NCBI RefSeq assembly: GCF_900109615.1
Contig: NZ_FOIX01000001.1
Location: forward strand, 434,001-498,000
Origin: Kaistella antarctica
GTDB lineage: Bacteria; Bacteroidota; Bacteroidia; Flavobacteriales; Weeksellaceae
Direction of reading: 5' to 3'
Length of the DNA stretch: 64,000 bases
Part shown: positions 1-64,000 of the stretch, one piece after another
Layout of the letters: every line of letters begins with the position of its first letter
How positions within the stretch are numbered: position 1 is the stretch's first letter
Notes under the pieces: generated by a model
Database searches by the model: none
What the model was told of the DNA's origin: nothing
What the model saw: the letters and a program-made list of their open reading frames with translations, nothing else
Translations under genes and position numbers: made by a program

Positions 1-120
1 AACATACAAGGAGTTCTCAACTGCTTTTCGGCTGTCAAAAGTTAATGCTGAAACTTCTCGGTTTGTATCTCCGAGTGTTTCTAGGACGGGAATTCTGTTT
101 AATAAATCTTCTAATTTCAT
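1..120 (-). CDS. murE: UDP-N-acetylmuramoyl tripeptide synthetase MurE, N-terminal fragment
   Basis: Partial gene: it starts at 120 and runs off the left edge, giving 40 codons. MurE adds the third residue (normally meso-diaminopimelate) to UDP-MurNAc-L-Ala-D-Glu in the cytoplasm. The visible N-terminus reads MKLEDLLNRIPVLE and then a segment containing LTFDSRKAVENSLYV, which matches the substrate-binding N-terminal domain of Mur ligases (the S/DSR motif that contacts UDP). It lies 12 nt downstream of ftsI on the same strand, the usual order in the division and cell wall cluster. The ATP-binding and catalytic domains are outside the window, so the assignment rests on this fragment plus synteny. 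Confidence 0.85.
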   Translation of the reverse strand, partial: MKLEDLLNRIPVLETLGDTNREVSALTFDSRKAVENSLYV

Positions 121-132
121 ATTGTTATAGAA

Positions 133-2124
133 TTAATTCTGCAGTTGCAGATAAATTCTTTGGTCTTTATTAATGATGGTTCCTTCCAATGGGAACTGTT
201 CTTTTATTTTTCCGACACCTTTATAATCAACCCGATAACCTTGGTTTTCTAATTGAGGGATAATATTTTTACCAATCAATCCAGTCACTCTAGGCATTGT
301 TTTATCTTTTACAGCAATTTTTACATTGGGTTCAGTCATTTTACTGAGATCAACTTTACGATCCACCAACATTTCTTTTTCAATATTCTGCGGCGTTTTC
401 AAAAATGTCTTTCCGGCAATTTCTTTAAAGACTGGCGCCGCCACGGTAGAACCGTAAAATCCTTTTGAGTTGTCTGGTTCACTCACCATCACATAACAGG
501 TGTATTTCGGATTGTCTGAGGGATAAAATCCCGCAAACGAGGCTCTGTATTTCATTGGACCTGGCAACCAGTATTCAAATCTGGCCGTTCCAGTTTTCCC
601 AGCCATTTTTAAATTTGGGGTGAAAATACTTCTTGCGGTTCCTTTTTCAACAGCTTTGGTTAAAGCGCTGGTCATCATTTTAATGGCTTTTTCTGAGGCC
701 ATTTTGTTAACCATTACTTTTGGCTTTGCCTGATACAATGTTCTTCCATCCTTTAAAATTTTTTCGATGAAAAGTGGCTCTACCATTTTGCCATTGTTCG
801 CAATTCCGTTATAAAAAGTAGTAAGCTGCAGAAGATTAATATTGGTCGCATAGCCGAAAGAAATAGAAGCCAAAGCACCTGGGCTCCACGTTTTACTTTT
901 CGGTGTTATAATTCTTGGTTTTGTAATTCCAGGCAGTTCGATATCCATTTTATCGAATAACTTCCATCTTCTAAGATGGTCCAAAAAGACTTCTGGTTTA
1001 TCTGAGTAATACTTAGTAATCAGTTTTGCAGTTCCGACGTTACTTGATTTTGCCAGAACATCTGAGATTTCATAAGTTCCACCACCGTGACCATCGGAAA
1101 TCCTTTGTTTAGCATAAGTCCAAACCCCATTTCCAACATTTACGGTTGTGCTTTCATCAATGAAACCATCGTCCATCGCTGCTAATAATGAAATTGTTTT
1201 GAAAGTAGACCCTGGTTCGATATTGTCTTTTATAGCGTAATTATAGGCATCGACATAAATCTCAGGTTCAGTTCGGCGTAAGTTGACCATCGCCTTGACT
1301 TTCCCCGTGGAAACTTCCATGACGATGACGGATCCATGTTCCGCATCGAATTTTACCAACTGTTTTTCTAAAGCAGAATGGGCAATATCCTGAATTCTCA
1401 AATCTATTGTCGTATAAACATCCTGACCGTCGATGGGTTCGTTTACTTTCCAGTAATCGATTGGTTTCCATTGGCTAGAATTGACTCTTTGTTCTAAACG
1501 TGTTCCATCTGCGCCAGTTAGATATTTCGAAAATGCACCTTCTAATCCAGATTTAGCAATTTCATTATCCATCCCAATGGTTCCAGCACCGATTTGCGTT
1601 GTGGCTAATTCTCTTTTGTAGTTTCTATCGACGATAAATCCACCTCTATTTTTTCCTTTCTTAAAAATTGGAAACTGGCGTAGACGATCATAATCGTCAA
1701 AATCAAGTCCTTTTACCAAAGAATAATATTGGTTTTTGGCTTTTTTCTGCTGATCAAACCGATCTCTGAAATAACTTCTTGGTTTCCCGAACATTTTTGA
1801 TAATGAGTCGGTTAAAGAGCCAATGTTGTTAGAATAAACGGTGTCTTTAATGATTTTAAAATCCAGATAAACGTCGTATCTCATTACAGTCGTTGCCAAG
1901 ATGGAACCGTCGGCAGCGTAAAGATTTCCGCGAGCCGCTTTTAGAGTTGCTTCCCGATAATTTTTATTGATGTAATCGTCTTTGATTTCCTGAACATTGG
2001 TGTTTTGTAAAATAAGAATTCTGGCAAGAAACACCACAAAAAGAACGAAGGCAAACCCTGTAAAAAGGTAGCCCCATCTCAATGTTTTTGAGCGTTTTTT
2101 TTCAAATTCATTTTGTACTGCCAT
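133..2124 (-). CDS. ftsI: Penicillin-binding protein FtsI/PBP3-type transpeptidase with PASTA domain
   Basis: Septal peptidoglycan D,D-transpeptidase of 663 aa, anchored in the inner membrane. A single N-terminal membrane segment spans about residues 18-40, a PBP dimerisation domain about 60-230, and the transpeptidase domain about 255-575. The three penicillin-binding motifs are present: STFK at 306-309 (catalytic Ser306), SSN at 360-362 and KTGT at 510-513. A single PASTA-like domain occupies about 607-663. Its start overlaps the ftsL stop by 17 nt, which suggests translational coupling, and murE follows after 12 nt. Length and context fit Bacteroidota FtsI rather than an elongation PBP2, which would sit with rodA/mreC. 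Confidence 0.95.
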   Translation of the reverse strand: MAVQNEFEKKRSKTLRWGYLFTGFAFVLFVVFLARILILQNTNVQEIKDDYINKNYREATLKAARGNLYAADGSILATTVMRYDVYLDFKIIKDTVYSNNIGSLTDSLSKMFGKPRSYFRDRFDQQKKAKNQYYSLVKGLDFDDYDRLRQFPIFKKGKNRGGFIVDRNYKRELATTQIGAGTIGMDNEIAKSGLEGAFSKYLTGADGTRLEQRVNSSQWKPIDYWKVNEPIDGQDVYTTIDLRIQDIAHSALEKQLVKFDAEHGSVIVMEVSTGKVKAMVNLRRTEPEIYVDAYNYAIKDNIEPGSTFKTISLLAAMDDGFIDESTTVNVGNGVWTYAKQRISDGHGGGTYEISDVLAKSSNVGTAKLITKYYSDKPEVFLDHLRRWKLFDKMDIELPGITKPRIITPKSKTWSPGALASISFGYATNINLLQLTTFYNGIANNGKMVEPLFIEKILKDGRTLYQAKPKVMVNKMASEKAIKMMTSALTKAVEKGTARSIFTPNLKMAGKTGTARFEYWLPGPMKYRASFAGFYPSDNPKYTCYVMVSEPDNSKGFYGSTVAAPVFKEIAGKTFLKTPQNIEKEMLVDRKVDLSKMTEPNVKIAVKDKTMPRVTGLIGKNIIPQLENQGYRVDYKGVGKIKEQFPLEGTIINKDQRIYLQLQN

Positions 2125-2473
2125 CTAGACTATCTAATTTTATCAATATTTTGTGTGGATGATTTTCTAATGATAGTAGGGAATCCTGCACCATTTCTTT
2201 TCCTAATTCTGATTCTAATTTTACTTTAATGAGTCGACTTTGAGCGTAGGCATTTCGCGACTTAAATTCTTCGGTCTGTTCTTTTAAAATATTTACCTGT
2301 TCAATTTTCTGGCTGACCAGGTGATTGCTATAAATCATGATCATTAAAAGAAAAAACACCAGCACAAAATATCGGTAATGAATAGTTACTTCATCACGGT
2401 TCAAAAAATTCCCTTTTATTATATCAATAAAAGTGAGTCTTTTTTGTGGACGATTTGCTGGTCTTTTTGCCAT
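2108..2473 (-). CDS. ftsL: FtsL-like divisome protein
   Basis: Small bitopic membrane protein of 121 aa: a basic cytoplasmic N-terminus (about 1-33), one membrane helix (about 34-50, rich in Phe, Leu, Val, Ile and Met), then a periplasmic helical region with coiled-coil character. FtsL partners FtsB and FtsQ in the divisome and activates FtsW/FtsI. Primary sequence is poorly conserved in this family, so the call rests on topology and on position between rsmH and ftsI. The last 17 nt overlap ftsI. Confidence 0.8.
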   Translation of the reverse strand: MAKRPANRPQKRLTFIDIIKGNFLNRDEVTIHYRYFVLVFFLLMIMIYSNHLVSQKIEQVNILKEQTEEFKSRNAYAQSRLIKVKLESELGKEMVQDSLLSLENHPHKILIKLDSLDGSTK

Positions 2474-2541
2474 TTATTTTTGGTGAGTAATAATTGATTA
2501 GCAATGAGTAATTATGTTGCTTATCGCTTTTTACGAACTCT

Positions 2542-3435
2542 TTATATTTTTATTCCTGTTCTTAATTTTGCACTTCGGGCGCGTGAATTTTCTTTAATTT
2601 CGTCACCATCTGGTACCACCGCTTTCGTTTGTAAAAGATCAAATGTCTTAGCGTAATTTCCGAAAATGTCTCTCGCTGGTTCTCCTTCAAACATTCCGTT
2701 TTTCAAAAATCTCTTCACTAAACGGTCTTCTAGTGAGTGGTAAGAAATCGCTACCAATCGGCCGCCAGGTTTTAAGATGCGATGTGCCTGAACGAGTAAT
2801 TCCTTTATTACTTCTAATTCTTGGTTGACTTCTATTCTGATCGCCTGAAATATCTGTGCGTAAACCTTATTCTGCTTAAACTGCGGGATATAACTGAATA
2901 CTTTTTTCAGCTCCTCGGTTGTTTCGATAGGTTTAATTTTACGCTGAGCCACAATTTCTCTTGCTAACTTTCTCGACTCTCTAATCTCGCCGTATTGAAA
3001 TAAAATATCTGCGATATGTTCTTCTTCATATTCGTTAATGACTTTTTTTGCATCCAACATTTGCATCACATTCATTCTCATATCAAGTGGCGCGTTGCTT
3101 CTCGTTGAAAAGCCACGTTCAGCTTCGTCAAATTGGTGAGAAGAAACTCCGAAATCTGCCAGGATGCCATCAACTTTAGAAATACCGTAAGCCATCATCG
3201 CGTTTTCTAAAAACCTGAAGTTTTGATTGATGAGCGTGAATCTTGGGTCGTCGATATTATTTTTCAACGCATCTAAGTCCTGGTCAAAGCCATATAATTT
3301 TCCTTTGGCGGAAAGTCGGCTTAAAATTTCTCTGGAGTGCCCACCGCCACCGAAGGTACAGTCAATGTAGGTTCCGTCAGGATTCGTCACCAAATCATCG
3401 ACACTTTTTTTCAGTAAAACAGGATTGTGATACAT
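2542..3435 (-). CDS. rsmH: 16S rRNA (cytosine(1402)-N4)-methyltransferase RsmH
   Basis: 297-aa SAM-dependent methyltransferase (MraW) that N4-methylates C1402 in the decoding centre of 16S rRNA. The SAM-binding glycine motif is visible near the N-terminus (DCTFGGGGHS, about residues 25-34). Further RsmH hallmarks are ILADFGVSSHQ, the RGFS-x-LDMRMN region (about 107-121), and ISYHSLEDRLVKRF near residue 233. It lies 44 nt downstream of mraZ and 68 nt upstream of ftsL, the classic position in this cluster. Length is normal for the family. Confidence 0.97.
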   Translation of the reverse strand: MYHNPVLLKKSVDDLVTNPDGTYIDCTFGGGGHSREILSRLSAKGKLYGFDQDLDALKNNIDDPRFTLINQNFRFLENAMMAYGISKVDGILADFGVSSHQFDEAERGFSTRSNAPLDMRMNVMQMLDAKKVINEYEEEHIADILFQYGEIRESRKLAREIVAQRKIKPIETTEELKKVFSYIPQFKQNKVYAQIFQAIRIEVNQELEVIKELLVQAHRILKPGGRLVAISYHSLEDRLVKRFLKNGMFEGEPARDIFGNYAKTFDLLQTKAVVPDGDEIKENSRARSAKLRTGIKI

Positions 3436-3479
3436 TTTTCTGTACTAAGTGTTTTTATATTTTAAATTCCTTTGAATTT

Positions 3480-3950
3480 CTATTGTTGCTCTTCATCAAA
3501 ACTAATCGAGCCCATCACGTCTTCCGCTAGTTTTGCGAAATCTTCTTCAGAGGTTGTGATCACTTTCTCATATTCCTCTTTATCCCAAATCTCAAAAAGT
3601 TCACCTGCACTCGTAATAACAACCTCTTTTCGAAGGTTAGCGAAGTGCGTTAAGTCTTTAGAAATTTGTAAACGTCCAGCATTATCGGGTTCTACTATTT
3701 TCACTCCGGCCGTAAACATCCGAATGAAATCTGCATTTTTCTTGATGAAACGATTGAGTTTATTGAGTTTGTTCATCAGTTGTTCCCAGGCCTGCATCGG
3801 ATAAACTTCCAGGCAAGGCTGGAACACGGCGCGTTTGACCACAAAAGAGTCATCGCCAAAATCCCCCATTTGTTTTACCAAAGCTGAGGGGAGTTTTAGC
3901 CGACCTTTGTCGTCAATTCTGCATTCGTATGTCCCGATGAAATTCTTCAT
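3480..3950 (-). CDS. mraZ: Transcriptional regulator MraZ
   Basis: 156-aa DNA-binding protein with two SpoVT/AbrB-like swapped-hairpin domains. The start is placed at the Met that begins MKNFIGTYECRIDDKGRL, the normal N-terminus of the family; an upstream in-frame start would add 13 residues that do not resemble MraZ. MraZ proteins bind TGGGN repeats and repress their own operon. An array of such repeats lies 24-48 nt upstream, so autoregulation is likely. First gene of the division cluster. A -7-like box ends 6 nt before the chosen start, which would make the mRNA leaderless or nearly so. Confidence 0.93.
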   Translation of the reverse strand: MKNFIGTYECRIDDKGRLKLPSALVKQMGDFGDDSFVVKRAVFQPCLEVYPMQAWEQLMNKLNKLNRFIKKNADFIRMFTAGVKIVEPDNAGRLQISKDLTHFANLRKEVVITSAGELFEIWDKEEYEKVITTSEEDFAKLAEDVMGSISFDEEQQ

Positions 3951-3956
3951 TTGGGA

Positions 3957-3964
3957 CAAATTTA
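3957..3964 (-). promoter_or_regulatory. Candidate -7 promoter box of mraZ
   Basis: On the minus strand this reads TAAATTTG, an exact match to the Bacteroidota TAnnTTTG -7 consensus. It ends 6 nt upstream of the chosen mraZ ATG, so transcription would begin at or next to the start codon. No convincing -33 TTG was found at the expected spacing; the MraZ repeats occupy that region instead. Confidence 0.45.
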
Positions 3965-3973
3965 TATAAAAAT

Positions 3974-3998
3974 TTCCAATAGCTCCCACTTTTTCCCA
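3974..3998 (-). promoter_or_regulatory. MraZ operator (three TGGRA repeats)
   Basis: On the minus strand this reads TGGGA, five bases, TGGGA, five bases, TGGAA: three repeats at exact 10-bp periodicity. This is the arrangement known for MraZ boxes in other bacteria (TGGGN repeats with 5-nt spacers). It sits immediately upstream of the putative -7 box, where bound MraZ could block RNA polymerase. Confidence 0.75.
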
Positions 3999-4166
3999 CT
4001 TTTTGACTTAATGTTAATAAGTTTTGATTTAAAGATTAACACATTGATTAAAAAGTAGTTAAAAAATGTTTTTATTTTTGAACCGTAGAAGTTGGCGGTT
4101 CGATCAAAAAAACTTAAATTTAATCTATAAAAGATTCCAAATAAATTTAATTTGGCGTTTAATTTG

Positions 4167-4174
4167 TATTTTTG
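4167..4174 (+). promoter_or_regulatory. Possible -7 promoter box of the alpha/beta hydrolase gene
   Basis: TATTTTTG matches TAnnTTTG and lies 23 nt before the chosen start at 4198. A TTTGG at 4151 is only 12 nt upstream, shorter than the usual spacing of about 19 nt, so the -33 part is doubtful. Confidence 0.3.
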
Positions 4175-4197
4175 CAAACGCTTATAGCGTAAGATTT

Positions 4198-4962
4198 ATG
4201 ATATTTAAAACAAAGAAGGATAAGAAGTTTGCTTTTATTGAAGCAGGAGAAGGAGAGCCGGTAATTTTATTACACGGTTTGATGGGCGGGTTAAGCAATT
4301 TCGATAATACTGTTAAATATTTTGCAGAAAAAGGATATAAGGTTTTTGTACCTGTTCTACCCATCTATGATTTACCCGTTCTCAATACCAACCTTACTAC
4401 GATTGCAAAACATGTTGCAAAATTTATAGAGGAAAAAGTAAAACGACCTGCAACCATAGTTGGAAATTCGATGGGCGGTCATGTAGGTTTAATTCTCACA
4501 TTAGCAAGACCAGAATTGGTAGCTAACTTAGTTCTTACTGGTAGCTCTGGGTTGTACGAAAGATCATTTGGCGACAGTTTCCCTCGAAAAAGTGATAAAG
4601 TTTATATTAGAAAGAAAACCGAAGAAGTTTTCTTTGATCCTAAAGTTGCAACCAATGAGTTGGTGGAAGAAGTTTTTTCTGTAGTGAATGACAGGATGAA
4701 GGGAATTAAAACGGTCATGTTAGCACGAAGCGCCATTAAGCATAACATGTTAAACGATTTGCCAAAAATAACCATCCCTGTTTGTTTAATTTGGGGAAAA
4801 CATGACAATGTAACGCCACCAGAAGTAGCAGTTGATATGCATAAATTCTTGCCTAATTCAGACCTGTTCTGGATTGAAGAATGCGGTCACGCGGCGATGA
4901 TGGAAAAACCAGATGAGTTTAATCATATCTTATATTCCTGGTTACAGAAACAAAAAAAATAA
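4198..4962 (+). CDS. Alpha/beta fold hydrolase
   Basis: 254-aa soluble alpha/beta hydrolase of unknown substrate. The start is placed at the Met of MIFKTKKDKKFAFIEAGEG; the longer open frame upstream has no hydrolase-like sequence and overlaps the candidate promoter. The oxyanion region LLHGLMGG and the nucleophile elbow GNSMGG (catalytic Ser) are clear. The acid is probably the Asp in WGKHDNVTPP, and the His lies in ECGHAAMMEKP, completing the triad. The family includes esterases, lipases and C-C hydrolases; nothing here narrows the choice. Monocistronic, followed by a terminator and then engB. Confidence 0.88.
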   Translation: MIFKTKKDKKFAFIEAGEGEPVILLHGLMGGLSNFDNTVKYFAEKGYKVFVPVLPIYDLPVLNTNLTTIAKHVAKFIEEKVKRPATIVGNSMGGHVGLILTLARPELVANLVLTGSSGLYERSFGDSFPRKSDKVYIRKKTEEVFFDPKVATNELVEEVFSVVNDRMKGIKTVMLARSAIKHNMLNDLPKITIPVCLIWGKHDNVTPPEVAVDMHKFLPNSDLFWIEECGHAAMMEKPDEFNHILYSWLQKQKK

Positions 4963-4965
4963 TTG

Positions 4966-4990
4966 AATGGAAGTTTAGTCTTCCATTTTT
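4966..4990 (+). terminator. Rho-independent terminator
   Basis: Perfect 8-bp stem AATGGAAG / CTTCCATT with a 6-nt loop, followed by a T run. It starts 3 nt after the hydrolase stop codon. Confidence 0.8.
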
Positions 4991-5018
4991 CATTGAGTCA
5001 CCTACATAAAAACTAATT

Positions 5019-5636
5019 ATGGTAATCAAAACAGCAGAATTTGTAAAAAGCAGCGATAAATGGCAGGACTGTCCTGAACCGACCATGCCAGAATATGGTT
5101 TTATAGGAAGGTCAAATGTTGGCAAATCTTCGTTAATCAATGCATTGATGAATCATAAGTATTTGGCAAAGACTTCGGGAACTCCAGGAAAGACACAGTT
5201 GATTAATCATTTTCTCATTAATGACAGTTGGTATCTTACCGATTTGCCAGGTTATGGCTATGCAAGAGTTTCAAAAAGTATGCGCCGTGATTTTGAAAAA
5301 TTGATCACCAATTATATATTGAACCGGAAAAATTTAGTGAATCTTTTTATTTTAATAGATTCGAGACATACTCCCCAAGCCATCGATATTGAATTTATAG
5401 AATGGTGTGGCGAAAACGGAATTCCTTTTTCAATTGCGTTTACGAAAGCAGATAAATTAAAGCCGACCGTGATTGCCGCAAATATAGAGAACTACAAAAC
5501 TGAACTTCTGAAAACTTGGGAGGATTTGCCTGAAGTTTACGTAACCTCTGCGGAGAAAAAAACGGGTGGTGAACCAATTCTAGATTTTATTACAACCACC
5601 AACGAGTTTTTGATGCATAACCACGTTAAGTTTTAA
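5019..5636 (+). CDS. yihA: Ribosome biogenesis GTPase YihA/YsxC (EngB)
   Basis: 205-aa small GTPase needed for late assembly of the large ribosomal subunit. G1 is GRSNVGKS (residues 30-37), the switch I threonine lies in TSGTPGKTQ, G3 is DLPGYG (75-80) and G4 is TKAD near residue 142, followed by a typical TSAEKKTGG G5 region. Length is normal for the family. It is not obviously co-transcribed with the preceding hydrolase because a terminator lies between them; the GNAT gene follows after 21 nt. Confidence 0.96.
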   Translation: MVIKTAEFVKSSDKWQDCPEPTMPEYGFIGRSNVGKSSLINALMNHKYLAKTSGTPGKTQLINHFLINDSWYLTDLPGYGYARVSKSMRRDFEKLITNYILNRKNLVNLFILIDSRHTPQAIDIEFIEWCGENGIPFSIAFTKADKLKPTVIAANIENYKTELLKTWEDLPEVYVTSAEKKTGGEPILDFITTTNEFLMHNHVKF

Positions 5637-5657
5637 CACGTCATTTTAAAATTTTTA

Positions 5658-6110
5658 ATGATGCAACCAATCACTTGGAAAATTAAAACTTTCGACGAGC
5701 TTTCAACCGTAGAATTACATCAAATTATAGAGGCAAGAATTGAAGTTTTTGTTGTGGAACAAAATTGTCCTTATCCAGAAGTTGATGGTTCTGATCCGAA
5801 AGCAATCCATCTATGGGCTGAAAATGAGGGTGAAGTAATCGCTTATTGCAGAATTTTCGAGCCAGGCGTAAAATATTCAGAATGTTCTATCGGTAGAGTT
5901 CTAACCCATCAGAATTTCCGAAAGTTAAATTTAGGAAAAACATTGATGAGGTTTGCGATTAGTACAATCGAAGCAAGATTTCTAAAAACTTCCATAAGGA
6001 TCTCTGCCCAAGATTATTTACTTCCTTTTTATAAAGAATTCGGATTTACACCTACGGGCAAAAGTTATTTAGAAGATAACATTCCCCATTCTGAAATGCT
6101 ACGCTTGTAG
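5658..6110 (+). CDS. GNAT family N-acetyltransferase, ElaA-like
   Basis: 150-aa acetyltransferase of the ElaA group. Typical features are RIEVFVVEQNCPYPEVDG near the N-terminus, the central beta strands with IGRVLTHQNFR, the acetyl-CoA loop region around LGKTLM, and the C-terminal PFYKEFGF motif. The acceptor substrate is not known for this family. Two adjacent Met codons could each serve as start. It is 21 nt downstream of engB and probably co-transcribed. Confidence 0.88.
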   Translation: MMQPITWKIKTFDELSTVELHQIIEARIEVFVVEQNCPYPEVDGSDPKAIHLWAENEGEVIAYCRIFEPGVKYSECSIGRVLTHQNFRKLNLGKTLMRFAISTIEARFLKTSIRISAQDYLLPFYKEFGFTPTGKSYLEDNIPHSEMLRL

Positions 6111-6215
6111 ATTAATTTTCTCTTATAAATATCTAAAGTTTCTCTTAAATTCAAAATGCCGATAATGTTACATCAGTAGTGTTTTGGTCATTCTATTAAA
6201 AAAGTATCAAATAAT

Positions 6216-6247
6216 TTTGGTTTTAATTTGTAAATGATATACTTTTA
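6216..6247 (+). promoter_or_regulatory. Candidate promoter of the BNR-like T9SS protein gene
   Basis: TTTG at 6216-6219, a 20-nt spacer, then TACTTTTA at 6240-6247, one mismatch from TAnnTTTG. The box ends 26 nt before the start codon. Confidence 0.45.
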
Positions 6248-6273
6248 CATCAAATCAATTAACTTTTAATATT

Positions 6274-7599
6274 ATGAAAAAACTTTTACTTACTGGCTTT
6301 GCGCTAGTTTCAATGGCAACACAAGCACAAACCTGGGTGCAACAGAACTCAAATTTCCCGACTGCATCTACTTTGGTGAGAGATATCCACGCTGTTAATG
6401 CAAATGTTGCGTGGGCTTATGCCGCGCTACCTGGAGCAGGAGCAGCTAATTTGCAGCAATATACCAGAACTTCAAATGGAGGTGCTACCTGGACAGCAGG
6501 GCAAATAAATGTGGGAAACACAACACTTGGAATTTCAGATTTAACAGCGGCAGATGCAAATACAGCATGGGTTGCGGTTAATGGATCAAACCAAGGAATA
6601 TGGAAAACTGTGGATGGGGGAACAACTTGGAATAAACAAACTACCGCTGATTACTCCAAGCCACTTTCATTTCCTAACACCATCTACTTTTGGGATGTCA
6701 ATACAGGAGTTTCTATGGGAGACCCAGATACAGCCAATGGAAGATTTACCATTTTTACAACGACCAATGGTGGAACAAACTGGGTGAGAGTTCCAGATGC
6801 TAATTTACCAGCAACATCTGGTGAATATGGATATACGACCATCAAAGCTTTTGCAGGAAATACAATTTGGATTGGTACTGACCAAGGAAGAGTATTGAAA
6901 TCAAATGATAAAGGAATGAACTGGACTGTTACAGCAACTCCAATTATCGATTTCGGTGGTGTTACTACTGCTGGATCAAATGGTCAACTTACTTTGAAAG
7001 ACGCTAATACAGCTTGGGTAATGGATCAAGATGGTATCATCTTTAAAACCACAGATGCTGGTGCTAGCTGGCCCCTGGTAGATGTAATGTCTGGAACCAA
7101 TTATGCAGGAGATTTAAAATATGTTCCTGGTACCGTGCAGACATTAATCAGTTCGGGAGCTGGTAATCCAGAGAGAGGTTCAGCAATTAGTTACGACGGA
7201 GGGGAAAACTGGACCGAATTAACTGCGGATGCTATCAACGGCGACCCAGGAATTACAGCTCTTGCAGCTTATGATGCTTCTACTATTTATGGTGGTGCGT
7301 TCAAAAACACTGCTGGTACGGGCGGGATGAATAAATTAGGTGCACTTTTAGCAACGGCTAACCCAGCATCAGCTAAAACTGCAGTCTCAATTTATCCTAA
7401 CCCAACAAAAGGACAGGTTAACATCGTTTCGAAAAGCGATGTGAAATCAATCTTATTGGTTGATATGAACGGAAGAGCAGTTAAATCTTTTGAGAACACC
7501 AAACAAATCGACTTAGCTGGTCTTCAAAAAGGAGTTTACATTCTTAATGTAACTTTAGCAGACGGACAAAGAACTGCTACTAAATTAATCAAAGATTAA
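6274..7599 (+). CDS. Secreted BNR/sortilin-repeat-like protein with T9SS sorting domain
   Basis: 441-aa exported protein. A Sec signal peptide occupies about residues 1-19 (ending TQAQ). The body contains at least six Asp-box-like motifs of the form GG-x-x-W or similar: NGGATW, DGGTTW, NGGTNW, DKGMNW, DAGASW and DGGENW. These suggest a beta-propeller of the BNR/sortilin or photosynthesis-stability-factor type. The C-terminal about 70 residues form a type A T9SS sorting domain (SIYPNPTKGQVNI, then LQKGVYILNV, ending KLIKD), so the protein should cross the outer membrane by T9SS and be released or attached to the surface. Function unknown. Flanked by its own promoter and terminator. Confidence 0.88.
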   Translation: MKKLLLTGFALVSMATQAQTWVQQNSNFPTASTLVRDIHAVNANVAWAYAALPGAGAANLQQYTRTSNGGATWTAGQINVGNTTLGISDLTAADANTAWVAVNGSNQGIWKTVDGGTTWNKQTTADYSKPLSFPNTIYFWDVNTGVSMGDPDTANGRFTIFTTTNGGTNWVRVPDANLPATSGEYGYTTIKAFAGNTIWIGTDQGRVLKSNDKGMNWTVTATPIIDFGGVTTAGSNGQLTLKDANTAWVMDQDGIIFKTTDAGASWPLVDVMSGTNYAGDLKYVPGTVQTLISSGAGNPERGSAISYDGGENWTELTADAINGDPGITALAAYDASTIYGGAFKNTAGTGGMNKLGALLATANPASAKTAVSIYPNPTKGQVNIVSKSDVKSILLVDMNGRAVKSFENTKQIDLAGLQKGVYILNVTLADGQRTATKLIKD

Positions 7600-7620
7600 T
7601 AGGTACTTTAAATAATTTTA

Positions 7621-7654
7621 AAATGGGTGAGAGTTTTCTCATCCATTTTTTTTT
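7621..7654 (+). terminator. Rho-independent terminator
   Basis: Stem AATGGGTGAG / CTCATCCATT (one G-T pair) with a short loop and a run of nine or more T, 22 nt after the T9SS protein stop codon. Confidence 0.85.
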
Positions 7655-7716
7655 ATTTGTTCACAACCATCAAGTAAAAGGAATTTCCTAAATTAGCAAC
7701 TTAAATAAATTATTAA

Positions 7717-9858
7717 ATGAAAAGAATTTTTTTATTACTCACCTTTATGTTGAGTTTCCTGCAATTGAAAGCAGATGAGGGAATGTGGCTTTTGAGCATG
7801 ATCAAAAGACTGAATGGAGTCGATCTTAAAAAAGACGGTTTGAAATTAACTCCCGAAGAAATTTATTCTGTCAACAGTTCTAGTTTAAAAGACGCCATCG
7901 TTCAATTTGGTGGCGGATGTACGGCAGAAATGGTTTCTAAAGAAGGTTTGCTTTTTACGAATCACCACTGTGGTTACGGGCAAATCGCTGCGCTTTCAAC
8001 TCCAGAAAAAGATCACTTAACCAATGGTTTTTGGGCCATGAAAAAAAGTGAAGAACTTCCATCGAAAGGACTTTCTGTGCGGTTCATGGTGAGAATGGAT
8101 GATGTTTCGAAAAGAATCAACGCCAAACTTAACAACAATTTATCTGCTGAAGAAAGAAGCAATATCATCAGTGCAGAATATAAATTAATTCAAGCTGAAA
8201 ATTCAGAAAACGGAAAATATACAGTCGTAGTAAGAGATTTCTATAATGGAAATGAATTTTATTATTTCGTTTATCAAGATTTTAAAGATGTGAGATTGGT
8301 AGGTACACCTCCAAATGCTTTAGGTAAATATGGTGGCGATACTGACAACTGGGAATGGCCAAGACATACTGTGGATTTCTCTGTGTTCAGAGTTTATGCA
8401 GATGCAAATGGTAATCCAGCAGAATATTCGCCAACGAACGTTCCAATGAAGCCAAAACATTCTTTGCCTATTTCGTTAAGAGGTTATAAGCCAGGAGATT
8501 TCGCAATGATTTTGGGATATCCAGGAAGAACGAACAGATATTTGACTTCTTATGGAATCGAGCAAATGGTTAGTAAAGATTATCCGGCGTGGGTGGAAGC
8601 TTCTAAAGTTGCCATGGACGTTATGAAGAAATATATGGATAAAGACCAAGCTACCAAAATTGATTACGCTTCGCAGTATGCTTCTGTAGCCAATTATTGG
8701 AAAAATAGACAAGGTACCATTGATGCCGTTATCAAAAACGGAACCATTACAGAAAAACAAGCTTTGGAAGAAAAATTCCAGACTTGGGCTTTAATGCCAG
8801 AAAACCAAGCAATGTATGGTGGGATTTTACAAGACCTTCAATCGAACTACACGCAAATTTCTGATCGTAATGTTGAAAGAAATTATTCTTCTCAATTACA
8901 GAGAAATGCAAAGTTCATAACGGTTGCTTACCAATTAGGTTCTCTTTTAAATACCTATGCTGATCAGGATGAGGCAGGAAAAGTGGCTATGAAAACCAAA
9001 GTTACCGACGCGATTGACAGAGTTTATGACAAGTTTAATGTAAAGCTGGAAGGTGAAATGTTGAACTCAATGGTTAACCTATATCAACAAAGAGTAAGTA
9101 AAGGTTCTGCGTCATCTACCTTAATGGCAGCAGATGCAAAGAATCTTTCAACAATGGCTTTCTCTTCAATTTTCGCAACCAAAGAATCAGCGATGAATTT
9201 TGTGAACAATCCTAACCGTTTACAAATCGATGCAGACCCATTATTGAAATTGGCAAACGGTTTTGTAACCGATCAGAAATTAACTGGTGATAAATTTGCT
9301 AAAATTGACGATGCTTTCGCGAAGAACAGCAGATTGTTTTTAGATGGTCTTAGAAAATCTCAGCCAGAAACCGCATTCTATCCAGATGCGAACTCTACGA
9401 TGAGAATGACTACAGGAAAAATCACCACTCTTCCTATCAGAAATGATAGAAATTATGCTTCTATTAAAAAAGAAAAAGACAACTACTACACTGAAATTAA
9501 CAGTATGGTAGCGAAACATAAAAAAGGAGATGAGGAATTTGAATTGCCTCAAAGATTCTTAGATCTTGTTAAGAAAAAAGATTTCGGTCAGTATAAAGAT
9601 AAGAAAGGTTTCATGCCAGTGAATTTCTTGTCTGATAATGACATCACAGGAGGGAACTCTGGATCTCCAGTGCTTGATGGTGATGGAAATCTGTTAGGTC
9701 TAGCGTTCGATGGAAATAGTGAAGCTCTAAGCGGTGACATTATCTTCGATCCGAAAATGCAAAAAACAATTAACGTAGATGTAAGAATGGTTCTTTGGAC
9801 TATTGAAAAATACGGAAATGCAGGTCACTTAATTAGTGAAATGGTTTTAGTAAAATAA
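7717..9858 (+). CDS. S46 family dipeptidyl-peptidase, DPP7-type
   Basis: 713-aa secreted or periplasmic serine exopeptidase that removes dipeptides from peptide N-termini. A signal peptide covers about residues 1-19. The chymotrypsin-like triad is visible: His84 in TNHHCGYG, Asp220 in WPRHTVDF and Ser648 in GGNSGSPV. The residue 18 positions after the catalytic Ser, which corresponds to position 673 in Porphyromonas DPP7 and DPP11, is Gly666 (FDGNSEA). Gly there is typical of DPP7 (hydrophobic P1), whereas DPP11 has Arg for Asp/Glu. It probably serves peptide catabolism in this asaccharolytic-leaning group. Length is normal for the family. Confidence 0.95.
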   Translation: MKRIFLLLTFMLSFLQLKADEGMWLLSMIKRLNGVDLKKDGLKLTPEEIYSVNSSSLKDAIVQFGGGCTAEMVSKEGLLFTNHHCGYGQIAALSTPEKDHLTNGFWAMKKSEELPSKGLSVRFMVRMDDVSKRINAKLNNNLSAEERSNIISAEYKLIQAENSENGKYTVVVRDFYNGNEFYYFVYQDFKDVRLVGTPPNALGKYGGDTDNWEWPRHTVDFSVFRVYADANGNPAEYSPTNVPMKPKHSLPISLRGYKPGDFAMILGYPGRTNRYLTSYGIEQMVSKDYPAWVEASKVAMDVMKKYMDKDQATKIDYASQYASVANYWKNRQGTIDAVIKNGTITEKQALEEKFQTWALMPENQAMYGGILQDLQSNYTQISDRNVERNYSSQLQRNAKFITVAYQLGSLLNTYADQDEAGKVAMKTKVTDAIDRVYDKFNVKLEGEMLNSMVNLYQQRVSKGSASSTLMAADAKNLSTMAFSSIFATKESAMNFVNNPNRLQIDADPLLKLANGFVTDQKLTGDKFAKIDDAFAKNSRLFLDGLRKSQPETAFYPDANSTMRMTTGKITTLPIRNDRNYASIKKEKDNYYTEINSMVAKHKKGDEEFELPQRFLDLVKKKDFGQYKDKKGFMPVNFLSDNDITGGNSGSPVLDGDGNLLGLAFDGNSEALSGDIIFDPKMQKTINVDVRMVLWTIEKYGNAGHLISEMVLVK

Positions 9859-9875
9859 CTTGATTTAGAATATTT

Positions 9876-9910
9876 AAAGACCGTTGATATCTTTCAACGG
9901 TCTTTTTTTT
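9876..9910 (+). terminator. Rho-independent terminator
   Basis: Perfect 11-bp stem AAAGACCGTTG / CAACGGTCTTT with an 8-nt loop and a long T run, 18 nt after the S46 peptidase stop codon. Confidence 0.92.
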
Positions 9911-9955
9911 ATCTTTATTAAATGAGTTCTGCCTTGATTTACATAATTTTTAGAT

Positions 9956-10528
9956 ATGGAATTTGATCAATTTACAAGAGAGAAAAAAACCATCGACTTG
10001 GCAAAAGCGAATGTGGATGCTTTAAAATATCTCGTGCTTTTTATTTTCATTTTCGCAGGTCCTTATTATTTAATTTGGGGATTCCAGTTGCCCGACTTAG
10101 ACTCAGAGTATTTAGTATTAAAGGCATTTGCACCTTTATTAATAATACTTGTGGGCATGGCAGTTCATGAACTCATCCATGGAGTTTTCTTCGCTCTTTT
10201 CGCGCCAAAAGGATGGCAGTCTATTAAGTTTGGGATTCTTTGGAAGATGTTAACTCCATATTGCCATTGCAAAGAGCCTTTAAAAATAAAGCATTATAAC
10301 ATTGCTTTACTTGCGCCATTATTAATCCTAGGTATTATTCCGGCAATCATTGGTTTAATAATTGGGAATATTTTAATCTTATTTTTAGGAATTGTATTTT
10401 CTGCTACGGCAGCAGGCGACATTATGATTTATTTGCTGATCAGAAAAGAGAATCCCGAACATTATGTTCAGGATCATCCCTCAGAAGCGGGCTATTATAT
10501 TTTTAGAAAAAAAGAAAGCGAAGATTAG
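9956..10528 (+). CDS. DUF3267 membrane zincin-like protein
   Basis: 190-aa integral membrane protein with about four hydrophobic segments. A zinc-protease-like HELIH motif (HExxH) lies at the end of the second membrane segment (VGMAVHELIHGVFFALF), as in the DUF3267 family of putative site-2-type membrane peptidases. A third zinc ligand is not certain; the HCKEPLKIKHY region is a candidate. Substrate unknown. Stands alone between two terminators. Its stop codon lies in the loop of the downstream hairpin. Confidence 0.8.
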   Translation: MEFDQFTREKKTIDLAKANVDALKYLVLFIFIFAGPYYLIWGFQLPDLDSEYLVLKAFAPLLIILVGMAVHELIHGVFFALFAPKGWQSIKFGILWKMLTPYCHCKEPLKIKHYNIALLAPLLILGIIPAIIGLIIGNILILFLGIVFSATAAGDIMIYLLIRKENPEHYVQDHPSEAGYYIFRKKESED

Positions 10529-10540
10529 TCTTCGCTTTTT
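10512..10540. terminator. Bidirectional terminator overlapping a stop codon
   Basis: Perfect 9-bp stem AAAGCGAAG / CTTCGCTTT with a 6-nt loop, A-rich on the left and T-rich on the right, so it can act on both strands. The DUF3267 stop codon TAG is inside the loop. It separates that gene from the convergent msrA. Confidence 0.85.
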
Positions 10541-10543
10541 GTA

Positions 10544-11104
10544 TTAATCAAGTTCGGGTCTTAGCATTCCTAAGTCGCCATAATGTTTTTTGAATTTGGC
10601 AACCTTCGGTCCTACAACTGCGCTACAGAATGGTTGGGTAGGATTCGCTTCATAATACCCTTGATGATATTGTTCCGCAGGATAAAATTTATCCAATTTT
10701 GTAATTTCAGTGACATACTTTCCACTATATTTCCCTGTTGCTTCTGATACTTTCAGCGCTTCTTCAGCTTTTTGTTTTTCAGCTTCAGTAGTATAATAAA
10801 TCACCGATCGATACTGAGTTCCGATATCATTTCCCTGTCTATTCAATTGTGTTGGATCATGCAGGAAATAAAACACTTCCATTAATTGCTCATAAGAAAT
10901 AATCCTTGGATCATAAGCCATTTGCACCACTTCAGCATGTCCGGTATTTCCCGTGCAAACTTCCTCGTAAGTCGGGTTTTCTTTATGTCCGCCAGCATAA
11001 CCAGACGTTGTAGATTCTACCCCTTGTAATAAATCAAGTACGCTATCAACGCACCAAAAGCAACCACCACCAAAGGTGATATATTCTAAATTTTGTTTGT
11101 CCAT
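10544..11104 (-). CDS. msrA: Peptide-methionine (S)-S-oxide reductase MsrA
   Basis: 186-aa repair enzyme that reduces the S-epimer of methionine sulfoxide in proteins. The active-site motif GGCFWC is at residues 13-18, with catalytic Cys15. SGYAGG, the HAEVVQM region and YHQGYYEANP are all typical. No MsrB domain is fused and none is adjacent. There is no signal peptide, so it acts in the cytoplasm. It lies 89 nt downstream of the ROK gene on the same strand; that gap contains an inverted repeat with arms TCATCAGC / GCTGATGA. Confidence 0.96.
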   Translation of the reverse strand: MDKQNLEYITFGGGCFWCVDSVLDLLQGVESTTSGYAGGHKENPTYEEVCTGNTGHAEVVQMAYDPRIISYEQLMEVFYFLHDPTQLNRQGNDIGTQYRSVIYYTTEAEKQKAEEALKVSEATGKYSGKYVTEITKLDKFYPAEQYHQGYYEANPTQPFCSAVVGPKVAKFKKHYGDLGMLRPELD

Positions 11105-11193
11105 TTTCTAGAGATTGGTCATCAGCTTTTTCATTTATAGTCCCTTGGAAGACCTCAATATGTGCTGATGATAAAAATTAATAATTTTTAGAT

Positions 11194-12186
11194 TTAATAT
11201 TTACGAAAACCAGGTGACTCATTTTCCCAGACCAAAGCGCTGGCTCCCAAAATTGCAGCATCAGCCTCGTCCAGTTCACTGAAAACAAGTTTTACTTTAT
11301 TTCTGAAAATAGGGAAAAGATTTCTTTCCATGTGAAGTTTCGCCGGCTTCAAAATAAAATCGCCCGCTTTGATGACGCCGCCAAAAAGCAAAATAGCTTC
11401 TGGTGAAGAGAACATCACGAAATTGGCTAATGCCTCACCTAATTTTTGTCCCGTATACCGGAAAACTTCTATCGCAGTCGGATCTCCTTTCGTAGCACAT
11501 TCATAAACTACTTTCGAATTGATATCTTCCTCCAAGTAATTGTTAAGCATAGAGTTTGGAAATTCCGCGCGCATTTTTTTTGCCGTAATTGTAATTCCAG
11601 TTGCAGAGGCGTAAGCTTCCAAAGATCCTTCCGAGCCAGTGCTCCAATGTTTTCTTCCACCTGGTTTGACGATCGTGTGACCTAGTTCGCCGGCAAAACC
11701 ATCGTGACCATAGATTAACTGACCGTTCGACATAATTCCGCTTCCAACGCCAGTTCCCAGAGTGATCATGATAAAATCTTTCATTCCTCTGGCGGCTCCA
11801 AACATCATTTCGCCTAAGGCTGCCGCATTGGCATCATTGGTCATTTTGCAGGGAACTTCAAATTTTTCTGTCATTAACCTTGCAAACGGCACAACTCCCT
11901 TCCAATGGAGATTGGGTGCTTGTTCGATTGTTCCTGTGAAGTAATTGGCATTCGGTGCGCCAACTCCGATTCCGTCGAAATGTCTTTGGCCACAATACTT
12001 CATTATTAAAGGAGAAACCTTATCATACAAAGCATTTATAAAATCCTGTACTTCAGGGAAATCATCTGTTTTCAGATTGCCTTTTTCTAAAATTTCGCCG
12101 CGGTGATTCACGAGTCCGTATTTGGTATTGGTTCCGCCGATATCAACGCCGAGTGCTACTTGCCTGGATAGGTCTATTAATGCCAT
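11194..12186 (-). CDS. ROK family sugar kinase (glucokinase-like)
   Basis: 330-aa ASKHA-fold ROK protein without an N-terminal helix-turn-helix, hence a kinase rather than a repressor. The phosphate-binding DIGGTNTKYG is at about 15-24, the catalytic Asp is in TNDANAAALGE (Asp118), and LGTGVGSG is at about 143-150. The ROK zinc motif (His, then CxCGxxGC) is altered: His170 is kept, but the cysteine segment reads HWSTGSEGS (180-188) with no cysteine. The following LEAYAS motif is intact. The sugar substrate (glucose, ManNAc, fructose) cannot be read from sequence. No sugar genes are next to it. Confidence 0.88.
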   Translation of the reverse strand: MALIDLSRQVALGVDIGGTNTKYGLVNHRGEILEKGNLKTDDFPEVQDFINALYDKVSPLIMKYCGQRHFDGIGVGAPNANYFTGTIEQAPNLHWKGVVPFARLMTEKFEVPCKMTNDANAAALGEMMFGAARGMKDFIMITLGTGVGSGIMSNGQLIYGHDGFAGELGHTIVKPGGRKHWSTGSEGSLEAYASATGITITAKKMRAEFPNSMLNNYLEEDINSKVVYECATKGDPTAIEVFRYTGQKLGEALANFVMFSSPEAILLFGGVIKAGDFILKPAKLHMERNLFPIFRNKVKLVFSELDEADAAILGASALVWENESPGFRKY

Positions 12187-12236
12187 TAGTCAAATAATTT
12201 ATGGATTAAAATTACAAAAAATATCACGACTAAAAT

Positions 12237-12271
12237 AGAAAACTCCCTCAAAAAATTTGAAGGAGTTTTCT
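12237..12271 (-). terminator. Rho-independent terminator of secA
   Basis: Stem AGAAAACTCC / GGAGTTTTCT with additional TCAAA/TTTGA pairing inside. Read on the minus strand it is followed by TTTTCTATTTT. It starts 18 nt after the secA stop codon. Confidence 0.85.
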
Positions 12272-12289
12272 TTACTATTGAAAATCTTT

Positions 12290-15361
<3,072 letters not shown>

Positions 15362-15476
15362 AGTATTTGCGTTCGGCTTGGTGCGTGGGAGCATTAGCCA
15401 GTTTAAAAATTTTAATTTTTAGAATTTTTCTAAAATATAAAAGTCGATTGCCGAATACGACTATCGACTGTGTTTT

Positions 15477-15698
15477 CTAATATTCATCTTCATTCCAGAG
15501 AAAATCGTCATCGGTTGGGTAGTCGCTCCAAACCTCTTCGATAGACTCATAGATTTCGCCTTCGTCTTCGATGGCTTGTAGGTTTTCTACAACCTCCATT
15601 GGTGCGCCTGTTCTAATTGCATAATCAATAAGTTCAGCCTTGGTCATCGGCCAAGGTGCGTCGCTTAAATAAGAAGCCAATTCTAATGTCCAATACAT
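15477..15698 (-). CDS. DUF2795 domain-containing protein
   Basis: 73-aa acidic protein. The start is placed at the Met of MYWTLELASYL; upstream in-frame codons are not like the family. The sequence LSDAPWPMTKAELIDYAIRT fits DUF2795, a small domain of unknown function, and the C-terminus is very acidic (DDDFLWNEDEY). A TATTTTTG box (minus strand, 15714-15721) lies 15 nt upstream and may be its promoter. Confidence 0.8.
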   Translation of the reverse strand: MYWTLELASYLSDAPWPMTKAELIDYAIRTGAPMEVVENLQAIEDEGEIYESIEEVWSDYPTDDDFLWNEDEY

Positions 15699-15713
15699 AT
15701 AATATAATTTTTG

Positions 15714-15721
15714 CAAAAATA
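15714..15721 (-). promoter_or_regulatory. Candidate -7 box of the DUF2795 gene
   Basis: TATTTTTG on the minus strand, an exact TAnnTTTG match, 15 nt upstream of the start codon. No clear -33 element at the right distance. Confidence 0.4.
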
Positions 15722-15793
15722 TAAAAATCAACGACATAAAAGATCTTTTTGCCTCTGATTTTCAACAAACTTTGATTAATAATTGATTTTTTT

Positions 15794-16822
15794 TCAAGAA
15801 CCATTTCTCAAAAACCATTCCACAAACTTTTTTATGCCATTTTGGAAATGGGTTCTGGGCTGATATCCAATCAAGGATTTGGCTTTGTGAATATTTGCGT
15901 TCGTTTTCTCAACATCTCCCGCCTGTCTTGGCAGTAATTTTTTCACCGCCTTCTTTTCTAATTCATTCTCAATGGTTGCTACCATTTCATTTAAATTAAT
16001 GACTTCACTTTCGCCTAAATTAATAATTTCATAAACTTGGTGATGGGTTTCAATATAACAAATAGATTTTTGAATTCCTTCAATGATATCGTCGATGAAA
16101 GTGTAATCTCTCGCCGTAGAACCATCACCATAAATAGGGATTTCTTTATTTTCCGATATGAGTTTGGTGAATTTATGGATGGCTAAATCGGGTCTTTGGC
16201 GTGGTCCATAAACGGTGAAAAACCGCAAATGAATCATATCAATTCCATATAAATGATGGTAAACATGTCCTAGGATTTCGCCACACTTCTTGGTGGCAGC
16301 GTAGGGAGAGATTGGCTGTTCAACGGAATCGTCCTCGGAGAAAGGGATCTTTTCATTATTTCCATAAACACTGGAACTAGAAGCGTTGATAAATTTTACA
16401 ATTTCAAACTCTTTGCATAATTCCCACAGGTTCATGGTTCCCTTAATATTGACTTCCTCATATTCCAGCGGCCGCTCAATTGAAGGGCTTACCCCAGCTA
16501 AGGCAGCAAGATGAATAACCAAATCGATTTTATGTTTCTGAAAGATCTTTTCTAAACCCTCTTTATCACGGATGTCTTGATAATATAGTTGATAGTTTTT
16601 TGAAGAGGTTTCGAAGATTAATTTTTGAATATCCAATTCCTTTGAATGAAATGAAAACTCCAAAGTTTTGCCAACTGATTCTAAAGTGTTTTTGATTTTA
16701 ATTTTATGATCATAGAAATCATCAAAGTTGTCTATGTTGATGACAGAATGTCCATTTTTCAATAAGTGTTCCACCAAATGGGAACCAATAAAACCGCTTC
16801 CGCCGGTGACTAAATAATTCAT
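15794..16822 (-). CDS. NAD-dependent sugar-nucleotide epimerase, UDP-glucuronate 4-epimerase-like
   Basis: 342-aa extended short-chain dehydrogenase. The start is placed at the Met of MNYLVTGGSGFIGSHL, which begins the Rossmann strand; seven extra upstream residues are excluded. GGSGFIG is the NAD motif, HLAALAGV and SSSSVYG are typical, and the catalytic pair is in SPYAATK (Tyr-x3-Lys). RFFTVYGPRQRPDLAIHKF resembles the UDP-glucuronate/UDP-galacturonate 4-epimerase subgroup. It probably supplies a precursor for surface polysaccharide, although no polysaccharide genes are nearby. Alternative: another UDP-hexose 4-epimerase or a dehydratase. Confidence 0.88.
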   Translation of the reverse strand: MNYLVTGGSGFIGSHLVEHLLKNGHSVINIDNFDDFYDHKIKIKNTLESVGKTLEFSFHSKELDIQKLIFETSSKNYQLYYQDIRDKEGLEKIFQKHKIDLVIHLAALAGVSPSIERPLEYEEVNIKGTMNLWELCKEFEIVKFINASSSSVYGNNEKIPFSEDDSVEQPISPYAATKKCGEILGHVYHHLYGIDMIHLRFFTVYGPRQRPDLAIHKFTKLISENKEIPIYGDGSTARDYTFIDDIIEGIQKSICYIETHHQVYEIINLGESEVINLNEMVATIENELEKKAVKKLLPRQAGDVEKTNANIHKAKSLIGYQPRTHFQNGIKKFVEWFLRNGS

Positions 16823-16840
16823 GCAGGTGTTTTGAGAACA

Positions 16841-16848
16841 CAAATTTA
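16841..16848 (-). promoter_or_regulatory. Candidate -7 box of the epimerase gene
   Basis: TAAATTTG on the minus strand, an exact TAnnTTTG match, 18 nt upstream of the epimerase start, in the 65-nt divergent region shared with the DUF2797 gene. Confidence 0.4.
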
Positions 16849-16887
16849 ATTAAAATCAAATGATTATTTTTACGCAAATAATTTACG

Positions 16888-17679
16888 ATGAAATTCTCTG
16901 GACAAATTCTTAAAATGGTCACTCAAAACGGCAAACCCATTCAATATTTTCTTAATCTTTCTAATGATTTAATTAATATGAATCAATTAATCGGGAAAAA
17001 TATTAAATTGAAACATATTGGTTATGATTGTGTGAGCTGCAATAGTGATGAGAAAATTTACCGCATGGGTTTCTGTAAAAGATGCTTTTTTGAAAGTCCA
17101 TTTGCCAGTGAATCGATTATTCGTCCGGAACTTTCAACCGCACATCTTGGCGTTGGCGAACGTGATCTAGCAGTAGAAGAATCTATTCAGTTAAAACCTC
17201 ATATTGTATATTTAGCTTACACAGGCGATGTAAAAGTTGGCGTAACCAGAGAATCGCAAATTCCAACGAGATGGATTGATCAAGGAGCAACATTTGCACT
17301 TCAGATTGCCAAAACAGAAAACCGCTATGAAGCGGGCATGATTGAAGTTGCCATGAAAGAGCATCTAGCCGATAAAACCAACTGGCGAAAAATGCTGGAA
17401 GATGATTTCGAAGATGATTTGGATTTAGCAGACTTCCGAGAAAAAATCAAAAATTATTTCCCAGATGATTTCAAAAACTTCTATTCTGGCGAGGAAGAAA
17501 TCGTAAAATTAGATTTCCCTTACGAAGCACCAGAAAAAATAGCTTCATTTACTTTAGATAAAAAACCGGAGTTTGAAGGAGTCTTGAGAGGAATTAAAGG
17601 ACAATATCTTTCTTTCGAAGGTGGAGATTTTATTAATGTCAGAGGACATGAAGGTTATGTGATTGAGTTGGAAATTTGA
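16888..17679 (+). CDS. DUF2797 protein (zinc-ribbon plus GIY-YIG-like)
   Basis: 263-aa cytoplasmic protein of the DUF2797 family. Two cysteine pairs (CVSC and, after about 16 residues, CKRC) look like a zinc-binding ribbon at about residues 50-72. The central part, HIVYLAYTGDVKVGVTR followed by RWIDQGA and an EAGMIEVAMKEHL segment, has the order of motifs seen in GIY-YIG-type nuclease folds. The biochemical role of the family is unknown. Divergent from the epimerase gene and 61 nt upstream of the AsmA-like gene. Confidence 0.82.
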   Translation: MKFSGQILKMVTQNGKPIQYFLNLSNDLINMNQLIGKNIKLKHIGYDCVSCNSDEKIYRMGFCKRCFFESPFASESIIRPELSTAHLGVGERDLAVEESIQLKPHIVYLAYTGDVKVGVTRESQIPTRWIDQGATFALQIAKTENRYEAGMIEVAMKEHLADKTNWRKMLEDDFEDDLDLADFREKIKNYFPDDFKNFYSGEEEIVKLDFPYEAPEKIASFTLDKKPEFEGVLRGIKGQYLSFEGGDFINVRGHEGYVIELEI

Positions 17680-17740
17680 TTTCTTGATTTAGAAGATTCT
17701 AAGAAAGTAAATTGGTTCCTAAATTGTAAGTTGAATTTTT

Positions 17741-20416
17741 ATGAAGAAAAAACGTTTTCGCATCTTTTCGATTATTCTTGGGATTCTGCTGTTGCTTTTT
17801 CTCATTGTTAATTTTGGCCTCAATTTTTGGTTGAAAAGTAACTTGCCGCGATATATCAAAAATAATTCTGAATATATAATTACCTACAAAACTTTAGATA
17901 TTGATGCTGGAACGGGAAATATTCTATCGACTGGCATCACCATAAATAGTCAAAATCCCGATCGCAATGATAAATTAGGGTTGCAGGGAACAATTGATTC
18001 GCTCTCAATTTCCAGATTGGGAATTTATGATCTAATTTTCAAAAAGAATTTCACGACAGATAAATTAACGCTGAAAAGTCCGAACCTGAATATCATTCTC
18101 GCCAAACCATCCGAGGATAAAACGGGTGAAAAGAAAAAACTACCGAATTTTGAAAACATCACCATTACCAATGGAAATATTCAAATTTTCAAGAGTACAA
18201 ATGAGAAAATCTTGGCGGTAAAAGAATTGGATTTTATGGTTCAGGATCTTCGGATCACCGAAAAATCGGAAGAGAATAATTTACCAGTTGCTTTTGAGAA
18301 ATACCATCTGAAAGGAAAAGAATTTTTTTACCAGCCAGATAATATATATTCCTTTGCTGCCGCCTCAATTGCCACAGAAGACGGACAAATGAAAGTGAAG
18401 GATTTTGCTATGATTCCACTTTTATCTTATCAAAATTTCCTAAAGTACTATCCGAAAAAACGAAATCTCTTTGAGGTAAAAGCGACAGAAATGAGTTTTA
18501 AAGATATTCTTATTAAAAAAAATAAGCTATCGCTCACCAACGTAAAATTCGACAGTCCAGAAATTAAGATGTTTACGACGGATGTGAAATCAGAGCAGAA
18601 AAAAAAGAGTTTCACTTACGATGTTAATCTGGAAAATGTACTGCTTAATAATGCGAAGATCAATATTTTAAAATCCAATGGAACCACTTTGTTTGGCGCA
18701 GATAATCTGACGATGAATATCACTCGACTGGTGATGAATGATGAAACAGCGAAGGGAAATATTCCTTTTCAGTACGAGAATTTCGATATTAAAGGAAAGA
18801 ATATTAACTATGGATCGGCAACTCAAAATGTAAAAGTCGCCAGTTTAAAAATCAATCCAAAATCCGCGGATTTGCTGAATGTTTCGGTAAAACCAACTTC
18901 ATTTCATCCTGATAAAACGAGTTTAGATTTAATGGCGCAGCGTCTTCAACTCAAAATCAACACTTGGGAGTTTCTTGAAAACAAATTGAAATTAGATGTT
19001 GAAACTGTTCTAGTGAATCAATTGAATGGAAAAATTAAAACGGCAAATAACCCAAAGAAAAAGAAACCAACTTTTGAGGGAATTCAGTTTCCATTAAAAA
19101 TAAAAAATGTAATCGTTAAGAATTCCAACCTAGAGATTGATAGTAAAAATCAGCCTTTAGTTTTTAAAGATTTGAATGCGAATATTCAGCAAATCGAAAT
19201 GAATGAACAAACAATTAAAGATGGAATTCCATTCAAAACCGGTAATTACAGTTTAACCACCAGAAATTTTATTTATAAAACTAAATTTTACAATCTCTCC
19301 GCGTCACTTTTAAAATTGAATAAAAACACGATTCAGATTTCTAATTTTACGATGAAGCCAACCGTTTCTAGGGCACAATATATAAAGATGATTCCAACGG
19401 AGAAAGACTTGTATGATCTGAAAATTAATCAGGTAAATGCCAATGGGAAATGGGATTTAGCGTCAGCGACCAAATTTTTAGATGTTGAAAATATTACAGT
19501 AAGTAATATGGACGCTAATATTTTTCGAAGTAAAATCCCGAACGATGATTTGACGACCAAACCGATGTATTCGCAATTATTAAGATCCATTAAATTTCCT
19601 GTTTTTGTTAAGAATTTAGAGGTGAAAAATTCACTTTTAGTTTATGAAGAAGATACTAAAAAAAGTGAAGGTCCCGGAAAACTCACTTTCAACAATTTTA
19701 ATATGAATGTGAAAAACCTTAATTCTGGGAAGATGAAGGGGAAGCCAACGTTGGTGCCGATTGCTATTACTTGCAAATTTATGAATGCTTCACCGATGAA
19801 CGTAAAATGGAGCTTTGACACGGCGAATAGGAATGAGGCGTTTGCGATTTCTGGAAATATTTCCGATTTGCCAGCATCCAGAATTAATCCTTTTATCGAA
19901 CCATACTTAAAAATTCAGGCGACTGGCTTAATCTCTGATTTGATTTTCAATTTTAAAGGAACACAGCACGGAATAAATGGAACCTTAAAAATGGTTCATC
20001 AGAATTTGAAAATCGCTATTTTAAAACAGACGGGTGAAAAAGATAAGATCCTTTCTGCTGTGGCCAACATCTTTGTAAAAACCGATTCAGGTATTTATCC
20101 GGAATCCGTGGTTGTTGAAAACGTGGAACGTGATAAGACCAAATCATTCTTTAATATGTTCTGGCGAGGAATAGAACAAGGATTGAAGAAAACTTTGATT
20201 GGGAAAAACGCTCCGAAAACCGAGCAGTCTATAAAAAATACGGTTGGAAATACGAAATCTGCTTTGGAGCAAAACAAAATAGAATTGCAGGAAACCAAAA
20301 CAGAAGTCAAGGAAAAAGTTGAAACGGTAAAAGAAAAGATTCAGGAAAAGAAAGAAGTTGTAAAAGAAAAAGGGTTTTTCAAAAATCTATTTAAGAAAAA
20401 ATCCGATTCGCAGTAA
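17741..20416 (+). CDS. Large AsmA/DUF748-like envelope protein with internal repeats
   Basis: 891-aa protein with one N-terminal membrane anchor (about residues 8-30) and a long periplasmic part made mostly of beta-strand-like segments, as in AsmA/TamB/DUF748 proteins, which are thought to form bridge-like grooves for lipid transport. Three related segments can be aligned by eye at about 138-215, 298-370 and 454-530. Each has a strand of the N-x-x-I type, a conserved MN(D/E)-x-T motif in copies 2 and 3, IPF, then a K-(G/N)-(K/F) strand and an AS motif. The end (about 830-891) is Lys/Glu-rich and probably a helical coiled coil. Exact function unknown. Confidence 0.75.
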   Translation: MKKKRFRIFSIILGILLLLFLIVNFGLNFWLKSNLPRYIKNNSEYIITYKTLDIDAGTGNILSTGITINSQNPDRNDKLGLQGTIDSLSISRLGIYDLIFKKNFTTDKLTLKSPNLNIILAKPSEDKTGEKKKLPNFENITITNGNIQIFKSTNEKILAVKELDFMVQDLRITEKSEENNLPVAFEKYHLKGKEFFYQPDNIYSFAAASIATEDGQMKVKDFAMIPLLSYQNFLKYYPKKRNLFEVKATEMSFKDILIKKNKLSLTNVKFDSPEIKMFTTDVKSEQKKKSFTYDVNLENVLLNNAKINILKSNGTTLFGADNLTMNITRLVMNDETAKGNIPFQYENFDIKGKNINYGSATQNVKVASLKINPKSADLLNVSVKPTSFHPDKTSLDLMAQRLQLKINTWEFLENKLKLDVETVLVNQLNGKIKTANNPKKKKPTFEGIQFPLKIKNVIVKNSNLEIDSKNQPLVFKDLNANIQQIEMNEQTIKDGIPFKTGNYSLTTRNFIYKTKFYNLSASLLKLNKNTIQISNFTMKPTVSRAQYIKMIPTEKDLYDLKINQVNANGKWDLASATKFLDVENITVSNMDANIFRSKIPNDDLTTKPMYSQLLRSIKFPVFVKNLEVKNSLLVYEEDTKKSEGPGKLTFNNFNMNVKNLNSGKMKGKPTLVPIAITCKFMNASPMNVKWSFDTANRNEAFAISGNISDLPASRINPFIEPYLKIQATGLISDLIFNFKGTQHGINGTLKMVHQNLKIAILKQTGEKDKILSAVANIFVKTDSGIYPESVVVENVERDKTKSFFNMFWRGIEQGLKKTLIGKNAPKTEQSIKNTVGNTKSALEQNKIELQETKTEVKEKVETVKEKIQEKKEVVKEKGFFKNLFKKKSDSQ

Positions 20417-20431
20417 GCGAGTCGGATTTTG
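20400..20431. terminator. Bidirectional terminator between convergent genes
   Basis: Stem AATCCGATTCGC / GCGAGTCGGATT with one mismatch and a 5-nt loop, A-rich on the left and T-rich on the right. It includes the stop codon of the AsmA-like gene and ends just before the stop of the convergent gene at 20434. Confidence 0.85.
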
Positions 20432-20433
20432 AT

Positions 20434-20775
20434 TTAATCTATATTGTATTCGTCGTTCTCTTCTATCGGAATTTCACGCAGGAAATTGTCAAACTCTTTG
20501 CCAGTGTGATTACTTTCTGCACCGTATGAGTCCAGTATGGTTGAGAGTTCACCCTCTTTATCTTGCAATAAATAAAGGACCGCATTATCGTCTGGATTAC
20601 TGTCTCCTTCAAATCGATAAGATTTTACAATCTTAAGATCATCTGCTTGATAAACTTTCTCATCTTTCCCCAAAACCATTTGCTTCTGTTCGTTCATGCA
20701 TATCTCCTTGGTAATTCCTCTTTTGATTAAAGTATTTAAAACTTCAGAAAGAGTCTTTAAATTGTGATTGGCCAT
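20434..20775 (-). CDS. Conserved 113-aa protein of unknown function
   Basis: Small acidic protein starting MANHNLKTLSEVLNTLIKRG. The pattern (a helical TLSEVLNxLxxRG start, then YRFEGDSNPDDNAVLYLLQ) belongs to a Bacteroidota family often labelled phosphoribosylpyrophosphate synthetase in automatic annotation. It has no PRPP-binding loop and is about one third the size of that enzyme, so I do not use the name. The C-terminus is acidic. No signal peptide or membrane segment. Function unknown. Confidence 0.75.
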   Translation of the reverse strand: MANHNLKTLSEVLNTLIKRGITKEICMNEQKQMVLGKDEKVYQADDLKIVKSYRFEGDSNPDDNAVLYLLQDKEGELSTILDSYGAESNHTGKEFDNFLREIPIEENDEYNID

Positions 20776-20835
20776 AATGTAGTATTTGTCTGAGCAAGCA
20801 ACAAATTAAGTACCACGAAAAAAATCTGGGCGAAC

Positions 20836-20883
20836 AATTCTGATAAATAAGGAGATTTCGCAAGCTCAGAATTAAGTAATATC
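20836..20883. repeat. Inverted repeat in the tRNA/113-aa gene spacer
   Basis: Perfect 8-bp arms AATTCTGA (20836-20843) and TCAGAATT (20876-20883) separated by 32 nt. It lies in the leader of the 113-aa gene, downstream of the tRNA terminator. Role unknown. Confidence 0.4.
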
Positions 20884-20906
20884 CGACGATAACTCGGAAG
20901 TTACAA

Positions 20907-20942
20907 ACAAAAAAAACGCTGCTAATCAATGATTAACAGCGT
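20907..20942 (-). terminator. Terminator of the tRNA operon
   Basis: Arms ACGCTGCTAATC and GATTAACAGCGT (one mismatch) with a 3-nt loop; on the minus strand it is followed by a run of eight T. It starts 7 nt after the 3' end of tRNA-Leu(UAA). Confidence 0.9.
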
Positions 20943-20948
20943 CTAAAG

Positions 20949-21032
20949 TACCTCGGACGGGACTTGAACCCGTACATCCTTACGGACACAGGATTTTAAG
21001 TCCTGCGTGTCTACCAGTTCCACCACCAAGGC
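20949..21032 (-). tRNA. tRNA-Leu (anticodon UAA)
   Basis: 84-nt class II tRNA with a long variable arm. The acceptor stem GCCTTGG pairs with CCGAGGT, the discriminator is A, the anticodon loop CTTAAAA gives UAA, and the T loop GTTCAAGTC is present. The 3' CCA is not encoded and must be added. Last gene of the three-tRNA operon. Confidence 0.96.
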
Positions 21033-21037
21033 AAAAG

Positions 21038-21113
<76 letters not shown>

Positions 21114-21144
21114 AATTTCTTGAAAAAATCCTCAGAAATTTTCG

Positions 21145-21226
21145 TGCGGATGGAGGGACTCGAACCCACACGCCTCACAGCACCAGATCCTAAGTCTGGC
21201 ATGGCTACCAATTACATCACATCCGC
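21145..21226 (-). tRNA. tRNA-Leu (anticodon UAG)
   Basis: 82-nt class II tRNA. The acceptor stem GCGGATG pairs with CATCCGC, the discriminator is A, the anticodon stem is CCAGA/TCTGG with loop CTTAGGA giving UAG, followed by a long variable arm and a GGTTCGAGTCC T arm. CCA is not encoded. First gene of the operon. Confidence 0.96.
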
Positions 21227-21258
21227 TAATGAACTTCTGTTCTCTTTTTTTGTGAGTG

Positions 21259-21290
21259 CAAATATAAAAGATTTTTTCTAACTAAAGCAA
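21259..21290 (-). promoter_or_regulatory. Promoter of the tRNA operon
   Basis: On the minus strand: TTG (21288-21290), 21-nt spacer, TATATTTG (21259-21266), an exact TAnnTTTG match. The box ends 32 nt before the first tRNA. Confidence 0.65.
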
Positions 21291-21386
21291 GCTATTTTTT
21301 AAATTTTTATTTTTTTCTAAAATTCATCCAGAACTTTCTTTTTAAATTCCTTTTTATTACTTTTACACCTTTAACGAATTTATATC

Positions 21387-21761
21387 ATGGAATTACAAGG
21401 AACAGTAAAGAAAATAACTGAAGTTCAGACATTTGCGAGCGGATTTCAGAAAAGAGAAATGGTTTTAACAACCGAAGAACAATATCCGCAACCCATAAAT
21501 ATTGAATTTCTTCAGGAAAAAGGAGATTTGCTAAATCAACTGAAAGAAGGTGATAAAGTAAAAGTTTCTATCAATATTAGAGGTAGAGAATGGACTTCGC
21601 CACAGGGAGAGGTGAAATATTTCAATTCAATTACTGGTTGGAAAGTTGAAAATATGGAATCTGCTGGTGGTTTTGAACCCACTCACGCAACACCATCTCC
21701 CACGAAACCTGCAGAAGGAAAAGGCGTTTTCGAAGAAGACGAAGACGATTTACCTTTCTAA
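21387..21761 (+). CDS. DUF3127 domain-containing protein
   Basis: 124-aa protein that starts MELQGTVKKITEVQTFASGF, contains a beta-rich domain (KREMVLTTEEQYPQPINIEF, GDKVKVSINIRGREW), and ends in a disordered acidic tail with EEDEDDLPF. This matches DUF3127. The small OB-like domain followed by an acidic DDLPF end resembles single-stranded DNA-binding protein tails, which recruit partner proteins, so a nucleic-acid role is possible but unproven. Followed by its own terminator. Confidence 0.82.
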   Translation: MELQGTVKKITEVQTFASGFQKREMVLTTEEQYPQPINIEFLQEKGDLLNQLKEGDKVKVSINIRGREWTSPQGEVKYFNSITGWKVENMESAGGFEPTHATPSPTKPAEGKGVFEEDEDDLPF

Positions 21762-21782
21762 AATAGAAATTTAAAATTGATA

Positions 21783-21812
21783 AAATCCTGCTCTTACAGC
21801 AGGATTTAATTT
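21783..21812 (+). terminator. Rho-independent terminator
   Basis: Perfect 10-bp stem AAATCCTGCT / AGCAGGATTT with a 5-nt loop and a T-rich tail, between the DUF3127 gene and aat. Confidence 0.85.
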
Positions 21813-21816
21813 TCAA

Positions 21817-22470
21817 ATGATTCTGCTCAATCCAAATGAAATCTCTTTTCCTGATCCCGCTTTGTTGGAGTCAGATTCTGGTATCATTGCCGTGGGTGGG
21901 GATTTGTCGGTCGAAAGATTGTATTTCGCTTATCAGTTAGGTCTTTTCCCCTGGTACAATCCGGCCGAAGAAATTCTATGGTGGTGCCCCGATCCTAGAT
22001 TTGTGCTTTTTCCGAAAGATTTGAAAATTTCAAAGTCGATGCGAAAGGTTTTACGGGATGAAGTTTTTACTTTTACAGAGAATAAATGCTTCCGAAAAGT
22101 TATCGAAGAATGCCAAAATACTTTTAGGAAAGACCAAGATGGAACGTGGCTGTCTGAAGAATTGGTAGTTTCAATTGTAAAGCTGCACGAAGCCGGAATT
22201 GCAAAAAGCATTGAGGTTTGGCAAAATGAAGATTTGGTTGGTGGTTTTTACGGGATACAAATCGGTAAAGTGTTTTGCGGGGAAAGTATGTTTTCAAAAG
22301 TGAGTAACGCCTCCAAAGCTGGCTTCATTCAGTTTATTCAAAGTCAAAAAGAAGGTTTAGAATTAATTGATTGTCAAATTCATTCTGAACATCTTGAAAG
22401 TTTAGGTGCAACCATGATTTCAAAAAAGGACTATTTAAAAATTCTAAAAAATAATAACGATGAATCCTGA
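21817..22470 (+). CDS. aat: Leucyl/phenylalanyl-tRNA--protein transferase Aat
   Basis: 217-aa enzyme of the N-degron pathway; it adds Leu or Phe from charged tRNA to proteins with N-terminal Arg or Lys and so marks them for ClpS/ClpAP. Hallmarks are FPDPALLESDSGIIAVGGDL near the start, LGLFPWYN and WWCPDPR (about residues 43-62), and GGFYGIQIGKVFCGESMFS. Length is normal. It begins 5 nt after a terminator and its 3' end overlaps the EamA gene by 11 nt. Confidence 0.96.
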   Translation: MILLNPNEISFPDPALLESDSGIIAVGGDLSVERLYFAYQLGLFPWYNPAEEILWWCPDPRFVLFPKDLKISKSMRKVLRDEVFTFTENKCFRKVIEECQNTFRKDQDGTWLSEELVVSIVKLHEAGIAKSIEVWQNEDLVGGFYGIQIGKVFCGESMFSKVSNASKAGFIQFIQSQKEGLELIDCQIHSEHLESLGATMISKKDYLKILKNNNDES

Positions 22471-23377
22471 AAAAGAAAAATGGGTTTTGCTAATCGTTCT
22501 TTCCATCATTTGGGGTTCGTCCTTTATCTTAATTAAGAAATCTCTGGAACATTTCAATCCTTACGAGGTTGGCGCGTTGCGCGTCCTGATTGCCGGAATT
22601 CTTCTGCTTCCCTTCGCACTTAGCAACATCAAGAAATTCCCCAAGAAAAATTTAAAGTGGTTGGTTCTCGCTGCAATAACCGGAAACTTTATTCCGATGT
22701 TTCTTTTTCCTATTGCAGAAACCAAAGTAAGTAGTAGTATTGCTGGAATCGTCAATTCGATGATGCCGATATTTGTAATTATTGTTGGATTTCTATTCTG
22801 GAAGTTTTCAACCACCAAAAGGCAGTTGGTTGGCGTTGCTATCAGTTTCTCCGGGGCGTGCATTTTAGCGCTGTCCGGTGGAGAAGGCGGAGAGTTAAAG
22901 TTGATTCCAATTGTTTTGCTTTTGATTGCAACTTTAGGTTACGCCATTTCGATGACCACTGTTAAATCTAAACTGAGCGATATTCCCGCAAAAATTTTAT
23001 CTGCTTTCGTTTTTTCTTTTGTGCTGATTGTTCCTTCGCTTATTGCTTTAGTTGTTGCTGGATTCTTTAATGACTTTAATGCTGATAAAGGTTTCTTCAT
23101 TGGTTTAGGTTTTGTGAGCTTGCTCTCCATTTTTGGAACTGGCTTAGCGATGATGTTGAATTACCGATTGCTCAATATTTCGACGCCTTTGTTCGCTTCA
23201 ACAGTAACTTTGTTGATGCCTGTTGTTGCCGTAATCTGGGGAATTTTAGATGGGGAAACCTTAACACCGATGCAATTTGTAGGTGCATTTATCATTCTCG
23301 CAGGATTAATATTTCTACGAGCAAAGACTGCAAAAATAGAAAAACCGCAAGACCCTGAAGTCGTACGGTTTAAATAA
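22460..23377 (+). CDS. EamA family (DMT) transporter
   Basis: 305-aa inner-membrane protein with about ten hydrophobic helices and two EamA repeats (about 9-135 and 150-290). The start IIWGSSFILIKKSLEHFNPYEVGALR is typical of the RhaT/YdcZ-type drug and metabolite transporter superfamily. Substrate unknown. The start codon lies 11 nt inside the end of aat, so the two are probably translationally coupled. Confidence 0.9.
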   Translation: MNPEKEKWVLLIVLSIIWGSSFILIKKSLEHFNPYEVGALRVLIAGILLLPFALSNIKKFPKKNLKWLVLAAITGNFIPMFLFPIAETKVSSSIAGIVNSMMPIFVIIVGFLFWKFSTTKRQLVGVAISFSGACILALSGGEGGELKLIPIVLLLIATLGYAISMTTVKSKLSDIPAKILSAFVFSFVLIVPSLIALVVAGFFNDFNADKGFFIGLGFVSLLSIFGTGLAMMLNYRLLNISTPLFASTVTLLMPVVAVIWGILDGETLTPMQFVGAFIILAGLIFLRAKTAKIEKPQDPEVVRFK

Positions 23378-23509
23378 ATCTAATAAAAAGTAAAAATGAA
23401 AGGCGACAAAGATATATAATTAATATTATACTATCCAAATCTTTTTTTGTAAATTTTAATTTATTTTAAAAAGTCCTTTTCTTTTTTAATATTTTGCTAA
23501 ATTTGGCTA

Positions 23510-24163
23510 ATGTTTATCAAAGATTATATTTCTAAAGACTATCCCGCGTTTAATGCCAGTGATTCTATTGAAGTGGCAAATGAAGTGGCGAAAGAATTCG
23601 GTTATTCACACGTTTTTATTAAGAAGAAAGGATTTTATCTCGGCGCCTTGAGTCAGCAATTTTTAGAGGAAAGTGCGGAAGGAACCTTAGCCACTTTAGA
23701 ACATCATTATGAGAAATTCGCTCTGTTGGATGATGGGAATATCTTAGACTCAATTAAACTTTTCCACACCTTCAACAGCAATGTTGTTCCTATCATTAAT
23801 AAATTAGAGAAATATCAAGGATATCTTTCCTGCGACGATGTTTTTTGCGAGTTTGCCAAATACCCTTTGTTCTCTGAAAATGGAGCTTTATTAATTGTTC
23901 AGATCAATAACAGAAGTTACTCTATGACCGATGTTTGCAGAATCGTAGAATCAAATAATGGTAAAATTTACGGCTGTTACATCAGTGCTTTTATTGAAGA
24001 CGATGTACAGATTACTTTAAAAATTAGCAGCGAAAATCTTAGTTCAATTGATGAAACCTTTGAGCGATACGGTTATAATGTTGTATTGAAATATTATGAT
24101 GACGAAAAAGAAGAACTGTTGAAAGACCGTTTCGGATTTTTTCAAAAATATATGGAATTTTAA
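23510..24163 (+). CDS. CBS domain-containing protein with C-terminal ACT-like part
   Basis: 217-aa cytoplasmic protein. Residues about 1-130 form a degenerate CBS pair (MFIKDYISKDYPAFN start; ILDSIKLFHTFNSNVVPI in the second CBS). Residues about 135-210 (ALLIVQINNRSYSMTDVCRIVESNNGKI) look ACT-like, as in AcuB-type proteins. CBS domains bind adenine nucleotides, so a nucleotide-sensing role is likely. Followed by a 29-codon reading frame and nadK; the linkage to NAD kinase fits adenylate sensing but is inference. Confidence 0.82.
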   Translation: MFIKDYISKDYPAFNASDSIEVANEVAKEFGYSHVFIKKKGFYLGALSQQFLEESAEGTLATLEHHYEKFALLDDGNILDSIKLFHTFNSNVVPIINKLEKYQGYLSCDDVFCEFAKYPLFSENGALLIVQINNRSYSMTDVCRIVESNNGKIYGCYISAFIEDDVQITLKISSENLSSIDETFERYGYNVVLKYYDDEKEELLKDRFGFFQKYMEF

Positions 24164-24165
24164 AG

Positions 24166-24255
24166 ATGATGAACCAGTATAATCGTTTATTGAAAAGAGA
24201 TAAAAATCCGTTGGCGTTCCATCTGACCAATAAAAAAATAAGAATAGACAGATGA
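24166..24255 (+). CDS. Possible 29-aa leader-type small protein overlapping nadK start
   Basis: Open frame ATG ATG AAC ... AGA TGA, starting 3 nt after the CBS gene stop and ending in a TGA that overlaps the nadK ATG (ATGA). The peptide is short, basic and soluble (10 Lys/Arg of 29). It fills the 88-nt gap between the two genes exactly. Either a real small protein, a coupling leader that carries ribosomes to nadK, or chance. Not recognised. Confidence 0.35.
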   Translation: MMNQYNRLLKRDKNPLAFHLTNKKIRIDR

Positions 24256-25118
24256 AAGCAGCTATTTATTCTCAAAAAAACGACTTAGATACGTTTTTGT
24301 ATCTGAGTAAATTTGTATCTGAACTTGAGAAAAGGGGAGTTCAACCTTTCCTGTATGAAGGAATGGCAACGGCAATGCAATTCTCCAAAAATTTTGAAAC
24401 CTTTGCGGGTAAAGAAGATTTAAAGGAGAACAAAGTCGATTTGTTTTTTACCTTCGGGGGCGACGGTACAATTGTAAACTCTCTACTGTTCGTTCAGGAT
24501 TTAATGATCCCAGTTGTAGGTGTAAATACTGGACGGCTTGGGTTTCTGGCGAGTTTTACCAAAGAAGAAGTTTTTTTGGAACTTGACGGGATTATTAAAG
24601 GCGAAGTGAAAATCAGCGAACGTTCGGTCATTGAAATTATTTCACCCAATAGCTCGATGTTTTTCCCTTTTGCTTTAAATGATTTGACGATTTCGCGCAA
24701 AGAAACCACCGCCATGATTACCGTGGAATCTTATATCAATGGTGAATTTCTGAATACGTTTTGGGGCGATGGAATTATTATTTCTACTCCAACTGGTTCT
24801 ACCGCTTATTCTTTAAGTTGCGGCGGACCAATCATTACGCCTAACAATAATACTTTTGTTATCACGCCAATTGCCCCACATAATTTGAATGTTCGTCCGC
24901 TCATTGTTAATGATGATGTAGAAATTCATTTAAAGGTGAAAAGCCGTGTTCCACAATATTCTTTATCCCTCGATTCCAGATTATTTCACATGGAAACCGA
25001 CGTGGAAATCGTGTTGAGAAAAGCGCATTTTAAGTTGCTTCTGGTTCATCCGCCCAACCTCAGTTTTTATGAAACAATTCGCCAAAAACTGCTTTGGGGC
25101 AATGATAAAAGAAATTAA
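24252..25118 (+). CDS. nadK: NAD kinase NadK
   Basis: 288-aa ATP-NAD kinase that makes NADP. The GGDGT signature lies in FFTFGGDGTIVNS (about 66-78), followed by NTGRLGFLASF, the NE/ND motif as LNDLTISR, and the glycine-rich STPTGSTAYSLSCGGPI. C-terminal segments DSRLFHMETDVEIVLRKA fit the family's beta-sandwich. Length is normal. Its ATG overlaps the stop of an upstream 29-codon frame, so its translation may be coupled. Confidence 0.95.
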   Translation: MKAAIYSQKNDLDTFLYLSKFVSELEKRGVQPFLYEGMATAMQFSKNFETFAGKEDLKENKVDLFFTFGGDGTIVNSLLFVQDLMIPVVGVNTGRLGFLASFTKEEVFLELDGIIKGEVKISERSVIEIISPNSSMFFPFALNDLTISRKETTAMITVESYINGEFLNTFWGDGIIISTPTGSTAYSLSCGGPIITPNNNTFVITPIAPHNLNVRPLIVNDDVEIHLKVKSRVPQYSLSLDSRLFHMETDVEIVLRKAHFKLLLVHPPNLSFYETIRQKLLWGNDKRN

Positions 25119-25188
25119 ACATTCAACTTAAAATCCTTAACTTTACTGTTCCAGATATCATTAATAATAAATCTATAAAAATATAATT

Positions 25189-26256
25189 ATGAGCAGAAAA
25201 TTTCCGGCCGGAGTTGCCACAGGACAAATGGTTACTGATATTTTTCAATATGCCAAAGAAAACAAATTCGCACTTCCCGCAGTAAATGTAATTGGATCCA
25301 GCAATACCAATGCGGTTCTCGAAACTGCTGCAAAACTTAATTCACCTGTAATCATTCAGTTTTCAAATGGTGGTGCTGCGTTCAACGCTGGAAAAGGATT
25401 GAGCAATGAAGGACAGCAAGCCGCAATTTTAGGTGGTATCGCTGGAGCAAAACATATTCACACTTTAGCAGAAGCTTACGGAGCTACCGTGATTTTACAT
25501 ACCGATCACTGTGCTAAAAAATTATTGCCTTGGATTGATGGATTGATGGATGCGAACGAAGAGTTTTTCGCGCAAACCGGAAAACCACTTTATTCATCGC
25601 ACATGCTTGATTTATCTGAGGAATCAATCGAGGAAAACATGGACATTTCTTGCAAGTATTTCGAAAGAATGGCAAAAATGGGAATGACGTTAGAAATCGA
25701 ACTCGGAATCACGGGTGGTGAGGAAGATGGCGTCGATAATTCAGGCGTTGATTCTTCTAAATTATACACACAGCCAGATGAGGTTGCTTATGCTTACGAA
25801 AGACTAAATGCAATTTCTCCAAACTTTACGATCGCCGCTGCTTTTGGTAATGTTCATGGAGTTTATAAACCTGGTAACGTAAAATTAACACCGAAAATTC
25901 TTGATAATTCTCAGAAATATGTTTCAGAAAAATTTGGTTTAGGTGAAGAGCCGATTAACTTCGTATTCCATGGTGGATCTGGTTCTTCTTTAGAAGAAAT
26001 CAGGGAAGGTATTGATTATGGTGTTATTAAAATGAACATCGATACTGACTTGCAGTTCGCTTACACCGAGGGAATCAGAGATTTCATGGTTGAAAAAGTA
26101 GAATATCTAAATACGCAAGTAGGAAATCCAGACGGTGAGGATTTACCAAATAAAAAATACTACGATCCAAGAGGTTGGGTTAGAAAAGGAGAAGAAACTT
26201 TTATTAAAAGATTAGAGCAGGCTTTTGAAGACCTGAACAATATCAATACACTTTAA
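25189..26256 (+). CDS. fbaA: Class II fructose-bisphosphate aldolase
   Basis: 355-aa zinc-dependent aldolase, class IIA (E. coli FbaA type), which splits fructose 1,6-bisphosphate to DHAP and glyceraldehyde 3-phosphate. Zinc and catalytic residues are in VILHTDHCAKK (Asp-His). A second zinc site is in FGNVHGVYKPGNVKL and the phosphate-binding and His ligand region is FVFHGGSGSS. INMNIDTDLQ-type and YLNTQVG segments are typical. Followed by an inverted repeat and accD. Confidence 0.97.
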   Translation: MSRKFPAGVATGQMVTDIFQYAKENKFALPAVNVIGSSNTNAVLETAAKLNSPVIIQFSNGGAAFNAGKGLSNEGQQAAILGGIAGAKHIHTLAEAYGATVILHTDHCAKKLLPWIDGLMDANEEFFAQTGKPLYSSHMLDLSEESIEENMDISCKYFERMAKMGMTLEIELGITGGEEDGVDNSGVDSSKLYTQPDEVAYAYERLNAISPNFTIAAAFGNVHGVYKPGNVKLTPKILDNSQKYVSEKFGLGEEPINFVFHGGSGSSLEEIREGIDYGVIKMNIDTDLQFAYTEGIRDFMVEKVEYLNTQVGNPDGEDLPNKKYYDPRGWVRKGEETFIKRLEQAFEDLNNINTL

Positions 26257-26271
26257 TATAAATGATAATTA

Positions 26272-26307
26272 ATCAAAGATAAATGATATTATACATTTAT
26301 CTTTGAT
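26272..26307. repeat. 14-bp inverted repeat between fbaA and accD
   Basis: Perfect arms ATCAAAGATAAATG (26272-26285) and CATTTATCTTTGAT (26294-26307) around an 8-nt AT loop. There is no clean T run, but it could end fbaA transcription. Flanking words (AATGATAATTA left; reverse complement of AATAATCATT right) extend the symmetry imperfectly, so the whole spacer is one large palindrome-like unit. Confidence 0.7.
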
Positions 26308-26340
26308 CCTTTATCAATAATCATTCATCAATTATATCTT

Positions 26341-27192
26341 ATGGCATTCGACTGGTTTAAAAGGAAAACACAGAACATTACAACTTCTACTGAGGATAAA
26401 AAAGACGTTCCCAAAGGGCTTTGGCATCAAACGATGACTGGGAAAGTCATCGAACATGAAGAGTTGAAAGCTAATAATTATGTGTCTCCCGAAGATGGTT
26501 TTCACGTAAGAATCGGTAGTAGGGAATTCTTCTCCATTCTTTTTGATGAAAATAAATTTACTGAACTCGACGCCAATGTTGAAAGTGTAGATATGTTGAA
26601 TTTTAAAGACACCAAATCTTACACCGACCGTTTAAAAGAAGTGAAAGCCAAAACGAAATTAATCGATTCGATCCGAAATGCAGTTGGTACTGTTAATGGC
26701 GAAAAGATGGTTATTTCCTGTATGGACTTTAGTTTTATCGGTGGATCTTTAGGTTCTGTAATGGGCGAAAAAATCCGTCGTGCGGTGGATTATTGTATCG
26801 CAAACAAACTCCCGTATATGATAATTTGTCAGTCAGGTGGTGCAAGAATGCAGGAAGCAACATATTCTTTAATGCAATTGGCTAAAGTTCAGTCTAAGTT
26901 AGCACAACTTTCAGAAGCTGGCTTATTGTACATTGCATATTTGTGTGATCCTACTTTTGGTGGAATCACGGCTTCATTCGCGATGACTGCGGATATTATC
27001 ATGGCAGAGCCAGGAGCTTTAATCGGTTTCGCCGGACCGCGAGTTATTCGTGAAACCATTGGTAAAGATTTACCAGAAGGCTTCCAAACATCGGAGTTCT
27101 TGCAAGAGAAAGGTTTCGTAGACTTCATCGTTAAAAGAACAGAGATCAAGGACAAAGTTTCAAAAACAGTTCGACTATTGGTACACGCTTAA
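26341..27192 (+). CDS. accD: Acetyl-CoA carboxylase carboxyltransferase subunit beta
   Basis: 283-aa subunit that, with AccA, transfers CO2 from biotin to acetyl-CoA in fatty acid synthesis. The start [58 protein letters not shown] and the oxyanion region [14 protein letters not shown] are all characteristic. The N-terminal four-cysteine zinc finger of E. coli AccD is not present: the matching region has no CxxC pairs. This is usual among flavobacterial homologues to my knowledge. Confidence 0.96.
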
Positions 27193-27211
27193 AAGATTTG
27201 AATTAATATTA

Positions 27212-27246
27212 AAATCTCACCTCATTGGAGGTGGGATTTCTTTTTT
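27212..27246 (+). terminator. Rho-independent terminator of accD
   Basis: Stem AAATCTCACCTC / GAGGTGGGATTT (one mismatch) with a 4-nt ATTG loop and a T run that ends at the ATG of the next gene. Confidence 0.88.
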
Positions 27247-27753
27247 ATGAGAAACATCAAAATCATATTTAATACCTTAAGATCCTTAAGTTTCGACAAA
27301 ATAATGAAACTTTTACGGTTGACACTTCCGCATCCTTTATTTTCAATAATGGGATTTTATGCGACTTTAAAAAGTTTTACTTTGGCTCAAAAGCACTTTC
27401 CAAAAACTCATTCTAACAATGGAGTCGGAAATGCTTTTCGCCATTCGCTCTGGACTTGCTTGATTATGATGTATTGCTGCAAAATTTCTTCGCCCAAAAA
27501 AGCTTTGGCTTACTGCAAAGAAATGACCGATTTACACGAAGAGCTTTTCCCAAATGAGCCTCTCGAAACGAAAATGGATCTGCATAACAACCAAGTCGGC
27601 ATGGATTACTTCATGCAATTACTTCCTGGCGTTCACCGACAGTTTTTTGAAACAAGTTTTTTTGTTAAGGATTTGATTACCAAAACCAAAACTGCAAAAA
27701 TCCTTAAAAGTCTAGATGATGATTTTAAAGACGAACTGGTTTATCTAACCTAA
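27247..27753 (+). CDS. DUF6973 domain-containing protein
   Basis: 168-aa protein. The conserved core is NNGVGNAFRHSLWTCLI (about 58-74), then DLHEELFP and MDLHNNQVGMDYF (about 118-130). The His and Asp residues in these motifs look like a metal site, as in the DUF6973 family of unknown function. The first ATG abuts the T run of the accD terminator and has no ribosome-binding site; an internal Met at 27304 is an alternative start. No signal peptide. Confidence 0.78.
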   Translation: MRNIKIIFNTLRSLSFDKIMKLLRLTLPHPLFSIMGFYATLKSFTLAQKHFPKTHSNNGVGNAFRHSLWTCLIMMYCCKISSPKKALAYCKEMTDLHEELFPNEPLETKMDLHNNQVGMDYFMQLLPGVHRQFFETSFFVKDLITKTKTAKILKSLDDDFKDELVYLT

Positions 27754-27779
27754 AAAAAACCCCGACCAAAGCCGAGGTT
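27752..27779 (-). terminator. Terminator of the HGQPxHRC lipoprotein gene
   Basis: On the minus strand: stem AACCTCGGC / GTCGGGGTT (with G-U pairs), loop TTTG, then eight T. It overlaps the 3' end of the convergent DUF6973 gene spacer. Confidence 0.8.
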
Positions 27780-27845
27780 GTTTTAATAATCGAATTCAAG
27801 TACAAATATTTATAATTCTGACTTCCCTATTTTAAATTCTTTCCT

Positions 27846-28316
27846 TTAAGTTAATGGAGCACCAACTTCTAAATCACAACGGTGATGAGGTTGGCCATGT
27901 GCTGGATTATTAGCTGGTTTTGGACCATTTGCCTGCACGGGTGCGACTGCTGGAGCCAAAGAAGGCGAAATTGGATTGGTGTTGAAACTGCTGTTTGCAG
28001 AACTTTGCTGTGGCATCACTTGCGGTGCTGCATTTTGTGGCGGCGCACTATCAATCAGAGCTCCAACTGGAATCTCGCAACGGTGATAAGGTTGACCATG
28101 TTCTGGATTTAATGCTGGCTTATCAGCAGAACTTTTGGCAGCAATTGCTGTAGCATCTTGAGAAACCAATTCTCCATTTGTAGAGATCTGAGCATCAACT
28201 TTCGTTGAATCATTCATTTGACTTGCAACTGCGGCAGTTTCTGTTGAAGATGCCTCTTTTTTGTCGCACGAATAAAGAAGGGCAGCACTGGCTATTAATA
28301 AAGGTAATATTCTCAT
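27846..28316 (-). CDS. Lipoprotein with two HGQPxHRC motifs
   Basis: 156-aa predicted lipoprotein. The start is the ATG of MRILPLLIASAALLYSC, with the lipobox LYSC and lipidated Cys17; a TTG further upstream would add six residues. After a low-complexity Ala/Ser/Gln/Pro linker there are two copies of the motif NPxHGQPxHRC(E/D)xxVGA, at about 70-86 and 137-153. Each offers two His and one Cys, so metal binding is plausible. Such motifs recur in small Bacteroidota exported proteins, but I know of no assigned function. It is the last gene after the HMA-TonB receptor and the Cys-rich gene. Confidence 0.72.
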   Translation of the reverse strand: MRILPLLIASAALLYSCDKKEASSTETAAVASQMNDSTKVDAQISTNGELVSQDATAIAAKSSADKPALNPEHGQPYHRCEIPVGALIDSAPPQNAAPQVMPQQSSANSSFNTNPISPSLAPAVAPVQANGPKPANNPAHGQPHHRCDLEVGAPLT

Positions 28317-28349
28317 GTTTTCTATTTTTTTCAAAAGTAAGAAATTTAT

Positions 28350-31022
28350 TTAGAACTTAAAGTCCAACCCGAAATACACATTGGCTCCCATAATCGGTGC
28401 GTAAACCATTCCCGCGTCAAAATAATTTCCGAAAGGATTTTGTACATCAATAATCGGATTGTTTTGAGTGTAGCCTAATAAGTTTTCACCACCAACATAA
28501 GCGCGGATGTTTTTATTAAAGTTTCTTGAAATCTGTGCATTGAGTGTGGAATAGCTTTTCGAGAATTCTGGCAATCTGTATTCTAAAGGATTAGAATTCA
28601 AGTTTGGAAGTTTCTGCTTTCCAATTAATTGAAGCGTGGTGTCGATATTCCAAAAGGCGCCTTTGTCCGTTTTGTCGGTAGAATAAGAGGCGTTGAAAAA
28701 CCCTCTGTTTTTCGGCATAAAAGGAATTTCTCTTTTACCTCCAAGAAATTCTGCCTGCACATCATAATATTTGTAAGCTAGTCTCAGTTCTAGATTCTTT
28801 GCTGGGGCAAAATCCAACTGGGTTTGGAAACTGTTCGCAAATGATTCACCTTCTAAATTATAAAAAACAAGTTTCTGTGGAGAAATATCTAAATCTGCCA
28901 AAACCTGATTTTGGAAATCTGTTCTAAAGAAATCTGCTACTAAAGTCGCTTTTCTATTGAATAATTTAAACTCCTGTTGCACACTTGCTCCGTAATTCCA
29001 GGCGATCTCAGGTTTTAGGTCGTAGATTTTTCCTCCATTTCCTAAAATTTCGATTTGTCGGTTCGATCCAAAATATTGCTGACTTTCGGCAAAAACATTG
29101 GCCGTTCTAAAACCTCTTCCGGCTGAAAGACGTAGAATTGTTTTGTCGGTTACATCATATTTAAAGTTTAAACGTGGCGTAAATTGGGTCCCAGCCAGAT
29201 TATGAAAATCCGTTCTTGCTCCCGCAACCAAAGTATATTTTAATCCTGTCAAAGTATATTCGAAGAACACTCCAGGAACGGTTTCTGTTCTTTTATAATT
29301 TTGAGTCAAATAATCTTCATCATATTGATCATAGAGAAAACTTGCTCCAGTTTTAAACTTATTGTTTGAATTTCCAATAATACTTTCAAAAACTAAGTTG
29401 GAGTAGAACGTGTTTTGATTTCCCCAATAATTTCTATTTCCGAAGAAGCTGTCTTGTTGATGGGTCGTAAACTGGTTCATCCAACCAATACTCTGGTAAG
29501 GTTTATCTTTAAAGACGTAACCCGTTTTATTCCAAATTTCAAATCTGGAAAGATCAATTCCGACGCCGTAAGCAGTTTGTTTAGAACGGTCAATTTTCTT
29601 ATCAAAAGTAGTTTGTCCGCCAAATCTTTGATCTTTCACAAAACTAATTCCGAAATGCGTTCCTAATCCAGAATGATCTAAATCATTATAATTTAAAAGA
29701 TAAGCCGCGTTAATTTGATTTCCTGTCGGTTGATCTAAAAAACCATCATCATTAGAATCAGTTTTACTTAAAGTGGCATTTCCATGAAGTAAAACCGATT
29801 GGTTCCAATGTTCATTGAGTTGCGTCGTAGAAGTGATATTGGTTTCTACTCTCCCATGAACATCACCGAAAAAGTTGATTGATGTTTCAGGATTATCGTT
29901 GGCTTTTAAAAGTTCGGTATTGATTTGTCCCGTGATGCTTTCGTAACCGTTAACCACTGTACTTCCTCCTTTTGTCAGTTGAATTCCACCAATCCATCTC
30001 CCGGGAATTAAATTCAGACCATAAGGTGCAGCCAATCCACGAATTGATGGCAAAAGTTCTTTGGTCAAAGAAGTATATTTTTGATCTAAACCCAACATCT
30101 TCAATTGCTTGGTTCCTGTTACCGCATTGGTAAATGAAACATCTACCGTTGCATTGGTTTCGAAACTTTCAGATAAATTACAGCAAGCTGCTTTTAATAA
30201 TTCTTTACCTCCGATATTAAAGGTTAAGCCGGTTTCTTTTTTGCTTAAAGCTGTAGCGTCTGCTAACCTAATCAATCTCACTTCCTCAATTGATTTGTCG
30301 AAATGATCAGCGTGTTGTGAGAAATCTTTTTTCGGCGCTGCTGATTCTGCTTCGTCATCGTGAACCAAATCACTTTTTACGCCTAGTGGTAATTCTCGGT
30401 CGTACAAACAACATCCTGGTAGATTCTTATACGTATCATCGGTAGAGGTGAATTTTTCATTATCATGGCCGACATCTGCAATTTTCTTTAAGATTAGGTC
30501 TGCAGAAGTTTTCGCAGGATCAAAATTTAAGGTAACCATCTGGGTATTTGAATCCCAACTTGAGGAATCAGCACCAGCACTTGTAGCGGCTTTCTCGATT
30601 CGCGATTTACAAGAACTGCAGTTTCCGCGTACGAAAAATTGATTGTCTTGCTTTACAGGTTGTTCTGTAATTGCTGTTTTCAGAAAAGAGGGTTCTCTTT
30701 CGTACAAACAACATCCAGGTAATTGATCATAGGTTTGAGTTGGTGCAGAATAAAGTTCATTATCATGGCCAACTTCTGCAATTTGCTTTAGAATTTGATC
30801 TGATGAAGTTTTATCAGCATCAAATTCGATGTCGAGCTTTTGAGTGGTGGCATTCCAGTTCGCGGTTTTTGCTCCCGTTTTTTTGGCGGAGGTTTCAATT
30901 CTATCTTTACACATCCCACATTCACCTTTTACAAGAAAGGTGGATTTAGTAGTGGTTTGAGCGAATAAGAAAGAAGTAAATAATAGGGAAAATAAGCAAA
31001 GACTTTTTAACAAAGTTTTCAT
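28350..31022 (-). CDS. TonB-dependent receptor with two N-terminal HMA domains
   Basis: 890-aa outer-membrane receptor. The start is the ATG of MKTLLKSLCLFSLLF (signal peptide about 1-22). Two heavy-metal-associated-like domains follow at about 27-110 and 128-210, with GECGMC (Cys35, Cys38) and GNCSSC (Cys135, Cys138); each is followed by an identical-style LPGCCLY(E/D)RE tail (CysCys at 104-105 and 204-205). After a linker come the plug (KAACCNLSESFETNATVDVS, PSIRGLAAPYGLNLIPGRWIGGIQLTKGG) and the 22-strand barrel, ending in GLDFKF with a C-terminal Phe. HMA domains bind copper and similar soft metals, so import or sensing of a metal or metallophore is inferred. Confidence 0.87.
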   Translation of the reverse strand: MKTLLKSLCLFSLLFTSFLFAQTTTKSTFLVKGECGMCKDRIETSAKKTGAKTANWNATTQKLDIEFDADKTSSDQILKQIAEVGHDNELYSAPTQTYDQLPGCCLYEREPSFLKTAITEQPVKQDNQFFVRGNCSSCKSRIEKAATSAGADSSSWDSNTQMVTLNFDPAKTSADLILKKIADVGHDNEKFTSTDDTYKNLPGCCLYDRELPLGVKSDLVHDDEAESAAPKKDFSQHADHFDKSIEEVRLIRLADATALSKKETGLTFNIGGKELLKAACCNLSESFETNATVDVSFTNAVTGTKQLKMLGLDQKYTSLTKELLPSIRGLAAPYGLNLIPGRWIGGIQLTKGGSTVVNGYESITGQINTELLKANDNPETSINFFGDVHGRVETNITSTTQLNEHWNQSVLLHGNATLSKTDSNDDGFLDQPTGNQINAAYLLNYNDLDHSGLGTHFGISFVKDQRFGGQTTFDKKIDRSKQTAYGVGIDLSRFEIWNKTGYVFKDKPYQSIGWMNQFTTHQQDSFFGNRNYWGNQNTFYSNLVFESIIGNSNNKFKTGASFLYDQYDEDYLTQNYKRTETVPGVFFEYTLTGLKYTLVAGARTDFHNLAGTQFTPRLNFKYDVTDKTILRLSAGRGFRTANVFAESQQYFGSNRQIEILGNGGKIYDLKPEIAWNYGASVQQEFKLFNRKATLVADFFRTDFQNQVLADLDISPQKLVFYNLEGESFANSFQTQLDFAPAKNLELRLAYKYYDVQAEFLGGKREIPFMPKNRGFFNASYSTDKTDKGAFWNIDTTLQLIGKQKLPNLNSNPLEYRLPEFSKSYSTLNAQISRNFNKNIRAYVGGENLLGYTQNNPIIDVQNPFGNYFDAGMVYAPIMGANVYFGLDFKF

Positions 31023-31091
31023 TTTTAAAAATAAGTTAATTAACAAAATAAGGTTGCCAAAAGAACATTCTTTTAGCTGTAATCTAAGGTG

Positions 31092-31463
31092 TTAACCTGT
31101 TTTAGGCGGTTGCCAAATATTTTGAAAATTTGAAGAAAAGTAAAAATTTCCGTACTCGAAAGTGAGCGTTTTTTCGAACAAATGCTGACTTGAAGTTTGG
31201 CTAATTTCTGGTGAAAGATAATTCATCACAAAATGAACCGTGCAAGAATGACATTGCGTACAATCGTCAGTGCAATTGTTTTTCTCGGATTCTTTACTGG
31301 AGTTTTCAGTATGGCAAGATTGGGTCTGTTCCTTCTGGCAACACTCATCATTGCTCATTTGATCGCAACATTCAATCACACTTTGTGCAAATACCATCTG
31401 CTTGGGTAGAATAAAAATACTCAACCCAAAAACAATAAAAAATATTTTCAAAGTTCTTGACAT
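31092..31463 (-). CDS. Secreted cysteine-rich protein
   Basis: 123-aa protein with a signal peptide (about 1-27, ending VFAQ). The next 50 residues hold nine cysteines: two CC pairs (32-33, 41-42), Cys50, and CTDDCTQCHSC (64-74), plus His. The C-terminal half is not Cys-rich and ends IWQPPKTG. It lies 69 nt upstream of the HMA-TonB receptor, same strand, so it is probably the first gene of that operon and involved in binding the same metal. No named family recognised. Confidence 0.68.
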   Translation of the reverse strand: MSRTLKIFFIVFGLSIFILPKQMVFAQSVIECCDQMSNDECCQKEQTQSCHTENSSKESEKNNCTDDCTQCHSCTVHFVMNYLSPEISQTSSQHLFEKTLTFEYGNFYFSSNFQNIWQPPKTG

Positions 31464-31470
31464 GCTTTTG

Positions 31471-31478
31471 CAAAAATA
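31471..31478 (-). promoter_or_regulatory. Candidate -7 box of the Cys-rich gene/metal operon
   Basis: TATTTTTG on the minus strand, an exact TAnnTTTG match, ending 7 nt before the start codon, so the transcript would be nearly leaderless. No clear -33 TTG. Confidence 0.4.
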
Positions 31479-31569
31479 ATAAATTAAATCGAAGTAACCT
31501 GATCATCGTTAAATCTTCTTAATTAAAGTTAAAAATTGATCATTCAATCGCTTGATAACTAATTAACTG

Positions 31570-31577
31570 TAATTTTG
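31570..31577 (+). promoter_or_regulatory. Candidate -7 box of the L,D-transpeptidase gene
   Basis: TAATTTTG, an exact TAnnTTTG match, 29 nt before the start codon. A TTG at 31552-31554 gives a 15-nt spacer, shorter than usual. Confidence 0.4.
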
Positions 31578-31606
31578 CACTGTAAAATTATTTAGCACAA
31601 CATTCT

Positions 31607-32371
31607 ATGAAAAAAATCCTTTTTCCCTTAATAACTGTTTTGTTTTTCGCTACTTCTTTTTATAAGATAGAGGATTCTAAGCAAATTATAGCAGAAACAC
31701 CATCAAAAATTCAAGCACAAAATACAGTTCTTTCTATTGAGCCGAAGTCTAATTCAGCTTATGCTGAAGAAATTTACTCCGCACTTGCTTTCGAAAATAG
31801 TAATCAACTCCAACCAGATGTTTTTTCAAAAGCTTTTTTAGGCTTTACCAATCTTAAAAAAGAAGGGAAATTAGATGAAGAGGCACATTTATTGACCATT
31901 TGCGATTTTTCATTGTCATCTGCTCAAAAAAGATTGTGGGTTATTGATCTGAATGAAAAGAAAGTTGTTTTTAATTCTTTGGTCGCACACGGAAAAAATA
32001 CGGGTGAAGAGTTCGCACAGAAATTTTCAAACACAGAAAGTTCTTACCAAAGCAGTCTCGGTTTTTACATCACTGAAACAACATACAGCGGTTCAAACGG
32101 TTATTCATTGAAACTTTTAGGAATGGATTCCGGTTATAATGATGCGGCCTTGCAACGAGCTATAGTAATGCACGGGGCTGATTATGTGAGTGAAGATTTC
32201 ATTAAAAATCAAAAAAGGTTAGGCAGAAGTTGGGGATGCCCTGCGGTGCCAAGAGCGCTGGCAGAACCAATCATCAATACCATAAAAGGTAAAAACTGTC
32301 TCTTCATCTATTATCCTGACAATCAATATTTGTCTAGTTCGAAATGGTTGAAAGTAGAAGAGAATATTTAA
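31607..32371 (+). CDS. Murein L,D-transpeptidase catalytic domain family protein
   Basis: 254-aa exported protein with a signal peptide or N-terminal anchor (about 1-20). The catalytic domain, of the YkuD_2 type, covers about 90-245: CDFSLSSAQKRLWVIDL, a strand with VAHGKNTG, the MHG motif (His189) and GRSWGCPAVP with catalytic Cys211. Such enzymes form or trim 3-3 crosslinks in peptidoglycan or anchor lipoproteins. The exact activity is not known. It shares a divergent 143-nt region with the metal operon and ends at a terminator. Confidence 0.87.
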   Translation: MKKILFPLITVLFFATSFYKIEDSKQIIAETPSKIQAQNTVLSIEPKSNSAYAEEIYSALAFENSNQLQPDVFSKAFLGFTNLKKEGKLDEEAHLLTICDFSLSSAQKRLWVIDLNEKKVVFNSLVAHGKNTGEEFAQKFSNTESSYQSSLGFYITETTYSGSNGYSLKLLGMDSGYNDAALQRAIVMHGADYVSEDFIKNQKRLGRSWGCPAVPRALAEPIINTIKGKNCLFIYYPDNQYLSSSKWLKVEENI

Positions 32372-32384
32372 TTTATCAGCAATC

Positions 32385-32420
32385 AAAAATCCCGGTTAAC
32401 ATTTGCTAACCGGGATTTTT
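32385..32420. terminator. Bidirectional terminator between convergent genes
   Basis: Perfect 14-bp stem AAAAATCCCGGTTA / TAACCGGGATTTTT with an 8-nt loop; A-rich on one side and T-rich on the other. Confidence 0.92.
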
Positions 32421-32427
32421 GTATATT

Positions 32428-33237
32428 TTATTTCAACTCAATCGGATTGTTGTTTTTCTTGATCTGTTCTTTTTGCCGGTCCTCCATTTGTTTTCGCTGG
32501 TTGGGATCCATTTGAATTCTGAATGATCCACCACTGCTACTCAATACTGCAACTGCTGCAGCTGGATCTTTTCGGAATTGCTCTTGTTGTTTTTCGAAAG
32601 CGGTTCTTTTTAAAGGAATGGTAGAACCTCTTTGATCGAAACTGGCAACCTCACTAATTTTTTTCGACTCTTTTAAATCGAAACTGTAATCACCTTTAGA
32701 ATCTTCTACTTTTACAATTAAACCTGGTAATCCTGAGAATTTATAAGGACCATCTTGAAAAGGAACTTCGGAAGTAAACCAAGCATACCAAGTTCGCCCT
32801 CCAAATTGAGTTTCCGCTTTTTGAGTTTTATAGTCACCAATCTTTACAGTCTCAGGAAGGATTTTCCAATCCATCGGTCGGTCTTCTTCGTAGGCATATT
32901 GATCTCTCAGAATTCTTGCTTTGTATAATTTCTTTCCTGTCTTGTAATCCTTTTCAATAATGAAATCCATATTGCTTCGCAAATTCTGCATCTGCGTTCT
33001 ATCAAAATTAAAATTTCCTGTCTGTCTCATTCTTCCCATGATCGAATCTCTTTTCAGGCGATTTTCAGCGTAGAAAATAGAATTTCCGGCGGCGATATCG
33101 AGATTAGCGATTTCAGTTTTTATCGTATTTCGGTCAGTGGAATCTGGCTTCATCGTGACTTGATAAACGAAACGATTTGCTTGCGCAAAAACAATTTGGG
33201 AGCAAATGCCCAAAAAGAGGAGTCCTAATTTTCTCAT
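32428..33237 (-). CDS. GLPGLI family protein
   Basis: 269-aa exported protein (signal peptide about 1-18, ending VFAQ). It contains the family signature: WYAWFTSEVPFQDGPYKF, then SGLPGLIVKVED, near residues 150-175. GLPGLI proteins are common in Bacteroidota and their function is unknown. The C-terminus is rich in Lys/Gln/Glu. It is divergent from the suf operon with a 136-nt shared region. Confidence 0.9.
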   Translation of the reverse strand: MRKLGLLFLGICSQIVFAQANRFVYQVTMKPDSTDRNTIKTEIANLDIAAGNSIFYAENRLKRDSIMGRMRQTGNFNFDRTQMQNLRSNMDFIIEKDYKTGKKLYKARILRDQYAYEEDRPMDWKILPETVKIGDYKTQKAETQFGGRTWYAWFTSEVPFQDGPYKFSGLPGLIVKVEDSKGDYSFDLKESKKISEVASFDQRGSTIPLKRTAFEKQQEQFRKDPAAAVAVLSSSGGSFRIQMDPNQRKQMEDRQKEQIKKNNNPIELK

Positions 33238-33278
33238 TATTTATTGATTTGAATTTTTCTTAAAAGTTAAGTATGACG

Positions 33279-33297
33279 GTCTATTACATTGATAGAC
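33279..33297. promoter_or_regulatory. Candidate operator palindrome upstream of suf
   Basis: GTCTAT, 7 nt, ATAGAC: a 19-bp perfect dyad located 18 nt upstream of the suf -33 element, between the suf promoter and the GLPGLI start. Not recognised as a Fur, PerR or IscR site. Confidence 0.35.
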
Positions 33298-33314
33298 AAA
33301 TATACCGAAGCGAA

Positions 33315-33345
33315 TTTGATATTCATTATATTATTAGTAATTTTG
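33315..33345 (+). promoter_or_regulatory. Promoter of the suf operon
   Basis: TTTG (33315-33318), 19-nt spacer, TAATTTTG (33338-33345): exact match to the Bacteroidota TTTG-N19-TAnnTTTG pattern. The -7 box ends 28 nt before the sufA start. Confidence 0.75.
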
Positions 33346-33373
33346 CAATCTAAATTCAGTCTAAATAAAAACA

Positions 33374-33703
33374 ATGATAAAAGTGAGCGATCATGCAAAA
33401 GAAAAAGCCATTCAGTTAATGACTGAAGATGGTTTCAAACCTTTTGACGATTATATAAGAGTCGGTGTAAAAAGCGGTGGTTGTTCTGGTTTAGAATATG
33501 TTCTGAAATTTGACAATCAAAAAGACGATTCAGATCAGGTTTTTGAAGATAATGGGATTAAAATCATTATCGATAAAAAATCAGTATTATATCTGGCGGG
33601 GACTGTACTTGAATTTTCAGGTGGTTTGAATGGAAAAGGTTTTGTGTTCAACAACCCGAACGCAAACAGAACTTGCGGCTGCGGTGAGAGTTTCTCACTG
33701 TAA
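33374..33703 (+). CDS. sufA: Iron-sulfur cluster assembly A-type protein SufA/IscA
   Basis: 109-aa A-type carrier. The three conserved cysteines are visible: KSGGCSG near residue 37 and CGCGESF at the C-terminus. It receives Fe-S clusters from the SufBCD scaffold and delivers them to apoproteins. First gene of the operon, 21 nt before sufB. Length and motif are normal. Confidence 0.94.
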   Translation: MIKVSDHAKEKAIQLMTEDGFKPFDDYIRVGVKSGGCSGLEYVLKFDNQKDDSDQVFEDNGIKIIIDKKSVLYLAGTVLEFSGGLNGKGFVFNNPNANRTCGCGESFSL

Positions 33704-33724
33704 AACATTTAATTTTTATATAAA

Positions 33725-35176
33725 ATGGCAACAAAATATACAGAAGACGATTTAAGAGTCGATCTAGAAAATCAACAATACGAATACGGTTTTACAACGG
33801 ATATTGAGTACGACGATTTTCCAATTGGTTTATCAGAAGAAATCGTAAGAATGATTTCTGCTAAAAAAGAAGAGCCGGAATGGATGACCGAATGGCGATT
33901 GGAATCCTACAGAATGTGGCTGAAAATGGAAGAGCCAGATTGGGCCAATGTAACTTATGAAAAAATTGATTTTCAATCGATCAGATATTACGCAGCACCA
34001 AAGGTCAAACCAGAACTAGCTAGTTTAGATGAGGTAGATCCGGAGTTATTGAAAACTTTTGCAAAACTTGGAATCAACATAGAAGAACAGAAAAGATTAT
34101 CAGGAGTCGCGATGGACATTGTCATCGATTCCGTTTCGGTAAAAACTACTTTTCAAAAAACTTTAAAAGAGAAGGGAATTATTTTCTGTCCGATTTCGGA
34201 AGCAATCCGTGATTATCCAGAATTGGTTCGTAAATATATTGGTAAAGTCGTTCCTAGAGGTGATAACTTCTATGCCGCGTTAAATTCGGCCGTGTTTTCA
34301 GACGGAAGTTTTTGCTACATCCCGAAAGGCGTAAGATGTCCGATGGAACTATCAACCTACTTTAGAATCAACCAATCCGGAAGTGGGCAGTTCGAAAGAA
34401 CTTTGTTGATCGCCGACGAAGGAAGCTACGTTTCATACTTGGAAGGTTGCACCGCACCAGCACGAGATGAAAATCAATTACACGCTGCCGTCGTGGAATT
34501 GATTGCGATGGATGATGCTGAAATTAAATATTCGACCGTTCAAAACTGGTTCCCTGGAGATTCAGAAGGAAAAGGTGGAGTTTTCAATTTCGTAACAAAA
34601 CGCGGAATTTGTGAGAAAAATGCAAAAATATCTTGGACTCAAGTTGAGACAGGTTCAGCCGTAACCTGGAAATATCCAAGCTGTATTTTAAAAGGTGATA
34701 ATTCAATCGGAGAATTTTATTCCATCGCTGTAACCAATCATCATCAGTTTGCAGATACGGGAACAAAGATGATTCACATCGGGAAAAACACAAGATCAAC
34801 GATTATTTCTAAAGGTATTTCTGCTGGAAAATCAAACAACTCGTATCGAGGTTTGGTGAAAATGATGCCTTCAGCGAAGGGAGCGCGTAACTTTTCACAA
34901 TGTGATTCTCTATTAATGGGTAATGCATGTGGCGCACATACTTTCCCTTACATCGAAGTTAAAAATCCAACGGCCCAATTAGAACACGAAGCAACGACCT
35001 CAAAAATTGGTGAAGATCAAATCTTCTATTGTAACCAAAGAGGAATCAGTACCGAGAAAGCGATCGCCCTAATTGTCAACGGTTTCGGAAAAGAAGTACT
35101 CAATCAATTACCGATGGAATTCGCCATGGAAGCCCAGAAATTACTGGAAATTTCTTTAGAAGGTTCCGTAGGATAA
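33725..35176 (+). CDS. sufB: Fe-S cluster scaffold protein SufB
   Basis: 483-aa subunit of the SufBC2D scaffold on which clusters are assembled. Typical motifs: [58 protein letters not shown] split over about 230-260, and the C-terminal [11 protein letters not shown] and [11 protein letters not shown]. It is followed by a 122-nt spacer before sufC that holds a short hairpin (CATAGG / CCTATG). Confidence 0.97.
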
Positions 35177-35298
35177 GCCACGAATTGGCGAAATAAAATA
35201 ACATAGGTTAAAACCCTATGAAAAAAATCATAACAGTAAAAAAACAGGAAGTCATTAATTTTAAATAATTAAAACAACCTAACTACCTTATTCATATT

Positions 35299-36042
35299 AT
35301 GTTAAAAATTAACAATTTACACGCAAGAATCCAAGACGGAGCAGAAATTTTAAAAGGAATCAATCTACAAATCAATCCAGGCGAGGTTCACGCGATTATG
35401 GGACCAAACGGAGCGGGAAAATCTACGCTGGCTTCCGTTGTTGCCGGAAAAGATGATTATGAAGTGACCGAGGGTGAAATCCTTTTTGAAGGAAATAACA
35501 TTATCGAAGATGCTCCTGAAGATAGAGCGCACAAAGGAATTTTCATGTCTTTCCAGTATCCAGTCGAAATTCCTGGAGTTACCGTTACCAACTTTATCAA
35601 AGCAGCCATTAATGAAAACCGAAAAGCAAAAGGTCTAGAAAATATGCCCGCAAAAGAAATGTTGGCTTTGGTTAAAGAAAACTCTGAAAAATTAAATATC
35701 AAAAGAGATTTCCTGATGCGTTCTCTGAACCAAGGATTTTCTGGTGGTGAGAAAAAGAGAAATGAAATTTTCCAGATGATGATGCTGAATCCAAAACTAG
35801 CCATCCTTGATGAAACCGATTCTGGATTAGATATCGATGCACTAAGAATTGTAGCCGACGGTGTTAATTCGTTTAGACAAGAAGGCAACGCAGTTTTGTT
35901 AATCACTCATTACCAAAGACTTTTAGAATACGTTCAGCCAGATTTCGTCCACGTTTTAGCCGATGGAAAAATCATCAAAACTGGTGATAAATCTTTAGCT
36001 TTAGAATTAGAAGACAAAGGATACGATTGGCTACTTAATTAA
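35299..36042 (+). CDS. sufC: Fe-S assembly ATPase SufC
   Basis: 247-aa ABC-type ATPase. Walker A is GPNGAGKST (about residues 35-43), the signature is in FSGGEKKRNEIFQ (about 148-160), Walker B is LAILDETDSGLDID, and the H-loop is LITHYQR. It powers conformational change in the SufBC2D complex. The stop codon is directly abutted by the left inverted repeat of the inserted cassette. Confidence 0.97.
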   Translation: MLKINNLHARIQDGAEILKGINLQINPGEVHAIMGPNGAGKSTLASVVAGKDDYEVTEGEILFEGNNIIEDAPEDRAHKGIFMSFQYPVEIPGVTVTNFIKAAINENRKAKGLENMPAKEMLALVKENSEKLNIKRDFLMRSLNQGFSGGEKKRNEIFQMMMLNPKLAILDETDSGLDIDALRIVADGVNSFRQEGNAVLLITHYQRLLEYVQPDFVHVLADGKIIKTGDKSLALELEDKGYDWLLN

Positions 36043-36072
36043 TTTGAAATTTGATGTTTGAAATTTGATATT
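36043..36072 (+). repeat. Left terminal inverted repeat of the four-helix-bundle cassette
   Basis: 30 nt: TTTGAAATTTGAT, one G, the same 13-mer again, then ATT. It starts at the base after the sufC stop codon and ends just before the ATG of the inserted gene. The reverse complement of 36497-36526 matches with four A/T mismatches in 30 positions. Confidence 0.85.
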
Positions 36073-36483
36073 ATGCCAACGATAAAAAACTTCGAAGATT
36101 TAGAAATTTGGCAAAAATCAAGAATACTTTGTCAAAATATAGACAGGCATTGTCTTAAAAATAACAAATTTCAAAAACATGATCAAAATCAAATCGATCG
36201 CTCTTCTGCTTCTGCTTCTGTGATGGATAATATTGCTGAAGGTTTTGAGAGGGAAGGAAACAGAGAATTTGCAAATTTTCTTACCATGTCGAAAGGATCT
36301 GCAGGAGAAGTCCGTTCTCAATTAATTAGAGCATTCGATCGAAATTATTTAGACGAAAGTACTTTTTTAATGCTTAAAGATGAAGCAATCAACATGTCCA
36401 AAAAGCTTTCTGGATTTATTAATTATCTTAAAAATTCGGAAGATAAAGGCAATAAATTTAATAGGAATAAAGAAAATGAATGA
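36073..36483 (+). CDS. Four-helix-bundle protein (23S rRNA intervening-sequence type)
   Basis: 136-aa protein of the S23/IVP four-helix-bundle family. The ATG of MPTIKNFEDLEIWQKSR is chosen; a TTG five codons upstream is inside the repeat. Family hallmarks are DLEIWQK, QIDRSSASASVMDNIAEGF near residues 40-58, then EFANFLTMSKGSAGEVRSQL. In other bacteria these proteins are encoded in intervening sequences of 23S rRNA or next to diversity-generating retroelements; no enzyme activity is known. Here it interrupts the suf operon between sufC and sufD and is flanked by inverted repeats. Whether it affects suf expression is unknown. Confidence 0.88.
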   Translation: MPTIKNFEDLEIWQKSRILCQNIDRHCLKNNKFQKHDQNQIDRSSASASVMDNIAEGFEREGNREFANFLTMSKGSAGEVRSQLIRAFDRNYLDESTFLMLKDEAINMSKKLSGFINYLKNSEDKGNKFNRNKENE

Positions 36484-36496
36484 TGTTTGAGCCCAC

Positions 36497-36526
36497 AATT
36501 TCAAATATCAAACTTCAAATATCAAA
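36497..36526 (-). repeat. Right terminal inverted repeat of the four-helix-bundle cassette
   Basis: 30 nt which, on the minus strand, read TTTGATATTTGAA, G, the same 13-mer again, then ATT. It ends 6 nt before the sufD start codon. Same length and layout as the left repeat, in opposite orientation. Confidence 0.85.
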
Positions 36527-36532
36527 TATATA

Positions 36533-37852
36533 ATGGCTCTATTAGAAAATATACAAAATAATCACACTGCTTTTTTAGAAACGCTTCAACACCGTTTTCT
36601 GGATGAGACCCGAAATGCTTCCTTGAAAAAGTTTTTTCATTTGGGTTTACCAACTAAAAAAGACGAGGAATACAAATACACCAACTTAAGAGAAATCACC
36701 GAAAAGAATTATAATTTCTTTCCGAAAGAAGCGCACACGATTTCAAAAGAACAAATTGACGAACTGCATTTGGGCGAAGAAAACTTCGACTGGATCGTCT
36801 TTGTTAATGGTAAATTACACAAAGAATTATCAAAAATATCAATTGGTAATGTCGAATTGCTGTCTTTCAATTATGCTTTAAATGATCCTCAACACAAAGA
36901 TGTTTTTGATCAGTATTTCGATACGATTGCAGATAAGAATTTAGCTTTCACCAACTTGAATACGGCGTATTGCAAAATGGGCTTTTTCTTAAAGGTGCCT
37001 AAGAATGTCGTTATCGAAAAACCGATACACGTTTTCTATATCTCTCAAAATCAAGATGAAAATACTTTTTACAACACCCGTAATTTACTGGTAGCTGAAG
37101 AAGGTTCTAAAATTGAAGTGATCGAAAGTCACCATAATTTTGATGATACTTACGTTTTCACCAACTCTGTTACTGAGATTTTTACTTACCAGAATGCGAA
37201 AGCAGATTGGCACAAATTGCAAAATGACAGCAACACCTCCTACATGATGGATCACACTTTTGCGAAACAAGAACGTGATAGTTTGACGACGGTAAATACG
37301 TTTTCTTTTGGTGGAAAATTGGTGCGAAACAATTTAGATTTCATTCATAATGGCGAGAATATCAACTCCTTTATGAACGGAATTACAATCATAGGCGACG
37401 ATCAACTGGTCGATCATCATACGGCCGTTCACCATAAAACGCCACATTGCGAAAGTTACCAAAACTACAAAGGAATTTACAAAGACCATTCTCGCGGAGT
37501 GTTCAACGGAAAAGTTTTCGTAGATAAAATCGCGCAGAAAACCAATGCTTATCAGCAAAACAATAATATTCTGCTCGATGAAGGTGCCAGTGTTGACACC
37601 AAACCACAACTCGAGATTTTTGCAGATGATGTAAAATGCTCGCACGGTTGTACGGTCGGTCAACTCAATGAAGATGCCATGTTCTACTTCCGTTCGCGAG
37701 GAATTTCGAAAAAGGAAGCGCAGGCAATGTTGTTATTTGCGTTTGCCAATGATGCGATGGAAAATATCGATATCGAACCGTTGAGAGTGAAAATCTCTAA
37801 GCTTCTGGCCGAAAAACTAGGAGTTGATATGTCGTTTGATGACGTTTATTAG
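36533..37852 (+). CDS. sufD: Fe-S cluster assembly protein SufD
   Basis: 439-aa SufD, partner of SufB in the scaffold complex. Typical features: LPTKKDEEYKYTNL near the start, the beta-helix core, and the C-terminal SHGCTVGQLNEDAMFYFRSRGI with the conserved His/Cys pair and KKEAQAMLLFAFA. Usually it directly follows sufC; here a 490-nt gap contains the four-helix-bundle cassette. No sufS or sufE follows: a terminator comes next. Confidence 0.96.
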   Translation: MALLENIQNNHTAFLETLQHRFLDETRNASLKKFFHLGLPTKKDEEYKYTNLREITEKNYNFFPKEAHTISKEQIDELHLGEENFDWIVFVNGKLHKELSKISIGNVELLSFNYALNDPQHKDVFDQYFDTIADKNLAFTNLNTAYCKMGFFLKVPKNVVIEKPIHVFYISQNQDENTFYNTRNLLVAEEGSKIEVIESHHNFDDTYVFTNSVTEIFTYQNAKADWHKLQNDSNTSYMMDHTFAKQERDSLTTVNTFSFGGKLVRNNLDFIHNGENINSFMNGITIIGDDQLVDHHTAVHHKTPHCESYQNYKGIYKDHSRGVFNGKVFVDKIAQKTNAYQQNNNILLDEGASVDTKPQLEIFADDVKCSHGCTVGQLNEDAMFYFRSRGISKKEAQAMLLFAFANDAMENIDIEPLRVKISKLLAEKLGVDMSFDDVY

Positions 37853-37905
37853 GGCGACAAATTTCCGCCTGAGTTTAATCCTGAGCTTGTAGGATTAATC
37901 AAAAG

Positions 37906-37930
37906 AAACGGGCTTCGGCTCGTTTTTTTA
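37906..37930 (+). terminator. Terminator of the suf operon
   Basis: Stem AAACGGGC / GCTCGTTT (one G-T pair) with a stable TTCG tetraloop and a run of T, 54 nt after the sufD stop. A second, weaker inverted repeat (TTAATCCT / AGGATTAA) lies just upstream. Confidence 0.88.
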
Positions 37931-38000
37931 TTAGAACTAAGCAATGGCTTAATTCGAAATCTGGGACTCGTAGTCTTTTGCATCTAAAGAAATAATATAA

Positions 38001-38029
38001 TGAAAGCCGAATAATAATTTCGGCTTTCA
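38001..38029 (-). terminator. Terminator-like hairpin downstream of the M36 protease gene
   Basis: Perfect 10-bp arms TGAAAGCCGA (38001-38010) and TCGGCTTTCA (38020-38029) with a 9-nt loop. It is 41 nt past the protease stop codon on the minus strand. T-richness on that side is modest. Confidence 0.7.
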
Positions 38030-38069
38030 TTCTTTAACTGTTTTATTTAAATCATTAATTTAATCGAAT

Positions 38070-40640
38070 TTACTTCACAATTAATTTTTCTGTTTGTGAT
38101 TTTGCACCTTGTACTATTTTAACCAAATATAATCCTGGATTTAGGCCTTTGGTAGAAATAGCTTGTTTGGAAGAAGATTTTCTATTTTCGGTTAAGAGTA
38201 ACTTTCCTGATAGATCATAAACGCTAATTGTCGCCTCTTCCGTTGACTTATCGATATTCCCAACAAAAAACTCATCATAAGTTGGGTTGGGGAAAACGAT
38301 GTAGCTTTTGTTCGAATCAACGTTAATAGCGGCCAGAGTACCAGCGCACTCGGCCGGGTAAGTGAAATTTTCTACCTGATCAGTTGCGTTTTGTTTATTA
38401 CCTGCCGACGCCGTAACTCCTAAGCCTCGTTTTGCAAAAGCGCCCCAAATCATGCATTTGTTTTCGCCCCCAGTTGCAATTTGATCGGCTTGCAGTATGG
38501 CATTCCTTCCATCAATAAAAGTTGGATTACAGGCTTGAAGTTTCAAACCATCCATAACAACTTGAACTGCTTTTGCATTTCCCGAATTAGAATCTGCTAA
38601 CAGCTCATTATTATAGCCGTATTTTTCGACATATTTCCAGGTAAGATCCCACAACATGGTCGCCCAGATAAACCCAATTGCATGTTCACCAGTTACAGTA
38701 TTTGTTTTCGCGTACGTATAATTATTAATTGCAAAATCGGGAGAATATTTTGCTAACCGAAGACCAATGCCGTCTGTGGGCTGATCTTTAGAATAAGTTG
38801 ACATTCCTCTTGGCATTGAAGACGTATCTCCCGGTCTCGCCGTAAGCATCAACCCAAAATAGTCAGACCATCCTTCGCCCATTTGCTCTGTAGAGTATGA
38901 CATTGAAAGGCAATCGTATCCATCTCCGGTTAAGCGCCCAGAAATCCCATGTCCATATTCATGAATAACAATTGCATTATCTAAACTTGAATGTTTAAAA
39001 CCATTAAAATCATTCTGCAAAGTTGCGTTAATCGTTTTTCCACCCGTAAGTTCCGACGCCAAAAAAAGACCTTCTTGTTTTCCCATATTGATTGCAGGAA
39101 TCGTCACTTGGTACCCGTAACTTCCACCTCCCATATTTACGGCTTCGTTTACGGTTGGTCTGTAAATAATAACTCCAACTGCACCGGCTTTCTGAGCATT
39201 CAATACTTTAAGACTATACTCACAAGTTACACTAGTAATCAAGGCAATTTTTCCAGTAAGACTTCCCAAAGTTGGTTGCGAACAGCCACTTTCTGGAGTA
39301 GGAATTTTTAAATCACCAGTTACAGATTGACCCTCCAATAATAATTTGCCGAAAGAAGCACTGCCGGTTATTACTTTCGGACGAGCGGCGAGATCCGGTG
39401 GAGAATTAAATTGATATCTTAAAATAGGATCTTCCTCACTTTGGGCCCTGTTCCAAATGTACATTTGCATTCTTGGTGCTAAAACGTAAGTGGTTCCATC
39501 GTCGATAAATTCATAGCCTCTCATAAAATTAGCGTTATTAAGGCCGCTTCCATCGAATGCTTCTGCAGCTACCGAATCATTACCAACTCCTCCTTTACCA
39601 AAATTATTAGTTTGAAAATTCCGCGCAGATTCAGTAAACCCAAAATGGTAGAAGACATCATGAATTTTATTATTGATATAAAATAAATTGGTAATCGCGG
39701 TATCTTTGTAATTAAAGGGACTAATGTTTCTACCTTCAGCGTAGGGAAAATTAAAGATTAAACCCGCGCCTCCAGCTGGTGAATAGCCAGGTAAATCGGT
39801 ATTGTTTTCGTCGGAATAAGCATACACATTATTTCCTCTTGTGGTGGTGTAACTATTGGTCCCATCAGAATGCCAGCCTTCGGGAGAAGCAGTTAAATCC
39901 CAAGGATTAGTTACCAGAGAAATCGGACCAAAAGTTGGTGCTTCTGTTGGCAGAGCAAAAACTTTATAAGATGCCGGCGAAGCATCAAAAGAAACATTAT
40001 CAATGGTTGTACTGTGACTGATATGATGATCTGATGTTTGACCAATCTGGCTTTCTGATTCTGGTGAGAGGGCTTTGTCCTCAAAATTGCAGGATAATGT
40101 TAAATTACTTTTTAAAAGAATTTCACCTGTGGTCGCATCTGCAATTACATGCCAAACATCTGAAGAGTTTTTGTCGGAAATAAACACCTCGTTTGATAAA
40201 ATATAAGAACTGTTTTTTTCAAAGTAGACATTTGGGAAATACTCAATTCGGGAGATTTGCTGTAAACCTAAGTTGCTTATGAGCATCTCTTCCGGAATTC
40301 TGGTGTTTAAAATAGAACCTTCAAAAGAAGGAACAGAGATTTTAGTTTTAAAATCATTCTTTTCAGAGATGACCTTTCCATTGCGTAAGATGACCTTTCC
40401 GAAAGCGTTGTACACTCTCAAACCATTATAAGTTTGTTGTACACTCACAATGTTTGCATTCATACTTTTGGAGACATCTTCATTGATAATTAGGACGCCT
40501 GCTTTACGATCGGTCTTGAGGAGTTCATTATTTTGCACATAATAATCCTTGACGAGCTTTTCAGAATTCTGCCCGTTCAAATAAGAAAAGGCAAAAAATG
40601 CAGCCACGGAAAGTGGCGCAAGAAATCGATTTTTTTTCAT
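38070..40640 (-). CDS. T9SS-secreted M36 family (fungalysin-like) metalloprotease
   Basis: 856-aa secreted zinc endopeptidase. Signal peptide about 1-23; FTP-type propeptide about 30-180; catalytic domain from about 240; a protease-associated (PA) domain inserted at about 425-545; zinc site HEYGH at 560-564 with Glu589 (in EQMGEGWSDYF) as third ligand; C-terminal type A T9SS sorting domain about 780-856 (IVFPNPTYDEFFVGNI, LNPGLYLVKIV, ending EKLIVK). It probably degrades host or environmental protein outside the cell. Mature enzyme formation would require removal of the propeptide. Monocistronic. Confidence 0.93.
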   Translation of the reverse strand: MKKNRFLAPLSVAAFFAFSYLNGQNSEKLVKDYYVQNNELLKTDRKAGVLIINEDVSKSMNANIVSVQQTYNGLRVYNAFGKVILRNGKVISEKNDFKTKISVPSFEGSILNTRIPEEMLISNLGLQQISRIEYFPNVYFEKNSSYILSNEVFISDKNSSDVWHVIADATTGEILLKSNLTLSCNFEDKALSPESESQIGQTSDHHISHSTTIDNVSFDASPASYKVFALPTEAPTFGPISLVTNPWDLTASPEGWHSDGTNSYTTTRGNNVYAYSDENNTDLPGYSPAGGAGLIFNFPYAEGRNISPFNYKDTAITNLFYINNKIHDVFYHFGFTESARNFQTNNFGKGGVGNDSVAAEAFDGSGLNNANFMRGYEFIDDGTTYVLAPRMQMYIWNRAQSEEDPILRYQFNSPPDLAARPKVITGSASFGKLLLEGQSVTGDLKIPTPESGCSQPTLGSLTGKIALITSVTCEYSLKVLNAQKAGAVGVIIYRPTVNEAVNMGGGSYGYQVTIPAINMGKQEGLFLASELTGGKTINATLQNDFNGFKHSSLDNAIVIHEYGHGISGRLTGDGYDCLSMSYSTEQMGEGWSDYFGLMLTARPGDTSSMPRGMSTYSKDQPTDGIGLRLAKYSPDFAINNYTYAKTNTVTGEHAIGFIWATMLWDLTWKYVEKYGYNNELLADSNSGNAKAVQVVMDGLKLQACNPTFIDGRNAILQADQIATGGENKCMIWGAFAKRGLGVTASAGNKQNATDQVENFTYPAECAGTLAAINVDSNKSYIVFPNPTYDEFFVGNIDKSTEEATISVYDLSGKLLLTENRKSSSKQAISTKGLNPGLYLVKIVQGAKSQTEKLIVK

Positions 40641-40974
40641 GGCTTTGTGTTTTTAAGAACTTAAAATTAAGAAGAATTTTTAGATAATCTTATGTTTTAC
40701 ATAAAAAGTATTTCAATAGGTGCATGAAGTACAGTGTTTTAGCCGGAAATGGCTGGAAAATTTGATCATAATTTTCTTAAAAAAATTACAGCAAAATTTT
40801 TTTAGAAATCGTAAAATATAAATCAAAGTAAGAAGAAAAGAGGTAAAGCGTTTTTAGTTAAGCTTTATCAAAAGCTTTACTAAAAAAAAGTAAATCATTG
40901 ACGATTTACTTTTTGAATACTTCATTATTGTTGCGAAGGTTCAAAGAATAATTAAAAAAAGAAAAATCTTCTGT
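40641..40974. other. 334-nt intergenic region
   Basis: Holds the terminator of the mutase gene (40885-40914), a second imperfect hairpin around 40848-40882 (AAGCTTTA / TAAAGCTT-like), and the leader and promoter region of the M36 protease gene. No protein-coding frame or RNA gene could be supported. No clean TAnnTTTG promoter was found for the protease. Confidence 0.6.
40885..40914 (-). terminator. Rho-independent terminator of the methylmalonyl-CoA mutase gene
   Basis: Perfect 12-bp stem AAAAAGTAAATC / GATTTACTTTTT with a 6-nt loop; on the minus strand it continues into a T run. 60 nt after the stop codon. Confidence 0.88.
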
Positions 40975-43092
40975 TTACTTTAAAAATCCTTCTAAAATCT
41001 CACATGCAGATTTCGGTAAATTGGTGCCTGGGCCGAAAATATAGTCTGCTCCGTTGGCGTAAAGAAACTCGTAATCCTGTTTTGGAATTACACCACCAAC
41101 CACAATGGTAATATCATCAGCACCCAATTTCTTCAATTCTGCCACCACTTGCGGAACAAGAAATTTATGTCCGGCTGCTAAAGAAGAAACACCCAAAATG
41201 TGAATATCATTTTCGACGGCTTGTTTCGCTACTTCTTCCGGAGTTTGGAATAGTGGCGCGACATCAACGTCAAATCCCATATCGGCAAATGCTGTGGCTA
41301 CTACTTTTGCACCACGATCGTGACCATCTTGTCCCATTTTTACGACCATAATTCTGGGTCGTCTTCCTTCGTTTTCTTCAAACTTTTCAGATAGTAAAAG
41401 GGCTTTTGGGAAATATTCATTCTTGCTTGCGTTCATGGCGTAAACTCCTTGTATGGTTCTGATATTGGCTTTGTATCTTCCGAAACTTTCTTCCATCGCA
41501 TCGCTCATCTCTCCGAGTGTTACTCTTCTTCGGGCAGCTTCGATGCAGATTTCTAACAGATTTCCTTCGCCTGATTTTGCAGACTGTTTTAGCGTTTCTA
41601 AAATTTCTGTAATTGCTTCAGTATTTCGATCTCTTTTTATTTGATGGAGTCTTTCAATTTGTTTTCTACGAACTTCAGAATTATCGATATCTAAAATGTC
41701 CAACTCCATTTGTTTCTGGGTAGATTTAAAAGAATTAACTCCAATGATAAATTCTTCGCCACTATCGATTTTTGCTTGCTTTTTCGCCGCAGCTTCTTCG
41801 ATTCTCATTTTCGGAATTCCGGCTTCGATGGCTTTGGTCATCCCACCTTCTTTTTCCACTTCATCGATAAATTTCATGGCTTCATCGATCATTTGCTGCG
41901 TCAGACTTTCAACCAAATGACTTCCGCCCATCGGATCTACAACATCGCAAATCCCGCTTTCTTGCTGTAAAATAATCTGGGTATTTCGAGCAATTTTCGC
42001 CGAATAATCGGTGGGTAAAGCGATGGCTTCATCTAGCGCATTTGTATGCAAAGACTGCGTGCCACCTAAAGCAGAAGCTAATGCTTCAATGGTCGTTCGG
42101 GTAATATTATTAAAAGGTTCTTGCTCCGTTAAGCTCCACCCAGATGTTTGCGAGTGAGTTCTTAAGGCTAAAGATTTTGGATTTTGTGGATTAAATGGCG
42201 TTAACAGTTTAGCCCAAATATATCTGGCTGCCCGCATTTTTGCGATTTCCATAAAATGGTTCATTCCGATTGCCCAAAAAAAGGATAAGCGTGGAGCAAA
42301 ATCATCGATTTTCATTCCGGCTTTCATTCCCGTTCTTACATATTCTAAACCATCGGCTAAAGTATAAGCCATTTCTAAAACTGGCGTAGCTCCGGCTTCC
42401 TGCATGTGATATCCTGAAATCGAAATTGAATTAAACTTCGGAATATTCTTAGAGGCATATTCAAAAATATCAGCAATTATTTTCATGGAAGGTGTCGGCG
42501 GATAAATATAAGTATTCCGCACCATGAACTCTTTTAATATATCATTCTGAATGGTACCTGAAAGTTTGTCTTGAGAAACGCCCTGCTCTTCTGCGGCAAC
42601 AATATAAAAAGCCAGAACTGGTAAAACAGCACCGTTCATCGTCATTGAAACTGAGATTTCATCCAAGGGGATTTCATTAAATAAAATCTTCATGTCTTCC
42701 ACTGAATCAATGGCAACACCAGCTTTTCCGACATCACCTTCCACTCTTGGATGATCTGAATCGTAACCTCGGTGTGTGGCTAAATCGAAGGCAACCGACA
42801 ACCCTTTTTGTCCTGCTGCCAAGTTTCTTCTGTAAAAAGCATTGGATTCTTCCGCGGTAGAAAATCCTGCATATTGACGAATGGTCCAAGGTTTCTGCAC
42901 GTACATTGTCGAGTAAGGTCCGCGCAAATAGGGCGCAACTCCAGCCGCGTATTGTTTTTCTGTAAGTGTTTTTGAATCTTTTTCAGTGTAGGAAGATTTC
43001 ATTTCCAAACCATCTTTTTCGAAAAAGTAAGGAAGTGTTGCTTCTGATTCTAAGGAAAAGTCAGGATTTGTATTTTGGATTTTTGTGCGCAT
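40975..43092 (-). CDS. scpA: Methylmalonyl-CoA mutase, large (catalytic) subunit
   Basis: 705-aa adenosylcobalamin-dependent mutase that interconverts succinyl-CoA and methylmalonyl-CoA. The substrate barrel covers about 60-560 ([44 protein letters not shown]). The B12-binding domain covers about 570-705 with the cobalt-ligand motif DGHDRG and later GGVIPKQDY. Slightly shorter than two-domain human or E. coli enzymes but typical of the large subunit. No small-subunit gene is adjacent; the neighbouring gene is divergent. No cobalamin riboswitch was seen in the 5' region. Confidence 0.95.
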
Positions 43093-43188
43093 TGTTCTTA
43101 GCTTAATAGGAAGTAAAGTTACGATTTTTTAAAAATTGTTATTTAGTTATTTCGTGAAGCATCCTATATTTACCAAAACTCCTAGACA

Positions 43189-43988
43189 ATGAATAAATTG
43201 CAAGCTTTTCTATTTTCTATTTTCTATTTTCACTTTTCATCGGATTGATTTGTATTAATGCGCAGCAAACTATTGATTTTGAATATGCTCCACCTCAAAA
43301 CTCTCATTTTATCATCAATAATAAAACTGAAACGGTTGGAACGGTGAAAATAAGTGGTGATAAAGCAGAAATGGAAGCACTCAAAAAAATTGGCTATAAC
43401 CAAGATCGAAAAATGAGTTATGAGTTTGATATAGATGTTAATATGAAAACTTTTGAAAAAACTGAAGAATCATTCCCGTTCGAATTTAATTATGAGAAAA
43501 TAAAAATTGATGTGGATAGTGATGGTAAGAAAAATAACCAACTCCTTTCTTTTTCTGATATTACGATAAGTGGTGATTTAAGAAAAGACAAAGAAGTAAT
43601 CACTCATATCTCCCAATCTGGCGAGGACGCGAAAGATAATTTTATAAAATCGATGCCGAGGGAATTTTTACGTCAGATTATTTCTAAAAAAAGCATGAAA
43701 GTCGGAGATCAATTTATCTTTGAAAAAGCAATGCAGTCTGCTACTGCTCAATTTAAAATAAATGGGACTTTCTCTTATACTTTAAAGAAAATCGATCCAG
43801 AAGTAGCCTACTTTGAGATCATAATTAACTTGAAAAACGATCAAGACAGTTCGATGGTATTATCCGGAAATGGTACTGGAGAAATGGTCTACAACCATAT
43901 TAACCACTATGTGCTTTCAGAAAACACAACGTCGAATATTGAGGCTAGTAAAATTGAAAGACCTTCAAGATTGAGGTTCAAACTTTGA
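43189..43988 (+). CDS. Secreted protein of unknown function, signal peptide out of frame (possible phase variation)
   Basis: The main open frame (43245-43988, 247 codons) has only a TTG at its start and begins with the tail of a signal peptide (GLICINAQQ). The natural ATG is at 43189, but that frame hits a stop after 19 codons (MNKLQAFLFSIFYFHFSSD). Between them are three CTATTTT heptamers. Adding one heptamer, or one base, joins the frames into MNKLQAFLFSIFYFLF followed by SLFIGLICINAQQ, an excellent signal peptide. The mature part (about 235 aa) is beta-rich, with SGNGTGEMVYN near the end, and may resemble DUF6263-type proteins. Could also be a recent frameshift or a sequencing error. Confidence 0.65.
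43210..43230 (+). repeat. Heptamer tandem repeat (CTATTTT)x3 in a signal-peptide coding region
   Basis: Three perfect CTATTTT units followed by a degenerate CACTTTT unit and preceded by TTTT. Since 7 is not a multiple of 3, gain or loss of one unit shifts the reading frame of the gene that starts at 43189. Confidence 0.9.
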
Positions 43989-44045
43989 TGAAGAGTTGTT
44001 TTTCTATTATGTTAATAGAATAGCTATCACACCCTATCAAATAAA

Positions 44046-44074
44046 AAGAACCTGCAAATATTTTACAGGTTCTT
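44046..44074. terminator. Bidirectional terminator between convergent genes
   Basis: Perfect 9-bp stem AAGAACCTG / CAGGTTCTT with an 11-nt loop; A-rich upstream and T-containing downstream. Confidence 0.75.
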
Positions 44075-44094
44075 CAATAACTAAATGTTTCTAA

Positions 44095-44379
44095 TTATTT
44101 TGTGATATCTCCATCGCCGTCAGTAGCATCTTTTGCGCCCTCTTTAACCGCGTTTGCGCCATCTTTGATCGCTTTTCCAGTAGCATCAACTGCATTCTCA
44201 GCGGCATTATCTACAGCGTTGATTGTTGAGTCGTTGGTGATAGGCATAGAATCATTGTCTACAATTACTACAGATGCTGTAGTGTCTACGTCAGAATTCA
44301 TGTCAACAGTTTCAGTTTTCTTGCATGAAATTAACGTGAAAGCTGCAACAGCTCCTAAAATAAAAATCGATTTTTTCAT
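44095..44379 (-). CDS. Small acidic lipoprotein of unknown function
   Basis: 94-aa predicted lipoprotein. The start is the ATG of MKKSIFILGAVAAFTLISC, with lipobox LISC and lipidated Cys19; an upstream in-frame start would spoil the signal peptide. The rest is low-complexity: Asp/Thr-rich, then an Ala-rich amphipathic helix (AAENAVDATGKAIKDG, AVKEGAKDA) like small stress-related helical proteins. Function unknown. Lies downstream of prfA on the same strand with a 52-nt gap. Confidence 0.75.
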   Translation of the reverse strand: MKKSIFILGAVAAFTLISCKKTETVDMNSDVDTTASVVIVDNDSMPITNDSTINAVDNAAENAVDATGKAIKDGANAVKEGAKDATDGDGDITK

Positions 44380-44431
44380 AATACTAAAATTTTGTAATTT
44401 TTTCAAAGATATTAAAATTATTTAAATGTCA

Positions 44432-45520
44432 TTAATAATTATCTTCTTCCCCTTTCATTTTTTCAGCATTCTCTGCCATAATCACGGCATCAATCATTTC
44501 CTGTAGATCGCCATTCATATAAGCATCTAAATTATACATGGATTTGTTGATTCGATGATCGGTAACTCTTCCTTGAGAATAGTTATACGTTTTAATTTTT
44601 GCGGAGCGGTCACCAGTGGAAACCATTGATTTTCTTTGGGCAGCAACATCTCCAACTGCCTTTTGCAATTCGATGTCGTACAATTTTGTTCGAAGCATTT
44701 CCATGGCTAATTCACGGTTGGCCAATTGGGAGCGTGCTTGTTGACAGACAACCACCATTCCTGAAGGTTTGTGCGTTAACTGAACTTTGGTTTCTACTTT
44801 ATTTACGTTTTGTCCACCAGCACCTCCAGATCTTGAAGTTTGCATTTCGATGTCTGCTGGATTTAATTCAAAATCAACTTCTTCCGCTTCTGGTAAAACT
44901 GCTACCGTAATTGCTGAAGTGTGAACACGACCTTGAGATTCTGTTTCTGGAACGCGTTGTACCCGGTGAACGCCCGATTCGAATTTCATGATACCATAAA
45001 TTCCGTCATTTCCTTCCACTCGAACGATTAATTCTTTATATCCTTTTGAAGCCTCGTGTGCATCGGTGATTTCGTGTTTCCAACCTTTTGATTTGAAATA
45101 CATGGCGTAGGCTCGGTAAACATCTTCCACAAAAATTGCGGCTTCATCGCCACCAGTTCCCGCTCTGAGTTCGACGATTACGTTTTTATCATCGGTTGGA
45201 TCTTTTGGTATTAATAGAATTTTCAGCTGATCTTCTAAATCAGGAATTTTATCAAGCGCTTCATTCTTTTCAGCTTTTGCCATTTCAACAAACTCTTTAT
45301 CAGAACCGTCAGCGATAATTTCGTCTGATTCTTCAATGGTCGTCAAAGCTTGTTTGTATTGATCGAAGACAGCAACGATCTTCCCCAAGTCGCTGTACTC
45401 TTTATTCAAGGTAGAATATTTCTTTTGATCAGAAATAATATCTGGTTGAATTATGAGGTCTGCAACTTCGTTGTAGCGTTGTTTGATGGCTTCGAGCTTC
45501 GGTATAAGTGACTTTGACAT
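44432..45520 (-). CDS. prfA: Peptide chain release factor 1
   Basis: 362-aa RF1 that ends translation at UAA and UAG. The start is placed at the Met of [19 protein letters not shown]; 19 upstream in-frame residues are hydrophobic and unlike RF1. The GGQ motif is in [18 protein letters not shown], with catalytic Gln, and THKPSGM follows. [18 protein letters not shown] and [14 protein letters not shown] are typical. Length is normal. No methyltransferase prmC next to it. Confidence 0.96.
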
Positions 45521-45611
45521 TTCTGAAATTTTGTGGTTGCAAAGATAAAGAAAAATGAACCAAGTTAAAAGAATCAATTTTGCGGTGTAAAGACGACTGA
45601 AACTTTATTAT

Positions 45612-45715
45612 AGTCCCGATTGCAACGGCATCCTTTTTTGAGGCGGAACGACGAGGAAAAGATAGAGTGGAAAGCGGGTGAGAGCTTGATAAGAAATGAA
45701 AATGGTGGTGCTCCT
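45612..45715 (+). ncRNA. Structured repeat/RNA-like element
   Basis: Non-coding stretch TAGTCCCGATTGCAACGGC... to ...GTGGAAAGCGGG (45612-45678), followed by GAGAGC and GTGCTCCTAATAA (to about 45715). CCCG (45615-45618) can pair with CGGG (45675-45678); inside, ATC(C)TTTT can pair with AAAAGAT, leaving conserved-looking internal loops (TTGCAACGGC and GTGGAAAG). I recall very similar sequences as a dispersed intergenic element in Flavobacteriia genomes, possibly the Flavo-1 RNA family, but cannot verify this here. Strand is chosen by that resemblance. Confidence 0.45.
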
Positions 45716-45719
45716 AATA

Positions 45720-45752
45720 AAAAAATCAGTCTCTAAAAAATTAGAAACTGAT
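45720..45752 (-). terminator. Terminator downstream of the 92-aa membrane protein gene
   Basis: Arms ATCAGTCTCTAA and TTAGAAACTGAT (one mismatch) with a 4-nt loop; on the minus strand it is followed by a run of seven T. It can also close the RNA-like element from the plus side. Confidence 0.8.
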
Positions 45753-45816
45753 GTATATATGATTTTGCTTTGCGATTGCTTTTCCCGAAATTAAAGTCGG
45801 AGAGCAATGACATCAA

Positions 45817-46095
45817 CTAGTGATGACCGTCGGTGTGAAGAAATGGACCACGTCCTTTTGGGTTGCTGTAAAGAAGTTCTACGCCCTCTTGCTCAGTCAT
45901 TATTTTTCTTCTTACTTCTTCTGGATCGAATGGTTTTGTTTTTCCGAAATACTCAGCCAATCCAGCGGTAAGCCAAAGTGGGATGATGTAACCGAAGAAC
46001 ATGAAAATACACCAGAATCCTACGAGAAACATGATGACGAAATAAACCGTCCAAAGGAACTGGTAGAAAGGGAAGAATGATGATAATAATACCAT
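45817..46095 (-). CDS. Small membrane protein of unknown function
   Basis: 92-aa protein with two hydrophobic helices (about 3-33 and 28-45, close together or one long hairpin), then a soluble tail LAEYFGKTKPFDPEEVRRKI and GRGPFLHTDGHH with C-terminal histidines. No named family recognised. Lies 92 nt downstream of the class I fumarase gene, same strand. Confidence 0.6.
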   Translation of the reverse strand: MVLLSSFFPFYQFLWTVYFVIMFLVGFWCIFMFFGYIIPLWLTAGLAEYFGKTKPFDPEEVRRKIMTEQEGVELLYSNPKGRGPFLHTDGHH

Positions 46096-46187
46096 TGTAA
46101 TAGATTTTAGGCAAAAATAGGATAAATTTCGATGAGGACAAAAGATTTACGCCTGATTTTTACAATTTAAATTGAGTATAAACTTAG

Positions 46188-47795
46188 TTAATGCGCAATT
46201 GATTCAAAGAAGTCGTTTCCTTTATCATCAGTAATGATGAAGGCTGGGAAATCTTTAATTTCAATTTTACGTACCGCTTCCATACCAAGTTCTTCGAAAT
46301 CGAGAACTTCAACTGAGGTGATATTTTCTTTGGCCAAAATTGCAGCCGGTCCACCAATCGAACCAATGTAGAATCCGCCGTATTTATGACAAGCGTTGGT
46401 CACTTCTTTGGTGCGGTTTCCTTTGGCGAGCATAATCATGCTTCCGCCGTGAGATTGAAATTCGTCAACATAAACATCCATTCGTCCGGCTGTAGTTGGG
46501 CCGAAACTTCCAGAAGCCATTCCGACTGGAGTTTTTGCGGGACCTGCGTAATAGATTGGATGATTCTTGAAATATTCGGGCATCGGTTGACCGCTGTCAA
46601 GAAGTTCTTTAATTTTTGCGTGAGCGATATCTCGGGCGACGATTAAAGTTCCGTTCAGTTTCAAACGTGTTTTGATTGGATGTTTTGAAAGTTCTGCTAA
46701 AATTGCGGGCATCGGCTGATTCAAGTCAATCGAAACGGCTTCTTCTAAATGCGGTGGCGTTAAAGGCAAGAACTGTTTCGGATTAACTTCTAATTGTTCT
46801 AAGAAGATTCCGTCTTTATTAATTTTTCCTTTAATGTTTCGGTCAGCAGAACAGGAAACTCCCATTCCGACTGGACAACTTGCAGCATGACGAGGAAGAC
46901 GAATAACGCGAACATCATGCGTTAAATATTTTCCACCAAACTGAGCTCCAATGGAACTTTCCTGGCAAATTTTCTGAACTCTCTGTTCCCATTCCAAATC
47001 ACGGAAAGCTTGACCACCCATATTTCCTTCTGTCGGAAGATGATCATAATAACCGGCACTTGCTTTTTTCACGGCAGCTAAATTCGATTCAGCAGAAGTT
47101 CCACCGATCACAATCGCTAAATGGTAAGGCGGACAAGCCGCAGTTCCCAGATCCATAATTCTTTCTTTCACGAATGCTTCAAGAGAACTGTCGTTCAACA
47201 AAGATTTCGTTTTTTGATACAAGAACGTTTTATTGGCAGAACCTCCGCCTTTTGCAATGAATAAGAATTTATATTCGTTCCCTTGTTCAGCATAAATATC
47301 AATTTGAGCTGGAAGATTAGAACCGGAATTCTTTTCTTCAAACATGGTTAAAGGAACGATTTGAGAATATCTTAAATTCTTTTCCTGATAGGTATTATAA
47401 ATTCCTTTTGAAATCCAGGCAGCATCTTCAACGCCTGTGTAAACGTTTTCGCCTTTTTTGGCCACACAGATTGCGGTTCCGGTATCTTGACAAGAAGGTA
47501 AAGCGCCTTCAATTGCCACGGCAGCATTTTGTAAAAGATTGTAGGCAACGAAACGATCGTTATCTGTTGCTTCTGGATCGTCGATGATTTTTTTAAGTTT
47601 TGCTAAATGAGAAGAACGAAGCATGAAAGATACGTCTGCTAAAGCATTCTCTGCCAATAATTCCAAGGCTCTTGGATCGACGGTCAAAATTTCACGATCG
47701 CCTAAAGTTTCTATTTTTACATATTCTGAACTCAACTTCTTGTACTGAGTGTCATCTTTTAGAATTGGAAAAGGCTCTTGATAATGGAAGTCCAT
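46188..47795 (-). CDS. Class I (iron-sulfur) fumarate hydratase
   Basis: 535-aa 4Fe-4S fumarase (FumA/FumB type) that hydrates fumarate to malate. The N-terminal alpha domain and C-terminal beta domain are fused. Cluster cysteines are visible in [24 protein letters not shown] and [38 protein letters not shown] marks the beta domain. This class is sensitive to oxygen. A class II fumarase is encoded 1.4 kb away, so the organism has both. The substrate could also be another 2-hydroxy acid, but fumarate is most likely. Confidence 0.94.
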
Positions 47796-47873
47796 AGTTT
47801 AATTTTTAGAAACGTAAAAATAGGCAAATTAAAAACTCTTCTTCTATGAATCTACTGCTATTTCTAAAATAGA

Positions 47874-47900
47874 AAAGGTGGAGACTAAGCCTTCACCTTT
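47874..47900 (-). terminator. Terminator of the WYL regulator gene
   Basis: Arms AAAGGTG (47874-47880) and CACCTTT (47894-47900), extendable by G-T and A-T pairs; on the minus strand followed by TTTTCTATTTT. Confidence 0.7.
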
Positions 47901-47962
47901 GTTGTGGAAAGATTTTTATTCTCTTTCATCATTTGTTAGGACAAATTTAACACATAACATTG

Positions 47963-49042
47963 TCACAGATTGTCAACCACGTGACAAGGACGAAAAGAGT
48001 TGTTTGAAATCAGAGCCGAATCATCTTCATAATACTGAACCATTTCCCGGTATTTTTCAAAGACCAGATTGTGAAGAAGGTCTGGTTTCAGGACTTTTAC
48101 ATTAGACATCCATTGAAATATCCAACCGACAAGTTCCCGATTGATACCGCAGTTTAAAGTCATTACAAAATTTCCATTTTCCAGTTGCTTAAAAGCTTGG
48201 GATTCGTGCCAAAATAGATTGTGTACAAAGTTTCCGGTTCGTTTCGTAAATTCAAGTTCAATATCATACACTTCATGATTGATATTTTGAGTAATCCCAA
48301 AACGGCTTAAAAGCTCCGTTTCTAATTTTTGCAACAAATCGTTATTGTCAAAAGGGTCGTTCGTCAATTTATATTTTTCGATTTGCTCCAATCCAAATAT
48401 TAAAAGTTGATCATTGTTTTCAAGAAACCCTGAAATATGCACCACTCCACGGTGATAAAGAATCTGAATCGGTAGAAACATCTGAGGAAAAACAATATGA
48501 GAAGAGATCGAGGTGTAATCGTAGTTAACAGACTGCAATTCCATAATTCTTTTATTCTGAACGCTCCAAATGCAATCGTCTAAGATTTGCGGGTGATCTG
48601 TAAAATCGGATCCTTCAAAAAAATGACTAGATGTAATTTGCTGTTTTGCAACATCTACAAAATGTTCAAAGTGGCTCTTACTATGCTTTTGGTAGAAGAG
48701 TCTGCGCATTTTTTCGATTGAATCTTTGCGGGAAGAGGTTACGGCTAAGGGAAGAAAATGTTGAAAGAGAATATAGGAGTTGATATCGAATTCCGTCAAG
48801 GGCTCCTCATCGTTGATGTATTCAATCTTCCAAGATTTTCTATTTTTTTCACCGACAGTAACCACTAATTTTTGGTCAGATAACATCAAAGAATTTTCCA
48901 GATCTTCCAAATCCCGATAAAATGTTCGCGGTGATATTTGCACGCCGTTTTTGTTCGCCCAGGCAGATAACATTTCGATCGTTACAGGACCAGATTTCAA
49001 ACGACTGTAAATCATCATCAATCTTTTCGATTTTTCCGACAT
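47963..49042 (-). CDS. WYL-domain transcriptional regulator
   Basis: 359-aa DNA-binding protein. The N-terminal winged helix-turn-helix is at about 1-60 (LKSGPVTIEMLSAWAN ... ISPRTFYRDLEDLEN). A central WYL-type domain (about 165-235, SVNYDYTSISS ... FLPIQILYHRGVVHISGFLENN) and a C-terminal WCX extension (about 250-340, ending GWIFQWMSNVKVLKP) follow. WYL regulators bind small ligands or nucleic acids. It sits between the two fumarase genes and is divergent from fumC, so control of one or both fumarases is plausible but not shown. Confidence 0.85.
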   Translation of the reverse strand: MSEKSKRLMMIYSRLKSGPVTIEMLSAWANKNGVQISPRTFYRDLEDLENSLMLSDQKLVVTVGEKNRKSWKIEYINDEEPLTEFDINSYILFQHFLPLAVTSSRKDSIEKMRRLFYQKHSKSHFEHFVDVAKQQITSSHFFEGSDFTDHPQILDDCIWSVQNKRIMELQSVNYDYTSISSHIVFPQMFLPIQILYHRGVVHISGFLENNDQLLIFGLEQIEKYKLTNDPFDNNDLLQKLETELLSRFGITQNINHEVYDIELEFTKRTGNFVHNLFWHESQAFKQLENGNFVMTLNCGINRELVGWIFQWMSNVKVLKPDLLHNLVFEKYREMVQYYEDDSALISNNSFRPCHVVDNL

Positions 49043-49183
49043 TATTTGGAATTTATACCTAAAGTTAGCGATTTTAAACCGTACTAATTGTCTTTATACA
49101 TTAAAGCCGTTGATTTATATCATGACGATTTTTTGTGGGTCAATTTTAAAATCATTATTTTTAAGGAAATAAATTTAATCCTA

Positions 49184-50566
49184 ATGAATTATAGAATAGA
49201 AAAAGATACCATGGGCGATGTGCAGGTTCCTGCAGACAAATTTTGGGGTGCACAAACCGAACGTTCAAGAAATAATTTTAAAATTGGTCCAGAGGCTTCG
49301 ATGCCGCATGAAATTATTGAAGCATTTGCCTATTTAAAAAAAGCTGCGGCATTCACGAATGCAGAGTTGGGTGTTCTCTCTAATGAAAAAAGAGATATGA
49401 TCGCGAAAGTTTGCGAAGAAATTTTAGAGGGAGAATTAAATGATCAATTTCCACTGGTTATTTGGCAAACTGGGTCGGGGACACAGTCCAATATGAATAT
49501 CAATGAAGTGGTTTCGAATAAAGCGCATGTGAATAATGGCGGAACTTTGGGAGAAAAATCTGAAATTCACCCGAACGATGATGTGAATAAATCGCAGAGT
49601 TCCAATGATACTTATCCTACAGCCATGCATATTGCAGCCTATAAGAAAGTAGTCGAACACACTTTGCCAGCCGTTGAAAAACTGCGAAATACTTTACATG
49701 AAAAAGCTGAGAGTTTTAAAACGGTAGTGAAAATCGGACGAACGCATTTAATGGATGCAACACCTTTAACTTTAGGTCAGGAATTTTCAGGGTATGTGGC
49801 GCAGTTGGATTATTCTATGAAAGCAATTACTAATACCTTCGATCATTTGCAAGAAGTTGCTCTTGGCGGAACGGCGGTTGGAACGGGATTGAATACACCA
49901 AAAGGATACGACGTTTTAGTGGCGAAATATATTTCAGAATTTACGGGACTTCCGTTTGTGACGGCACCCAATAAATTTGAAGCGCTCGCGGCTCACGATG
50001 CAATAGTGGAAAGTCATGGAGGGTTAAAACAACTGGCGGTTGCGCTTTATAAAATTGCGCAGGATATTCGTTTCCTCGCTTCCGGACCAAGATCTGGAAT
50101 TGGAGAAATTCATATTCCAGAAAATGAACCCGGTTCTTCCATCATGCCAGGAAAAGTGAATCCAACTCAGAATGAAGCGCTGACAATGGTTTGTGCGCAA
50201 GTTTTAGGAAACGACACTACGATTTCTTTTGCCGGAACTCAAGGGAATTTTGAACTCAATGTTTTTAAACCGGTGATGGCGTACAACTTTTTACAATCTG
50301 CTCAATTATTAGGCGATGCGTGTATTTCTTTTAATGATCATTGTGCCGTAGGAATTGAACCGAACGAACCAAGAATTAAAGAGTTGGTTGAAAAATCATT
50401 AATGTTGGTAACGGCTTTGAATACGCATATCGGTTATGAAAATGCAGCAAAAATTGCGAAAACTGCCCATAAAAACGGGACCACTTTAAAAGAAGAGGCA
50501 GTTAACTTGGGATTAGTGACCGCAGAACAATTTGATGAATGGGTGAAACCGGAGGATATGGTTTAA
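49184..50566 (+). CDS. fumC: Class II fumarate hydratase FumC
   Basis: 460-aa iron-independent fumarase. The start is the Met of [20 protein letters not shown]; 32 upstream in-frame residues are not fumarase-like. Hallmarks: [40 protein letters not shown] and the signature [15 protein letters not shown] (about 315-329). Stable to oxygen, unlike the class I enzyme next door. Divergent from the WYL regulator with a 141-nt region between. Ends at a perfect terminator. Confidence 0.96.
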
Positions 50567-50611
50567 AAAGACGTTTAGATCATAGACGGATAGATGATAG
50601 ATAAATTATGC

Positions 50612-50640
50612 AAAAACTCTGGAGAATTTCCAGAGTTTTT
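50612..50640 (+). terminator. Rho-independent terminator of fumC
   Basis: Perfect 12-bp stem AAAAACTCTGGA / TCCAGAGTTTTT with a 5-nt loop and T tail, 45 nt after the fumC stop. Confidence 0.92.
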
Positions 50641-50666
50641 TGTTGATATGAATTGCTATGAAAAAT

Positions 50667-51704
50667 TTATAATCCAAGTGCCAAACCGATAACCAAGGCT
50701 TTATCATTTGGGAAGTAACTGCCTTTAAAATAATTGCTGAAATCTTTCTTAACGAAAAGGCTAAGGCTGTTGTAAGAGAAAGTAAGCTGTCCGCCGTACA
50801 CGAATGGATTCACCTGATAGTTAGAGCGATTCCGGAAATCTTCAGAGTCTCCACGAACGATATTATTGGTTGACATTTTCACGCCGCCGTAAGCATTGGC
50901 TGCAACTCTGAATCCGCTGCCGTAGGGTCTGTATTGAATATCCATGCCGGCATTTTTCAATTTCGAAAAGTTGTATTGTAAGCCAAGTGGAACCATTAAA
51001 TATCCAGTTCGCATTTTATTTTTATCGACGTTGCCACCGTAATCTGCAACGGAGACTTGACCATTATTGTCTTTGGAGAAAAATTTATTATTGTCTAAAC
51101 GAATGGTTCTCCAAGAGAAACCCAAACCTGAAATTAAACCCCACGGACTCATTCTGTCAAACTGGTAATTTAGTTTAAAACCTACTTCCAGATTATTGCT
51201 ATAAGCGATATTTTTATCGAGGTCATTGTCGGGTTGATCGTTAGTCAGGGTCATAATTCCATAGGAGAAATAAGGACTGAGGTTTCGGGCCGCACGAAAT
51301 TTCTTCATCAGTTTCGCTTTCAATTCTTCCTCGGAAGTGATATCAGAATTGAGTAAAGAATAGCGCACTTGTTTTTGAATCACTTCATCTAAGTCGAAAC
51401 CGAGCGCTTCAATTCTTTCGTCTATTTTGGTGGAATAGCGGTCTGCAATATCAGCCTTCTTTTTATTAAATTCTGCCTGTGGTAAACTTTCCTTAGCTAA
51501 AATTTCAAGTTCTGCTTCCATGAGTTTTTTTTCCTCTTGAATAATATTGTTGATTTTGGTGGCGTATTCTTCCACCTTTTCTTTCACAATTGGACTCAGC
51601 TCTGTATCCTGTTTGTTTGGGAAATTGAGTTTGATATTAACTTGAGCATTAAGAGCGGTTGCGTATGAACATACCAATCCCGTCATGATAATTTTCTTGA
51701 TCAT
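50667..51704 (-). CDS. Outer-membrane beta-barrel protein with coiled-coil N-terminus
   Basis: 345-aa exported protein. Signal peptide about 1-20 (ending LNAQ). Residues about 35-130 are charged and helical (KVEEYATKINNIIQEEKKLMEAELE and on), likely coiled coil. From about 145 alternating hydrophobic strands, with YGIMTL, LGFSWRTIRL, MVPLGLQYNF and YGGQLTFSYN, suggest a small barrel (about 8 strands), ending VIGLALGL. Follows the anti-sigma-like gene after 30 nt, so it may belong to the sigma regulon. Function unknown. Confidence 0.75.
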   Translation of the reverse strand: MIKKIIMTGLVCSYATALNAQVNIKLNFPNKQDTELSPIVKEKVEEYATKINNIIQEEKKLMEAELEILAKESLPQAEFNKKKADIADRYSTKIDERIEALGFDLDEVIQKQVRYSLLNSDITSEEELKAKLMKKFRAARNLSPYFSYGIMTLTNDQPDNDLDKNIAYSNNLEVGFKLNYQFDRMSPWGLISGLGFSWRTIRLDNNKFFSKDNNGQVSVADYGGNVDKNKMRTGYLMVPLGLQYNFSKLKNAGMDIQYRPYGSGFRVAANAYGGVKMSTNNIVRGDSEDFRNRSNYQVNPFVYGGQLTFSYNSLSLFVKKDFSNYFKGSYFPNDKALVIGLALGL

Positions 51705-51734
51705 ATTATTAATTTTTAAAAGTTTAAAATGGAA

Positions 51735-52349
51735 TTATTTTGAGTTGAGGTCAATCGTGGCAACGTTACTACCGTCTTTCGATTTCTCAATAACATCTTT
51801 ATGTTCTACTGAAAAGAGCAACGTAGATGGATCCACAAATCTTTTCCGCTTAACCGGAACTTTAGCAGAATCAATGATTGCAATACTGTTCGAAAATTGA
51901 TCTGGGGCAATTGCAGGAATAATTTCTTTTTGTTTAATTGCAGGAATTTGCTTTTGCACGACAATCACTTCTGGATCAATAATTTTAGTTTCTTGAGTTG
52001 AAATAACAGGATTAATCTTATTTAAAGTAGGTTCAGTACGTTCAACTAAGAGTGGAGTTGATTCCTTTCCGATTTTATTTTCTGGTTGAGCAAGCGTAGG
52101 TTGAATAGTAGTTTCCACGATTTGTGGTTGAGCAACTTCTTCATCACTACTATTAACCAACACAATTCCTAAACTTAAAAGCAAACCTAAACAAGCCGCC
52201 ACTAAAAACCAATTGATCCTTGTTTTAACAGAAGTTGGAGCTGAAGTCTGACTTTCAATTTCGGACCACAAATCTCTGGACGGTGTGATTTCGCGCTCCT
52301 CGATTTGGTTCTTAATTTCGTGCTCTATATTATATTTCGGAGTATTCAT
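51735..52349 (-). CDS. Anti-sigma-factor-like membrane protein
   Basis: 204-aa protein with a cytoplasmic N-terminus (about 1-45, with EREITPSRDLWSEIE as in Bacteroidota anti-sigma proteins), one membrane helix at about 46-67 (FLVAACLGLLLSLGIVLV), and a periplasmic region rich in Pro, Gln, Glu and Val. Overlaps the sigma gene by 20 nt, the usual coupling of a sigma factor with its regulator. Primary sequence alone would not prove it. Confidence 0.72.
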   Translation of the reverse strand: MNTPKYNIEHEIKNQIEEREITPSRDLWSEIESQTSAPTSVKTRINWFLVAACLGLLLSLGIVLVNSSDEEVAQPQIVETTIQPTLAQPENKIGKESTPLLVERTEPTLNKINPVISTQETKIIDPEVIVVQKQIPAIKQKEIIPAIAPDQFSNSIAIIDSAKVPVKRKRFVDPSTLLFSVEHKDVIEKSKDGSNVATIDLNSK

Positions 52350-52896
52350 TTTTCAAGTTTTTTTGTTGCTGAAAGTAGATTGTTCTCAATTTCTCTTTGG
52401 CCCTAAAAAGCTGAGTTTTGCTTACAGATAAAGAAATATTTAAGATTTCAGAAATTTCCTGATGCGAACAGCCTTCGATTACATAAAGATTGAAAACCAT
52501 ACGATACGCATCCGGAAGTTGGTCTAAAAGTTCTTGCGCATTAAAGTCACAATCCGTGATTTCATCGTGAATTTCTTCTAAGGCAGAAGGATGAATGTCA
52601 TCAATATAAAAAACGGTTTTATGGCTTTTAATAAAATTCAGACATTCGTTCACTAAGATTCTTCGCGCCCAACCTTCCAGATTTCCCTCACCGCGAAAAG
52701 TTTCGATACTTTTAAAAACTTTACAAAACGTTTTGATGACGCAATCTTCCGCCTGATAAATATCGGTGACATAACTTTTACTAATGCTTAAGAATTTCTT
52801 TACATTTTGCTCATAAAAGATTTTCTGCGCAGCCGGTTCCTGTTTTTTCAGGCGGCTCAGCAAATCATCTTTTTTATTATGGAACAAAATATTCAT
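52330..52896 (-). CDS. ECF-type RNA polymerase sigma factor
   Basis: 188-aa sigma-70-family factor with region 2 (about 25-95: FYEQNVKKFLSISKSYV, AEDCVIKTFCKVFKSI, GEGNLEGWARRILVNECL) and region 4 (about 120-175: AYRMVFNLYVIEGCSHQEI, SVSKTQLFRAKEKLR). Regions 1 and 3 are absent, as in ECF factors. First of a three-gene unit (sigma, anti-sigma-like, beta-barrel). Confidence 0.9.
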   Translation of the reverse strand: MNILFHNKKDDLLSRLKKQEPAAQKIFYEQNVKKFLSISKSYVTDIYQAEDCVIKTFCKVFKSIETFRGEGNLEGWARRILVNECLNFIKSHKTVFYIDDIHPSALEEIHDEITDCDFNAQELLDQLPDAYRMVFNLYVIEGCSHQEISEILNISLSVSKTQLFRAKEKLRTIYFQQQKNLKNEYSEI

Positions 52897-52994
52897 ATTA
52901 TTCTCTTTCTACTTTAAAGACACTGAAATTGAAAAAAGGTTACAGAAAAAATAAATTCTTTGCAATTAAAACAGTAAGTGCTTGATAATGAATT

Positions 52995-53030
52995 GAAAAA
53001 AAATCCATTTCCTACTGAAAGAAAATGGAT
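52995..53030 (-). terminator. Terminator of the ABC exporter operon
   Basis: Arms ATCCATTT (53003-53010) and AAATGGAT (53023-53030) with a 12-nt loop; on the minus strand followed by a run of eight or more T. 14 nt after the ABC ATPase stop. Confidence 0.8.
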
Positions 53031-53043
53031 ATCTATTTTTGAT

Positions 53044-53757
53044 TTAGATGGAAGTCTCAACCGACGTGGTAAAGAAATCTTCTAATTCCTGTAAGGTTTC
53101 TGGCGTGGTGATAATATCTTTCACCAATTCGCCTTTGTCCAATAGAACAATTCTGTTGCTGACTTCCGTCGTGTGCGCGAGATCGTGACTGGAAATTAAA
53201 AAAGTGACCTGTTCATTTTTCGTCCAATCTTTAATTAGTTTTTTTAATTTAATTTGAGTGGAAGGATCGAGGTTGGCAAATGGTTCATCCAAAACAATGA
53301 TTTCGGGAGTTCCAATTAGAGCGCCGACAATTCCGACTTTCTTTTGATTTCCTTTCGATAGATCACGAACGTACTTTTTTGCGTTTAAAATTTCACCATT
53401 GAAAAAGTCATTGAACTGTTTTAGAAATTCATCAACCTGAATTTTGGTTTGTCCACGAAGTTCGCCTAAGAAATAAAAATATTCTTCTGGTGTTAAATAA
53501 CCGATCAGAAAAGTGTCATCAATAAAAGCCGAAACTTTCTTTTTCCAGATTTCATTTTCGTTGACTTTGTTGCCATCGATTTCGATAAAACCTGTCGTAG
53601 GTTCTATTAAATCTAATAAAAGACTGAAAAGCGTGGTTTTTCCAGCACCGTTATTTCCGACCAAACCGAAACTTTCTCCTTTTGGAATCACAAGGTTTTC
53701 AATGTGAAGAACTTTTTTGGAGCCGTAAACTTTAGATATATTTTGAATTGAAATCAT
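53044..53757 (-). CDS. ABC transporter ATP-binding protein
   Basis: 237-aa ATPase. Walker A is GNNGAGKTT (about 38-46), the signature is LSKGNQKKVG (a variant of LSGGQ usual in this subgroup), and Walker B is IIVLDEPFANLD. The H-loop is LISSHDLAHT. With the DUF5687 permease it forms an exporter of unknown substrate. It follows the permease gene by 23 nt. Confidence 0.9.
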   Translation of the reverse strand: MISIQNISKVYGSKKVLHIENLVIPKGESFGLVGNNGAGKTTLFSLLLDLIEPTTGFIEIDGNKVNENEIWKKKVSAFIDDTFLIGYLTPEEYFYFLGELRGQTKIQVDEFLKQFNDFFNGEILNAKKYVRDLSKGNQKKVGIVGALIGTPEIIVLDEPFANLDPSTQIKLKKLIKDWTKNEQVTFLISSHDLAHTTEVSNRIVLLDKGELVKDIITTPETLQELEDFFTTSVETSI

Positions 53758-53780
53758 ATTGTAAATTTTAAATTGGAGAA

Positions 53781-55247
53781 TTATGCGTTTTTAAAAGAAT
53801 CGAGGGTGGAATATTTTTGGGTTTTGTAAACTTTAACAATGTAACCGAAGACTTTATCTCTCATCATAAACCCGATAATTCCTAAAATCCCTAAACTTGC
53901 AACCGCGGGATAAATTCCCAAGAAATATTTTACGATTGCAAAAACCGCCATTGGTAGCAACATTTGTGGAATGGTGAGCAACATGGTTTTCATATTGAAG
54001 TTATTGGTACCGCCACCAAACGATTTACTTTTCGAGTTGAGGTCAATTGGTTTTTTATTAAATGCTCCGGCCAAAAGGGTGATGTAAGAATTCACACCTA
54101 AATTATACAATCCCGCCGCAAACACGGTGAGATAGAATTCCCAGCTGATTAAAAGATAGAAAGAGGACAAAACAATCGAGACTGAAATGCCGATAATAAT
54201 TAAAGACCATTTTCCTTTCAAATATTCTTTGTAAGGAACATTGGAGGTCATCATCAGAGGATAATAAGAACTGTCCCAACTTGGAACTCGCTGACCGAAC
54301 ATCAACATGAATCCACCTGTGACGAATATTCCCATAAAGACTTGCATGAAACTATTGTCATATCCTTTTGTGAAAGTCAATAGACCGTAGAGCAGAAACA
54401 TTGCGCTGGCAAATAAGGCAGATTTGGCAGCTTTGCTTCTTTTCAACAACCGAATGTCATTGTTAATAAAAGTTCCCATCACGCCATATCGATCGAAGAA
54501 AGCAATGTTTTCGGTTTTCCCTTCAGCAATTTTTAACTCTAATCCTTTATCCAAGTAAAAGTTTTTATAAATTTCTTGATAGGCGAGATAGGCGGTCAAA
54601 ATTGCTAGAAGCACTGGAACTAAAAAGACGCCAGCATATTCGTAAAGACTATAGAATAATCGTTGCGAATAGTACGAAAGTTCAATGATTTTGAAATATT
54701 CTAAGGCAGCTAAACTCGCCATCACCGCAACAACGATGTACAAAACCAAGTCTTTTCCGTTTAGTAAAATATTCAGAAAATTGTTAAAGTAGAAGACGGC
54801 AAAAATTCCGATGGTAAACATAATCAAATGGGTCACTGAATAGCTACCGTCGTAAATTAATAAGCCAGCAAAAGGTAGCAGAAATAATAAATTCCCCCAG
54901 TTAAAAAAATTGACAAGAATTTTGATGACGGTGTAATTTACCAATTTCTTCTTGGTTATCCCTAAAGTGAGAAAAGGTTTGATGTTTTGCGTGGGCATTT
55001 GCTGCAGAAAATAACGAATGATTAAATCGAAAGCCCAATAGTAGATGAAGAATTTGCAAAAAATCAGCAGCGGATCTGCCATCATTTTTTTCTTTGCAAA
55101 GAAATAGAGAATGAACGGCAATGCCACGAAAATCGCACTGAAATAAGCCATTCCGAAAAACATCAAAATTTTCATTCCAAGGTTTGCTCCGAATTGCGGA
55201 TTACGTATAAAATTTTTGAATTCAAGTTGTAGAAGTCTCCAGTACAT
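53781..55247 (-). CDS. DUF5687 family membrane protein (ABC transporter permease)
   Basis: 488-aa polytopic inner-membrane protein with about 12 hydrophobic segments. The start MYWRLLQLEFKNFIRNP and YPLMMTSNVPYKEYLKGKW fit DUF5687, a Bacteroidota permease family always found beside an ABC ATPase. Probably exports an unknown compound. Co-transcribed with the ATPase (23-nt gap). Confidence 0.87.
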   Translation of the reverse strand: MYWRLLQLEFKNFIRNPQFGANLGMKILMFFGMAYFSAIFVALPFILYFFAKKKMMADPLLIFCKFFIYYWAFDLIIRYFLQQMPTQNIKPFLTLGITKKKLVNYTVIKILVNFFNWGNLLFLLPFAGLLIYDGSYSVTHLIMFTIGIFAVFYFNNFLNILLNGKDLVLYIVVAVMASLAALEYFKIIELSYYSQRLFYSLYEYAGVFLVPVLLAILTAYLAYQEIYKNFYLDKGLELKIAEGKTENIAFFDRYGVMGTFINNDIRLLKRSKAAKSALFASAMFLLYGLLTFTKGYDNSFMQVFMGIFVTGGFMLMFGQRVPSWDSSYYPLMMTSNVPYKEYLKGKWSLIIIGISVSIVLSSFYLLISWEFYLTVFAAGLYNLGVNSYITLLAGAFNKKPIDLNSKSKSFGGGTNNFNMKTMLLTIPQMLLPMAVFAIVKYFLGIYPAVASLGILGIIGFMMRDKVFGYIVKVYKTQKYSTLDSFKNA

Positions 55248-55298
55248 AGTCTTACTTTTAAAGATAAGTCTAAAAATAAGTAAAATGTTACAAATAAA

Positions 55299-55493
55299 TT
55301 ATCGAAAGATGAAATAAATGATGAAACCAACAAGAATTGTAAGGATTAAGTACATTTGAAAAAGTTCGCCTAAATCATCAGGGCTTGGTATTCTAAATTT
55401 TGAAGTTTCTTTTAAAGAATTTCTTTTGATTCTTAAAAATAAGAGAAGGTAGATCCCGAAAAATAGTAAAACTCCAGCATAAAGAAAGTCCAT
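55299..55493 (-). CDS. Small two-helix membrane protein
   Basis: 64-aa protein with a hydrophobic helix at about 4-20, a charged middle (RIKRNSLKETSKFRIPSPDD) and a second helix at about 46-63. It lies 13 nt after recN and 51 nt before the DUF5687 gene. Not recognised; possibly a partner of the ABC transporter. Confidence 0.55.
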   Translation of the reverse strand: MDFLYAGVLLFFGIYLLLFLRIKRNSLKETSKFRIPSPDDLGELFQMYLILTILVGFIIYFIFR

Positions 55494-55506
55494 CCTTCAA
55501 AAGCTT

Positions 55507-57156
55507 TTATTTCATCAATTCTTTAGCTTGCGAAATGGCAGCTTCGGTGATTTGTGCACCCGAAAGAAGTTGGGCGATTTCCTGCAGTTTCTCCTCTTGG
55601 TTTAAAGAAATGATGGTTGATTGCGTTTTACCAGAAACTTCTCGCTTGATCACTTTGTAATTGTCGTTTCCTTTAGCAGCGACTTGTGCGAGGTGACTGA
55701 TAACGATGAGTTGCATGTTTTCGGACATGTCTTTCATCACATTTCCGATCTCCTCGGCAACTTTCCCGGAAACTCCAGTATCGATTTCGTCCAGAATTAA
55801 AGTTGGAAGTTCCGCATTTTCTGCCATAAACTTTTTAATGGATAGCATTACGCGTGAACGCTCGCCACCTGAAATTGCCGTTTGAATGGGCTTTAAGGGA
55901 AAACCAGAATTTGCCTGAAATAACAATTGAATATTTTCCTTACCGAAATTGGTAAAGTTTTTTAAGTCCGTTAACTGAACTTCAATCTTGGCTTTTTCTA
56001 AACCTAACTGATTTAATAGTTTCTCCGTTTTTTTAATGAAACCGGGAACTGATTTTTTACGATTTTGTGATAATTCAGTCGAAGCTTTCTCCAAACCTTC
56101 AGCAGCGATTGCGATTTTCTGCTCCGTCTGATTGATTAGAAATTCTAATTCTGCAAACCCAGTTTGCTCATTCTGAATTTCATCTCGAATGTCGATTAAG
56201 CCTTCTACAGAATTAACTTTATGTTTTAGAAATAGAGAATTAATTTTATTGAGTTGCAATGACAAATCGGTCAGAACTTCGGGATCAGTTTCCATTTTAT
56301 CAGCTTCATTTTGTAGATCGAAAAGGAAATCTTTAAATTCTACGAACTGTTCCTCTAATCTTTGGTTCAACCTGGAATATTCGTGAGACAGCGACGCGAC
56401 TTTTGACAGTTTAGTTTTAACATCCAGCAAAGAATCGAGTACGCCGACTTCTTCCTGATCCATTTTATTGAAAATAATTGACAGATTTTCTACAATCGTT
56501 TCGGCGTTTTCCTGCTTACTTAATTTATTTTGAACATCTTCTAAGTCAAAAAGATCCAGATTAATTTCAAGTAATTCCTCCAATAGAAAGACTTTATAAT
56601 CGCTTTCTTTACTACCTTCAGCAAGTTGATTTTTAAAATCTTCCAGTTCTTTTACCAACTTTTTATAATCAGAAAAATCCTGCTGATATTTAATAATCGA
56701 AGTTTTGTTTTTTGAAAGTCCATCAATCATTTTAAACTGATATTCTTCGTCAAACAAATTGGAAGTTTCAAACTGGGAATGAATGTCAATCAGTTTTTCA
56801 GAAAGTTTTTTTAATATTTCTAAAGTGACCGGAACGTCATTGATAAAAGCACGTGACTTCCCGGTTGGTAACAATTCTCTTCGAATTACGGTGTTCACGT
56901 CAAAGTCTAAATCATTTTCCTCAAAGAAGATTTTGAAGTTTTCATTTATAATGAATTCAGCTTCAACAATACTTTTAGCATCCGAGCTTTGAATAGATTT
57001 TACGTCTGCGCGTTCACCCAAAATCAATCGCAAGGCTCCCAGAATAATCGACTTCCCAGCGCCAGTTTCTCCCGTAATTACCTGTAAACCTTTGTTCAAA
57101 GTAATCTCGAGTGAGTCGATCAGCGCGAAGTTTTGGATGAAAATTCTTGAAAGCAT
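55507..57156 (-). CDS. recN: DNA repair protein RecN
   Basis: 549-aa SMC-like ATPase for double-strand-break repair. Walker A is GETGAGKS (about 31-38) in the N-terminal head; a long coiled coil spans about 150-390; the C-terminal head carries ISGGERSRVMLSIK (about 433) and Walker B LPTLILDEIDTGVSG. Length is normal. Follows DUF4835 in a cluster conserved in Bacteroidota. Confidence 0.95.
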   Translation of the reverse strand: MLSRIFIQNFALIDSLEITLNKGLQVITGETGAGKSIILGALRLILGERADVKSIQSSDAKSIVEAEFIINENFKIFFEENDLDFDVNTVIRRELLPTGKSRAFINDVPVTLEILKKLSEKLIDIHSQFETSNLFDEEYQFKMIDGLSKNKTSIIKYQQDFSDYKKLVKELEDFKNQLAEGSKESDYKVFLLEELLEINLDLFDLEDVQNKLSKQENAETIVENLSIIFNKMDQEEVGVLDSLLDVKTKLSKVASLSHEYSRLNQRLEEQFVEFKDFLFDLQNEADKMETDPEVLTDLSLQLNKINSLFLKHKVNSVEGLIDIRDEIQNEQTGFAELEFLINQTEQKIAIAAEGLEKASTELSQNRKKSVPGFIKKTEKLLNQLGLEKAKIEVQLTDLKNFTNFGKENIQLLFQANSGFPLKPIQTAISGGERSRVMLSIKKFMAENAELPTLILDEIDTGVSGKVAEEIGNVMKDMSENMQLIVISHLAQVAAKGNDNYKVIKREVSGKTQSTIISLNQEEKLQEIAQLLSGAQITEAAISQAKELMK

Positions 57157-57332
57157 ATTTTAAATCAATTGCGAAATTATCATTTTAATTTCGGCTTGTA
57201 AATTTAAGACTTTAAAAGAGAGTATGAAACAGTAAAAAGAAATGAAGAGGCCGAAAACACCTATGTTAACAGATCTTTAACAAGCTCGTTTTGAAAATTT
57301 CTTTTAAATTATCGAAATCGGAAACTCAGAAA

Positions 57333-58238
57333 TTACTTCCACTTGTTCCATTTGCCATCAATATCTTTCGGAGATAGAATGGTGAAAAGCGCTTTTAAAT
57401 CAGCCATGTTCACGTTCGCATTATTTCCGTTACTAAAGATGTCAAAGACTTCCTGCTTTTTAGTATCGATAAAAATATTCACCGGATAATTCATCTGGAA
57501 ATTATTTTCATAAGCTTTCAATTGCAACAATGCATCAGCAATAATTTTCTTTCCAGAGGACTGATCTTGTTTTCCCAGATTGTCTAAACCCGCACGATGA
57601 TACGTGTAGTAAAGATTTCTTAGCGTATTTTGCTCTGGCTTTAACATGTTGTCAACTAAGGCCGCGCGGGTTCTTGTGCCTTCCATCATCGACCATCCAG
57701 CGAAGTTTTGATTTTGAGAGTTGTTTGATATTTTTTGAGCTTTCTCGAACCATTCCTGTCCACCTCTAACCTTGTAACTGTCGGCATCGTAACCTAAAAT
57801 AGTGTATACATAAAAGCTAATTACATCAATTAAATTTTTACCAGAAAACTGTCTTTCATTAAAGACCAGGTTTTCGTTTTCGGTATAATCAAAACTAAAA
57901 TTGGTATCGTTAAGATTTAAAAGTGGGGTTTCATAAGTGGTGTTAAAAACGGGCCGTACTGCCTGTACCACGATGCTCGCTTTGTAATTATTGCTTCCCG
58001 CCTTTTCATTGATAACGATTGCGAAATTACATTTGATCTTTTCGAAATTCTGTAATTTCTTGCCCGTCCAGCTGGTATTGTTGATAAAATCGCGGAGATT
58101 CTTTTCTAAAGTTTTATAAGCCTGCATATTACTGCCACTTAACTGTTGAGTGTTAACCTGTACATTTGCCAAGAGCTCTTGAGAAAAAGTCAGATTAAAC
58201 GAGAAGATAAGGACGAATATCGTAATAAGTTTCTTCAT
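57333..58238 (-). CDS. DUF4835 family periplasmic/outer-membrane-associated protein
   Basis: 301-aa exported protein. Signal peptide about 1-19 (MKKLITIFVLIFSFNLTFSQ). It starts with ELLANVQVNTQQLSGSN, typical of DUF4835. Some databases link this family to type IX secretion under the name PorD; I cannot confirm that. Sits between coaBC and recN, as in other Bacteroidota. The protein ends GKWNKWK. Confidence 0.85.
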   Translation of the reverse strand: MKKLITIFVLIFSFNLTFSQELLANVQVNTQQLSGSNMQAYKTLEKNLRDFINNTSWTGKKLQNFEKIKCNFAIVINEKAGSNNYKASIVVQAVRPVFNTTYETPLLNLNDTNFSFDYTENENLVFNERQFSGKNLIDVISFYVYTILGYDADSYKVRGGQEWFEKAQKISNNSQNQNFAGWSMMEGTRTRAALVDNMLKPEQNTLRNLYYTYHRAGLDNLGKQDQSSGKKIIADALLQLKAYENNFQMNYPVNIFIDTKKQEVFDIFSNGNNANVNMADLKALFTILSPKDIDGKWNKWK

Positions 58239-58275
58239 TATTAAGGTAAAGTTTTGAAACGGAAATTTAAGGATA

Positions 58276-59472
58276 TTATTTCAGAATCTGTTCTTCTATG
58301 AAAGTTAAAATATCCTTGGCAACTTCTGTTTTTGATTTTAAAGGAAATTCAGTAACAGTCGATTCTGTAATAATTTTAATTTTGTTGGTAGAACCTTTGA
58401 AACCTGCCCCTTCATCGCGAAGAGAATTTAAGACAATCATATCCAGATTTTTTTTCTGAAGTTTTCCTTTCGCATTTTCTTCTTCATTTTGAGTCTCTAA
58501 AGCGAAACCTACTAAGAATTGTTTGGTTTTCCTTTCGCCCATGGTTTTTAAAATATCTGGATTTTTTACCAACTTGATCGTTAGCGAATCTTCACTCTTT
58601 TTAATTTTTTCCTGAGCAATTTCTTTCGGAGCATAATCTGCAACAGCGGCACTTGCAATGGCGATATCTGCATTTTCGTAATATTCAAAAACCTTAGTAA
58701 ACATTTCCTTTGCAGAAGTCACCCGAAAGATTTCTATATTTTGATGATTGCTTAATTCAGAACTCGGTCCAGAAATCAGAATGACGTTCGCGCCTCGATT
58801 GGCAGCTTCTTCAGCAATAGAAAATCCCATTTTCCCGGATGAATGATTTCCAATAAATCGAACGGGATCAATGGCTTCATAGGTTGGACCAGCCGTAATG
58901 AGTACGGTTTTTCCAGTTAAACTTTTATCTGAATTAAAGAAATCTTCAATGATTTGTGAAATAGTTTCGGGTTCAGCCATTCTTCCTACACCAGATAGTC
59001 CGCTGGCTAATTCGCCGTCCTCGGCTGGAATAATATGATGACCGAAATCTTCCGCTAATTCTAGATTCAGCTTTGTGGAAGGATGTTGATACATATCTAA
59101 ATCCATCGCCGGCGCTATAAAAACTGGACATTTGGCCGACATGTACGTAGCCAACACTAAGTTGTCACACATGCCGTGAACCATTTTGGATAAGGTGTTT
59201 GCCGTACAAGGCGCCATTAAAATAATATCTGCCCAAAGCGCCAATTCTACGTGATTATTCCAGGTGCCATTGTCCGAATAGAAATCGCTGTAAACTGGAT
59301 TTTTGGAAAGGGTAGAAAGTGTGAGTTTTGAAACAAACTGTTCCGCGGATGAAGTCATTAAAACTTGAGCTTCCGCACCTTTTTTGATGAAATCTCTGAT
59401 GAGGTAATTGATTTTATAGGCAGCAATTCCACCAGAAATACAGATGAGGATTCTCTTACCGTGAAGTTTCAT
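58276..59472 (-). CDS. coaBC: Bifunctional phosphopantothenoylcysteine decarboxylase/synthetase CoaBC
   Basis: 398-aa flavoprotein for coenzyme A synthesis: it ligates cysteine to 4'-phosphopantothenate, then decarboxylates. CoaC domain about 1-185 (CISGGIAAYK, the catalytic His in NNHVELALWADI, PAMDLDMYQHP, SGVGRM). CoaB domain about 190-398 (VLITAGPTYEAIDPVRFIGN, SSGKMGFSIAEEA, IKLVKNPDIL). Length is normal. Downstream of rpoZ after a terminator. Confidence 0.96.
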   Translation of the reverse strand: MKLHGKRILICISGGIAAYKINYLIRDFIKKGAEAQVLMTSSAEQFVSKLTLSTLSKNPVYSDFYSDNGTWNNHVELALWADIILMAPCTANTLSKMVHGMCDNLVLATYMSAKCPVFIAPAMDLDMYQHPSTKLNLELAEDFGHHIIPAEDGELASGLSGVGRMAEPETISQIIEDFFNSDKSLTGKTVLITAGPTYEAIDPVRFIGNHSSGKMGFSIAEEAANRGANVILISGPSSELSNHQNIEIFRVTSAKEMFTKVFEYYENADIAIASAAVADYAPKEIAQEKIKKSEDSLTIKLVKNPDILKTMGERKTKQFLVGFALETQNEEENAKGKLQKKNLDMIVLNSLRDEGAGFKGSTNKIKIITESTVTEFPLKSKTEVAKDILTFIEEQILK

Positions 59473-59548
59473 TAATCAAGATTTAAAAGTTGAACGAATT
59501 TACTCAAATTTTTACGAACAGATAATTAGGTTCTAATATCTTAAATAA

Positions 59549-59582
59549 AAAAGTCACAAGAGCAATTAGCTTTGTGACTTTT
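59549..59582 (-). terminator. Terminator after rpoZ
   Basis: Perfect 11-bp arms AAAAGTCACAA and TTGTGACTTTT with a 12-nt loop; on the minus strand followed by TTTTTTATTT. 22 nt past the rpoZ stop, before coaBC. Confidence 0.88.
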
Positions 59583-59604
59583 ATAAGATTTAAAGAAAAG
59601 ATAA

Positions 59605-59928
59605 TTAAATTTTTTCTTCAGTTTTTCGGTAGTAAATTTCTTCGTCTAACCATTCTTGAATCGCAATTGAAGTTGGTTTTGGAAGTTTTTCGTAATGTTT
59701 AGAAATCTCGATTTGTTCTTTATTTTCAAAAACTTCTTCAAGAGTTGAATTGTGCACTGCAAATTCATCTAATTTATTATGAAGCTCAGTGCGGATTTCC
59801 GCATTGATTTGCTCTGCTCTTTTTCCCATCACCACGATTGCTTCGTAGATAGAACCTACGTTTTCTTCGATTTTATCTCTATCGTAAGTTATGGTACTTA
59901 ATTCGGCTTTAGAATCTTTTACGCTCAT
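59605..59928 (-). CDS. rpoZ: DNA-directed RNA polymerase omega subunit
   Basis: 107-aa Bacteroidota-type omega subunit (Rpb6-like). The conserved part is NVGSIYEAIVVMGKRAEQIN (about 24-43), followed by an acidic helical tail. Omega helps assemble RNA polymerase and binds ppGpp in some bacteria. 41 nt downstream of bamD, its conserved neighbour. Confidence is limited only by the weak conservation of the family. Confidence 0.88.
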   Translation of the reverse strand: MSVKDSKAELSTITYDRDKIEENVGSIYEAIVVMGKRAEQINAEIRTELHNKLDEFAVHNSTLEEVFENKEQIEISKHYEKLPKPTSIAIQEWLDEEIYYRKTEEKI

Positions 59929-59969
59929 TTTCAGTTGGTTGTTATATTTAGAGTTTGCAAATGTACGGA

Positions 59970-60932
59970 TTACTTTTTGATTTCGAAAGTTGCCGCTGGA
60001 GTAGGAGTTGCCAAAACAGCACTGTCTCGTTGTAATTTAGAGGCGTCGCGCTTATCTTTTTCTAAGTTGATTGTCGCTTCTGCTTCCTGCATTTTCTCTT
60101 TCATTTCTTTATTTCTGGCTTCTACTTTTTTCTCGAGTTCAGCGAAAACTTCTTTCTCTTTGGCTAATTTGTTTTTAAGTTCAGTCGCAGTTTTTGCATT
60201 TTCTGTTCCAGGAACTTCTCTTTCGATTTGTTTTGTAAATGATAAACCATTTTCAATACGGTCTTTTTTCAATGCATAAACAGAATTGACAGCCAGTTCA
60301 TATTTTGATTTTAGCATGTAATCGTAGATTTTAGTACGAAGTTTCGTACTAGGGAAATCATCTAAAACATTTTCAAAAGCTGTACTCGCAGCCTTATAAT
60401 CGGCCATCTTGTAATATTGCTTGGCATTTTCGTAAGCTTTAAACTCTAACTTATACGTCAATTCATCAATAAGTTCATTGATGTTTTTTGATCTTTCAGA
60501 ATTCGGATAATTATTAAGGAAATTTTGAAGTTCGTTAATGGCTAGATCGGTACTGGTTTGGTCTAAATTATAATCCATACTTCCTTCATAATAACACAAT
60601 GCCGACATGTACGCTGCATCTTCAGCACGCGCATCTTGTGGAAATGTTACCGAGAAATTTTTGAACTGATGCCCCGCCAATTTATAGTTTTTGTCGTAAT
60701 AGTTTGCGTACGCAGAATTGTAAACCACGTTTGGTGCATCATCCGTACCGGCCACCAAGTTCGAAAGTCTTTCATACAAAGACAAAGCGTCTTTCCATTT
60801 TTTCTTTTCAAATTTTTCGTTGGCAATTTTTAAGATATAATCTTTATCTGCACTTTTCAAGGCTAAATCTTGTTGCCTGTTGCAGGCAGATAATGCAAAG
60901 AATGCAAGAGCAATAATCAAATATTTTTTCAT
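59970..60932 (-). CDS. bamD: Outer-membrane assembly lipoprotein BamD
   Basis: 320-aa lipoprotein of the BAM complex that inserts beta-barrel proteins in the outer membrane. Lipobox LSAC with lipidated Cys17. TPR-like repeats cover about 25-245 (KWKDALSLYERLSNLV, DKNYKLAGHQFKNFSVTFP, YYKMADYKAASTAFENVLDDFPST). The tail (about 250-305) is a long charged coiled coil (LAKEKEVFAELEKKVEARNK), longer than in E. coli BamD. Confidence 0.93.
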   Translation of the reverse strand: MKKYLIIALAFFALSACNRQQDLALKSADKDYILKIANEKFEKKKWKDALSLYERLSNLVAGTDDAPNVVYNSAYANYYDKNYKLAGHQFKNFSVTFPQDARAEDAAYMSALCYYEGSMDYNLDQTSTDLAINELQNFLNNYPNSERSKNINELIDELTYKLEFKAYENAKQYYKMADYKAASTAFENVLDDFPSTKLRTKIYDYMLKSKYELAVNSVYALKKDRIENGLSFTKQIEREVPGTENAKTATELKNKLAKEKEVFAELEKKVEARNKEMKEKMQEAEATINLEKDKRDASKLQRDSAVLATPTPAATFEIKK

Positions 60933-61040
60933 AAATAAAATATAGCAGAAATTAATTGAATTTTAATTTCTGCGGTTTAGGGTGCAAAAATATAACTTTT
61001 TTATCAATAGATATTTTTTTATGATTATTTAACTATTAAA

Positions 61041-61667
61041 TTAATCAGTTTGGTAACCTAGAAGCGAAAAAATGGTTACTAAAAGGTTCGCCAGAATTTT
61101 TTTTTCGGCTTCATCCAGGTAATTTTCCTCTTTGCCTGAGACATATAATTCGTAAAAATTTTTATTTCTAATGACGAAAAGAGAAGATCCGACCATTAAA
61201 GTCAAAATGTCTTCAGGTTTCGGCGCATTATTAAAAACGCCTGACGTAACTCCTTTCTTAATGACGTCATCTATTTTTGAAGTGAAAGTGGTGTAGAATT
61301 CTAAGAGATCTTCTTTCAAATGTTCTGTATGCCGAAGTTCCTGTGTTACAAAACCATGAAAATAATTGAACTTAAATAACTGACTAACTACATATTTAAT
61401 CAATTCTTTCATTTGCATTTCGGGTTTACCGTCTCTTACGGTTTCGGCAAACTCTGCAAAACTCTCTCTTGTTTTTTGAACGCGATATCGGTAGAGATAG
61501 GACATCATTTTTTCCTTCGACCCAAAATAGTAGGAAATCATCGCTACATTAATGTTAGCTGTGGTAGAAATGTCGCGAACGGATGTTCCTTCGAACCCCT
61601 TTTTTGCAATCAGTTTTTCAGCAACATTGAGAATATGAATTTGTTTTTCAGTAAATTTTTTCTTCAT
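61041..61667 (-). CDS. TetR family transcriptional regulator
   Basis: 208-aa regulator with an N-terminal helix-turn-helix at about 25-50 (SVRDISTTANINVAMISYYF, then GSKEKMMSYLY) and an all-helical ligand domain. Ligand unknown. Divergent from the tatD-like gene; the 94-nt spacer contains two tandem AATTTTTAAR words that might be an operator. Confidence 0.88.
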   Translation of the reverse strand: MKKKFTEKQIHILNVAEKLIAKKGFEGTSVRDISTTANINVAMISYYFGSKEKMMSYLYRYRVQKTRESFAEFAETVRDGKPEMQMKELIKYVVSQLFKFNYFHGFVTQELRHTEHLKEDLLEFYTTFTSKIDDVIKKGVTSGVFNNAPKPEDILTLMVGSSLFVIRNKNFYELYVSGKEENYLDEAEKKILANLLVTIFSLLGYQTD

Positions 61668-61761
61668 CTGTGTTATTGTTTTAGTAAAGTTAATAAATTT
61701 TTAAGAATTTTTAAAACAAATGTTTAAGGCATATATAGCTGTTTTTTGGTTATTTTTGATC

Positions 61762-62391
61762 ATGACTGATTTTGATTTGCACCATCATATCTCGACAAGG
61801 ATGACTGGGATTTATAATTTAAATGTTGGAGAATCACCACCCAATGGATATTTTTCGGCGGGAATTCATCCAAATTTAATGATGGATTTTAGCGAAGATC
61901 AGTTTGATTGGTTAAAAGAAATTAGCAAACATGAACGTTGCTTGGCAATCGGTGAATGTGGCTTAGATGGATTGATTAAGGTTGATGACGATCTGCAAGA
62001 GGAGCTATTTGTAAGGCAAATTGAGTTAGCAAATGACAGAAACAAACCTTTGCTCATTCATTGTGTCAGAAGGTTTTCTCAAATAATTCATTTTAAAAAG
62101 ATAGCAGAAGTTCCCATGATTATTCACGGTTTTAACAAGAGGAAAACCATCGCTGATGAATTACAAAAACACGATTTCTATTTAAGTTTTGGAAAATCTG
62201 TTTTGCAAAATGTAAATTTGCAGGAATTTGTTAAAGGTTTTCCACCTGAAAAACTATTTTTAGAAACTGATGGTAGGAATTTTAATATTGAATTACTTTA
62301 TCAAAAAGTGGCTGACTTAAAAAATATGACCCTTGAAAACCTTCAATTACAAATTCAGCAAAATTTAAAAATTTTTAATATTTCCCACTGA
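61762..62391 (+). CDS. TatD-family metal-dependent hydrolase (short form)
   Basis: 209-aa TIM-barrel protein. The start is the Met of MTDFDLHHHIS; a longer upstream frame adds hydrophobic residues unlike the family. Metal ligands: DLHHH (normally DxHxH), GECGLD (Glu), LLIHC (His), IIHGF (His) and ETDG (Asp). About 50 residues shorter than E. coli TatD, so substrate range may differ. Overlaps tcdA by one base. Confidence 0.83.
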   Translation: MTDFDLHHHISTRMTGIYNLNVGESPPNGYFSAGIHPNLMMDFSEDQFDWLKEISKHERCLAIGECGLDGLIKVDDDLQEELFVRQIELANDRNKPLLIHCVRRFSQIIHFKKIAEVPMIIHGFNKRKTIADELQKHDFYLSFGKSVLQNVNLQEFVKGFPPEKLFLETDGRNFNIELLYQKVADLKNMTLENLQLQIQQNLKIFNISH

Positions 62392-63122
62392 TGATGAATA
62401 AAGACTGGCTTGAAAGAACAGAATTGCTGATTAAAGACGAAGGCTTAGAAAAACTGCAGAAAGCAAACCTTTTAGTAGTTGGTCTAGGCGGTGTCGGATC
62501 TTTTGCCGCAGAGTTTTTAGCAAGAGCCGGCGTGGGAAAAATGACTATTGTTGACGGCGACACAGTCGATTTAACCAATATTAATCGACAACTCCCAGCT
62601 TTGAAGTCTACACTTGGTAAAGCTAAGGTAGAAGTAGTGGCAGAGCGTCTTTTAGATATTAATCCCGACTTAGATTTAACGCAACTTAACCAGTTTTTAA
62701 ATCCAGAAGATATGGAAACAATCTTCGATAATCATCAGTACGATTATGTTTTAGACTGTATTGACAGTGTTTCGCCAAAGGTTACTTTAATTCTAAATGC
62801 GCGGCGAAGAAAAGTGAAAATTGTAAGTTGTATGGGTGCTGGGGGAAAGATGGATCCTTCGAAAGTAATCGTTCGTGATATTCATAAAACCCAAAGTTGT
62901 CATCTTGCCAAACAAGTTCGAAAACGTTTGAAAAAAGAAAATATCGACAAAGGAATCAGATGTGTTTTTTCCACAGAAATTCAGGATGAAGAAAGTTTAA
63001 AAATGACCGATGGTAGTAATTTTAAAAGGTCTTTCTATGGAACAATCAGCTACATTCCCGCAATTTTTGGACTGTATGCAGCCGCAGAAGTCATCAATTA
63101 TTTAATCAAAAGAGATGAGTGA
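62391..63122 (+). CDS. tcdA: tRNA threonylcarbamoyladenosine dehydratase TcdA-like
   Basis: 243-aa E1-like (ThiF fold) enzyme. ATP-binding motif [20 protein letters not shown] (about 26-45), [13 protein letters not shown], and the conserved CxxC-free dehydratase region [13 protein letters not shown]. TcdA turns t6A37 into cyclic ct6A in tRNAs reading ANN codons. Start overlaps tatD by one base and end overlaps rnpA by 8 nt, so the three form one operon. Confidence 0.92.
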
Positions 63123-63495
63123 TTTCAAACTTCCGAAGGAGGAAAAATTGAAACATAAAAAACATATCGGTTTGCTATTTGAAAAAGGCAAATGGAAAAC
63201 CTGTGATAATTTACGAATTATGACGCTGAATTTAGATCTGAAACCTCAGGAAGAATTTACTTTTGACAATCAAAAAATAGGAGTTTCTGTTTCTAAAAAA
63301 CATTTCAAAAGAGCGCACGATCGTAATAGAATTAAAAGATTATTGCGAGAATGTTATCGTTTAAATAAAGAATTGTTTGTAGAAAAATTCGGTTCCAATT
63401 CGTTATCAATGGTTTTTTGGGTTTCGAAAGAAATGCCTGGTCATTTTAAAGTAGTAGAAGAAAATTTTTTAAAACTATGTGACTCAATTAAGTAA
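63115..63495 (+). CDS. rnpA: Ribonuclease P protein component RnpA
   Basis: 126-aa protein subunit of RNase P, which matures tRNA 5' ends. The signature [13 protein letters not shown] (about 72-84) is clear, with FKRAHDRN before it. It overlaps tcdA by 8 nt. Usually rnpA follows rpmH; here the partner is tcdA, common in flavobacteria. The RNA subunit gene is not in the window. Confidence 0.95.
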
Positions 63496-63558
63496 AGTTT
63501 AAAATCATAGCACAATTATTGTAAATTTGGAAAACAATAAATACTAAATTGAAAAAGA

Positions 63559-64000
63559 ATGCTTGATAATATTCCCTATTTACCGTATATTCTAAGTGCT
63601 TTCATGGGAATTGGATTGGCTGCCGCTACTGGTTTCCGCGTTTTTCTACCCATGTTTGCCGTGAGTCTTGCTTCTTTTATGGGCTGGATTCCGATGAATG
63701 AAAATTTTCAGTGGCTCTCAGGTTTGCCCGTTTTGATAACGACTGGAATTGCGACGGTCGTTGAGATTCTGGCGTATTACATCCCTTTTATAGATCATCT
63801 TTTAGATACCATGTCCATTCCTTTGGCGACAATTGCTGGTTCAGTTATGTTCGCTAGTCAGTTTGCAGATTTAGGAACATTCCCACAATGGACTTTGGCG
63901 TTGATTGCCGGTGGTGGCACGGCTGCCGCAATAAGTTCAGGTTTTGCGGGAACTCGCGCAGCTTCTACGGCAACAACTGGTGGTTTGGGTAATTCTGTCG
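63559..64000 (+). CDS. DUF4126 family membrane protein, N-terminal fragment
   Basis: Starts at the ATG at 63559 (MLDNIPYLPYILSAFMG) and is still open at the right edge, giving 147 codons. It has several hydrophobic segments and typical DUF4126 text: ATGFRVFLPMFAVSLA, LDTMSIPLATIAGSV and, at the end, SSGFAGTRAASTATTGG. An integral membrane protein of unknown function. It lies 63 nt downstream of rnpA. Confidence 0.85.
   Translation, partial: MLDNIPYLPYILSAFMGIGLAAATGFRVFLPMFAVSLASFMGWIPMNENFQWLSGLPVLITTGIATVVEILAYYIPFIDHLLDTMSIPLATIAGSVMFASQFADLGTFPQWTLALIAGGGTAAAISSGFAGTRAASTATTGGLGNSV

Follow-up and report, generated by a model that had tools for sequence, protein, structure and literature searches.

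The sufC–sufD junction and its cassette

The window (the whole stretch of 64,000 nucleotides of the Kaistella antarctica genome that was analysed) contains suf genes whose products SufB, SufC, and SufD were identified from NCBIfam. The following features lie at the junction of sufC and sufD:

35299..36042 (+): sufC, upstream flank (TIGR01978)
36043..36072 (+): left arm, four tandem heptads TTTGAWR followed by ATT, beginning 1 nt past the sufC stop
36073..36483 (+): IVP gene (S23, four-helix-bundle), 136 amino acids (PF05635, TIGR02436)
36497..36526 (-): right arm, four heptads, inverted, ending 6 nt short of sufD
36533..37852 (+): sufD, downstream flank (TIGR01981)

An earlier note on this DNA had described these coordinates, the 136-residue IVP gene, and two inverted 30-nt arms identical at 26 of 30 positions, all of which were confirmed on the sequence. 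The repetition that it saw within each arm is also present, but four heptads (TTTGAAA TTTGATG TTTGAAA TTTGATA) describe it better than a doubled 13-mer does. The four mismatches between the arms fall on the alternating A/T of every heptad and are accordingly spaced 7 nt apart. Exact TTTGAWRTTTGAW has 14 matches genome-wide, six of them at the suf locus, and the pattern read backwards has three; the inverted flank score of the locus is 42. No rRNA was detected at gathering score within the window, and the cassette lies between sufC and sufD, not inside an rRNA gene. A microhomology at the left border, between the TA of the sufC stop and the TAG of the repeat, is suggestive only.

The IVP scores 89.1 bits against PF05635 (cut-off 33.8) and 87.9 bits against TIGR02436. 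Its structure was predicted with a pLDDT of 88.7, the nearest solved folds being 2gsc and 2rld; a sequence search of the PDB returned 2gsc as the only match (E 0.01). No family was assigned by PADLOC to the three IVPs tested, and a phage search with one IVP query gave no match at E 1e-3. The protein is under purifying selection (77% protein identity where 22 of 30 four-fold positions differ). We know of no established function for PF05635 proteins.

IVP copies and their repeat arrays

Seven IVP genes are present in the K. antarctica genome, at seven different places. All seven loci have an inverted flank match (scores 24–61) with a clear period, which is 7 nt at six loci and 8 nt at one, and the repeat units, as read by eye, differ at every locus (TAGGTNG, GTTGTCR, ATAGAYG, AGTTGAA, TTTGAWR, TGATGTGA, and AAGTAAA/AAGARCC). 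A strict array detector (threshold 16) reports both arms at one of these seven loci only and therefore undercounts. Among the matches listed, every one of the 36 genus genomes has IVP matches (1–11 each), and PF05635 was matched in 90 of the 118 genomes of a phylum sample, 87 of them above the family cut-off.

The flanks of IVP genes were compared with those of 52 control genes, taken from the window. The best lag was 7 or 14 nt in both flanks at 35 of 58 distinct genus IVP loci, versus three of the 52 control genes, and an inverted flank score of at least 24 was reached by 43/58 genus loci, 88/1141 mismatched pairs, and 4/52 control genes. For the phylum loci (26 of 29, analysed without L105, L120, and L128), both flanks had period 7/14 in 14 cases and period 8 in four, and the inverted-score threshold was reached by 14/26 versus 15/498. 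At the named loci (79 of 80, without L192), period 7/14 was found in both flanks at 49, upstream at 70, and downstream at 55; the inverted-score threshold was reached by 57/79 versus 246/1556, and 22 of the 79 lay below it. Over the relatives and the named genomes together, clear arrays in both arms accompany 127 of 178 distinct copies, 51 being without them.

The same layout is seen in cyanobacterial plasmid copies and in a 23S rRNA IVS of Azospirillum. Ten cyanobacterial plasmid copies were examined among 39 plasmid records with an IVP match: L273, L274, L275, L277, L279, and L281 have inverted scores of 30–63, and L272, L276, L278, and L280 scores of just 15–22. A Gemmatirosa copy carries octad arrays (score 61), and an Azospirillum copy (L282) lies within 23S rRNA (Rfam LSU) and has heptad arms identical at 31 of 36 positions. 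The unit length could be called clearly in 152 of 190 copies, and was 7 nt in 131, 8 nt in 17, 9 nt in three, and 6 nt in one.

Insertion sites and orientation

The 178 distinct copies were sorted by homology of both flanking genes into 58 site groups. With 43 and 38 copies, the two junctions next to an acetyl-CoA acyltransferase gene are the most frequent sites, in part because we sampled this locus ourselves; of the 76 named copies, which had been chosen by likeness to alignment A2, 26 and 18 also lie there. Cassettes are also found at carA–carB, at a methionine synthase junction, and, on two plasmids, at cas6–cas4. From translations only, groES–groEL and wzm–wzt were judged to be filled too. 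Between co-directional genes, 144 of 146 copies run in the direction of the operon. Counted per site group, 38 are co-directional, two opposed, and six placed between convergent genes, with none between divergent genes.

Some of these sites have features of their own. In K. antarctica itself (L003:1462-2886, C2), an IVP cassette separates the pieces in which methionine synthase is encoded. The two cyanobacterial plasmid cassettes at cas6–cas4 (L274 and L277) lie in CRISPR loci and have strong inverted heptad arrays.

Empty sites, remnants, and history

The sufC, acyltransferase, and carA genes are present in all 36 genus genomes, and 30 loci of each were compared. The sufC–sufD junction is filled in six of 30 genomes, in two of them with an apparently frameshifted gene; the upstream and downstream junctions of the acyltransferase gene are filled in 10/30 and 21/30, and carA–carB in 11/30. 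At sufC–sufD the 24 junctions of relatives that lack the gene measure 49–102 nt, which does not bear out the statement that the two genes normally abut. On a tree of the 23 of 36 genomes for which all three loci were compared, the minimum numbers of presence changes are 3 (sufC–sufD), 6 (upstream), 4 (downstream), and 6 (carA–carB); shuffled labels gave 3.8, 6.2, 6.1, and 6.7 in the same order, near the observed values.

Some junctions hold traces of the cassette. As read by eye, array-like arms and just the first bases of the gene remain in L142 and L143, and in L158, L159, and L160 the arrays remain and the gene is gone. K. antarctica has a solo GTTGATA array where L094, L095, and L097 hold a cassette. 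L148 and its close relative L151 make a clean pair at one site, where L148 is filled and L151 has a short heptad-free junction; the neighbouring cassette is present in both. Several empty sufC–sufD junctions contain heptad-like traces, so that loss seems frequent.

The closest intact pair at sufC–sufD, K. antarctica and G013, shares 95% identity in the cassette and 86–87% in the flanks; four-fold positions differ at 9/37 in the IVP gene versus 38/86 and 36/94 in the flanks. The cassette copy of G034 has diverged about as far as its flanks. The cassette at sufC–sufD seems to be old, with repeated loss, rather than freshly inserted, and lateral transfer at this junction is weakly supported.

Other genes were seen at junctions used by IVP cassettes. 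In relatives, carA–carB also holds a Bro-N protein or a PF00144 serine hydrolase, and a DUF1016/YhcG nuclease follows the acyltransferase gene in one relative. The coordinates of these single genes are:

L187:643-1467 (-): other single gene at an IVP junction
L134:2706-3710 (+): other single gene at an IVP junction
L170:2580-3623 (+): other single gene at an IVP junction

The left array in L187 is nearly identical to that of the IVP cassette in L186. A Y1 transposase gene lies just 5′ of the acyltransferase gene in G000 (C5:764777-765121) and likewise in G006, G016, and G029; other species carry IVP cassettes at this junction, which therefore attracts elements of more than one kind.

Joint behaviour of gene and arrays

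Array similarity was compared with protein identity for the 127 of 178 copies with clear arrays. For pairs at different sites, the median array similarity is 13 at 40–50% protein identity, 24.2 at 60–70% (66 pairs), and 33 at 70–80% (nine pairs); for pairs at the same site it is 15.8 at 40–50% identity (422 pairs). Different-site pairs of at least 60% identity have a mean of 25.4, and none of 500 permutations was as high (maximum 18.7). Over all pairs at different sites, protein and array correlate only modestly (r 0.20). Among unlike proteins, the arrays of a pair resemble each other slightly more when the site is shared than when it differs (16.5 versus 13.7). Five of 17 protein clusters occupy more than one site. 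Period-8 copies require seven changes on the protein tree, versus 13 or more in 1000 shuffles, and a clade of six proteins (approximately 55–62% identical, four site groups) has kept period 8 while its array sequences, by eye, differ.

Array sequence and unit length thus vary with the clade to which the IVP protein belongs rather than with the site, and it follows that gene and arrays travel together: they are one unit, and the junctions it occupies differ between species. Agreement of array and protein is also expected from co-inheritance alone, and the IVP may be a putative reader of its array.

Interpretation and alternative explanations

We consider it probable, with some reserve, that the unit is a mobile cassette of the IVS type outside rRNA, consisting of an IVP gene with inverted arrays of short repeats as its ends. 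Its movement is inferred from sequence comparison and unproven: visual comparison of filled with empty junctions established no target-site duplication, the intercistronic sequence being replaced or too diverged, and no movement was seen. In the mechanism that we propose, the arrays would be the ends of the element at the DNA level, bound by an oligomeric IVP with approximately one repeat per subunit, and the IVP itself would act as the mobility or end-binding factor. Insertion into transcribed intercistronic DNA would rely on host replication or repair. Tandem slippage and copying between the inverted arms could keep the two ends alike while the repeat drifts, and pairing of the arms in the transcript, followed by cleavage by RNase III, might allow the operon to tolerate the insertion.

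Two other roles for the arrays were set aside. Because of the inversion of the downstream arm, the motif occurs on the mRNA strand upstream only; this disfavours, as a sole role, a TRAP-like ring that would read repeats in mRNA. Heptad-like traces at empty sufC–sufD junctions had suggested that the arrays might be duplicated target sequence; this was given up, since heptad-free junctions exist (L151, L166-L168) and the arrays follow the protein.

That the gene is an ancestral suf operon member, retained through descent and regulated by the repeats, is very improbable. The age of the cassette at sufC–sufD, as judged from the G034 copy that diverged like its flanks, and the purifying selection on the IVP would both fit an operon member. 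Against it, the cassette is missing from sufC–sufD in 24 of 30 relatives, K. antarctica has seven copies at seven places, the copies fall into 58 site groups, and presence is polymorphic at sufC–sufD and three other junctions. The earlier note had named as its own refutation a gene found at this site in all relatives with no other copies; the absences and the copies elsewhere are the opposite pattern, and agree with its proposal of a small mobile cassette with terminal inverted repeats. Its further suggestion of movement in trans is not supported in the form of an ordinary MITE with shared ends, as the terminal repeats differ at all seven loci of the genome. A MITE-like non-autonomous element that depends on a transposase (IS or Y1/REP-type) acting in trans would share the short length, the terminal inverted repeats, and the deletion derivatives, and Y1_Tnp genes occur in 30 of 36 genus genomes; with no common end sequence, and seven different repeats at seven loci, we hold this to be unlikely. 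Moreover, G011, G015, G019, G025, G031, and G033 have no Y1_Tnp and yet carry IVPs (four with 5–7 matches and two with one, among the matches listed), although carriage is not proof of movement in those hosts and the point is not decisive. Delivery of cassette RNA by an Avd-like IVP to a reverse transcriptase in trans is quite unlikely: RVT_1 was found in 16 of 36 genus genomes and in none of the other 20, so that a reverse transcriptase is not required for carriage. The single RVT_1 match of K. antarctica (L191:1087-2751 (-), C3), on another contig, is a DRT2-type defence reverse transcriptase (408 bits), which speaks against the route via RNA that had been thought possible.

Alternatively, the unit could be an RNA-processing device, in which selection for a stem that RNase III cleaves keeps the arms similar. 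The arms of the suf cassette are paired in the MFE fold, and rRNA IVSs are excised by RNase III according to the available part of PMC4990558. If pairing in RNA were what is selected, mismatches should lean towards G.U; in 152 of 178 copies (86 after dereplication), 91 mismatches were of the wobble type versus 112 of the A.C type (fraction 0.45, bootstrap 0.38–0.52), and the fold of the whole cassette has a z of -0.91. We regard this explanation as decidedly improbable on its own, and RNA processing can accompany the mobile cassette as a second effect. Microsatellites that arose by slippage and lie beside IVP genes by coincidence are hardly credible. Among long tandem units, heptamers are reported as the most frequent in many genomes, and polymerase slippage has been proposed for them (PMC4679880, PMC4692102, as far as the accessible text of each goes). 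At a looser threshold solo arrays do occur away from IVPs: 464 kb contain six in addition to both arms of the suf cassette, versus two in shuffled sequence from 400 kb. Coincidence does not account for the periodic flanks at 35/58 IVP loci versus 3/52 control genes, for arms that are inverted and matched, or for a sequence and period that track the protein clade.

Relation to known systems

The suf cassette resembles the 23S rRNA IVSs (S23p/IVP; Coxiella, accessible part of PMC4990558; Azospirillum, L282) in protein family, in size (approximately 430–500 nt), and in its terminal inverted repeats. In the Coxiella 23S IVS, heptameric repeats precede the S23p ORF (same part of PMC4990558), and the Azospirillum 23S IVS has heptad arrays at both ends, like the suf cassette. 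The 23S rRNA IVSs lie in an rRNA helix, whereas the suf cassette lies between cistrons of an operon; it also differs in that its IVP is under purifying selection and in that each copy has a repeat of its own. IVPs are present in the rRNA insertions of CPR bacteria, as stated in the portion available of PMC11270868. Avd, of the diversity-generating retroelements, has a four-helix-bundle fold similar to that of IVP at a sequence identity of 6%, a likeness noted in print (PMC10053308, in the section available), but the single RVT_1 match of the genome with the suf cassette is not of the DGR type. MITEs and REP/RAYT elements share with the cassette the short length, inverted ends, and deletion derivatives; the cassette differs in having no common end sequence, a gene of its own, and tandem-array ends.

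The cyanobacterial STRR heptads are tandem, degenerate 7-nt intergenic units, as in IVP arrays, a likeness in form only. Degenerate heptads in trnL P6b pair across a hairpin (PMC3488679, accessible text); cyanobacterial plasmid IVPs carry heptad arrays of this form, and the same accessible text makes no mention of IVPs. A link of STRRs and P6b to IVP cassettes is a lead. Intergenic heptad arrays are also described for Xanthomonas and Nostoc (GGGNATC, in Xanthomonas often as inverted pairs) and for Beggiatoaceae (TAACTGA); the available parts of PMC4692102 and PMC4679880 mention no association with an IVP.

In the full-text literature, with most subscription papers outside coverage, no intercistronic IVP cassettes or heptad ends were found described. 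To our knowledge, 23S IVSs have been called selfish and have no known way of moving, and the bacterial heptad arrays that have been catalogued have no agreed explanation. IVPs, IVSs, and heptad arrays each become directly testable when they are tied to a single cassette for which there are defined ends as well as empty sites and remnants. For annotation, an IVP gene within an operon is probably an insertion and not an operon member.

A broader reading is offered tentatively and seems to us rather doubtful: IVP cassettes might form a minimal self-sufficient class of mobile elements in which one ring-forming protein serves as the mobility factor, reads tandem units of 7–8 nt at both ends (one per subunit), and builds or maintains the arrays. 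If this were true, the classic IVSs of 23S rRNA, the heptads of cyanobacteria, and many of the orphan heptad arrays in bacteria would belong to this one class, descend from it as remnants, or be produced by it.

Elsewhere in the window, TTTTCTA heptads open a coding region at 43201-43242 (+) and have no strong inverted partner, and a Flavo-1 RNA (53 bits) lies at 45608-45685 (+).
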